36,729 bases of DNA from Acidimicrobiia bacterium (GTDB taxonomy: Bacteria > Actinomycetota > Acidimicrobiia > UBA2766), in the NCBI GenBank assembly GCA_020850945.1, contig JADZDR010000039.1, positions 1 to 36,729 on the forward strand. The letters are read 5' to 3'. Positions 1 through 36,729 of the stretch are shown here, piece after piece (within the stretch, counting starts at the first letter, position 1; the number at the start of each line of letters is the position of its first letter). The notes beneath the pieces were generated by a model that worked only from the letters and a program-made list of their open reading frames with translations, was not told where the DNA came from and made no database searches. Made by a program: the position numbers and the translations under genes.

Positions 1-300
1 CACCACCTCGAGCAGCAACTCGGGCTCGTCGACCGCTTCGCCAGTTGCACGATCTGCGGCGACGACATCACCCCCAACCGGATGAAGAACCACCACAAGA
101 CCAACTCGGTCTGCCGGTTCCTCGCCGACACCGCCGAGGTCCGCACCCTCTGGAACCTCGGCTACCGCGACCCCTACCTCGTGCGGGGTGACGGCGTCCC
201 GATCACCTGGACCGAACTGACCAGCCGAGTCGCCTGGCGCACCCGCCTCCACATCGTCCGCTTCCGCCTCTGGACCGCCGTCCTGATCTCGACGACGTAG
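1..300 (+). CDS. Zinc-finger-containing hypothetical protein, 5' truncated
   Basis: An open frame runs from the window edge to a TAG at 298-300, so the N-terminus is missing. The visible 99 residues contain CxxC followed by HH and a later Cys (C-T-I-C, then K-N-H-H-K, then S-V-C), which could form a small C2HC zinc site. The C-terminus is Arg/Trp/Leu rich. I do not recognise the family. It points toward the integrase-side operon, and a short hairpin at 352-377 separates the two, so it is the last gene of a separate plus-strand unit of the mobile element. Its role is unknown; a DNA-binding or element-maintenance role would be a guess. Confidence 0.55.
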   Translation, partial: HHLEQQLGLVDRFASCTICGDDITPNRMKNHHKTNSVCRFLADTAEVRTLWNLGYRDPYLVRGDGVPITWTELTSRVAWRTRLHIVRFRLWTAVLISTT

Positions 301-351
301 GCCACCTTCACGGCGGCGAGCCTTGAAAGGGGACGCCGTCACCACCGGATC

Positions 352-377
352 GAGAGGGCCACCGGGCGAACCCTCTC
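352..377. terminator. Possible bidirectional terminator hairpin
   Basis: GAGAGGG at 352-358 pairs with CCCTCTC at 371-377 across a 12-base loop. It sits between two convergent genes (ends at 300 and 420), where a shared terminator is expected. There is no T-tract, so this rests on position and stem only. Confidence 0.35.
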
Positions 378-419
378 TCTCAGGGCGACGTGGCGCCAGC
401 CAGCGACGCCCAGGAGTGC

Positions 420-872
420 CTACTTCGGCTGTCCTCGGTTCCCTGAGCACGCGACGCAGAAGCCTCGTCCCAACTCGTTGTCGCAGTCCTCAATCGCGAC
501 CGCCTCCGACAGGGCAACGACGCGACCTCGCGGGCTCATCACGCAGGAGATGTCCTCGTCTCTCCCCGGGTACTTCATCCTGCCGTGCATGTTGGTGTCG
601 ACCTCGGGCTGTGCGAGTTCGACGACGAAGAGGTACAGCGTGTCCCGCGTCTCGTCGCTGAGGCTCCGCCGGCATGCCCAGTCCAATGCGATGTCCCGCG
701 ACGTCGTCGCGAAGCACATCAGTCGCAGGTCGTTGTACTCCGGGTCAGGGTCACCCTCCCTGACGGTTCCGGTGTGGAGCTCATCACCGATCGAGTATCG
801 AGTGCTCGTACCGTGGAGGAAAGGAGGGTCCGGAACATCATCCGTGGTCCACGGCCTCGGGTCGAAGGTCAT
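420..872 (-). CDS. arr: Arr-like ADP-ribosyltransferase
   Basis: This 150-aa protein resembles the small rifampin ADP-ribosyltransferases (Arr, about 140 aa), which move ADP-ribose from NAD+ to rifamycins. Visible matches are F-L-H-G-T with His20, I-G-D-E-L-x-T-G just after it, a hydrophobic block ending A-x-D-W-A, then V-V-E-x-x-x-P-E-V-D-T-N with Asp92, and Y-P-G at about 101-103. The Arr catalytic trio is His-Tyr-Asp. His and Asp are present, but the Tyr position appears to be Cys53, so substrate or activity may differ. The ATG at 872 has GGGAG about 9 bases upstream. It is the last gene of the integrase-led minus-strand run. A drug-modifying role and a macromolecule-directed (defence or toxin) role are both possible. 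Confidence 0.68.
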   Translation of the reverse strand: MTFDPRPWTTDDVPDPPFLHGTSTRYSIGDELHTGTVREGDPDPEYNDLRLMCFATTSRDIALDWACRRSLSDETRDTLYLFVVELAQPEVDTNMHGRMKYPGRDEDISCVMSPRGRVVALSEAVAIEDCDNELGRGFCVACSGNRGQPK

Positions 873-959
873 CGCACGATTCTCCCGCGCTCGATCTGAG
901 CCCGACGCCCGCGCATCGGGATATGCAACGGCGCGCCCAGCAGGCCTCGCTGCGCGACT

Positions 960-1163
960 TCAGTCCATCACCCAGGTGCGCCCGCACATCGTGGTGCGTT
1001 CCCATCGCCCATCCGCAGGTGCTGGGTTGTTGCCCTGGGGGTCCGCTGACCTCCCTCCCTCATGGGTGACTCCGGCGAGGTGGGTCTCCGCGCCAACTCC
1101 GACGTCGACGAGCAGCAACTCTCGGTCGAGGACGGAGATGGAGTTCTCGCGAGACGGGTCCAT
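960..1163 (-). CDS. Small hypothetical protein (67 aa)
   Basis: The ATG at 1163 is preceded by AAGGAGG with a 6-base spacer, one of the best Shine-Dalgarno sequences in the window, and this is the main reason to call it a gene. The product is hydrophilic, with a short hydrophobic stretch (L-L-L-V-D-V-G-V-G) near residue 17 and a single Cys near the C-terminus. I recognise no domain. It lies 38 bases after the HigA-like antitoxin stop and 87 bases before the ADP-ribosyltransferase start, on the same strand, so it is probably co-transcribed. A GTG at 1166 is an alternative start. Confidence 0.42.
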   Translation of the reverse strand: MDPSRENSISVLDRELLLVDVGVGAETHLAGVTHEGGRSADPQGNNPAPADGRWERTTMCGRTWVMD

Positions 1164-1201
1164 CACAATCCTCCTTACGTCGTCGGGATGACCGCCGAGG
1201 C

Positions 1202-1543
1202 CTACAGGCGAACGAGGTCGCTGGCAGACACGGGGCTGGAGTCGAACTCGAAGCCGATCACCGCGTGACCATCGAGAGCCTCGGCGAGACGGCGCAGCGT
1301 GTCGGTGCCGCTGCGATGTTGGCCGCTCTCGATGCGGGAGATCACGGACTTGGTGGTGCTCATCCGCTCGGCGAGCTCCTGCTGGGTGAGACCGAGCTGC
1401 GCGCGTCGCATGATCACCATGCGGGCGATCTCTTCGAACGGACGGAGCCGATCCTGGGTGTCCCGGTACTCGGCGCCGCCCGCGCGCTCCCTGTCGATGT
1501 GGTCCTTGACGCTCGATCCAATCGGGCTGTCGCTCTTGGCCAT
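1202..1543 (-). CDS. higA: HigA-like XRE-family antitoxin
   Basis: This 113-aa protein has a Cro/C1-type helix-turn-helix at about residues 46-92 (L-T-Q-Q-E-L-A-E-R-M, then S-V-I-S-R-I-E-S-G), typical of HigA antitoxins that bind both their operator and the partner toxin. The start is the ATG at 1543 because GAGGTG lies about 6 bases upstream. A longer frame from 1600 exists but would add 19 residues outside the family pattern and overlap the toxin stop. The order toxin-then-antitoxin is the usual higBA order, and the toxin stop at 1590 lies 46 bases before this start. It probably represses its own operon, though no operator was recognised. Confidence 0.88.
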   Translation of the reverse strand: MAKSDSPIGSSVKDHIDRERAGGAEYRDTQDRLRPFEEIARMVIMRRAQLGLTQQELAERMSTTKSVISRIESGQHRSGTDTLRRLAEALDGHAVIGFEFDSSPVSASDLVRL

Positions 1544-1589
1544 GGTCTTCACCTCGCTCCGACAGGTTAGCAGTTCTGCGAACTCCGAT

Positions 1590-1991
1590 CTACGGGGCAT
1601 CGTGTCCCGCGGCGCGTGGCGGTCGTCGAGGGTCCGCGTCCATCCTCGCCTTGAAGTCCGCCCACCGGTCGTGGGCGATGGTGATTTCGGAGCCCGGGAT
1701 CTTGGCTGTTCGCTTTGCGAAGATGTGCAGCAGGATCAACAGTCGATCGGAACGGCGGTACAGGACTCGGAACAGCTGCCGGCCGTGGTGGCAGCGAAGC
1801 TCCCGAAGCTCGCCGTCGACCTGGGAGCTGTGGGGGAACGGGAGGTGCGGCACCTCGTCGCTCAGGAGGTTCAGCCGGTCGATCTGCAACGCCAGCGTCG
1901 CCGCGACCTCGCCTTGGAGTGCGTCGAGGAAGTCGCGCACCGGCTCGCTGCCATCGGGCGCCCGGTAGTAGACGGCGTGAAGGTCGGCCAC
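1590..1991 (-). CDS. higB: HigB/Gp49-like RelE-family toxin
   Basis: This 133-aa protein matches the phage-derived Gp49-like/HigB toxins, which are ribosome-dependent mRNA interferases of the RelE fold. The diagnostic stretch is L-R-E-L-R-C-H-H-G-R-Q-L-F-R-V-L-Y, followed by L-H-I-F-A-K-R-T and a C-terminal charged helix, all in the expected order. The start is taken as the GTG at 1991 because GAGGGG, which overlaps the stop codon of the gene before it (2002-2004), lies about 8 bases upstream. The longer open frame to 2192 is low-complexity Arg/Pro shadow sequence. It is translationally linked to the 139-aa gene upstream and followed by its antitoxin. Confidence 0.85.
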   Translation of the reverse strand: MADLHAVYYRAPDGSEPVRDFLDALQGEVAATLALQIDRLNLLSDEVPHLPFPHSSQVDGELRELRCHHGRQLFRVLYRRSDRLLILLHIFAKRTAKIPGSEITIAHDRWADFKARMDADPRRPPRAAGHDAP

Positions 1992-2001
1992 GGCGATCCC
2001 C

Positions 2002-2421
2002 TCAGCCGCCGGCCGTCGGTGCCGACGCACCGACCCGCATCGGCACCGGCATGTAGAGGTGAGCTGTCGCGGAGTGGGCCGCACCGATGGACCCACCCGC
2101 CCGGCGCAGGTGTTCCCGCGCATCAGCCAAGGCGAGGACCGCCCCGGCGACCATCTCGGCAGCCGTCGCGGGCGCGGCTGTGTCGGCTTCATAGGAGCCC
2201 GCAGACCGCTCGAGGTTCTCGGCGACCTGACGCAGCACCTGCGGCAAGCGGTCGATCAAGAGCCCCACCTCACCGAGAACGCGGTAGAGGTCGCCCACGT
2301 CCTCCCAGCCAGGGGTTCCCTCGGACGGTGCGGCGAGGGTGAGGTGGTTGAGCATCCAGACGGCCCCGGCAGCGGCCTCGGCGACTACGCCGGCCTCGAG
2401 GGTCGACGCTCGGGCCGTCAC
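2002..2421 (-). CDS. Hypothetical alpha-helical protein (139 aa)
   Basis: The GTG start at 2419-2421 overlaps the TGA of the integrase (2418-2420) as GTGA, indicating translational coupling. The product is Ala/Glu/Leu rich and predicted almost wholly helical, with no membrane segment, Cys or catalytic motif that I recognise. A conserved-looking middle segment (D-V-G-D-L-Y-R-V-L-G, then L-P-Q-V-L-R-Q-V-A) suggests a folded helical bundle. It sits between integrase and toxin, so it may be an accessory factor of the element (for example a directionality or regulatory protein), but nothing in the sequence proves that. Confidence 0.65.
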   Translation of the reverse strand: MTARASTLEAGVVAEAAAGAVWMLNHLTLAAPSEGTPGWEDVGDLYRVLGEVGLLIDRLPQVLRQVAENLERSAGSYEADTAAPATAAEMVAGAVLALADAREHLRRAGGSIGAAHSATAHLYMPVPMRVGASAPTAGG

Positions 2422-3680
2422 AGCTCGTCCTCGTCACTGTCGTCGCTCGGGTCGACGTCGACGTCGTCCTCTTCTTCCTCGGTGTCGACATCCTGAGCGT
2501 TGGGCTTGGCTTTGTTGCGTTCGTTGCGCAAGAGCAGCGAGAACGTGTCGGCCGCGGCGGCCTGCATGCCGGGCAGGACGTGCTGGTACACGTGCATCGT
2601 GAAGGCGATGTTGGCGTGGCCGAGCCGCTCGCTGACGACCTTCACGTTCACTCCCGCCTTGAGCAGGAGTGTGGCGTGGGTGTGCCTCAGGTCGTGCAGG
2701 GAGATGTTCGGGACGTCGAGCTTGGCGACGGTGCGGTCGAACAGCTGGCTGAACACGTCGGGGTGCGGCGAGGTGCCGTCAGCCTTCACGAACACTAAGT
2801 CGTCCGGGGCCGGCTCGACGCCGTCACGTTCCTCGGTGCGGACCTTCCACCAGTCCCGCAGCACCTGGATGACATCCTCCTCGATGTCGATCGTGCGCCG
2901 GCTGGTCCCGGTCTTCACGTCCGAGATCGACACCTTGTAGGCGACCGACACCAATGCCTGGCGCACCGACACCCGCCCGGCGTCGAGGTCGATGTCACGC
3001 CACCGCACGCCGAGCACCTCCCCGCGGCGCATCCCGGTGTTGGCCGCGAACTCGAACGCGGCGCCCATCCGGTGCGACGAGATCGCGTCGAGGAACACAA
3101 CGAGCTGGCCGATCTCCCAGGCTTTGATCTCGGTGCGCTTGCGGGCCTCGAGCGACGGTGCGTCCGCCAACGCGACCACGTTGCGCACCACGGTGCCCTT
3201 GCGCGCCGCGTCGCTGAGCGCCTTGTTCAACATCACGTGGATGTTGTGCACCGTCTTCGGGGCCAGACCCTTGGCCGGGCCCTTCTCACCCGGGCGCTTC
3301 TTGCGTCCACCCTTGAGCAGCGCCGCGTAGAACATGTCGATGTCCTCGGGCGTCAGCTGATCGAGCTGCCGCTTCCCGAGCCCGGGGACCACGTGCAGCT
3401 CGATGTTGCGCCGGTAGGACGAAAACGTGCTCGGTCGCACCCGGGACTCCTGGATCGGCAGCCACCGTTCGGTCAGGTACTCGCCCAAGGTGAGCTTCTC
3501 GCTCACCACCGTCTCGCCCCGGTGCGCCCGCTTCACGAGCTCGGCCAGCAGCTTCTCGGCGTCGCCGCGCCGGGTGCCGGCCTGGACCCACCGGCGCCGG
3601 TACTCGCCGGTCGCCGGGTTCACGCCGTCGTAGACGACGGCGTACCACTTCTTGCCCTTCTTCTGGATGGTTCCGCGCAT
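2418..3680 (-). CDS. Tyrosine-family site-specific integrase
   Basis: This 420-aa tyrosine recombinase catalyses integration and excision at the adjacent tRNA. It has an N-terminal arm-binding-like region (residues 1-60), a core-binding SAM-like domain (about 65-165) and a catalytic domain. Active-site residues are visible: Arg218 in T-G-M-R, H-D-L-R-H at 329-333, His355 in L-G-H-A-N and the nucleophile Tyr365 in V-Y-Q-H-V. The ATG at 3680 is chosen because GAAGGGGAC lies just upstream; the frame continues to 3974 without family similarity. After the Tyr comes an unusual acidic tail rich in D and E (roughly the last 25 residues). The gene lies about 400 bp from the tRNA 3' end, as expected for a tRNA-targeting element. 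Confidence 0.95.
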   Translation of the reverse strand: MRGTIQKKGKKWYAVVYDGVNPATGEYRRRWVQAGTRRGDAEKLLAELVKRAHRGETVVSEKLTLGEYLTERWLPIQESRVRPSTFSSYRRNIELHVVPGLGKRQLDQLTPEDIDMFYAALLKGGRKKRPGEKGPAKGLAPKTVHNIHVMLNKALSDAARKGTVVRNVVALADAPSLEARKRTEIKAWEIGQLVVFLDAISSHRMGAAFEFAANTGMRRGEVLGVRWRDIDLDAGRVSVRQALVSVAYKVSISDVKTGTSRRTIDIEEDVIQVLRDWWKVRTEERDGVEPAPDDLVFVKADGTSPHPDVFSQLFDRTVAKLDVPNISLHDLRHTHATLLLKAGVNVKVVSERLGHANIAFTMHVYQHVLPGMQAAAADTFSLLLRNERNKAKPNAQDVDTEEEEDDVDVDPSDDSDEDEL

Positions 3681-3990
3681 CAGCGTCCCCTTCGGCTCGA
3701 ACCGACAAGGGACGTCGAGCAGCGGAACGCGGCCACGGCTCCGGGACGTCCGACGGAGCAATGGCGCTGCGTCGTCGACGGTACACGTCGAGTACCCGAA
3801 GGTCGACCCCCAGGCGCCTTCGGCCGGGGCGGCGCAAGGCCCTCGCCCACGAAACCCGAAGATCGCCCCAACCGCCTCGACAACCCGCGACGCGGGGACC
3901 GGAGCGAGGCGCTGGACCGACCCGCCACCGCGGGCCGCCATCCCATCGCGTACCGCTCCGGCACCGACAGGCATTGCCCGTCCCGCACCG

Positions 3991-4013
3991 CACAGTAGAA
4001 AACACAGTAGAAA
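3991..4013. repeat. Tandem 11-bp direct repeats, possible arm-type integrase sites
   Basis: CACAGTAGAAA occurs at 3991-4001 and again at 4003-4013, one base apart, giving a 12-bp period. The repeats are AT-rich against a very GC-rich background and lie 70-100 bases from the tRNA 3' end on the integrase side. Tandem short repeats here fit arm-type sites bound by the integrase N-terminal domain. This is inferred from position only. Confidence 0.45.
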
Positions 4014-4033
4014 TCTGGTCGTCGGGGCATGGA

Positions 4034-4067
4034 AGAGGCCCTCCTCGATGAGTCGAAAAGGGCCTCT
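4034..4067 (-). terminator. Hairpin downstream of tRNA-fMet
   Basis: AGAGGCCCT at 4034-4042 pairs perfectly with AGGGCCTCT at 4059-4067 (9 bp, 16-base loop). It lies 17 bases beyond the tRNA 3' end, and the minus strand shows a short T-run in the loop side. It may terminate tRNA transcription, or be brought in by the element. Confidence 0.5.
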
Positions 4068-4083
4068 GACCAGGTACTTAAGT

Positions 4084-4160
<77 letters not shown>

Positions 4161-4172
4161 TCGTGTGGGCAA

Positions 4173-5756
4173 TCAATGTAGCACAGCGGGCTGGCGGTGA
4201 TCCGGCGTGACCTCGACGACGAGGACGGATTGGCGGGGGAGATCGAGGTCGAATGTGGTCGAAGTCCCGTGGCCTCGCGCCGCACCGGGCTCATCAGCCG
4301 CCGCACGAGCCACGGTGGTCGGTGCGTCGGCGCCGGTGTGATTGGAATCGATGCGGCGCAAAGTGATGTCACTGGACGCGGCGTCGACACCGTGGAGGAC
4401 GAGCTTCAACCGGTGGGCGTGGGGAGCGAGGGCGGAGAACGACGCGGCGAGGACGACGGTCCGCCCCGTCGACGGGTCCCGGGCCGCGATCGCCCACACG
4501 CCGCTGCGGGCCGGGTCGGGCGACACCGTCTCGACGAGGCGGTCGGGCAGGCTCCCCCACGCCGCCGCGGCATGCCACGTCGGCTTCGGTGTGCCCGTCA
4601 GGTCGATCAGGCCCCAGTCCCCCTTCAAGATCGGTAGGGGCCGCCCGGACGCGTCGTGCGTCCAGTGGTCCGTGAGGCGGAACAGGGTCGCGCCGTCGAG
4701 ACCGCCCCGCGCCATCGCGATCAGTGTCGCGGTCACGAACGCGGCGCCCTCGTGCGTGTCGTTGCGGCGGTCGAAGCCGCCCGAGGACAGGTTCCACTCG
4801 CTCATGATCAGCTCGCGGCCCGGGTACCGCGTGCGGTAACGCCTCGCCTGCTGTTCGTACACGGAGGGATTCGCGAACGGGTTGCGCCGCCCGAGGATGC
4901 GGTAGATCGGCAGGAACTCCGGCCCCGCGAACGGTTCGAGCCCGTCAGGCCCGAGGAAGGGGACGTTCGCGTAGTAGTGCCAAGAGACGAAGTCGAGAGG
5001 CAGCCCCCGCGATTCGGCCGCGGCGATCAGGGTGTCGATCCAGCGGTCGTCGGCAAAGAAGCACGAGCAGGCACCGAAGCGCAGGTCCACGCCCGAACGC
5101 GCCTCCTCGGCCACGACGACACGAGCCTCGGGCAGGAAGATCCCGTGCACGAACTGCGTCAGAGTGCCGTCGTAGAAGGGGAACCAGTCCGGTTCGTTCC
5201 AGGTCTCGAAGTAGCGGACCGGCACCGCGCCCCGCTGGACCCGGTCCGACACGAGTGTGCCCGTGAGCTCGGCGACGGCCGCCTCCCACAAGGCGGGATC
5301 GGCCGGGGGACGGCGGGTCGGACCGAACAGGCGCAGGCCGCCTGGCGCGGCGAGGCACTCCGGCATGTAGTCGTAGGTGACGAACGGTTCGCCGCCGACG
5401 GCGAGGATGCGGTCGACGTGCTCGTCGAGGACGGCGAGCGCCGCCGTGTCGAGACGGCCGGTGGTGCAGTCGTACATGCGGTCGATAGAGGCGTCGACCC
5501 GCACGAACCGCGGCTGGAGCGGCGCGAGCCTGGCCACGTCGGGCGTCCTCGATCCGGTCACGACGCCTGCCACGGGAGGCAGCGGCCCGGTGTCGCGGCT
5601 CGTGTCGACCTCGACCCTGACGGCATCGCCCCCCGGCAGCGGGAGCGGGTGCGCCGCAGCCGGCTCCGCGGTCGGCCCCGCCACCCAGACGAGAAGTTGC
5701 ACGACCAGTCCGGCTGCACAGACCGACCGCCAAGCCCGCGAGCGAATCCCCCACAT
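4173..5756 (-). CDS. Secreted GH39-like glycoside hydrolase
   Basis: This 527-aa protein begins with a basic region and a hydrophobic core, a Sec signal peptide (residues 1 to about 35, ending near A-A-A-H). It then shows a clan GH-A (beta/alpha)8 barrel. The acid/base Glu188 is in E-T-W-N-E-P-D and the nucleophile Glu320 in M-S-E-W-N, the arrangement of GH39 beta-xylosidase/iduronidase-type enzymes. The C-terminal 150 residues look like a beta-sandwich. The ATG at 5756 is chosen because it starts the signal peptide; the frame extends 19 codons further without one. It probably cleaves extracellular glycans, substrate unknown. The next plus-strand gene is a divergent antitoxin. Confidence 0.82.
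   Translation of the reverse strand: MWGIRSRAWRSVCAAGLVVQLLVWVAGPTAEPAAAHPLPLPGGDAVRVEVDTSRDTGPLPPVAGVVTGSRTPDVARLAPLQPRFVRVDASIDRMYDCTTGRLDTAALAVLDEHVDRILAVGGEPFVTYDYMPECLAAPGGLRLFGPTRRPPADPALWEAAVAELTGTLVSDRVQRGAVPVRYFETWNEPDWFPFYDGTLTQFVHGIFLPEARVVVAEEARSGVDLRFGACSCFFADDRWIDTLIAAAESRGLPLDFVSWHYYANVPFLGPDGLEPFAGPEFLPIYRILGRRNPFANPSVYEQQARRYRTRYPGRELIMSEWNLSSGGFDRRNDTHEGAAFVTATLIAMARGGLDGATLFRLTDHWTHDASGRPLPILKGDWGLIDLTGTPKPTWHAAAAWGSLPDRLVETVSPDPARSGVWAIAARDPSTGRTVVLAASFSALAPHAHRLKLVLHGVDAASSDITLRRIDSNHTGADAPTTVARAAADEPGAARGHGTSTTFDLDLPRQSVLVVEVTPDHRQPAVLH
4175..4180 (-). promoter_or_regulatory. Possible -10 box for tRNA-fMet
   Basis: TACATT on the minus strand ends 14 bases before the tRNA 5' end. 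It overlaps the stop codon of the GH39-like gene (4173-4175), so the tRNA may have its own promoter inside the end of that gene. No clear -35 is seen. Confidence 0.35.
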
Positions 5757-5809
5757 GCGGACAGTCTCGCACTCCGGACTGCATGATCCCAAGCCCGCAC
5801 CCCCCTGGG

Positions 5810-5834
5810 CCATAGGCCTATGATTGCCCTATGG
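5810..5834 (+). promoter_or_regulatory. Palindromic operator overlapping a leaderless promoter of the CopG/MazF-type operon
   Basis: CATAGGCCTATG (5811-5822) is a perfect 12-bp palindrome, and a further CCTATGG half-site at 5828-5834 covers the start codon. Inside lies TATGAT (5819-5824), a near-consensus -10 box, six bases before the ATG at 5831. There is no Shine-Dalgarno, so the mRNA probably starts at or beside the A of ATG. Ribbon-helix-helix antitoxins bind such repeats, which predicts autorepression. Confidence 0.7.
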
Positions 5835-6127
5835 CACGGACGCAGACGATGGTGCAGTTGAACGACGAACTGGTCGCCTTGCTCGACCGTGAAGCCGCCG
5901 GTCGGGGAATCTCGCGGTCGGCAGTGATACGCGACGCGATCGCGGCCTACTTTGCGGAGTCCACGGAGAAGAGGATCGACGCTCTGATCCGGGACGGCTA
6001 CACGAGGGTTCAGCCGGCCACACCGGACGAGTGGGGGGACATGGACAGGATCGCCGACCGGTCCACCCGCGAGCTGGCGCAGCGACTCGATGCCGAGGAA
6101 CGGGAACAGGGGTGGGGCGGGTGGTGA
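5831..6127 (+). CDS. Ribbon-helix-helix (CopG/MazE-type) antitoxin
   Basis: This 98-aa protein has an N-terminal beta strand (T-M-V-Q-L-N) followed by two helices with the R-G-I-S-R-S-A-V-I-R-D-A-I turn, the classic ribbon-helix-helix DNA-binding fold (residues 4-45). The C-terminal half is acidic and Arg-rich, the part that would wrap the toxin. Its stop overlaps the start of the MazF-like gene (GTGA at 6124-6127), so the pair is translationally coupled. A palindromic operator overlaps its own promoter and start. Confidence in the toxin-antitoxin assignment is high because both partners are recognisable. Confidence 0.9.
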   Translation: MARTQTMVQLNDELVALLDREAAGRGISRSAVIRDAIAAYFAESTEKRIDALIRDGYTRVQPATPDEWGDMDRIADRSTRELAQRLDAEEREQGWGGW

Positions 6128-6432
6128 CCCGCTGCGAGATCTGGTGGTACGAACCTCCGGATGTGGGGCGGCGTCCCTATCTGATCCTGACCCGCAGCCG
6201 GGCCTGCGATCTCCTCAACCAGGTGATCGCCGTGCCGGCGACGCGGACGGTCCGGAACATACCCACCGAGGTGCCCTTGGACGAGGACGACGGGATGCCG
6301 GGTCCCTGTGTCCTCAACCTCGACAACGTCACCCTCGTCCGACCGGCCCTCTGCACGTCGAAGATCACGACCCTGGGTCCGGAGCGGATGCGAGAGGTCT
6401 GTGTGGCACTCGGGCACGCCACGGAGTGCTGA
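6124..6432 (+). CDS. mazF: MazF/PemK-type endoribonuclease toxin
   Basis: This 102-aa protein has the MazF pattern: an N-terminal strand (E-I-W-W-Y-E-P), G-R-R-P-Y-L-I-L-T-R-S in the position of the conserved R-P-x-L-I-L core, I-P-T-E-V-P-L, and the strand C-V-L-N-L-D-N-V with the Lys/Ser region after it (C-T-S-K-I). MazF toxins cut single-stranded mRNA at short motifs. The start is a GTG at 6124 (or 6121) with GGGGTGGGG just upstream, overlapping the antitoxin stop. The usual catalytic Arg and Thr can be matched loosely, so activity is likely but not certain. Confidence 0.88.
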   Translation: MTRCEIWWYEPPDVGRRPYLILTRSRACDLLNQVIAVPATRTVRNIPTEVPLDEDDGMPGPCVLNLDNVTLVRPALCTSKITTLGPERMREVCVALGHATEC

Positions 6433-6515
6433 AGCCGGCCTCCGCTCGGATGAATCCACCCAAGGCCGACCCCCACCCGTCCCCACCCCCGAGCGCCTCC
6501 CCCGCACCCACCCGG

Positions 6516-6536
6516 TCCGGGAGGTAGATTCCCGGA
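6516..6536 (+). promoter_or_regulatory. Inverted repeat around a -10-like box upstream of the MFS exporter
   Basis: TCCGGGA (6516-6522) and TCCCGGA (6530-6536) are perfect inverted repeats around a 7-base spacer containing TAGATT (6525-6530), a plausible -10. The arrangement suits a repressor operator for the exporter. A second small hairpin (GTTCG-CAC-CGAAC, 6541-6553) follows in the leader. It could instead be a terminator of the toxin operon; no T-tract is present. Confidence 0.4.
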
Positions 6537-6584
6537 GCCGGTTCGCACCGAACGGGCTCCGCACCCAGGGGGACGAGGGGAGAG

Positions 6585-8240
6585 ATGGCGTCGACCGACC
6601 CGACCGAGACGACTGCCACACGCTCGGGCAACTCGGCTGACGACGGGCCGGGAGGCGGCGTGCCCGACGCACCGGGGAAGCCAGGCCTAGTCCTCACCAC
6701 GCTCATCATCGTGGCGACGGTCGCGAACCTGCCGCTCGCCGTGGCGAACGTGGCGCTGCCCGACATCGGCCTCCACTTCGACGCCTCGCAGACGCAGCTC
6801 AACCTCGTCGCCGTCGGCTACTCGCTCGGCCTCGCCGCATCGGTCCTCTGGTTCGGTGCCGTCGGCGACCGCTACGGGCGCAAGCAGATGATGATCGTCG
6901 GCGTCGTCCTCTCCGCCCCCATGTGCCTCGCCGCGGCGTGGGCACCCACGATCCAGGTCCTGATCGTCGCCCGCATCCTCGGCGGTGTCGCCGCCGGCAT
7001 GGCCTATCCGACCACGCTCTCCCTCATCACCGCCCTGTGGGCGCCGGGGCCGGGGCGGACGCGGGCGATCGCCCTCTGGTCCGCGATCGGCGGGGGCGTG
7101 TCGGCGCTCGGCCCGCTCATCGCCGGCCTCCTCCTCGAGAACAACTGGTGGGGATCTGTGTTCCTCGTGTCGATCCCGCTCGTCGTCGTCGCCGTGCCCA
7201 TGGGCGTGAGACTCGTCCCCGCCCACGTGCACGAGGAGACCGATCCCGTCGACCACCTCGGCGGTGTCCTCTCCGCCGTCCTCGTCGGCTCGCTCATCCT
7301 CGCGATCAACTTCGCGCCCGTGCCCGACGCCGGCACGCTCGTCCTCGGCCTCTCGGTCGTCGGTGCCGCGTCCCTCGTTGCCTTCTGGCTGAGGCAGCGG
7401 CGGGCACGCAACCCCCTCTACGACCTGCATGTGGCCACCCGCCGCACCTTCTGGATCGCGGCCTGCGCCGGCATCGTCGTCTTCGGGTCCCTCATGGGTG
7501 CCATGTTCATCGGCCAGCAGTTCCTCCAGAACGTGCTCGGCTACTCGACGATCGAAGCCGGCCTCGCGATCCTCCCCGCCGCCGTCTTCGCAGTCCTCGC
7601 CGCGCCGAGATCCGCGAAGCTCGTCGAGGCGAAAGGCTCCCGCTTCACGCTCCTCTTCGGCTACGTGTTCGTCCTCCTCGGGTTCCTCGCCATGCTGGTC
7701 CTGTGGAAGGCGGGGATCCCCTACTGGAAGGTGGGCCTCGCGTATGCGTGCGTCGGCCTCGGCGTCGGTCTCGCCGGCACGCCCGCGTCCCGGTCCCTCA
7801 CGGGATCGGTGCCAGTCACGCGGGCGGGTATGGCCTCGGGCACGGCCGACCTCCAACGGGACCTGGGGGGAGCCATCATGCAATCGGTCCTTGGCGCCCT
7901 CCTCACGGCCGGATATGCGTCGGCCGTGACCGACCTCATCGGTGCCTCCCCCGCCGCGACCACGGTCAGCACCGAGGTGCAGGGCCAGCTCACGAAGTCG
8001 TTCTCGAGCGCGGCGACCGTCGCGAAGCAGTATCCCGAATACGCCGACCAGATCATCGCCGGTGCACGGCAGTCCTTCGTGCAGGGCCAGGACTGGGCGT
8101 ACCTCGCCGGCATCGTCGCCGTCCTCGCCGGTGCCGCCCTCGTCTTCTTCATGTTCCCGAGACGCGAGGCCGAACAACACCTCCTCGAGACCTACCACGC
8201 CGCCGACGCCGCCAGGACCGAGCCCCTCCCCGGGACCTGA
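6585..8240 (+). CDS. DHA2-family MFS multidrug exporter
   Basis: This 551-aa protein has about 14 hydrophobic segments, the length and topology of EmrB/QacA-type proton antiporters. The first segment begins near residue 38 after a Gly/Ser/Asp-rich cytoplasmic leader. Motif A reads G-A-V-G-D-R-Y-G-R-K between TM2 and TM3, and motif C-like Gly/Pro repeats appear in TM5 (A-I-G-G-G-V-S-A-L-G-P-L). It should export drugs or other amphipathic compounds across the cytoplasmic membrane. The start ATG has GGGGAGAG immediately upstream. The ChbG-like gene follows after 2 bases, so they may share an mRNA. No TetR-type regulator is present in the window. Confidence 0.9.
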   Translation: MASTDPTETTATRSGNSADDGPGGGVPDAPGKPGLVLTTLIIVATVANLPLAVANVALPDIGLHFDASQTQLNLVAVGYSLGLAASVLWFGAVGDRYGRKQMMIVGVVLSAPMCLAAAWAPTIQVLIVARILGGVAAGMAYPTTLSLITALWAPGPGRTRAIALWSAIGGGVSALGPLIAGLLLENNWWGSVFLVSIPLVVVAVPMGVRLVPAHVHEETDPVDHLGGVLSAVLVGSLILAINFAPVPDAGTLVLGLSVVGAASLVAFWLRQRRARNPLYDLHVATRRTFWIAACAGIVVFGSLMGAMFIGQQFLQNVLGYSTIEAGLAILPAAVFAVLAAPRSAKLVEAKGSRFTLLFGYVFVLLGFLAMLVLWKAGIPYWKVGLAYACVGLGVGLAGTPASRSLTGSVPVTRAGMASGTADLQRDLGGAIMQSVLGALLTAGYASAVTDLIGASPAATTVSTEVQGQLTKSFSSAATVAKQYPEYADQIIAGARQSFVQGQDWAYLAGIVAVLAGAALVFFMFPRREAEQHLLETYHAADAARTEPLPGT

Positions 8241-8242
8241 CC

Positions 8243-9079
8243 ATGTCGACCCCCACTCTCGCCGAACGGCTCGGCCACGCACCCGACGCCCGCCTCCTCG
8301 TCGTCAACTGCGACGACCTCGGCTCGAGCCACGCCGCCAACGTCGGCATCGAACGCGCGCTCGGCACCGGACTCGCCACGACCACGACACTCATGGCGCC
8401 CTGCGCGTGGGTGCCCGACGCCGTGTCCCGCTGCGCCGGCTTCGACGTCGGCGTGCACCTCACCCTCAACGCCGAGTGGGACACATGCCGCTGGCGTCCC
8501 CTCACGCAGGCGGGGTCGCTCGTGGACGCAGAGGGCTGCCTACCCCGCACCGTCTTCGAGGTGTGGGAGAACGCAGACCCACGTGAAGTGCGCGAGGAAT
8601 GCCGGGCGCAGGTGCGGCGGGCTCTCGACCTCGGCTTCGACGTGACGCACGTCGACTCGCACATGGGCACTCTCCAGCTCCGCGCCGACTACTTCGAGAT
8701 CTACCTCGACGTCGCGGTCGAGTTCGACCTCCCGCTGCGCCTCTCGGGCCCCGAGACGGAAGCCCTCCTCGGCTTCGAGTTCCGTGAGCGGGCGGCGGAC
8801 GCCGGAATCGTCTTCCCCGACAACTTCCTGTTCGTGCCGGCCGTGGGCACACGCAGCGCGATCGCAACCCTCGAGGCGTGGCCGTCGGGTGTGACGGAGG
8901 TGTACGTGCACCCTGCGATCGACACGCCGGAGCTTCGGGCCTTCGCGCCGGACTGGGAGGGACGCGTCGACGACCTGTACCTCGTGACCGAAGACGAGGA
9001 CTTCCGCGCCACCCTCGAGGACGCCGATGTGCACCTGATCGGCTACCGCGAGCTGCGGGACGTGCAGCGCGACCGCTGA
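8243..9079 (+). CDS. ChbG/YdjC-family carbohydrate deacetylase
   Basis: This 278-aa protein matches the YdjC/ChbG family (metal-dependent N-deacetylases acting on chito-oligosaccharides and related glycans). The family signature V-N-C-D-D-L-G-S-S is at residues 21-29, with Asp24/Asp25 as likely metal or catalytic ligands. The next conserved blocks are G-V-H-L-T-L-N and H-V-D-S-H-M-G, supplying His metal ligands. A late E-V-Y-V-H-P block also fits. It begins 2 bases after the exporter stop, so it is translated from the same transcript. Cytoplasmic; the physiological substrate is not evident. Confidence 0.88.
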   Translation: MSTPTLAERLGHAPDARLLVVNCDDLGSSHAANVGIERALGTGLATTTTLMAPCAWVPDAVSRCAGFDVGVHLTLNAEWDTCRWRPLTQAGSLVDAEGCLPRTVFEVWENADPREVREECRAQVRRALDLGFDVTHVDSHMGTLQLRADYFEIYLDVAVEFDLPLRLSGPETEALLGFEFRERAADAGIVFPDNFLFVPAVGTRSAIATLEAWPSGVTEVYVHPAIDTPELRAFAPDWEGRVDDLYLVTEDEDFRATLEDADVHLIGYRELRDVQRDR

Positions 9080-9094
9080 GCCCGTACCCGGCGC

Positions 9095-9100
9095 TACCGT
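9095..9100 (+). promoter_or_regulatory. -10 box of probable leaderless lipoprotein gene
   Basis: TACCGT lies exactly 6 bases before the ATG at 9107, with no Shine-Dalgarno between. This fits the TANNNT-N6-start layout seen at several other genes here. Confidence 0.5.
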
Positions 9101-9106
9101 TTACGC

Positions 9107-9511
9107 ATGACGCGTGCGACCCGATCCGCCGTCGCCCTCCTCACGATCCTGCTCGGCCTCCTCGGGGCGGCGTGCGGCGACCCCGAGCCGGACCCCGGCC
9201 ACACCGACACGACGACGACCACCGCCGACAGCGGGGACGCAGAGGGAGACGTCTACACCGGCCACTACAGCACCGGATTCGAGGTGAGTGCCTTCGTGGA
9301 GTGCGGCTCCGACGAGCAGTGGTGGGTCGTGGGGAGCGCAGAACTGACGGAGGAGGTCGAGGCCGCCGCGGATAGCCCTCCATACGAGCCTGTGTACCTG
9401 CGCGTGCGGGGCACGCTGAGCGAGCCCGGAACCTACGGGCACCTCGGCGCATACCAACGCCAGCTCACCGTGACGGAAGTGCTCGACGTCTCCGTCGAGA
9501 AGTCCTGCTGA
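9107..9511 (+). CDS. Small lipoprotein of unknown function
   Basis: This 134-aa protein has a lipoprotein signal: basic start, hydrophobic core and lipobox L-G-A-A-C with Cys23. A Thr/Asp-rich linker (D-T-T-T-T-T-A-D) follows, then a compact domain with two Cys (C-G-S-D near residue 66 and the C-terminal Cys) that could form a disulfide. The folded part (Y-T-G-H-Y, W-W-V-V-G, Y-L-R-V-R-G) looks like a small beta-barrel such as an OB-like fold. No enzyme motif. It should be anchored outside the cytoplasmic membrane. Convergent with the SRPBCC gene, only 4 bases apart. Confidence 0.8.
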   Translation: MTRATRSAVALLTILLGLLGAACGDPEPDPGHTDTTTTTADSGDAEGDVYTGHYSTGFEVSAFVECGSDEQWWVVGSAELTEEVEAAADSPPYEPVYLRVRGTLSEPGTYGHLGAYQRQLTVTEVLDVSVEKSC

Positions 9512-9515
9512 GCGT

Positions 9516-9983
9516 CTACGCCGCGGCACCCTCGGCGGCCGTGGCGAGACGCTGCAGTGTCTCCTCCATGCCGGCCCGGTTGTGGGCCGCCCGGTCGCTC
9601 ACCCCCGAGATGACGACGCCGCCGACTCGCGCGAGCCAACTGCGCCGGTCGTCCCACGTCTCCGTCACCGTGCACCCTTCACCCACCGCTTCGATCCAGT
9701 AGGTCCACTCGGCGACCGGGAACGGCCCCGCCGTGACGAGGAACCTGAACTCGCGTCCCCGTGTGCAGCCCTTCACCTCGGCCACCGTCGACCAGCGACG
9801 CATGCCCTTGCGGTTCTGCCCGCGGAACCTCGCCCCCACGGCCGGTCCGTCCGCCCCGCCGATCCACGTACCACGTGTCGTCTCGGGCGACCACTCCCCC
9901 ATGCGGGTCACGTCGGAGATCATCTCCCAGACCCGCTCCGGGGGAGCCGCTATCGTGCGTTCGACACTCACCGTCTCGCTCAT
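9516..9983 (-). CDS. SRPBCC (START/Bet v1-like) family protein
   Basis: This 155-aa protein fits the polyketide cyclase/dehydrase family: an opening strand V-S-V-E-R-T-I-A-A-P-P-E-R-V-W, then the helical M-I-S-D-V-T-R-M-G-E-W-S-P, a G-x-x-F-R-G-x-N-R-K-G strand and a long C-terminal helix. These proteins form a hydrophobic ligand pocket and no single reaction can be assigned. The ATG at 9983 is chosen because the domain begins there and TACCTT lies 6 bases upstream, as in leaderless genes. The longer frame to 10067 lacks similarity. Confidence 0.85.
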   Translation of the reverse strand: MSETVSVERTIAAPPERVWEMISDVTRMGEWSPETTRGTWIGGADGPAVGARFRGQNRKGMRRWSTVAEVKGCTRGREFRFLVTAGPFPVAEWTYWIEAVGEGCTVTETWDDRRSWLARVGGVVISGVSDRAAHNRAGMEETLQRLATAAEGAAA

Positions 9984-9989
9984 GCGGCC

Positions 9990-9995
9990 AAGGTA
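9990..9995 (-). promoter_or_regulatory. -10 box of leaderless SRPBCC gene
   Basis: Minus-strand TACCTT is followed by exactly 6 bases and the ATG at 9983. No Shine-Dalgarno is visible, supporting a leaderless start. Confidence 0.5.
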
Positions 9996-10039
9996 GCCCT
10001 GCGGTGGATCGAGACGCACCCCGGCCGGGGAAGCGAGCC

Positions 10040-10080
10040 GGGTGCAGGGACCGGCGTCCGCCCGCACCGTCCCTGCACCC
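10040..10080 (-). terminator. Strong hairpin after the M4 protease gene
   Basis: GGGTGCAGGGAC (10040-10051) pairs perfectly with GTCCCTGCACCC (10069-10080), a 12-bp stem with a 17-base loop. It begins 7 bases after the protease stop codon (10088-10090), as expected of its terminator. There is no T-run, as is common in high-GC actinobacteria. Confidence 0.65.
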
Positions 10081-10087
10081 GTACGCC

Positions 10088-13000
10088 TTACGTGTTGTCC
10101 TTCACGGTCCAGGTGATCGAGTAGCTCTTGAGCTGACCGCCGACCCAGACGGAGCCGGAATACGACGCCTTCGCCGTGTCGGCCTGCCCGGCGTTACGGC
10201 CCACCGGCTTGAAGTACAGCGTTGTCGTGAGGCTCACGCCGTTCGTGGGATCGCTCACACGCACGCTGCCGGTGTAGGACCCGGCCCAGCTCACCCGCGA
10301 GACGGCGAACGTGACCGTCGCCGTCCCCGAGTTCGGACCCGGGATCGTGCCGCTGCCCGTCACGGAGCTGATCGTGCCCGTCCCGGCCGGGTTCACGTTC
10401 ACGTCACCTGAGGTGAGCGACCCCGAGGCGGTGTAGTTGATACCGCCGCTGATCGTCACGCTCACCTCGTCCGGTGGGATCGGTGCCGCCAGCGTGACCG
10501 GCCCCGCGTCCACCGAGCTCCGCCCGCCGTCGTCGTCGACAACAGTGACCCGCGGCCAATACGTGCCGGACGACGAGTAGGTGTTGTCCGACGTCGCCGT
10601 CCCCGTCGTCGCGTCCACGGTCCCGTCGCCGTCGTAGTCCCACTCGTAGGAGACGACCGATCCGTCGGTGTCCGTCGACGCCCCTGCGTCGAAGTCGACG
10701 AGGAGCGGTGCCGACCCCGTGAGGGGAGTGGCACTCAGGGCCGCCGTCGGCGCCGCGTTGGGCACCGTCGAGGTCGCGTCGAGGCGACCGTCGTAGTCGA
10801 CGATGTAGTCCCACCAGTTGTTGGAGAAGGGCTCGCCGCCGATCACCGACGTGCCGGCCGCACGGGGGATGTGGGCGAGGTACCAGCGCAGGTAGCCGAC
10901 ACCGTCACAGGCCCACGTGTAGCAGTCGAGTGTCTGCGTCGCCCCGGTCGTGGCGGGGTAGTCGTACCAGTCGTCCGCCGTGGACGTGACCGACGCGCCC
11001 GGCGTGTGGCCGGTGAAGTAGTCACGTTCGACGGTCGCGTTCGGCGGGTTCCGCGGTCCGCCCACACCGGCCTCGCCCGGGTAGTCGCGCTCGTAGAGGC
11101 TGAACGCCCGCCACGGGTTCGACGGGTCGGCGTCGTACCACTCGCCCTGGCCGACGGTGAGCGAGAGCACACCGGCAGCCCGCATCGCGACCGCGTCGAG
11201 GGCGTCGACGAGGACGCCGTCGGAGGAGAACCCGAGCTCGCTCGGGTCGGACTGCACGCTCCACCCCATGACCGTGTACGTGCTCCCGCAGTCAGGCAGG
11301 TCGTAGCTCGGGTAGAAGGCGGGGTCGCTCGGCGTGTGCGGCACGGCGTCCCCCGGGATCTTCCACGCCCAGTCCTCGAACCCGAAGTCGGGCCCGCCGA
11401 TGAGCCACACCTCGGAGATGTTGTCGTTCGCGACCTTGTCGCAGACGTCGAAGCGGTCCATGATCGCCGAGTAGTCCGTCGTCCCCGCATGCGCGGCCCC
11501 GCCCCGACCCATCACGTACTTGAGGTAGTCGGCCTCGGGATACGTGTAGCCGTCCTCGAATTCGGGGAACTCGCCCACGGTGTGAGTCTCGGCGACCTCG
11601 TATGCGATGCCGGCCGCCGCTCCCATGTCCTCGGCCATCTGCGCCGTGAGCTCGGCCGGGTCACGCCAGCTCAGGTAGTCCGACATGCGGACGCTGCCCC
11701 GCGTCCCGAGGATCGGGTCGAACGCGATCGCCATCACCTTCGACTTCTTCTCGTAGACAGAGATGGGCAGCGTGTACGACGCCGTCGACGGATCCGTGAA
11801 CTCGGTGTCGTGCAGGGCCGTCACCTCCACGATGTACGTGCCCGGATCGGTGAAGGTGTGCGACACGGCACCGCCGCTCGCCGTCGCCCCGTCCCCGAAG
11901 TCCCAGTCGAAGAGGATCTCGCCGCCCTGCTCCTCGACGGTGCGGCTCAACGCCTCGAAGTCGACGCTGAGCGGTGCCACACCCGTGCGCTGCGACGCCA
12001 CGATCTCGGGATACGGACCCCACATCTCGTCGTCCGGCGGAATGCTGTACCAGCAGTTGAAGTACGGCTCGACAGTGGAAGCAGTGATCCCGACGCCCGC
12101 GAACGCCGTCTCGACAGCCGCGTACTCGGCACTCGCTGCTCCGTACAGGTCGTCCGCCGCCGCCAGATACGCCATGCGCGTCTGCGTGAAGTTCGTGCTC
12201 GGGACCATGTGGCGCGTCAACGCCCGGTACGCGATCTGCTCCGCCCGCTCCTTGTCCAGGGCCGTCGCGAGCAGGTAGAACGCGTGGTTGATGATCCCGC
12301 TGTTGATGTGGACGCCTCCGTTGTCCATGCACAGGGGCACGTAGACCAGCGCGTCGTCGATGTTGGCGGGCTGGTCGTACGCCTCGGGATCCTCCATCGA
12401 GCGGATCACGCCGAGGGCGCTGCCCTCGCCGAGCTCCCAGTCGTCGCGGTCGAGCATCGACCCGAAGATGTCGGAATGAGCCTCGTTCACGGCACCGGAC
12501 GCGTTCACGTAGTCGAGGCCGGCGCTCGCCTGGGAAACAGCGTGCGTCCACTCGTGGCCCACGACGTCCTTCGTGACCATGCCCGACGTGAACGCCGTCC
12601 ACGAGCCGTTCCAGAAGGCGTTGGACCCGATGACTGCCGTGGGCATCTCGGCAACCGTGTCCATGCGGGCACCCATGCCATCGTATGAGACGCGCCCGAA
12701 CGTGTTCAGGTAGTAGTCGTAGGTCTGGCCCGTGTAGGTGTGGGCATTCGTGACCTGGGCGGTCGGCGGCATGTACCACGGGGCGACCTTCGCCGTCTCC
12801 GTGTACTGCAGCCATCCCTTCTGCTCGCCGAGCAGATCCCACGGGTAGTCGCGGTAGGTGTAGCGCACGCGGTCGTTGGCCGTCTCGGTCTGTGTGACAT
12901 CGCGACGCACGACGACGCTGCCGTCACCGGCGTCGACGCCGACCCTGATCCGCTGGTTGCCGCGCGCGACCTCGTGCATCCAGACGAGCCGGTCGGCTGC

Positions 13001-13615
13001 GACCTCCGGGTACGTGCCGCCTGCCAGGACCGTCAGCTTCGCCATGGCGACGTCGCCGCCCCCGGCTGCCGTGACCGCCCTCGCGGCGGCGTCAGCGGCT
13101 GTGACGACGGGGGTCGTCGACACCTGGCCGGGTGTCGAGTCGAATCCCGCCTCGACACCCGTCACGGCAGTCCCGTCGGGCGAGAAGTGGACGTTGGCCT
13201 CGCTGGTCCAGACGTCGACACCGCCCGTGGTCTGGGCGAGACGTACGTGCGTGCCGCCGGCGTCGGACTCGACGCGCACGGGGCGGCTCTCGACGTCCGT
13301 GGCGCCCTGTGCCGTGAGGTATCCGGCGAGCCACACCTGCGCCGAACCGGCGGGGTCGGCGAGGACCGCCGCGGCGTCGATTCCCGTCGGCGTGTCGACG
13401 GGACTGTAGGTGCCCGTGGGGGTCGCGGCCGGAGCGGCCTGCGTGTCGGCCGGGACGGCGACGTCGCCGCCTTGCGCCCGTGAGTCCCGGGCGGGGTCGC
13501 CGCCCGGATCGCTGTCGAGTCCGCCCGTGCCGACGAGGACCGCCGCCACGAGGGCGAGGGTCGCGACGGTGGCGACGGCGACGAGCAGTCGATGCCTGGT
13601 GATGAAGCGCTTCAT
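10088..13615 (-). CDS. Secreted M4 (thermolysin-like) metallopeptidase with PKD repeats
   Basis: This 1175-aa exoprotein starts with a signal peptide (about 7-30; ATG 13615 has GGGAGGC upstream). A propeptide with FTP/PepSY-like character covers about 60-240. The M4 domain (about 245-535) has zinc motif H-E-W-T-H (His354, Glu355, His358) and third ligand Glu378 in N-E-A-H-S-D. Then come PKD domain 1 (about 545-620, D-W-D-F-G-D-G), a domain of about 320 residues I cannot name (about 622-945), PKD domain 2 (about 952-1040, Y-E-W-D-Y-D-G-D-G) and a beta-rich Ser/Thr C-terminal domain. The middle domain is rich in Trp/Tyr and Asp, with V-W-L-I-G-G-P-D-F-G-F and two Cys pairs. It degrades external protein; the extra domains may bind substrate. 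Confidence 0.92.
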   Translation of the reverse strand: MKRFITRHRLLVAVATVATLALVAAVLVGTGGLDSDPGGDPARDSRAQGGDVAVPADTQAAPAATPTGTYSPVDTPTGIDAAAVLADPAGSAQVWLAGYLTAQGATDVESRPVRVESDAGGTHVRLAQTTGGVDVWTSEANVHFSPDGTAVTGVEAGFDSTPGQVSTTPVVTAADAAARAVTAAGGGDVAMAKLTVLAGGTYPEVAADRLVWMHEVARGNQRIRVGVDAGDGSVVVRRDVTQTETANDRVRYTYRDYPWDLLGEQKGWLQYTETAKVAPWYMPPTAQVTNAHTYTGQTYDYYLNTFGRVSYDGMGARMDTVAEMPTAVIGSNAFWNGSWTAFTSGMVTKDVVGHEWTHAVSQASAGLDYVNASGAVNEAHSDIFGSMLDRDDWELGEGSALGVIRSMEDPEAYDQPANIDDALVYVPLCMDNGGVHINSGIINHAFYLLATALDKERAEQIAYRALTRHMVPSTNFTQTRMAYLAAADDLYGAASAEYAAVETAFAGVGITASTVEPYFNCWYSIPPDDEMWGPYPEIVASQRTGVAPLSVDFEALSRTVEEQGGEILFDWDFGDGATASGGAVSHTFTDPGTYIVEVTALHDTEFTDPSTASYTLPISVYEKKSKVMAIAFDPILGTRGSVRMSDYLSWRDPAELTAQMAEDMGAAAGIAYEVAETHTVGEFPEFEDGYTYPEADYLKYVMGRGGAAHAGTTDYSAIMDRFDVCDKVANDNISEVWLIGGPDFGFEDWAWKIPGDAVPHTPSDPAFYPSYDLPDCGSTYTVMGWSVQSDPSELGFSSDGVLVDALDAVAMRAAGVLSLTVGQGEWYDADPSNPWRAFSLYERDYPGEAGVGGPRNPPNATVERDYFTGHTPGASVTSTADDWYDYPATTGATQTLDCYTWACDGVGYLRWYLAHIPRAAGTSVIGGEPFSNNWWDYIVDYDGRLDATSTVPNAAPTAALSATPLTGSAPLLVDFDAGASTDTDGSVVSYEWDYDGDGTVDATTGTATSDNTYSSSGTYWPRVTVVDDDGGRSSVDAGPVTLAAPIPPDEVSVTISGGINYTASGSLTSGDVNVNPAGTGTISSVTGSGTIPGPNSGTATVTFAVSRVSWAGSYTGSVRVSDPTNGVSLTTTLYFKPVGRNAGQADTAKASYSGSVWVGGQLKSYSITWTVKDNT

Positions 13616-13751
13616 CCGGTGCCTCCCAGCCGGGTTGCGTGGCGACTGCGGTCTCACAGCCGTATTGCCCCAGACGTCCGCCGTGATGTCCCCGGCGGGG
13701 CCCCTCCTCCCCCGATTCTGCCGCAAGATGCTCCGTTCGGGTGAAGAACTC

Positions 13752-13763
13752 CCCTCCGGAGGG
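13752..13763. terminator. Small palindrome after DUF2804 gene
   Basis: CCCTCCGGAGGG is a perfect 12-bp palindrome 15 bases beyond the DUF2804 stop (minus strand). It may help termination, but it is short. The surrounding 13616-13778 stretch also carries the promoter region of the M4 protease, in which no clear -10 box was found. Confidence 0.3.
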
Positions 13764-13778
13764 ACTGGTCCGGTCGCG

Positions 13779-14783
13779 TCACCACCTGCCGTGGAACTCC
13801 TCTGCCCAGCCGACGAGCCCGTCGACCTCGACCCGGCCCACGCCTGCGGGCGCGATCCAGCCCGACCAGTGCCCGAAGCACTGGTGGACACGCGTCCCGA
13901 GCAAGCCGAGGTTCACGCCCTCCGCCCGGTCGAAGAACGGCTCGAGCGCGACGTCGACGTACCGGCCCGCCACATCCCGCACGCGCCACGGCTTCATGAA
14001 GTCGCCGCTGTCGTAGTCCCACACGAGGTCGTCGTGGATCTTGTGGAGCCTCCCGTCAACGACGAGCCCGTTCTCGTTGAGGCCGGTGCCGTCCGTCCAC
14101 TTCCCGCCGAACTGGAGGCCGACGAGGTGCCCGTCCGTCCGTCCCGAACCCGACCCCCAGTTCCAGGCGACACGGTAGGGCCACACACCACGGCCGAAGT
14201 CGAGCGTTCCGTAGGCGGCGTTGTCCTCACCGAAGGTGTAGACGTCCGACCCGACCCGCACGTAGCCGGTCGCGGGCCGCGTGTTCTGCTTGGACGTGAA
14301 CTGGAACCGCTTGTCGCTCCACGGGATGAGGACGTTGAGCGATTCGTGACCGGCCGGCTTCGCGATCTCGATGTCGGCGTCGAAGGCACGGCAGAGCGCC
14401 GTGAGGCGCGTCGCGGTGGCCGACTCCGTGATCGCCGCCGTGAGGCCGAGGCCCCGCCACTGCATGTCTCCCCCCGCCACCGTATCGGGATGGGAGATGC
14501 CCAACCCGCAGGGGATCACGAGGTTCTTGGAGACCTCACGTCTCGTCTCGAAGTCGAGGAACCAGACGCTGACGAGGCCGATGTAGTCGACATCCGCGTA
14601 CGTGAGCGAGAAGAGGTGGGAGTCCGTCGTCACACACCAGTACTCCCAACGCTTCTTGCGGCCGCGGGCCCCGCGCAGGTTGCAGCGATGCAGGGGGACG
14701 CGGGACCAGCCGGCGGCAGCGGGATCGAGGCGTCCGTCCGCCAGGCACTCGTCGACGTCTTCGGTGATCTCGGGCTCGGTCAC
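13779..14783 (-). CDS. DUF2804 family protein
   Basis: This 334-aa protein resembles the DUF2804 family, with the typical opening L-H-R-C-N-L-R-G then K-R-W-E-Y-W-C-V-T-T, the Trp/Gly-rich middle (W-P-Y-R-V-A-W-N-W-G-S-G-S-G), and D-G-R-L-H-K-I. It is predicted soluble, mostly beta, lipocalin-like in feel; no catalytic motif is evident and the family's function is unknown to me. The GTG at 14783 is supported by TACGCT 6 bases upstream. It is divergent from the GH38 gene, sharing about 80 bases between starts, and may be co-regulated with it. Confidence 0.85.
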   Translation of the reverse strand: MTEPEITEDVDECLADGRLDPAAAGWSRVPLHRCNLRGARGRKKRWEYWCVTTDSHLFSLTYADVDYIGLVSVWFLDFETRREVSKNLVIPCGLGISHPDTVAGGDMQWRGLGLTAAITESATATRLTALCRAFDADIEIAKPAGHESLNVLIPWSDKRFQFTSKQNTRPATGYVRVGSDVYTFGEDNAAYGTLDFGRGVWPYRVAWNWGSGSGRTDGHLVGLQFGGKWTDGTGLNENGLVVDGRLHKIHDDLVWDYDSGDFMKPWRVRDVAGRYVDVALEPFFDRAEGVNLGLLGTRVHQCFGHWSGWIAPAGVGRVEVDGLVGWAEEFHGRW

Positions 14784-14789
14784 CCCGCG

Positions 14790-14795
14790 AGCGTA
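14790..14795 (-). promoter_or_regulatory. -10 box of leaderless DUF2804 gene
   Basis: Minus-strand TACGCT is followed by 6 bases and the GTG start at 14783. There is no Shine-Dalgarno. Confidence 0.5.
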
Positions 14796-14862
14796 ACCGG
14801 CCCCCGCTCACGGTGCCCACCGGAGAGGCGGGACGGGCTGGGCCGTGTCAGTATCGGTCACC

Positions 14863-17295
14863 ATGACCGACATGCGAACCGACCCGAATCCCGCCACGGA
14901 CGAAGCGGCGCTCCGCGACCGCCTCGGCATACCCGCCCACGCCGAACGCGTCCTCGTGCTCGCCGAGTCGACGCACTGGGATCCGGACTGGCTCCTGCGC
15001 TCCGACCAGTACTTCCGCTGGATGGTGAAGCGCAACCTCGACAAGACGGTCACCGAGCTCCGCCGCGAGCCGCGCCGCGTGTTCGGCCTCGAATGCACCT
15101 TCTTCCCCCAGATGTACTGGGATGCGGTCGGTGCCGAGCAACGCGACCGTGTGCGGGACCTCGCCAACCGGGGCCGGCTCCGGTTCACAGGCAGCGGCGT
15201 GACGACTCCCGACACCCTCGTCCCCCGCGAAGAAACCCTCCTGCGCGACTGGCTGCTGGGCCAGGAGTGGCTGCGGAGCAAGGGCATCGTGCAGGAGCCA
15301 CGCCTCACGTATCTCCCCGACAGCTTCGGCCACTCCCCCGAGCTGCCGGACCTCCTGCAGGCGGCGGGCTTCGACATGGCCGCCGTCACACGCATCGACG
15401 GTATGTACTTCCCGGGGACGGACTGGGAACCGCGGCGACGTTTCCCGCGGCCCGGTTCGACGGCGCAACGGCTCCTCGAGGAGGAGCGCACGCTCGACTT
15501 CGTGTGGAAGTCGAGTTCGGGGGCCGAGGTCCTCGCGCACTGGAACGCCTTCGGCTACGGCCAGGGTGACATGATCGCGGGGCACGGGCCGGTCCGCCTC
15601 CTCACGTTCCCGTCGTACGTGCCCGACCGGCGTGAATCGTTCCTGCGCCGCCGTGTCGAGTCGTACGTGCGCGACCTCGCGCCCGTCGCCCGTACGCCCT
15701 ACATGCTCCTCACGCTCGGCCTCGATTTCGTCCCCCCCGTACCGCGCCTCTGGGATTCGATCGACGGCTGGAACGAACGCGACTTCGAGCGCACGGGGGT
15801 CTGGCTCACGAACGCGGCGTTCGAGGACTACCTGGCGCTCGTCGGCACGCGGCGCCACCTCCTGCCGGAGATCGCGTTCGATCCCAACCCGTACTGGACC
15901 GGGTTCTACTCGGCCCGTCCCGACCTGAAGCGGGCCTGCCTCGAGCTGGCCGACACGCTCGTCCTCGCCGAAAGTGCGTGCCTCGCAGACGGCGACGCCG
16001 CCCGGGCGGGAGACATGCGGGACGGTCTCGCCGACGCGTGGCACATCGCCGTGACCGCGAACCACCACGACTGGATCACGGGGACGTCGCCGGACCGTGT
16101 GGTGGCCACCGAGCAGCGCCCCTGGCTCGAATCTGCCCAGGCGGCCGCTTCGCGGGCGCTCGCCGCCGTGCCGGCCGCGCCGCAGCCGGAGGAGACGGGG
16201 GAACCGCCGCACGTGACGTGGCGACGCGAGGGGACGTGCCTCGTGGTCGACACGCCGGGCCTGCACGCCGTGATCGACGACAGCGTGGGCGGCTGCGTCG
16301 TCGCGCTCGAGGACAGGGACACGGGTGCGGCGCTCGTTGCCGCGCCGGCGGCAGACGTAGTCGTCTTCGAGGACAGCGGCGGCCTGTGGCGCATGGGCAT
16401 GGAGTACGTCGGAGGCCGCTACCGCGAGGTCGACGCGGCGTCCCGGCGGTCCGCCCGCACGCGCGTCGAGGAGACGGTCACGGGGATCGACGTCGTCGTC
16501 ACGTGCGAGGTGGCGGGACGCGTGACCGAACGCCGCTATGTCTTCGGAGGGGCGCCGCGGCTGCACGTGCGGACGCGGCTCGGCTGCGACGACAGGCGAA
16601 CTGCGGTCCTCCGTCTCCCGACGACAACCCGGCCGTCCAGCCTCGACATGCACCAGCCGGGAGGGGTCGTGTCCCGACCCCTCCAGCGCGGCTTCGATCC
16701 CACCTACTGGCCGCTGCACTCCTTCGTCGCCGCCCGTAACGCCGACAAGCGTGGCGTTGGTGTGGCGACCGACATGCCGACGGCAGTCGCGGTCTCCCCC
16801 CACGGCGTGATCGACGTCGTCGTCGCCCGCAATGCCGTCAAGGAACAGGCGTGGGGCGTGGTGCCGCTCCTCGCCAACCCCGCGAAGGGCCGTGTGCGCC
16901 AGGACGTCGACTTCGACATCGCCCTCTGGGCCGTACCGGCAACCGCTGGGCCTCACCACTTCGAAACCGTGTGGCGTGACCTCGTCGACGCGGCCGATCC
17001 CGACCCGGCGAGACGGCACGCCCGCGCTCTCGTCGCCGCCACGTTCACGACCGACGACCCGCACGTGTCCGTCGTCGCCGCCAAGCTCGCCCACCGCGAT
17101 GGGGGCATGATCGTGCGCCTGCGGGACCTGAGGGGGGGCGCGACACGCACCCGGCTCCGTGTGCGGGGAGTCGACCTCGTCGCCGCCTCCCGCTGTGACG
17201 CACGCGAGCGGGACTTGGAGAGCCTCGTCGTGGCCGGGGACGGTGTCGACGTGCCGCTCGCCTATGGCTTCGCGACAGTGCGCCTCGTGACGTAG
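14863..17295 (+). CDS. GH38 alpha-mannosidase-like glycoside hydrolase
   Basis: This 810-aa protein carries GH38 landmarks. T-H-W-D-P-D-W (His38, Asp40) gives zinc ligands, P-D-S-F-G-H-S holds the nucleophile Asp153, and A-N-H-H-D-W-I-T-G-T holds the late zinc ligand region (Asp403). A C-terminal beta-sandwich of about 350 residues follows, as usual for the family. It lacks a signal peptide, so it is probably cytoplasmic and acts on imported or recycled mannosides; the exact linkage is unknown. The start is uncertain: ATG 14863 or 14872 is preferred over the GTG at 14845. Convergent with the SRPBCC gene at 17342. Confidence 0.9.
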   Translation: MTDMRTDPNPATDEAALRDRLGIPAHAERVLVLAESTHWDPDWLLRSDQYFRWMVKRNLDKTVTELRREPRRVFGLECTFFPQMYWDAVGAEQRDRVRDLANRGRLRFTGSGVTTPDTLVPREETLLRDWLLGQEWLRSKGIVQEPRLTYLPDSFGHSPELPDLLQAAGFDMAAVTRIDGMYFPGTDWEPRRRFPRPGSTAQRLLEEERTLDFVWKSSSGAEVLAHWNAFGYGQGDMIAGHGPVRLLTFPSYVPDRRESFLRRRVESYVRDLAPVARTPYMLLTLGLDFVPPVPRLWDSIDGWNERDFERTGVWLTNAAFEDYLALVGTRRHLLPEIAFDPNPYWTGFYSARPDLKRACLELADTLVLAESACLADGDAARAGDMRDGLADAWHIAVTANHHDWITGTSPDRVVATEQRPWLESAQAAASRALAAVPAAPQPEETGEPPHVTWRREGTCLVVDTPGLHAVIDDSVGGCVVALEDRDTGAALVAAPAADVVVFEDSGGLWRMGMEYVGGRYREVDAASRRSARTRVEETVTGIDVVVTCEVAGRVTERRYVFGGAPRLHVRTRLGCDDRRTAVLRLPTTTRPSSLDMHQPGGVVSRPLQRGFDPTYWPLHSFVAARNADKRGVGVATDMPTAVAVSPHGVIDVVVARNAVKEQAWGVVPLLANPAKGRVRQDVDFDIALWAVPATAGPHHFETVWRDLVDAADPDPARRHARALVAATFTTDDPHVSVVAAKLAHRDGGMIVRLRDLRGGATRTRLRVRGVDLVAASRCDARERDLESLVVAGDGVDVPLAYGFATVRLVT

Positions 17296-17341
17296 AGCTC
17301 GGGCGCGTGAAACCCGTCCCCGCTGGAGGTGCCGCCGCGGC

Positions 17342-17833
17342 TCAGTCGTGCTCGCAGCTCGCGGTCACCGACGCGATCATCGTGTCCGCGAGCGAGGCCG
17401 CGCGAGGTGCGATGACGGTCTCGGTGGCGAGGCGGCCCTTGAGCCCGACCGGCTCCCACGTCGAACGCACACGCACGAGGCAGGAGTCTGCGTCCGCCAG
17501 GTCAGCTTCGTCCGGTGGCTCGATCTCGATGACGGTGCGGATGTCCCGGGCGAGGAGCGGCGCCTGCTTCGTGCCGAGGAACTCGCGGAGCTGGCGCAAC
17601 TCGATGCGCCGGTCCGGTTCCCAGGCGGTGACCTCCTGGTCGACGGTCGCGTTGCGTGTCCCGACCTTGTACCGGACACGCTGCACCCGCCCCACCCCCT
17701 CGTCCGGTCCTTCGAGCTTCTCCACCTTCCGGGCCGACGGATACCACTCGAGCATTGCCTGCATCGCCGAGATCGTGGACCAGATCTCGTGCGCACCCGC
17801 GGCGATCTTGCGCTGCCGGACAACTTCAGGCAC
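17342..17833 (-). CDS. SRPBCC family protein
   Basis: This 163-aa protein has the Bet v1/START-like pattern: an N-terminal strand with Q-R-K-I-A-A-G-A-H-E-I-W, then T-I-S-A-M-Q-A-M-L-E-W-Y-P-S, and a strand V-Q-R-V-R-Y-K-V-G leading to E-V-T-A-W-E-P-D-R-R-I. The long C-terminal helix is also present. Such proteins bind hydrophobic ligands; the reaction is not predictable. The start is the GTG at 17833, directly after GGGAGGGAAG; the frame extends to 18097 but only as shadow of the UDP-glucose dehydrogenase leader. Divergent from that gene with a 192-bp gap. Confidence 0.83.
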   Translation of the reverse strand: MPEVVRQRKIAAGAHEIWSTISAMQAMLEWYPSARKVEKLEGPDEGVGRVQRVRYKVGTRNATVDQEVTAWEPDRRIELRQLREFLGTKQAPLLARDIRTVIEIEPPDEADLADADSCLVRVRSTWEPVGLKGRLATETVIAPRAASLADTMIASVTASCEHD

Positions 17834-17852
17834 CTTCCCTCCCGGGGTTGGT

Positions 17853-17879
17853 GGACCGCCTCGGGGCCGGAGGTGGTCC
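17853..17879. repeat. Imperfect inverted repeat between SRPBCC and ugd
   Basis: GGACCGCCTC (17853-17862) faces GAGGTGGTCC (17870-17879) with one mismatch and a 7-base loop. It lies between divergent genes, about 20 bases before the SRPBCC start, so it could be an operator or a 5'-leader hairpin. No factor can be named. Confidence 0.4.
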
Positions 17880-18025
17880 GGGGTGCGTCCTCCCAGCGCA
17901 CCTGCCACACCATCGACGCGTCCACAGGCCGACTTGAACTGCGTGCAGGATGGCCGGGGCGGAGAGAGAATCCATCGGTATCCGCTTCGCGCGAGGAGCC
18001 GGCAGCGGCCACCATCGAGGAACGA

Positions 18026-19372
18026 ATGAGAGTCTGCGTAATCGGCACGGGGTACGTCGGTACCGTCACGGCGGCCTGCTTCGCCCATGTCGGCCACGAT
18101 GTCGTCGGGCTCGAACAGGACCCGGACAAGGTGGCGAAGCTCAAGGCGGGTGAGCTCCCGTTCGTGGAACCGGACTGCGCCACCCTGCTCGGAGACGGGC
18201 TCGACGCGGGCCGGCTGCGCTTCACGGAAAGCTACGAGGACGCCATCCCCGAGAGCGACGTCGTGTTCATCTGCGTGGGCACCCCGCTCACGGAGACCGG
18301 GGACGCGAACGTCGACGCGCTGCGGGATGTCGTCACGAACCTCGCCCCGCTCATCGGAGACCGCTTCAAGACCATCGTGACCAAGTCGACCGTGCCCGTC
18401 GGGTCGGGGGACTGGATCACGATGCTCATCGAGGACGCGATGTCCCCGTCACAGGTGCGCATGCGGAACTTCGGAGTCGTCTCCAACCCCGAGTTCCTCC
18501 GCGAGGGATCGGCCGTCGCGGACTTCCTGTATCCGGACCGGATCGTCCTCGGGTCCTCGTCGCAGGACGCCCTCGACCAGGTCGCCCTGCTCTACGACAC
18601 GATCGTGCGCCAGGACTTCACGGACGCCCACGCAGACCTCGCCCCCATACCTCTCATCCGCACGACGCTGGAGTCCGCCGAGCTGATCAAGTACGCCGCG
18701 AACGCGTTCCTCGCCACGAAGATCAGCTTCATCAACGAGATCGCAAACATCTGCGAGCGTATCGGCGGCGACATCGAACAGGTGGCGGAAGGTATCGGCC
18801 TCGACCGCCGCATCGGCAACGCCTTCCTGAGCGCGGGCATCGGCTGGGGCGGTTCCTGCTTCCGCAAGGACATCCTCGCCCTCACGCGAACTGCAGAGGA
18901 ATACGGGTTCACACCCACGCTGCTCCGCTCGACCGTCGACGTGAACGAGGCGCAACGCCTCGGTGTCATCCGCAAGCTCCAGGACGAGTTGAAGATCCTC
19001 AAGGGCAAGCGGATCGGCCTCCTCGGCCTCTCGTTCAAACCGGACACGGACGACCTGCGTGACGCGCCGTCCCTCACGCTCATCGAGCGGCTCGACAATG
19101 CGGGCTGCCGCGTCGGCGTCACGGATCCTGTCGTCACGAGCCTCGGCGAGCCGTTCGACGGCGTCGTGACCTTCCACACGGACGTCGAAGACCTCGCCGA
19201 CGGCGTGGACGCGCTCGTCCTCGTGACCGAATGGCCCGAGTACCGGGATCTGAACCTGGACAAGCTCGCCGCCCGCATGCGGACAAAGGTCATCATCGAC
19301 GGGCGCAACGCCCTCGACGGCGACGCCATCCGCCGGGCCGGCTTCCGCTACGTCGGCGTCGGTCGCAGCTGA
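18026..19372 (+). CDS. ugd: UDP-glucose 6-dehydrogenase
   Basis: This 448-aa enzyme oxidises UDP-glucose to UDP-glucuronate with two NAD+. It shows the N-terminal Rossmann fingerprint G-T-G-Y-V-G (residues 7-12), the T-K-S-T-V-P-V-G and N-P-E-F-L-R-E-G blocks, the central Lys/Asn helix (L-I-K-Y-A-A-N-A-F-L-A-T-K), the catalytic Cys278 in G-G-S-C-F-R-K-D, and the C-terminal G-L-S-F-K-P-D-T-D-D-L-R block. Length is normal. The ATG at 18026 has GAGGAACG just before it. UDP-glucuronate supplies extracellular polysaccharide or glycolipid synthesis; no glycosyltransferase cluster is next to it here. Confidence 0.96.
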   Translation: MRVCVIGTGYVGTVTAACFAHVGHDVVGLEQDPDKVAKLKAGELPFVEPDCATLLGDGLDAGRLRFTESYEDAIPESDVVFICVGTPLTETGDANVDALRDVVTNLAPLIGDRFKTIVTKSTVPVGSGDWITMLIEDAMSPSQVRMRNFGVVSNPEFLREGSAVADFLYPDRIVLGSSSQDALDQVALLYDTIVRQDFTDAHADLAPIPLIRTTLESAELIKYAANAFLATKISFINEIANICERIGGDIEQVAEGIGLDRRIGNAFLSAGIGWGGSCFRKDILALTRTAEEYGFTPTLLRSTVDVNEAQRLGVIRKLQDELKILKGKRIGLLGLSFKPDTDDLRDAPSLTLIERLDNAGCRVGVTDPVVTSLGEPFDGVVTFHTDVEDLADGVDALVLVTEWPEYRDLNLDKLAARMRTKVIIDGRNALDGDAIRRAGFRYVGVGRS

Positions 19373-19377
19373 GAGAA

Positions 19378-19399
19378 CACCACGTCCGACCCCGTGGTG
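19378..19399 (+). terminator. Hairpin after ugd
   Basis: CACCACG (19378-19384) pairs with CGTGGTG (19393-19399) around an 8-base loop. It begins 6 bases beyond the ugd stop. No T-tract follows. Confidence 0.5.
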
Positions 19400-19408
19400 C
19401 AAGCGCGC

Positions 19409-19414
19409 TATCGT
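19409..19414 (+). promoter_or_regulatory. Possible -10 box of the 271-aa lipoprotein
   Basis: TATCGT lies in the gap after the ugd hairpin, about 47 bases before the ATG at 19462, which has its own GGGGATGG Shine-Dalgarno. It is a plausible TANNNT -10 with a normal leader; no -35 is recognised. Confidence 0.3.
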
Positions 19415-19461
19415 CACGCACGCCGGGAAGGTCCGGTTTCTCGCTTCCGTGCAGGGGATGG

Positions 19462-20277
19462 ATGATCGAGCGGTTCGTACTGGTCGTGGCAGCCTGCCTC
19501 GTATTCGCGGCATGCCAGACACAGTCAGCGACCGACGAACCGGGAGAGCGAAGCACGACGACCTCCGGCACCGCGACGGGCGACCACACGACCCTGCTGT
19601 CGCAGCCTTCGCAACCCCCGCCCGAGGGTGTGCCTGCAGTCATCACGGCGACCGTGGACGAGGGCGGGCGCTGCTCTCGCGTCCCCGACACCCTGCCCTT
19701 CCTGTACACGGACCCGCGTACCGAGGTCGGGCTGCGCACGTTCGTCTGCCTGTTCGGTTACGACGAGGGCGGCACGCTCGTGTTCTCGGCGACAGGCCCG
19801 GACGGGGGGAAGGTCACGGCCGAGGTCGACTCGGACGACCTGCCCGAAGGGCCGGGTGTCGCCTTCCACTGGGTCGCGCCACCCGACGCGCCGACAGGCA
19901 ACTGGCAGCTCGAGGCGCGGCTCGGCGAGGATGTGGACGGCGACAACATCGCGGTCGGTGCAGCCAGCTATCCGCACGTGGCGATCGTCGCCTCACCTCT
20001 CGACGTCGTTCCCCGCATCCGGGCCGGTGATCCCGTCGACGCCACGCTCACCGGCTTCCCGCCGCGTACCGACGCCGACCTGCACCTGTACCGCGCCGGC
20101 GACGACGGCTACTCCTATGTCACCACCCTCACCGTGCCCGTCGACGCCTCCGGCATGGGAGAGGTGCAGGTCGAGACGGGTACAGGCGACCCGACCGTCC
20201 TCTACTGCTTCACGTATGCGGCCGGGAACTTCGACGCAGGGCAGGTCTGCAGCTCGACTCCGTTCCGCCTCACGTAG
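19462..20277 (+). CDS. Lipoprotein with beta-sandwich-like domains, function unknown
   Basis: This 271-aa protein has a lipoprotein signal (hydrophobic residues 5-17, lipobox V-F-A-A-C, Cys18), a Ser/Thr/Pro linker (about 22-55), then two beta-rich modules. Three or four Cys (C-S-R-V, F-V-C-L, Y-C-F-T, Q-V-C-S) could make disulfides. Patterns such as F-S-A-T-G-P-D-G and G-N-W-Q-L-E-A-R suggest immunoglobulin-like sandwiches used for surface binding. I do not recognise the family. The ATG at 19462 has GGGGATGG upstream; the longer frame is shadow of ugd. Confidence 0.8.
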   Translation: MIERFVLVVAACLVFAACQTQSATDEPGERSTTTSGTATGDHTTLLSQPSQPPPEGVPAVITATVDEGGRCSRVPDTLPFLYTDPRTEVGLRTFVCLFGYDEGGTLVFSATGPDGGKVTAEVDSDDLPEGPGVAFHWVAPPDAPTGNWQLEARLGEDVDGDNIAVGAASYPHVAIVASPLDVVPRIRAGDPVDATLTGFPPRTDADLHLYRAGDDGYSYVTTLTVPVDASGMGEVQVETGTGDPTVLYCFTYAAGNFDAGQVCSSTPFRLT

Positions 20278-20306
20278 CCCGAGCCGCGGCCCGCGGCCGT
20301 GTCGGG
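20278..20306. terminator. GC-rich hairpin between convergent genes
   Basis: CCCGA (20278-20282) pairs with TCGGG (20302-20306), enclosing the self-complementary GCCGCGG/CCGCGGC (20283-20289 and 20291-20297). Its place directly between two stop codons fits a shared terminator. Confidence 0.4.
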
Positions 20307-20308
20307 TA

Positions 20309-21526
20309 TCAGGAGGCCTCACGGATGTCGTCGGAGGTGCGCCTGCCGTCGGCACAGGCGATCGCGGCCGCGCCGAGCTGCAGGAGACGGAGGTCGCCGA
20401 CGGGTGTGCCCGTCCCCCGGTTGCAGACCATCGCGATCGCGAGGCGGCGCGTCGGATCGGCCCAGCCGCCGGACCCACCGAACCCGAAGTGCCCGAAGGC
20501 GGTCGGCACATAACCCCGGATCGTCATGATGCCGTGGTAGCCGAGACGCCACATCATGGGCAGGACCATCACCCGGTCGATGCGGACGACCTGCACACGG
20601 CCCACCTGTCTCACCGTGGCAGGCGAGAGGAGCTGCACACCGCCCGTCGTGCCCTGCCCGGCAAGCATCGCGTACATGCGGCCGAGCGAGCGCGCGGTCA
20701 TGAAACCGTTCGCCGCCGGGATCGACGCATCCATCAGACCGCTCCCGAGGAAGAAGTCCTCGATGCCCCGCGGCGCGAGCGCGTTCACGATGCGCCGCGG
20801 GTTCACGGGGGACCGCACGAAGGAGAGGAAACGCGCGAACACCTCGCCGAGCCGGCGTTCGAGTTGCCGCAACGGCCGCGGGCCGACGTGCGTGGGCACG
20901 CCGATCGGCCCCAGGGGGGCGACGCGGTGACGTTCACTTTCGGGGCAGCCGACATAGAGGCCGTCGAGGCCGAGGGGCCGGGCGATCTCGTCTGCGACGA
21001 ACACGTCGACGGGTTTGCCCGACACGCGCCGCACGATCTCACCCACGAGCCAGCCGTACGTCATCGCGTGGTAGCCGGTCGCGGTCCCCGGTTCGTAGGC
21101 GGGTGCGGCGCGGGCGAGCGCGTCGGTCATGTGATCCCAGTCGAGCATGTCGTCGGCATGGTCGATGACCGAGCGGATCCTGTGGAGTCCGGCCGAGTGC
21201 GTGAGGATATGGCGGACCGTGGTCTTCTCCTTGCCCGCCTGGGCGAACTCGGGCCAGTAGTCACTCACGGCGGCGTCGTAGCGGACCTCCCCGCGGTCGG
21301 CAAGGACGTGCAGGGCGGTGGACGCTATGCCCTTCGTCGTGCTGAAGCACATGGCGAGTGTGTCGGCATCCCAGGGCTCCTCCTCCGTGCGGAGGCCACC
21401 CCAGAGATCGACCACGAGCTCGTCCTCGTGGAACACGGCCAAGGCGGCGCCGCCGGAGGTGCGGGCGAGCTGGTGCCGGAACGTGCCGGCGACAGCCTCG
21501 AAATCCGGATGCGCATGTCCTTCCAC
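20309..21526 (-). CDS. Beta-lactamase-fold serine hydrolase (EstB-like esterase/peptidase)
   Basis: This 405-aa protein matches the class C beta-lactamase-related family (serine esterases and D-peptidases). The S-T-T-K motif (Ser62, Lys65) supplies nucleophile and base, and Y-H-A-M-T-Y-G provides the Tyr of the second motif, as in EstB-type esterases. The third motif resembles F-G-F-G-G-S-G-G. No signal peptide is seen, so it is probably cytoplasmic, with an ester rather than peptidoglycan substrate likely but unproven. The GTG at 21526 is supported by AGGAGG with a 7-base spacer. The frame extends to 21748 only by reading into the next gene's opposite strand. Confidence 0.88.
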
Positions 21527-21587
21527 GAATCCGCCTCCTGGTGGTCTACGGCGCCGGCGCGACCCCGCAAGTGTTGCACAACCGCCG

Positions 21588-21593
21588 TAGTCT
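21588..21593 (+). promoter_or_regulatory. -10 box of leaderless YyaL-type gene
   Basis: TAGTCT is followed by 7 bases and the ATG at 21601, with no Shine-Dalgarno. Confidence 0.5.
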
Positions 21594-21600
21594 CGATCGC

Positions 21601-23583
21601 ATGCCGAACCGTCTCGCCGCGGAGTCCTCCCCGTATCTCCTCGCGCACCGCGACAACCCGGTTGACTGGTACCCGTGGGGTGACGCGGCACTGCGCCGCG
21701 CGCGGGAAGAGGACAAGCCGATCTTCCTCTCCGTCGGATACGCGGCATGCCATTGGTGTCATGTGATGGAACGCGAGTCCTTCGAGGACGCCGGGACGGC
21801 CGCCCTCCTCAACGACTGGTTCGTGAGCGTGAAGGTCGACCGGGAGGAGCGGCCCGACCTCGACGCGATCTACATGGAGGCGGTGCAGGCCCTGACCGGC
21901 CGGGGCGGCTGGCCCATGTCCGTCTGGCTCACACCCGAGGGCGTCCCGTTCTTCGGCGGGACGTACTTCCCGCCCGAGGACCGGCCCGGTCTCCCCTCCT
22001 TCAAGCGCGTCCTCGGCGCACTCCACACCGCCTGGGTCGAGCAACGCGCCGACGTAACGGAACAGGGCGAGCATCTGCGCGAGGCCCTCACCCGCGCAGC
22101 GTCGCTCACGGCGGGCGACATCCCCGCCGGTGCCGTCGGTGCGGCCGTCGCCGCGCTCGCCGGCCTGTGGGACGACGAGAACGGGGGGCTCGGGACCGCG
22201 CCGAAGTTCCCCCAACCCATGCTCCTCGAGCTCATGTTGCGGCACTGGGCGTCGACGCGGGACGCCGGTGTCCTCGCCGTCGTCGAGCACAGCCTCGCGA
22301 AGATGGCGGCAGGCGGGATCTACGACCAGCTCGGCGGCGGGTTCGCCCGCTACTCCGTCGACGCCACGTGGACGGTGCCCCACTTCGAGAAGATGCTCTA
22401 CGACAACGCCCTCCTCGTGCCCGTCTACCTGCATGCCTGGCAGATCACAGGCAACCCGGACCACAGGACGACCGCCGAGGAGACACTCGACTACCTCGAG
22501 CGCGAGATGCTCCAGCCCGACGGCGGGCTGAGCTCGAGCCAGGACGCCGACTCCGAGGGTGTCGAAGGCAAGTTCTTCGTGTGGACACCGGCGGAGCTCG
22601 ACTCTGCCCTCGGTCCCGCCCGTGGCGCCCGCGCCGCTGCGTACTTCGGCGTGACGGCACGCGGGAACTTCGAGGACGGCAAGTCGGTCCTCACGCGGGC
22701 CGACCCCGCCGCCCTCGACACGGAGGAGGTGGAGGACGTGCGCAGGCACCTCCTCGAGGTACGGGCCCGGCGCGTACCGCCCGCGACGGACGACAAGGTC
22801 CTCGCATCCTGGAACGGCCTCGCCCTCGCCGCTTTCGCCGAGGCAGGCAGGGTCCTCGGCCGCGACGACTACACGGCAGTCGCAGCAGGTATCGCCACGC
22901 ACGTCCTCGGCCCCATGTCACCCGGAGGGCACCTTCACCATGTGTGGCGGGCGGGACGCACTTACGTCCCCGGCTTCTGCGAGGACTACGCCGGCGTCGC
23001 CCTCGGCCTCCTCGAGCTGTACCAGACGACGTTCGACGAGGCGTGGTTCCGAGCGGCGTGCCACCTCACGGACGAGATGCTCGACCGCTTCGAAGACCCT
23101 GCAGGCGGGTTCTACGCCACAGCCGCCGAGACGGCGCACCTCATCGTGCGCCCGAAGGACGTGTTCGACAACGCCGTGCCGTCGCCGAACTCGGCCGCGG
23201 CAGACGTCTGCGCACGGCTCGCCGCGCTCACGGGTGCACACCGGTACGAGACGGCTGCACACCGCGCTGCCGCCGCGGTCGGCACCGGCCTCGCACGCCA
23301 CGCCCCCGCCCTGGGACGGATGCTGGGCGTGCTCGCCTTCCTCGAAGCCGACACGGTCGAGCTCGCTCTCGTCGGTCCCGATCTCGAAGCGATGCGCGAG
23401 GTGGCCTTCGCCGCCTACCGCCCCTTCCTCGTGACCGCCGGTGCCGCCCACACGCAGGACACGTCGGTACCGCTCCTCTCCGGCCGGCCCGGTGCTGCGA
23501 CGGCACTCGCCTACGTGTGCCGCGACTTCACGTGCCTGCGTCCCACTTCCGACCCCACCGAGCTCGCCACCCTTCTCGGCTGA
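21601..23583 (+). CDS. yyaL: YyaL/DUF255 thioredoxin-fold protein
   Basis: This 660-aa protein has the family opening N-R-L-A-x-E-x-S-P-Y-L and H[10 protein letters not shown], then the thioredoxin-like site C-H-W-C-H (Cys50, Cys53), then the (alpha/alpha)6-barrel part resembling N-acylglucosamine 2-epimerase folds ([23 protein letters not shown]). This is the bacterial relative of human SPATA20. Its reaction is not established; the domain pair suggests a redox or carbohydrate-related role in the cytoplasm. Length and motif order are normal. Convergent with the DivIVA-like gene, 9 bases apart. Confidence 0.95.
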
Positions 23584-23592
23584 ACGGGACGG

Positions 23593-25506
23593 TCACAGCT
23601 CGGCTGCCCGCAGGAGGCCTGAGTCGTAGGCCTCGCGGGCGAGATCGGCGGCGATCCGGCTCGCCTGCTGACGTCGCGACCTGATCACACCGTGCACGCC
23701 GTCCTCGTCGGTCGCGGCGAGATCGGCGGCGAGCGCCCCCCACCAGCCTCCGGCTACGGCATCGATGATCTCCTGCACCGACGCGGTATCCACGTCCAGG
23801 GCATCGGCGCCGGGGTCGGTCCCGACGTGGAGGCTCGCGTCCCGTGCCGCCCGTGTCACGACCTCGGCGAGCACTCCCTGCACGTGCTCGTGCAGCTCCG
23901 ACGTGAGCTCGTCGGCCGAGATCGAACCCCCCGTCTGGTGGGCGTGCAGGGCGATGTTCTCCGCCTGTTGCAGAGCCCGCTTCAGCTTGCGCGTGGCGGC
24001 GGGCTGGAGCTCGGCGAGGGCAAGCTCCCGCATCTCGGCCATGGCATCGGCGGACGGTACGCCCGGCTCCGCCTCGTCCTGCGTCGCAACACTGTCCTCG
24101 CCGGGGGGAGCCGCCTCGGCGGTCTCGGCCGGCGGGGGCTCCGGGTCGTCCTCGGCTGCCTCGTCCCCGAGCGTGTCGAGCTCGGCGGTCAGGGTCGAGA
24201 ACGCCGCTTTGAGTCGATCCCGCGGGTCGGGCGGGGCGGGAGAGGCAGCCACCTCGCCGGGATCGGGCCCGGCGTCGTCTCCCCAAGTCGTCTCCTCGAG
24301 CTCGGCCGTGTCGCTGCTCTCGGCACGCGGGCCGCCTCGCATACCCGTGCCCGCGTCCCTCTCACGGTCGGCGATGACGCGGTCGAAGAGGTCGTCGGTT
24401 CCCTCGTCCGAGACTGGAGTCGCGTCGGCGGCGATCTCACCGAGATGCGTCGCGTGCGCGCCGCCTTCCGCCGCTTCGGGCGCGGCCCCCGCACCCACGG
24501 CATCGAGGTCGAGGTCGACGAGGGCGACGAGCTCGGTGTCGAGGACGGGAAGCTCGGCATCGTGGAGCTTGAGGCCGTCGAGGTTGCCGAGAACCGAGGC
24601 GAAGGCGTTGCGGGCGGCAGTGACGTCTGCCTGGAGTCGCTTCTGGACCGTCTGGAGGAGCCGGACGTGCTCCTCGAGTCGCACGCGCTCGTCGTTGAGG
24701 CGAGCGACGATCTCCTTGCGCGACTGGCGGGCGTGGGCGACGATCTCGTCCGCCTTCGCGCGGGCGCCGGCAAGGATCTCGGTGGCCTGGCGGGCGGCGT
24801 CCGTCTCGGCCTCGGCGTCGGCGACGAGGCGGGACACGACCCGCTCCTCGCTCTCGGCCGCGTCGCCCTCGGCGGCGAGCAGGTCCGCCTCGGCCCGGGC
24901 GCGGGCGAGAAGCCGTTCGGCCTCGTCCGCGACCTCGGCCCGGACACGGCGCACCTCCTCCCGCAGGCGGTCGCGCACCTCCTGGGACTGGATCGCGAGG
25001 CGCCGCGCCGCCCGGTCCCCATACTCGTCGGCCTGCACCTTGAGACTCTCCGCCTCCATGCGCGCGTCCGCCTGGATCTCCGTCGCCCGCCCCTCGGCCG
25101 CCTCCACGATCTCACGCGCGTTCTCCTCGGCCGCGGTGACGATCCGCGTCGCCTCGGCGGACACCTCCTCGAGGTCGGGGCCCGCCGCGACCTCGGTCGG
25201 CACCTGCTCCTCGGCCGCCGCGGGCGCGGGCACCTCCTGCACGACGACGGGGATCACGACCTCGGCCGCGTACGCCTTCTCGGCAGCGAGGCGCAGGGAC
25301 GCGGATTCGCCGCGGGCCGCGCGGAGGCGGCCCTCGAGCATGCGAATGTGCTCCGCCACGGTGCCGAGGAACTCGACGACCGTCTCGGGCTCGAATCCCT
25401 TGCGCGTCGTGTCGAAGCGCCTTGCCGCGACGGCTTCGGGCGTGATCTCGTCCGAGGTCACCTCGACCGTGTCGGTCGACTCGTCAGACGGGGAGTTTCT
25501 CCTCAA
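23593..25506 (-). CDS. DivIVA-like coiled-coil protein
   Basis: This 637-aa protein has an N-terminal DivIVA-type motif (R-R-F-D-T-T-R-K-G-F-E-P-E-T-V-V-E-F-L, about residues 29-47), the membrane-curvature-targeting end of polarity proteins such as Wag31. A very long coiled coil (about 115-320), rich in A/E/R heptads, follows. Then come an acidic Pro-rich low-complexity part (about 345-490) and a C-terminal helical domain (about 500-637). It is much longer than classical DivIVA (about 270 aa). The start is uncertain: TTG at 25506, overlapping the radical SAM stop by 23 bases, or GTG at 25461. It probably organises cell poles, septum or envelope growth. Confidence 0.78.
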   Translation of the reverse strand: MRRNSPSDESTDTVEVTSDEITPEAVAARRFDTTRKGFEPETVVEFLGTVAEHIRMLEGRLRAARGESASLRLAAEKAYAAEVVIPVVVQEVPAPAAAEEQVPTEVAAGPDLEEVSAEATRIVTAAEENAREIVEAAEGRATEIQADARMEAESLKVQADEYGDRAARRLAIQSQEVRDRLREEVRRVRAEVADEAERLLARARAEADLLAAEGDAAESEERVVSRLVADAEAETDAARQATEILAGARAKADEIVAHARQSRKEIVARLNDERVRLEEHVRLLQTVQKRLQADVTAARNAFASVLGNLDGLKLHDAELPVLDTELVALVDLDLDAVGAGAAPEAAEGGAHATHLGEIAADATPVSDEGTDDLFDRVIADRERDAGTGMRGGPRAESSDTAELEETTWGDDAGPDPGEVAASPAPPDPRDRLKAAFSTLTAELDTLGDEAAEDDPEPPPAETAEAAPPGEDSVATQDEAEPGVPSADAMAEMRELALAELQPAATRKLKRALQQAENIALHAHQTGGSISADELTSELHEHVQGVLAEVVTRAARDASLHVGTDPGADALDVDTASVQEIIDAVAGGWWGALAADLAATDEDGVHGVIRSRRQQASRIAADLAREAYDSGLLRAAEL

Positions 25507-26998
25507 TGGGCAACCTGACTCGCTTGTTCAGGTACTGAGTAAAGCCGATCAGGTCGTCGCGCGTGGGGAACTCGTCCGAAAGCCGGAGCCACTCCTCGCT
25601 CCAGGGATTGAGGCGGGCGTCGTCGTCGCGGCGCTCGTAGTAGCTGCCCGAACGCGTGAAGCCCTCGACCGTGCCGAAGCCTTCGAACAGGCTGATGCCC
25701 CGGAACACGACGAGGGGGAAGAACGAGGACACGTGCAGGCCGTGCATGCGCAGCTTGTCGCAGGAATCGATGAGCGACTCCCGCGACTCGCCCGGGAACC
25801 CGGCGATGAGGGTGAGAACAGGCTGGATGCCCGTGCGGCGGGCGGCAAGGGCGGCCTCGATGATCTCGTCGGCATCCTCGCGCTTGAGTGCGATCTCGTT
25901 GAGGACCTCGTTGTTGACGGACTCTGCACCTATCCCGACGGTGACCCATCCGCATTCCGCCATCTTCTCGAGCCTGCGTTCGTCCAGCGCGTCCGCCCGC
26001 GTCTGGCACGTGTAGGAGTAGCCGATCTCCGCCAGCATGTCGAGCATCGGCTCGAGCCGCTTCCACCGCAACGTGAACGTCGAGTCCCCGAAGAAGAAGC
26101 GGTTGTGCTCGGTGGGGTAGTTCTCGTGGCAGAAGCGCACGGCGTCGGCGATGTACTCGGCGGAGTGGAAGCGCACCTTCCGGCTCCAGATCGCCGGGTC
26201 GAGACAGAAGGAGCACTTCTCGGGACAGCCACGTGCCGTGATGATGCCCGTGCCCGGCCAGTAGTCGCCGTAGGGGATGAGCTCACAGAGGATGTCGTGG
26301 CGTCTGCGGATGAGGAACTCCTCGCCTGCCGTGTAGAGGTGCGGGAACGTGTCGAGGTCGTTCTCCCGCGCGCGGGCGCGGGTGCGCACGATCGCCCCGT
26401 CCGCGTCCTTGTAGACGAGTCCGTCCAGGTCACGTGGGTCCGTCGCCCCGGCCTCGAGCACGTCGAGGAGCTCCGCCGCCGTGTTCTCGCCCTCGCCCAC
26501 GACGATGAAGTCGACGAGCCCTTCGAGCGCGATCTCGTCTGCGTGCAGGGTTGCGTAGTTCCCCCCGGTGACGATCGTGGCGTTGGGGCAGCGCTTGCGG
26601 ATCTCGCCGAGGAGCCGCTTCACGTACACGATCATGAAGTAGTACATCATCGGGTAGAGGATGACGTCGGGTTGCATCGCCTCGAGCTGGGCAAGGACGG
26701 CGTCCCAGCGTGACTGGAGCCACGCATCCATGCGGTCCGCCGCCTCCGAGTCGACGAGTGCCCGGTTCGACATGTTGCGGAAGAAGTCGGCGCTGATGTC
26801 TTCGGCGGCACCGATGACGTTCACGACGTCGAAGGGTCGTCCCACCTTCTTCAGGTAGGCGGCGATGTACTGGATTCCGTATTCGGGTGACAGGAGGTTC
26901 TTGTTGCGCTGATCCTGCCAGTCGATGTCCCACATGTCCTCGGGCCGCACGGCCATGAGTGAGAACGCCAGCGAGTCCGTCACCAGCACCGTTCGCAT
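25484..26998 (-). CDS. Radical SAM protein with B12-binding-like N-terminal domain
   Basis: This 504-aa protein has the cluster motif C-P-E-K-C-S-F-C (Cys258, Cys262, Cys265; CxxxCxxC) that holds the [4Fe-4S] cluster. The N-terminal 200 residues resemble the cobalamin-binding Rossmann domain (P-D-V-I-L-Y-P-M-M, I-V-T-G-G-N-Y-A-T, V-V-G-E-G-E-N-T), but the D-x-H-x-x-G lower-ligand motif is not visible, so cobalamin may be held base-off without His ligation or not at all. The last 100 residues have the G-F-P-G-E-S pattern of family members. Substrate unknown. The ATG at 26998 has AGGGGGA upstream. The downstream DivIVA-like gene overlaps its stop. Confidence 0.87.
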   Translation of the reverse strand: MRTVLVTDSLAFSLMAVRPEDMWDIDWQDQRNKNLLSPEYGIQYIAAYLKKVGRPFDVVNVIGAAEDISADFFRNMSNRALVDSEAADRMDAWLQSRWDAVLAQLEAMQPDVILYPMMYYFMIVYVKRLLGEIRKRCPNATIVTGGNYATLHADEIALEGLVDFIVVGEGENTAAELLDVLEAGATDPRDLDGLVYKDADGAIVRTRARARENDLDTFPHLYTAGEEFLIRRRHDILCELIPYGDYWPGTGIITARGCPEKCSFCLDPAIWSRKVRFHSAEYIADAVRFCHENYPTEHNRFFFGDSTFTLRWKRLEPMLDMLAEIGYSYTCQTRADALDERRLEKMAECGWVTVGIGAESVNNEVLNEIALKREDADEIIEAALAARRTGIQPVLTLIAGFPGESRESLIDSCDKLRMHGLHVSSFFPLVVFRGISLFEGFGTVEGFTRSGSYYERRDDDARLNPWSEEWLRLSDEFPTRDDLIGFTQYLNKRVRLPIEEKLPV

Positions 26999-27038
26999 GT
27001 TCGTGATTCCCCCTGCCTCAGGCCGAGTCGATCGGGCA

Positions 27039-27044
27039 AGGGTA
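27039..27044 (-). promoter_or_regulatory. Possible -10 box of the radical SAM gene
   Basis: Minus-strand TACCCT lies about 40 bases before the ATG at 26998, leaving a normal leader with the Shine-Dalgarno. The 108-bp gap to the YlbL-type gene supports its own promoter. Confidence 0.35.
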
Positions 27045-27106
27045 CGCAATGACCCGACACAGGTCACTTTCGCACAGCGCGTACGTGGAAAACCCCGAGG
27101 GGATGG

Positions 27107-28351
27107 TCAGGCGGGGGGGAGGGCGTCGAGAGCCGCGAGGGCCTCGTCGATGTTGCTCACACACACGACCTCGACCGACTCGGCCTTCTCCTTGGCGGCA
27201 TCGCAGTTGCCGTCGGGCACGAGGAAGAGATCGGCGTCGACTCCTTCGACGGAGCTCACCTTCTGCTCCACACCCCCGATCGCACCGACGGTGCCGTCGA
27301 GGCTCATCTCGCCGGTGGCAGCGACACGCCGGCCGTGCGTGAGGTCCTCGGGGCTGAGCCGGTCGATGATCGTGAGCGTGTAGACGAGCCCGGCCGACGG
27401 GCCGCCCACGTTGCGGGAGTCGATCGTGACCTCGACGGGGGATTCGACGTCGAAGTCCGCCGTCTGCACGACGATGCCGACCATCGCCTTGCCCGGCGCC
27501 TCCGGGTTCGCGACGAGAGGTACGTCCACGGTGCGTTCCCTGCCGTCGCGCTCGACCACGAGAGAGACAGACGTGCCTGCCGGGAGGGGTGCGAGCAGCG
27601 CCGTGAGGTCCGTCACGATCTTCACCGGCGTTCCGTTGACGGACTTCACGACGTCCCCCCGTTCGAGGAGGTCTGCGGCGGGCACGTCCTCGGCGACCTC
27701 GACGATGAGGGCACCCGACCCCGTGAACGTGACGGGAATCCCCAGCTTCTCGAACGCGACGGCTTCGGCGTTCAGCTTCGACCCGTCCATGAGCGCCTGG
27801 TTGACCTCGTCCACCTCTTTGTCGGACTTGCCGCCGTCAATCTGCTCGGAGGGGACGAGCACGGCGTCGCTGTCGAGACGCGTCGCGACCCACTCGAGCA
27901 ACGTGACGGGGGTGACGGAGACGGTGGTCATGTAGAGCGATCCGTCGTGGTCGAAGGTCGGTGCACCCTCGACGCCGACGAGGGGGAGCGTCTCGTAGCT
28001 GTCTCCCGGCGCGATCGAGTAGTAGTCGAGACGCACCGTCGATCCGACGACGAGCGCAATCGCGAGGAACACGGTGACACCGCCGAACACCTTGAGCCAC
28101 CGCGGCGGTCGCCAGCGGGCAGGCGCTTCCGGCTCGGCCGCTCCCGATGCGCCGGGCTGCAGAGGGGAAGGGCCCGCGACATCTCCGAACCCGTCTCCGT
28201 AGCGGGGGGTGTAGTCGGTGCCGGCATTGCCCGGCGAGAGCCAAGGCGCAAGCGGGGGCGGGTCGGGCGCGCCGTTCCCGCCGGGCAGTCCCGGCGTACG
28301 GCCCGTGCCGATCTCCCCGATCTCGGTGTGCTCGTCCATACAGCTCGTCAT
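27107..28351 (-). CDS. ylbL: YlbL-type PDZ and Lon-protease-domain membrane protein
   Basis: This 414-aa protein has a Pro/Gly-rich cytoplasmic leader (about 1-85), one TM segment (about 95-112), a PDZ domain (about 190-270: F-T-G-S-G-A-L-I-V-E-V, V-N-G-T-P-V) and a C-terminal Lon (S16) proteolytic domain. The dyad is Ser319 in N-V-G-G-P-S-A-G-L and Lys364 in G-V-E-Q-K-V, the spacing of active Lon proteases. The domain would lie outside the membrane and degrade or process specific envelope proteins. The start could be ATG 28351 (GGGCGGG just upstream), ATG 28339 or GTG 28360. Divergent from the 214-aa membrane protein. Confidence 0.92.
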   Translation of the reverse strand: MTSCMDEHTEIGEIGTGRTPGLPGGNGAPDPPPLAPWLSPGNAGTDYTPRYGDGFGDVAGPSPLQPGASGAAEPEAPARWRPPRWLKVFGGVTVFLAIALVVGSTVRLDYYSIAPGDSYETLPLVGVEGAPTFDHDGSLYMTTVSVTPVTLLEWVATRLDSDAVLVPSEQIDGGKSDKEVDEVNQALMDGSKLNAEAVAFEKLGIPVTFTGSGALIVEVAEDVPAADLLERGDVVKSVNGTPVKIVTDLTALLAPLPAGTSVSLVVERDGRERTVDVPLVANPEAPGKAMVGIVVQTADFDVESPVEVTIDSRNVGGPSAGLVYTLTIIDRLSPEDLTHGRRVAATGEMSLDGTVGAIGGVEQKVSSVEGVDADLFLVPDGNCDAAKEKAESVEVVCVSNIDEALAALDALPPA

Positions 28352-28400
28352 CCCGCCCACGTGGCGCGCGAAGATGGTCCGTTCGCCGGGCGGCTCGAAG

Positions 28401-28406
28401 TAGCAT
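28401..28406 (+). promoter_or_regulatory. -10 box of the 214-aa membrane protein
   Basis: TAGCAT lies 8 bases before the GTG at 28415, with no Shine-Dalgarno; a short or absent leader is predicted. Confidence 0.4.
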
Positions 28407-28414
28407 CCCGCAGC

Positions 28415-29059
28415 GTGACGACCGAAGACCGGAAGGTGCAGCGCTCCGGTGACCCGTCGGCGGGATCACAGGACTCCACCGTACACGCGTCGGAACACGG
28501 AGACGGCAGGGATCGTCGCGGCATCGACCTGCGGCGAGGCCTCGACCGGGCGGCGCGACGCGTGGGCACGTGGAACGCCCGTGCCACGGCGAGCGGAGAG
28601 GAAGTCGGCCGCGCCGTGCGCGACACGCTCTTCCGGCACGAGCGGGGCCGCGTCCTCCCCCCCAGGACGAGGCTCGAGTACCCCGGTCTCCTCGAAGCAG
28701 AGGCAGGCCCCGGCCTCTTGCCACCCGATCCGGTCCTCATCCCCCACACTGCGCTCGCGGCATCGGGACGGGGCGGTGGGAGCGCGAGACGCGGTGGCCG
28801 GCACGAAGACCGCCCGCGAGAGGACCAACCGCGGGAGGAGGGTTCCGGCGGCGCGACCCAGGCCGATGCAGACACGGCGCCCCCGTCCGGCGACATCCTG
28901 CCACCCCCGACCTCTCAGCCGACCCCGCCGGCTCGGCGTGTGGCCTCAGGCGTAGTCCTCGTCGCGATCGCGATCGGTATCGGCCTAATCCTGAGCATCA
29001 GCCTGATCATCGCGGTCGCGTGGGGAGCCTCGACGGTGATCAACTACTTCGGGAACTGA
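28415..29059 (+). CDS. Hypothetical protein with C-terminal membrane anchor
   Basis: This 214-aa protein is mostly hydrophilic and disordered-looking (Arg/Gly/Pro/Glu-rich, about residues 1-175), with a single strong TM segment at about 182-205 (V-V-L-V-A-I-A-I-G-I-G-L) and a short tail (I-N-Y-F-G-N). It is a tail-anchored or C-terminally anchored protein with most mass on one side of the membrane. I do not recognise it. The GTG at 28415 is chosen from the leaderless -10 box; the frame continues far upstream but is the shadow of the YlbL-type gene. Convergent with the next gene, 4 bases apart. Confidence 0.7.
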   Translation: MTTEDRKVQRSGDPSAGSQDSTVHASEHGDGRDRRGIDLRRGLDRAARRVGTWNARATASGEEVGRAVRDTLFRHERGRVLPPRTRLEYPGLLEAEAGPGLLPPDPVLIPHTALAASGRGGGSARRGGRHEDRPREDQPREEGSGGATQADADTAPPSGDILPPPTSQPTPPARRVASGVVLVAIAIGIGLILSISLIIAVAWGASTVINYFGN

Positions 29060-29063
29060 CGGC

Positions 29064-29429
29064 TCAGGGCCGCGAGAAGATCCCGAAGGTGGGTGTCTCG
29101 ACTGCCTCGTGCGTGTTCTCGGGCATGACGGCCTGGTCGATGTCCACGGCCTGCGCATCCTGGATCGAGTCGACGACCTGGACAGCGAGCACGTCGGCGG
29201 GACTCGGTTCGACTGCGAAGTCCGCGGCGGGCCTGCTGTCCGCGCTCACCTCGACCCGGTAGTAGGCGTGGAACTGGATCGGTACCTCTTCGACCTCGTA
29301 CAGATGCGTGTCCTCGACACCCTCGCGATTGCGCAGGTCTTCGATGAGGCGCACTGCCTCGTCGAGCCCGTCGGCCATGCGATGGGACACTTTGCCATCT
29401 TCGGTTCGAAACGTCACCATGTGAGACAT
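29064..29429 (-). CDS. Small conserved hypothetical protein (121 aa)
   Basis: The ATG at 29429 follows AGGGAGCC, a clear Shine-Dalgarno. The product begins with M-S-H-M-V-T-F-R-T-E-D-G-K, then a helix (D-G-L-D-E-A-V-R-L-I-E-D-L-R-N) and strands with E-V-P-I-Q-F-H-A-Y-Y-R-V-E-V, a compact alpha/beta domain of about 75 residues with an acidic, probably disordered, C-terminal tail. No enzyme motif. Similar small proteins seem familiar from actinobacteria, but no function is known to me. Divergent from the HEAT-repeat gene, which starts 93 bases away. Confidence 0.75.
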   Translation of the reverse strand: MSHMVTFRTEDGKVSHRMADGLDEAVRLIEDLRNREGVEDTHLYEVEEVPIQFHAYYRVEVSADSRPAADFAVEPSPADVLAVQVVDSIQDAQAVDIDQAVMPENTHEAVETPTFGIFSRP

Positions 29430-29522
29430 GGCGGCTCCCTGTCTCCTCGAGCGATTTGGATTCCCAATCGGCCTTCCGGCCCATTTACTTGATGCACACG
29501 ACCCGGATCCCCGGGGTGCAAG

Positions 29523-30083
29523 ATGACCACACACGATGAGGCACTCGACCGTCGTCGCACAGATCTGCTCCGCCTCATGCGCCACACCCGCACACAAGGC
29601 GAGGGGGCAGCGACGAGTGCGAAGCTCGTCTCCGCCGTGACGGACCCCGACCCCGGCCTGCGCCGTGCCGCCGCCGACGCGGCGGGATTCAGGCAGGATC
29701 ACACGCCCGCGCTCGCCATGTCCCTGGTCAGGATGCTCGAGACCGACGACGTGGACCACTGCCGCGAGGCTGCCGCCTTCGCCCTCGGCGAGATCGGAGG
29801 GGAACGGGCCGTCTCGGCCCTCGTCACGGCCACGGCGACGGAGACGTCGCCCCTCGTACGTGAGGCGATCGTCGCCGCCCTCGGCGCGATCGGCGATCCC
29901 GAGACTGCTGCGGTCGTGGCCGCGATGACCCGCGGTGAGAAGCCGGCCGTGCGCCGCCGCGCAGTCGTCGCCTGCGCCGGATTCGACTCGCCCGAGGCGG
30001 ACGGCGCGATCAGGGCTGCGCTCGAGGACAGGGATCGTCACGTGCGGGACGCGGCAGCGTGGATCCTGCGGCCACCCTGCTGA
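29523..30083 (+). CDS. HEAT-repeat (PBS-lyase-like) protein
   Basis: This 186-aa protein consists of about four helical HEAT-like repeats (A-L-G-E-I-G-G-E-R-A-V-S-A-L-V, then A-L-G-A-I-G-D-P-E-T-A-A-V-V) with the repeat spacing of about 31 residues. Such proteins are binding scaffolds. The first 35 residues are polar and helical. A GGGGTG element precedes the ATG by about 5 bases. It is cytoplasmic and its partner is unknown. Convergent with MreB with 4 bases between stops. Confidence 0.85.
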   Translation: MTTHDEALDRRRTDLLRLMRHTRTQGEGAATSAKLVSAVTDPDPGLRRAAADAAGFRQDHTPALAMSLVRMLETDDVDHCREAAAFALGEIGGERAVSALVTATATETSPLVREAIVAALGAIGDPETAAVVAAMTRGEKPAVRRRAVVACAGFDSPEADGAIRAALEDRDRHVRDAAAWILRPPC

Positions 30084-30087
30084 CCGC

Positions 30088-31101
30088 TCACGGGGTAGAC
30101 ACGAATATGTCCTTGAGCAGGTCGAAGGACTCGAGCGCCTTGCCCGCCCCGATCACCACGGACTCGAGCGGTGCCTCCGGTAGGTGCACCGGCACGTGCG
30201 TGTCCCGGGAGAGCCGGGTGTTGAGCCCGCGCAGGAGACCCCCACCACCGGTGAGGAGGATGCCGCCCGTGAGGATGTCTTGGGCGAGCTCGGGTGGAGC
30301 GTCGCCGAGACAGTCGACGACGGCCTGCGCGATCTGGTCGACCTGTTCCTGGATCGCCTGTCTCACCTGCTCGGTCGTGATGACGACCGTCTTGGGCAGG
30401 CCGGTCATGAGGTCCCGGCCCCGGATCTCGCCCTTGAGCTTCTCGTCGACTTCGAATGCGGAGCCGATCGCGAGCTTCACACCTTCGGCGGTGCGTTCGC
30501 CGATCGCGACACCGAACGTCCTGCGCACGTAGGCCTGGATTGCTGCGTCGAAGTCGAAGCTCCCGAGCCTGATCGCCTTGAGCGTCACGATGCCGCCGAG
30601 TGAGATCACCGCGACCTCCGATGTGCCCCCACCCACGTCGACGATCATGGAGCCGAGCGGTTCGTGGATTGGCAGCCCGGCTCCGATCGCCGCCGCCATG
30701 GGCTGTTCGATGAGGTACGCGGCCTTGGCGCCGGCGCGCAGCGTGGCCTCCTCCACGGCACGCTTCTCGACTTCCGTTATCGCCGAGGGCACGCACACGA
30801 GAACCCGCGGCCGGCTGAGGCTGAACCGGCCGACTCCGGCGCGTTCGAGCACGAGGCGGATGAGGCGCTCCGTCACGTCGAAGTCGGTGATCGCCCCGTG
30901 GCGCAGGGGTCGCACGGCGACGATGTGGCCCGGCGTGCGGCCGATCATGTTCCAGGCCTCGCGGCCCATCGCGAGCACCTGGTTCGACCTCGTGTTGAGG
31001 GCGATCACGGTCGGCTCGTTGATGATGATGCCCCGCGTCTTCTCGTAGACGAGAGTGTTCGCGGTGCCGAGGTCTATCGCGAGGTCACGGGGCAACGGCA
31101 T
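30088..31101 (-). CDS. mreB: MreB actin-like cell-shape protein
   Basis: This 337-aa protein is a full-length MreB homologue. The phosphate-1 motif is D-L-G-T-A-N-T (residues 9-15), the phosphate-2 motif I-V-D-V-G-G-G-T, and the adenosine motif T-G-G-G-G-L-L-R-G-L near residue 286. MreB forms ATP-dependent filaments that guide lateral wall synthesis. The ATG at 31101 is directly abutted by GGGAGG, whereas a TTG at 31095 would have a 6-base spacing, so the true start may be the TTG. The MoaE stop (31085) lies inside this gene, so the two are coupled. MreC and MreD are not adjacent. Confidence 0.96.
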   Translation of the reverse strand: MPLPRDLAIDLGTANTLVYEKTRGIIINEPTVIALNTRSNQVLAMGREAWNMIGRTPGHIVAVRPLRHGAITDFDVTERLIRLVLERAGVGRFSLSRPRVLVCVPSAITEVEKRAVEEATLRAGAKAAYLIEQPMAAAIGAGLPIHEPLGSMIVDVGGGTSEVAVISLGGIVTLKAIRLGSFDFDAAIQAYVRRTFGVAIGERTAEGVKLAIGSAFEVDEKLKGEIRGRDLMTGLPKTVVITTEQVRQAIQEQVDQIAQAVVDCLGDAPPELAQDILTGGILLTGGGGLLRGLNTRLSRDTHVPVHLPEAPLESVVIGAGKALESFDLLKDIFVSTP

Positions 31102-31657
31102 CCTCCCTGTGGGCGTACGCGTGCTCCGGCCCCTCCTCGTGCAGGCCGGTTTCACCGTGCGCGCACAACACCCACTCGCCGTGGCCTGCGGCCCACTCAC
31201 GCTTCCAGATCGGGGCTCGCTTCTTGACCTCGTCGATGAGGTAGCGGCAGGCGAGGAAGGCCGCGTCACGGTGACCACACGCGGCGGCCGTGACGACGGC
31301 GAGGTCACCGGGCGAGAGCCGCCCCACGCGATGCAGGACGGCTGTGCGCTCCGCCCCGAAGAGCTCCTCCGCTTCTGCCGCGATCTTGTCGATGACCAGT
31401 TCGGCCACACCCGCATACGCCTCGTAATCGAGGAACTCGACGACGCCACGCGCGATCCGGTCAGGCCGGACCGACCCCACGAACACCGTCACTCCGCCCA
31501 ATTCGGGCGCCGATACGTGGGCATAGGCCTCGTCCACCCCGATGGGTGAGTTGCGCAGCTCGATGAGTCGGTGGCGCCCGGGTGGGGTTCGGGGTCCGGG
31601 ATCGGCGTCGTCGCAGCCGTCGGGATGATGGCCGGAACGCTGAACTGAATGGACCAT
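31085..31657 (-). CDS. moaE: Molybdopterin synthase catalytic subunit MoaE
   Basis: This 190-aa protein has the MoaE blocks: V-T-V-F-V-G-S-V-R, then L-D-Y-E-A-Y, H-R-V-G-R-L-S-P-G-D, V-V-T-A-A-A-C-G-H-R, and the catalytic Lys-bearing A-P-I-W-K-R-E. It joins sulfur from MoaD to precursor Z to form molybdopterin. The first 30 residues are an unusual polar extension relative to the usual 140-150 residues. The ATG at 31657 is supported by TACAAT 7 bases upstream. No MoaD or other moa gene is near; the gene runs into mreB. Confidence 0.94.
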   Translation of the reverse strand: MVHSVQRSGHHPDGCDDADPGPRTPPGRHRLIELRNSPIGVDEAYAHVSAPELGGVTVFVGSVRPDRIARGVVEFLDYEAYAGVAELVIDKIAAEAEELFGAERTAVLHRVGRLSPGDLAVVTAAACGHRDAAFLACRYLIDEVKKRAPIWKREWAAGHGEWVLCAHGETGLHEEGPEHAYAHREDAVAP

Positions 31658-31664
31658 CCGGTCA

Positions 31665-31670
31665 ATTGTA
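31665..31670 (-). promoter_or_regulatory. -10 box of moaE-mreB (leaderless)
   Basis: Minus-strand TACAAT, close to consensus, is followed by 7 bases and the moaE ATG at 31657. No Shine-Dalgarno is present. Confidence 0.6.
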
Positions 31671-31753
31671 CGATGAGACCCTGCGCGGTGCCGCATGCGG
31701 ATGTCTTCATGCCAGAATCGCGCCATTCTCATACACCTCTCAAGTCGAGTACG

Positions 31754-31759
31754 TAGGTT
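31754..31759 (+). promoter_or_regulatory. -10 box of htrA (leaderless)
   Basis: TAGGTT is followed by 7 bases and the ATG at 31767, with no Shine-Dalgarno. Confidence 0.45.
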
Positions 31760-31766
31760 GCCCGTC

Positions 31767-33086
31767 ATGCCGTACGACTCAGATCTCCAAGCCACGTCCT
31801 GGAACCCGACATCCGCCCCGTCAGAGGCGACAGATCCCGACCTTCCCCCCCTCCACCCCCGCTACGGCGGTGACCGGCCGGACGCACAGCCGAGCAGAGC
31901 CGAAGAGATCGCCACGGAGATCGTCCCCCCCGCGATGACTGCAGGTGTCCCCTACGGCACCGGGCACGCGAACCGGCCTGCCCCGCCCCGCCCCCCCGCA
32001 CCCGACACGAAGGCCCGCCGCGGGCCGGGCCGGGCATTCATCCTATTCACCGCCCTCGTGGCCGCCGTCCTCGGTGCCGCACTCGCGTTCGGAGCGGTGT
32101 GGATCGCCGGAGGACTCGACGACGAGACCACGGCGACGTCCCGTGACGTGGTGGAGACACCCGTGGTCGAGGACACTCCCGTGGTGAGAGCTGAAGGCCT
32201 CGACGTCGTGTCGATCTCGGAGAAGGTGCGGCCCGCGATCGTGAACGTGAAGGTCGCCACCGGCCAAGCCCAGGGCAGCGGCTCCGGTGTCATCTTCGAC
32301 AAGAGCGGTTACATCCTCACCAACAACCACGTCGTCGCGGACGCGCGCCGCATAGTCGTCCAACTCACAGACGGGCGGGAGCTCGACGCCACGGTTGTCG
32401 GCACATTCCCGGATGCCGACATCGCCGTGCTCGAGGTCGAGGGCAAGGACCTGCCGACGGCACCGCTCGGCACGGCGGCCACGCTCGAGATCGGCGCCCC
32501 GGTCGTCGCGATCGGCAACCCGCTCGGTCTCGAAGGCGGTCCCACGGTGACAACGGGGATCGTGTCAGCTCTCGGTCGCCAGGTGGGCGTCGGTGAGGGC
32601 GACCAGCTCTACGACATGATCCAGACGGACGCCGCGATCCTGCCGGGTTCTTCGGGCGGCGCCCTCCTCGACGCGAACGGCAAAGTCGTCGGCATCACGA
32701 CTGCGATCGCCGTGTCGGATGCCGGGGCAGAGGGAATCGGCTTCGCGACACCCATCGACGTCGCCCACAACGTCGCCTCACAACTCATCGAAAGCGGAGA
32801 GGTGAGGACCGCCCTGCTCGGCGTGGAAGGCACCGACTACATCGACGAGAAGCAGGGCAACAGGCCCGGCGGCGCCCTCATCACGAGGGTGGTCGCGGGA
32901 GGTGCGGCCGAGACCGCCGGTATCAAGCAGGGCGACATCGTGCTCGAGGTCAACGACACCAAGATCGACTCCATGCCCGACCTCAAGGTCGCGATTCGCA
33001 ACTTCAAGCCGGGTGAGGAGATCACGGTCAAACTGCAGCGAGGCGGTAGCACCGAGACCGTGAAGGTGACCCTCGGCGAGGCGTGA
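31767..33086 (+). CDS. htrA: HtrA/DegP-family membrane-anchored serine protease
   Basis: This 439-aa protein has a Pro-rich cytoplasmic leader, one TM segment (about 90-115), a trypsin-like domain and one PDZ domain (about 340-435). The triad is visible: His188 in T-N-N-H-V, Asp218 in D-A-D-I-A, and Ser296 in G-S-S-G-G-A-L. The PDZ domain carries G-G-A-L-I-T-R-V-V-A-G and V-N-D-T-K-I. HtrA proteases handle misfolded envelope proteins. The start is the ATG at 31767; the ORF extends a further 24 codons. Divergent from moaE with 109 bases between starts. A second protease, of Lon type, is encoded 3 kb away. Confidence 0.95.
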   Translation: MPYDSDLQATSWNPTSAPSEATDPDLPPLHPRYGGDRPDAQPSRAEEIATEIVPPAMTAGVPYGTGHANRPAPPRPPAPDTKARRGPGRAFILFTALVAAVLGAALAFGAVWIAGGLDDETTATSRDVVETPVVEDTPVVRAEGLDVVSISEKVRPAIVNVKVATGQAQGSGSGVIFDKSGYILTNNHVVADARRIVVQLTDGRELDATVVGTFPDADIAVLEVEGKDLPTAPLGTAATLEIGAPVVAIGNPLGLEGGPTVTTGIVSALGRQVGVGEGDQLYDMIQTDAAILPGSSGGALLDANGKVVGITTAIAVSDAGAEGIGFATPIDVAHNVASQLIESGEVRTALLGVEGTDYIDEKQGNRPGGALITRVVAGGAAETAGIKQGDIVLEVNDTKIDSMPDLKVAIRNFKPGEEITVKLQRGGSTETVKVTLGEA

Positions 33087-33114
33087 GGAAGGCGCTCTCC
33101 CACTCCGTCCACCG

Positions 33115-34131
33115 TCAGATCCCTGCGAGGCGCCTCCGCTGCGTCCGGCTGTACCCGGCTGCGGCAGCCCCGAACGCCCCCAGGACGAGAACGAGGACGG
33201 GGCGCGTCACGCGGCGGCGCCGCCGCGCACGGTCACGCTGAGCCTGGCGGTCGGCGTCACATGCGACCCGCAGGGCCATCGCATTCGTGCGCTCCGCCTG
33301 CCACCCCGAACGGCGCAGCGACGTATTCGCCACGACCACGGGACAGCGAAGTAGGGCAGCACCGGCTTCGGCCGCCTCGCGGGACCGGCCGGCGTGGCGT
33401 CGCACGGACCACCGCACGTACGCGTCGGAGGGCAATCTCACGAGGGGGCGCCGCCGCCCCGTGATCGCATCGATCTCCTCGGATGTGATCCAGCCGTCCG
33501 GTGCGACGTCGAAAGTCCCCGTGAGCCGGCTCTCGAGGACGTGGCGCACGGCAAGGGCGAGATCGCCCTCGTGGAGGAACTGGCAGGGTCCGTTCCCGCC
33601 CCGGAGCCCGATCCAGCTCTCCACTCCGAACGGCGCGGTACCGCCCGGCCAGCGCCCGACGACAGGGGCACACCGCAGCACGGTCAGGTTCATGCCGCGG
33701 TCGGCCGCGACCCCGCGCAGGCGGCGCTCGAGCTCGGCCTGGCGTTGCATGCCGAGAAGTCCCGCGTTCGGGCGGAGGAGTGCGCCGTCACCCATGGGCA
33801 CGGGGTTCGAGGGGTGAGCGCCGTACACGAACGCCGAGTCCACGAGGACGACATGGCGGGGACGGCGCCCCGTGAGCATGGCGACGAGGCGGCCGGGGTC
33901 CGGAACGTCGTTGACGATTCCCTCGAGTGGATCGTCGCCACCCGCCAGGACGACCACTGACGCATGGTCCGGCGCCGCCTCCGGCGAGAGCACGACATCC
34001 CGCCCAACCCCAAGGCACGTGATCACGGCTGTCTTCGGAGGGGTCTCCCGGCCGAGCACGAGGACGGTGTCGACTGCCCGGTTCGGGGGCGTGGCGGGCG
34101 TGTCGTTCGCACGGCTTGCGGTGGAGTCCAT
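33115..34131 (-). CDS. Degenerate SDR/NAD-dependent epimerase-like protein with C-terminal membrane anchor
   Basis: This 338-aa protein resembles extended short-chain dehydrogenases: a V-L-V-L-G start, the D-S-A-F-V-Y-G segment, and the C-terminal substrate region (F-L-H-E-G-D-L-A, F-D-V-A-P-D-G-W-I). However, the Gly-rich G-x-x-G-x-x-G NAD loop is replaced (L-G-R-E-T-P-P-K-T), and in the expected YxxxK segment (L-L-G-M-Q-R-Q-A-E) the Tyr is absent. It probably binds neither cofactor nor performs oxidation in the usual way. A Arg-rich stretch and a TM segment (about 310-330) end the protein. The ATG at 34131 is chosen; divergent from the Zincin_2-like gene. Confidence 0.72.
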   Translation of the reverse strand: MDSTASRANDTPATPPNRAVDTVLVLGRETPPKTAVITCLGVGRDVVLSPEAAPDHASVVVLAGGDDPLEGIVNDVPDPGRLVAMLTGRRPRHVVLVDSAFVYGAHPSNPVPMGDGALLRPNAGLLGMQRQAELERRLRGVAADRGMNLTVLRCAPVVGRWPGGTAPFGVESWIGLRGGNGPCQFLHEGDLALAVRHVLESRLTGTFDVAPDGWITSEEIDAITGRRRPLVRLPSDAYVRWSVRRHAGRSREAAEAGAALLRCPVVVANTSLRRSGWQAERTNAMALRVACDADRQAQRDRARRRRRVTRPVLVLVLGAFGAAAAGYSRTQRRRLAGI

Positions 34132-34190
34132 GTGAGGTCGGATGGTACGCAAACAGGGGAACACCCGAGAACGAGGGAGGGGATGCGCAT

Positions 34191-34196
34191 TACGCT
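34191..34196 (+). promoter_or_regulatory. -10 box of the Zincin_2-like gene (leaderless)
   Basis: TACGCT is followed by 6 bases and the GTG at 34203. No usable Shine-Dalgarno precedes that GTG, so this box decides the start. Confidence 0.55.
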
Positions 34197-34202
34197 GGGG
34201 AC

Positions 34203-35348
34203 GTGACCGACATGAACCCCTTCGGGATCCCCCTGCCCCCCGACATGGACCTGTCAGGCTTCCTCACGGCCTCGAGCGGACCTGTGAACTGGGAGATCGC
34301 CCGCTTCGTAGCAAGGTCGATGGCAGGTGACGCCGAGAAGCCGCCACGTTGGACGCACGTCGAGGGCGAGTACGACGATCTCGTGCGGGCGGCGGAGATC
34401 CAGGTGGCCGAGCACACCGGCCTCGCGTGCACACACCTCCTCACACCCGTGCAGGTCGTGAGCCGGGCACAGTGGGCGACCGACCACCTCGAGGTGTTCC
34501 GGCCCCTCCTCGATCCCCTCGCCGAGAAGATGGCCGCAGGGGAGATCGAGCTCGGCGGGCAGGGGCCCGAGCCGTTCTCCAACCTCATGCGGGCGCTGAC
34601 GCCGATGATGATGGGAGCCCAAGCGGGAATGCTCGTCGGCTACATGTCGCACCACGTCCTCGGGCGCTACGACCTCCAGCTTCCCCCACCGGAAGGCGAG
34701 TATGCCCTCGTCTTCGTCGGGCCGAACCTCGAGGACGCCGAGCGGGGGTTGAACGTGATCCCCCGGGACTTCAAGTTCTGGGTCGCCTTGCGTGACGTGA
34801 CACGGGCGTTCGTCCTCGCCCAGCCCGGAATCCGTGAGACCATGCTCGACCTCATGCGGGACGTCGTGGTCACGGTCAAGGTAGATCCGGAGATGGCGGA
34901 GCAGTTCCGCGGCTTCGATCCGAACGACCCCGAATCGATGCAGCGCCTCCTCGCCGACGCCACCGGGCTCGTGAGCTCGATGGAACCGGCCCAGCGCGAG
35001 AGCATGGAGTACATGGAGGCGTTCGTGAGCCTGCTCGACGGGTACACGACCCACGTCCTCGAAGCGCTCGCGGCGGAACGGATCACGTCGCTGCGTGAGA
35101 TCGAGGATGCGATCGAGCGTCACTCCCTGGAGCGGGGCGAGATGCAGAACGCCTTCGAGGAGATGATGGGCTTCGATCTGCGCCGCGGCCTGACCGGCCC
35201 GGGACGTGACTTCTGCGATGCCGTCGTATCCATGGAGGGCATCAAAGCGCTGAATCGCGTGTTCGCAGACGCGCAGTCCCGACCCAGCCTCGACGAACTG
35301 CACAACCCCGCCGACTGGATGGCACGCACCATCGGGCGACGCGGCTGA
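34203..35348 (+). CDS. Zincin_2/DUF2342-like protein lacking the HExxH zinc motif
   Basis: This 381-aa protein resembles the actinobacterial zinc-dependent metalloprotease-like family (Zincin_2, also annotated as F420-biosynthesis-associated). The overall order is right: the opening D-L-S-G-F-L, the W-x-x-A-R block, an E-P-F-S-N-L-M-R-A-L helix with M-M-M-G-A-Q-A-G-M-L-V-G, and Y-D-L-Q-L-P-P. But at the site where the family has A-L-H-E-V-T-H the sequence reads A-L-R-D-V-T-R (Arg197, Asp198, Arg201), so both His ligands and the catalytic Glu are gone. It is probably a non-catalytic member. The GTG at 34203 is chosen from the -10 box at 34191; ATG 34212 is possible. Divergent from a degenerate SDR. 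Confidence 0.82.
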   Translation: MTDMNPFGIPLPPDMDLSGFLTASSGPVNWEIARFVARSMAGDAEKPPRWTHVEGEYDDLVRAAEIQVAEHTGLACTHLLTPVQVVSRAQWATDHLEVFRPLLDPLAEKMAAGEIELGGQGPEPFSNLMRALTPMMMGAQAGMLVGYMSHHVLGRYDLQLPPPEGEYALVFVGPNLEDAERGLNVIPRDFKFWVALRDVTRAFVLAQPGIRETMLDLMRDVVVTVKVDPEMAEQFRGFDPNDPESMQRLLADATGLVSSMEPAQRESMEYMEAFVSLLDGYTTHVLEALAAERITSLREIEDAIERHSLERGEMQNAFEEMMGFDLRRGLTGPGRDFCDAVVSMEGIKALNRVFADAQSRPSLDELHNPADWMARTIGRRG

Positions 35349-35384
35349 ACGGCAGCGAGCGCCACATCCCGACCGTCACCCGAT

Positions 35385-35687
35385 TCAGTCGGCCGTGTCC
35401 GGTACGAGCCCGCACGCCGGACAGGGTTCCGGGTCCCCCCAATGGTGGAAGAGCAGCGTGTCACATGCCGAGCAGATGACGATTCCGCATGCGGCGCCCG
35501 AGCACACCGAGCAGCGCGGGGAAGTCCGTACGCGACCCGGTACCGACCTGACGAGGGAGGGGGGGACGACCACGTCATGGCCACAGCGGCTGCAGAACCA
35601 GACGACCTCCGAAAGCGCCCCCTCATCGAACATGCCTGTGTGTTTCGGCACCTTCACCTGCACATCCTCGTCCGACAAAGTGGACAC
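35385..35687 (-). CDS. Zinc-ribbon protein with nine cysteines
   Basis: This 100-aa protein has four CxxC pairs: Cys32/35, Cys59/62, Cys72/75 and Cys89/92, plus Cys67. Each pair sits in a zinc-ribbon context (W-F-C-S-R-C-G, P-R-C-S-V-C-S, I-C-S-A-C-D, P-C-P-A-C-G). Two zinc-binding sites are likely. Small proteins of this kind serve as nucleic-acid or protein-binding adaptors, but no family is recognised. The ATG at 35687 is taken, with an unclear Shine-Dalgarno. It is followed on the same strand by the gene end at 35385 and is convergent with the Zincin_2-like gene. Confidence 0.75.
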   Translation of the reverse strand: MSTLSDEDVQVKVPKHTGMFDEGALSEVVWFCSRCGHDVVVPPSLVRSVPGRVRTSPRCSVCSGAACGIVICSACDTLLFHHWGDPEPCPACGLVPDTAD

Positions 35688-35714
35688 GGAGGCCGCGGTG
35701 GGCGCCTCGTCCGG

Positions 35715-36116
35715 TCAGCGCCGCCGGGACGATGCGGCCGTCCGTGCTTCGGGGAGGAAGAGAAGAGCGATGGGTGCCGCGAAGAGCGGGACGTAGAGGA
35801 GCGCGCCGACGACACCGAGCACTATGGCGCCGGCGATCCATGACAGCGTGAGGAAGGCAAACGCTGCCACCGCCGCGACCCAGGCTGCGTGATGGCATCT
35901 GTACAGCATCCAGCCGACCCAGACGAGCGTGACACTCACGACGGTGGTCAGCACGCCCGGGGCGACGGCACCACGGGCGATGAGGGAGATCCCACCGACC
36001 GCGCCCATGAGCATGAAACCGACGAGGATCAACGCGGACAGGGAGATTCCGAGAGGTGGAGGGCCGGAGCGTGTCGCAGCCTCGGGCGGCGCGGGGTCCG
36101 GGTCGGGGAGCTGCAT
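35715..36116 (-). CDS. Small four-TM hypothetical membrane protein
   Basis: This 133-aa protein has a Pro-rich N-terminus (about 1-22) and about four hydrophobic segments (I-L-V-G-F-M-L-M-G, V-L-T-T-V-V-S-V-T-L, A-V-A-A-F-A-F-L-T-L, and L-L-Y-V-P-L-F-A), then a basic tail (S-S-R-R-R). No family is recognised. It precedes the zinc-ribbon gene by 27 bases on the same strand, so the two may form an operon. ATG 36116 is taken; TACGCT lies 8 bases upstream. Confidence 0.72.
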   Translation of the reverse strand: MQLPDPDPAPPEAATRSGPPPLGISLSALILVGFMLMGAVGGISLIARGAVAPGVLTTVVSVTLVWVGWMLYRCHHAAWVAAVAAFAFLTLSWIAGAIVLGVVGALLYVPLFAAPIALLFLPEARTAASSRRR

Positions 36117-36124
36117 GGGCCGTG

Positions 36125-36130
36125 AGCGTA
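36125..36130 (-). promoter_or_regulatory. -10 box of the four-TM protein gene
   Basis: Minus-strand TACGCT is followed by 8 bases and the ATG at 36116, a slightly longer version of the leaderless layout. Confidence 0.4.
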
Positions 36131-36197
36131 GCGGTGTGACGGCCCCGCACACCTATAGAGTCGGGCGACGAATCGGAGCTCGGGACGGAGGCATCAC

Positions 36198-36656
36198 ATG
36201 GCGATCGCGACAGGCGAAGTGGCACCGGACTTCACGCTCGTGGACCAGGACAAGAACGCCGTCACACTCAGCGACTTCCGGGGCAGCCGCAACGTCGTGC
36301 TCGTCTTCTACCCCTTCACCTTCACGGGGATCTGCGAGAGCGAGGTGTGTGCTCTGCAGGACGATGCCACCGAGCTCGCCGGTCTCGATGCCGCGGTCCT
36401 CGCCGTGTCCGTCGACTCGCTCCACGTGCACAGGAAGTGGGCGGAGGAGAAGGGCATCGGGTACCCGCTCCTCGCCGACTTCTGGCCACACGGCGAGGTG
36501 GCCCGCACTTACGGCGTCTTCAATGAAGACCTCGGCGCGGCCGAGCGGGGCACCTTCATCATCGACAAGGCGGGAGTGATCCGCTTCGCCGAGCACAACC
36601 CGCCGGGTGAGCGCCGCGACGTCGAGGCCTACGCCGACATCCTGCGGGGACTCTGA
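36198..36656 (+). CDS. ahpE: AhpE/PrxQ-type peroxiredoxin
   Basis: This 152-aa protein reduces peroxides. The peroxidatic motif P-F-T-F-T-G-I-C gives Cys46 in the P-x3-T-x2-C pattern. A second Cys51 (C-E-S-E-V-C) lies five residues on, the spacing of PrxQ-type atypical 2-Cys enzymes, whereas mycobacterial AhpE usually works with one Cys. The later R-G-T-F-I-I-D block carries the conserved Arg that stabilises the thiolate. It is cytoplasmic; the partner (thioredoxin or mycothiol system) is not encoded here. GGACGGAGG lies about 7 bases before the ATG. The stop is within the window. Confidence 0.94.
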   Translation: MAIATGEVAPDFTLVDQDKNAVTLSDFRGSRNVVLVFYPFTFTGICESEVCALQDDATELAGLDAAVLAVSVDSLHVHRKWAEEKGIGYPLLADFWPHGEVARTYGVFNEDLGAAERGTFIIDKAGVIRFAEHNPPGERRDVEAYADILRGL

Positions 36657-36683
36657 AGGCGATCTCCCCTCACCCCGAGCACC

Positions 36684-36729
36684 CTCTGGGTACCTGAGCG
36701 GCGATATATCGCCGCTCAGGTACCCAGAG
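36684..36729. repeat. 46-bp perfect palindrome at the window end
   Basis: The two 23-base halves (36684-36706 and 36707-36729) are exact reverse complements, with no loop, and the last base of the window closes the symmetry. It lies 27 bases after the peroxiredoxin stop. It could be a terminator with extended stem, or an assembly fold-back at a contig end. Confidence 0.85.

Follow-up and report, generated by a model that had tools for sequence, protein, structure and literature searches.

An RDxxR sequence at the HExxH position of an acidimicrobiial Zincin_2 protein, and repeated loss of the motif in its paralogue branch

INTRODUCTION

What becomes of a protein of a metallopeptidase family when its metal-binding motif has gone: does it decay, is it rebuilt as another kind of enzyme, or is it kept for a task that needs no metal? 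The question is raised by a gene in a 36,729-nt stretch of DNA from an Acidimicrobiia bacterium (GenBank assembly GCA_020850945.1, contig JADZDR010000039.1, forward strand; the whole stretch is hereafter "the window"). Its product (hereafter "the window protein") belongs to the Zincin_2 family (PF10103, DUF2342) and carries RDVTR in place of HExxH.

Family libraries call these proteins putative hydrolases or zincin-like metallopeptidases. A 2013 survey found HExxH in only 43% of DUF2342 members and, in its statement on such families, judged protease function to be most likely conserved (PMC3650047). A Haloferax screen for hypochlorite tolerance also names a DUF2342 protein in one of its supplementary lists (PMC6267482). 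Bulk motif loss in DUF2342 is already known; in the openly licensed PMC literature, we found no published account of motif loss in the TIGR03624 subfamily, to which the window protein is best matched, and neither the concentration of loss in one paralogue, nor its repetition, nor the RDxxR state was found in print.

MATERIALS AND METHODS

Zincin_2 loci were collected from a class-wide search (matches in 344 of 395 genomes), a class search by the other paralogue (45 of 60 genomes), a search of the phylum by TIGR03624 profile (54 of 80 genomes), and fetched regions. Removal of 27 duplicates from the resulting 197 loci left 170 distinct proteins, and the tree of these 170 rows was built without the motif columns and without column 279. 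The order of the window organism was sampled by four genomes, all of one family. Handles beginning with G, C, L, and f denote our genomes, contigs, loci, and families. Residues are numbered as in the window protein.

RESULTS

The window protein is a full-length Zincin_2 protein without HExxH

The gene (Table 1) reads through as an open frame, with GTG at 34203 and an in-frame ATG at 34212. Its 381-residue product matches the PF10103 profile at 227.2 bits (gathering cut-off 25) over profile positions 1-344 of 344. The best NCBIfam match is TIGR03624, a "putative hydrolase" subfamily (212.8 bits, cut-off 136.05), and the second best is TIGR03883, the coenzyme-F420-associated subfamily (196.6 bits, above its cut-off of 171.35). 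The tree places the protein in the TIGR03624 paralogue branch (110 rows, SH-aLRT 99). The place of TIGR03883, the intact paralogue with a tilS-type neighbour, is filled by the genome's own second copy: of the two Zincin_2 genes in this genome, the other lies on contig C64, has the motif HEVTH, and adjoins a PP-loop (tilS-type) gene. A report on the mycobacterial dacB operon likewise has a Zincin_2 gene paired with tilS (PMC6435803).

Table 1. Features of the locus, in window coordinates
Feature	Position	Strand	Basis
MreB-family protein, start codon unsure	30088..31449	-	same conserved neighbourhood
HtrA-type serine protease with PDZ domain, GSSGG site	31695..33086	+	syntenic in the TIGR03624 branch (same strand, upstream)
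Divergent neighbour, ortholog of NAD-dependent epimerase/SDR-like protein	33115..34164	-	syntenic in the TIGR03624 branch
Zincin_2 (PF10103)/TIGR03624 protein, 381 aa, motif-less paralogue	34203..35348	+	profile matches
RDVTR (residues 197-201) at the HExxH position	34791..34805	+	codons cgt gac gtg aca cgg; alignment
Asp279 in place of a conserved Glu, likely third ligand	35037..35039	+	conservation and site in long helix 262-293 (inferred)
R327 ... L330 T331, where the intact paralogue has K, Q, Y (59/60 rows)	35181..35195	+	alignment columns
Small protein, several CxxC pairs, by eye resembling a zinc ribbon	35385..35687	-	beside the gene in G001 (39% identity) and G002 (50%)
AhpC/TSA peroxiredoxin, often near the gene in the branch	36198..36656	+	profile match, synteny

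The only solved-structure relative found by sequence is 3cmn, from Chloroflexus aurantiacus, with the motif HEMTH. The phmmer alignment sets "lrdvtraf" of the window protein beneath "lhemthaf" of 3cmn, free of gaps at the motif, and a scan of the whole protein finds HExxH nowhere else. An earlier note on this DNA, made from the sequence alone, had read the HExxH positions as Arg197, Asp198, and Arg201, and the alignment bears it out. The window protein thus has RDVTR where a zincin-type zinc metallopeptidase is recognized by HExxH. Residue 279, which from its conservation is likely the third ligand, is Asp. Zinc binding and proteolysis are probably absent in the window protein.

An AlphaFold2 model of the window protein (mean pLDDT 89.2) places residues 197-201 in a helix spanning residues 187-205, and residue 279 in the long helix. 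The best match of the model in the PDB is 3cmn (VIA-align Z 30.1, 2.8 Å over 290 residues; Foldseek E 1.7e-11), followed by E. coli aminopeptidase N (Z 8.8-9.2). The model of the other paralogue likewise matches 3cmn best (Z 28.9); its next matches, at Z 9.0-10.1, are two Colwellia proteins, a lipoprotein and an aminopeptidase, and a leukotriene A4 hydrolase. These matches of predicted structures fit a gluzincin ancestry of the Zincin_2 fold. The window protein resembles 3cmn in its full-length profile match and its predicted fold, and differs from it in having RDVTR where 3cmn has HEMTH, and in having Asp279. That the remainder of the protein is conserved, as the earlier note also held, agrees with the full-length PF10103 match and with the structural invariants, which are kept.

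Within the sample, RDxxR occurs in one genus only

The sister species of the same genus (L004, genome G002; QWHP01000165.1, MAG "Actinobacteria bacterium ATB1", Actinomycetota) has a protein 74% identical to the window protein, with the motif RDVIR; a scan of genome contigs by the window protein gave this one relative. Sequencing error is unlikely because this separately assembled species shares the change. In two other genera of the family, the motif is HEVVR (L005, genome G001; 52% identity) and HEVIH (L006, genome G003; 47% identity). Position 279 is Asp in the window protein and the sister species, and Glu in both other genera. His150, His151, His284, and Cys338 are common to all four family proteins.

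The RDxxR proteins form a clade of their own, a possibility that the earlier note had raised, and the clade is small, comprising the two sampled species of one genus (support 100/98). In the best tree, the HEVVR protein falls outside a group of the HEVIH protein and the RDxxR pair (95/85), and therefore the second His would have been lost twice separately. A single stepwise path from HEVIH through HEVVR to RDVxR does not fit this tree; a topology that unites the three motif-less rows passes the AU test (p-AU 0.23).

HExxH has been lost repeatedly in one of two paralogues

The tree of actinomycetotal Zincin_2 proteins splits into two paralogues, A (60 rows) and B (110 rows, including the window protein). 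When rows were scanned singly, the best NCBIfam match was TIGR03883 for 3/3 A rows and TIGR03624 for 7/7 B rows; in a profile scan of 67 members, all matched both subfamilies. In paralogue A, HExxH is present in 59/60 rows and Glu at position 279 in 59/60, in a sample made up mainly of the top hits obtained with this genome's own copy and with a family profile, a choice that may favour intact proteins. In paralogue B, whose rows were at first those most similar to the window protein in a ranked match list and were then extended with 20 lower-scoring and with phylum-wide rows, HExxH is present in 39/110 rows and HExxH together with Glu279 in 34/110. The 71 B rows without HExxH show 28 patterns, the commonest being RExxH (19 rows); RDxxR occurs in 2/110, the window protein and its sister species. 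The earlier note had framed the loss around the window protein, to which it is not peculiar: with 71 of 110 sampled B rows lacking HExxH, the informative unit is the whole TIGR03624 branch rather than its RDxxR variant.

Parsimony over the whole tree requires 17 state changes of HExxH. With loss treated as irreversible and the root placed between the paralogues, the count is 21 losses, 20 of them in B, or 16 losses with weak branches pooled. The window protein shares with TIGR03624 as a subfamily the best NCBIfam match and membership of the motif-less majority in the sampled branch, and is set apart from it by RDxxR, found only in its genus. It shares with TIGR03883 the fold and the family; TIGR03883 differs in keeping HExxH and Glu (59/60), in its tilS-type neighbour in this genome, and in having no HtrA, SDR, or MreB nearby. 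Most of the TIGR03624 branch is probably not protease at all.

Several rows merit separate mention. The sole motif-less A row (L176; G427:C1:865563-866591) has the sequence TQLTS and sits on the longest branch in the tree. Four rows (L079, L085, L097, and L180) combine an intact HExxH with Val or Ile where the third ligand is likely to lie, and the motif alone is therefore no marker of an intact site. Finally, genomes of ~1 Mb in family f5 are almost all without a Zincin_2 match (the 20 misses listed are all f5, and one f5 match was found at 8e-4), indicating that both paralogues are dispensable.

Constraint has moved off the active site

The NG86 dN/dS between the window gene and its sister-species counterpart is 0.193, a rough figure from one pair with dS ~1. 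It lies within the ranges found for motif-less pairs (0.056-0.214, with a value in 7/8) and for intact pairs (0.050-0.224, 8/8). The gene thus has an open frame and a low ratio, where a pseudogene would show a broken frame or relaxed selection.

Compared with A, B shows constraint moved off the active site and no general decay. Specifically, columns 330, 327, 331, 205, and 197 are among those with the largest rises in entropy from A to B, and conservation of Gly26, Pro27, Pro134, Gly138, and Pro161 is higher in B. Gly142, Gly146, and Pro361 are retained in 71/71 motif-less B rows. Glu198 persists in 99/110 B rows, a higher share than expected of a site with no use at all.

Co-decay of other positions with the motif was considered and rejected: for Lys327, Gln330, Tyr331, Phe205, Gly334, and Glu279, raw counts lie in the expected direction, and none is significant in independent pairs (by median p). 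Tyr331, for example, is present in 33/39 intact and 25/71 motif-less B rows by raw count, and its association with the motif is not significant in independent pairs (4.9 vs 1.0 of 11, median p 0.22). Gln155 and Asn175 show no association with motif state.

B genes often lie near HtrA, SDR, and MreB genes

In 40 B contexts, picked by hand from match lists and in several cases running to contig ends, an HtrA gene was recognized at E<=1e-40 in 21, each time on the same strand as the B gene and upstream of it, and in 29 at 1e-5 with PDZ-Lon_C proteins included; an SDR gene is present in 21, always on the opposite strand; an MreB gene is present in 19; and none of the three is present in 4/40. In some actinobacterial B contexts, a PDZ protein with a Lon_C domain (3/3 such proteins scanned) takes the place of HtrA. 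In loci of ~4 kb at E<=1e-5, HtrA is found near 10/32 and SDR near 12/32 B genes, and HtrA, SDR, and MreB are found near A genes in 0 of 53. This synteny marks most of the B branch as a single orthologous group.

At several loci (L047, L048, L049, L209, and others), the Zincin_2 gene directly adjoins the HtrA gene, both on one strand, and their frames touch or overlap, an arrangement that suggests an operon. By reading of sequence, HtrA is membrane-anchored and the Zincin_2 protein has neither a signal nor a membrane helix, and for this reason a direct contact between the two proteins is not obvious. The gene content of the B neighbourhood hints at an envelope module.

For the SDR-like neighbour in the window, a Pfam threshold as loose as E 1 yields no relevant match, and its orthologs match PF01370 Epimerase strongly (L042, 9e-28; L200, 4e-19). 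The N-terminal, nucleotide-binding half of this neighbour looks degraded; on this reading of the sequences, the two adjacent genes, Zincin_2 and SDR-like, may both encode pseudoenzymes. The small CxxC protein on the other side of the gene has no Pfam match.

DISCUSSION

We consider it probable that the window protein is a pseudoprotease, kept by selection for binding or scaffolding. In this explanation, the gluzincin-like Zincin_2 domain would stay folded and no longer bind a catalytic zinc, and selection would retain it for a non-catalytic task. Across the TIGR03624 branch, constraint on the active site has relaxed and other positions have tightened, HExxH has been lost many times over, and RDxxR with Asp279 is the state of one genus. 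The earlier note had likewise proposed a retained, non-catalytic role rather than decay: of its two halves, retention stands, on the open frames in both species, the low dN/dS, and the kept invariants, and the non-catalytic role is one that we infer. Against extending the pseudoprotease reading to the whole branch, 39/110 B rows keep HExxH, and activity may persist in part of the branch. A partial parallel is provided by the Arabidopsis FtsHi pseudo-proteases, which as described are likewise retained metalloprotease paralogues (PMC8197885); they are chloroplast membrane AAA+ proteins, and we claim no homology.

The alternative to which we give most weight, while still thinking it unlikely, is that Arg197 and Arg201 stand in for the charge of the zinc, holding the acids at positions 198 and 279 as a salt-bridge core that cross-links the fold without metal. 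Among the 71 motif-less B rows, Arg or Lys at either 197 or 201 is associated with an acidic residue at 279 (36 and 5 vs 12 and 18 rows; Fisher p 3e-5), and His to Arg changes are over-represented in substituted HExxH sites generally, as stated in the 2013 survey, where ADAM and CLCA members, from other families, show the same recurrent HExxH substitution (PMC3650047). When relatedness is counted, however, the association is not significant (1.8 pairs for and 1.1 against, of 7). Charge replacement was accordingly rejected as a rule, its strong raw association being lost in independent pairs, and is kept as a rival. Less likely again is a protein that is still an enzyme with a rebuilt site, either another metal site or a metal-free hydrolase made from other residues of the same pocket. 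Residues that could be pointed to are His150, His151, His284, and Cys338, present in all four family proteins, and the acid that persists at positions 198 and 279; however, the four residues are also present in the HEVIH relative, hence did not arise as replacements, and Lys327, Gln330, and Tyr331 are lost too. The mycobacterial protein MAB_3501/Rv3195, which we take to be a member of the TIGR03624 branch in the motif-less state, also bears on a rebuilt enzyme. In Mycobacterium abscessus, this "putative hydrolase" was captured by a beta-lactone probe, and the authors read it as a hydrolase target; the match is, however, one row of a proteomics table and concerns a distant member (PMC12101465).

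Decay of the gene toward a pseudogene has very little probability. Several active-site columns are indeed lost together, but frames are open in both species, selection is purifying, and structural invariants are intact, as they also are for motif-less members throughout the phylum. The chance that the substitution is an artefact of metagenome assembly or alignment is smaller still and close to nil: both genomes of the genus are draft assemblies (97 and ~590 contigs), but the two assemblies agree at the four positions, and the local alignment to 3cmn is gap-free.

What a pseudoprotease would do here can be proposed tentatively. The window protein could be a cytoplasmic protein that binds or scaffolds within an envelope module concerned with quality control or growth. 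The envelope reading is suggested by the linkage of B genes to those for proteases (HtrA or PDZ-Lon_C), for an SDR-like protein, and for a member of the MreB family; we regard this assignment as doubtful. A broader and similarly speculative proposal, which we would not favour over its negation, is that TIGR03624 comprises phylum-wide pseudoproteases: early after the duplication, the paralogue would have taken on a non-catalytic envelope task together with SDR, MreB, and a PDZ protease, which is HtrA or, in other actinobacteria, PDZ-Lon_C, and the zinc site would then have been free to decay ~20 times independently. If this were true, the remaining HExxH members of TIGR03624 would be relics and not active enzymes, and "hydrolase" would be a misnomer for the entire group.

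The TIGR03624 branch as a whole is probably misnamed. If the pseudoprotease reading is right, naming as hydrolase or metallopeptidase, and the judgement of the 2013 survey, would be mistaken for most of one of the two actinobacterial paralogues, including many cases outside this lineage. With its many independent losses beside intact sisters, the TIGR03624 branch is a natural experiment on a protease fold without its chemistry.
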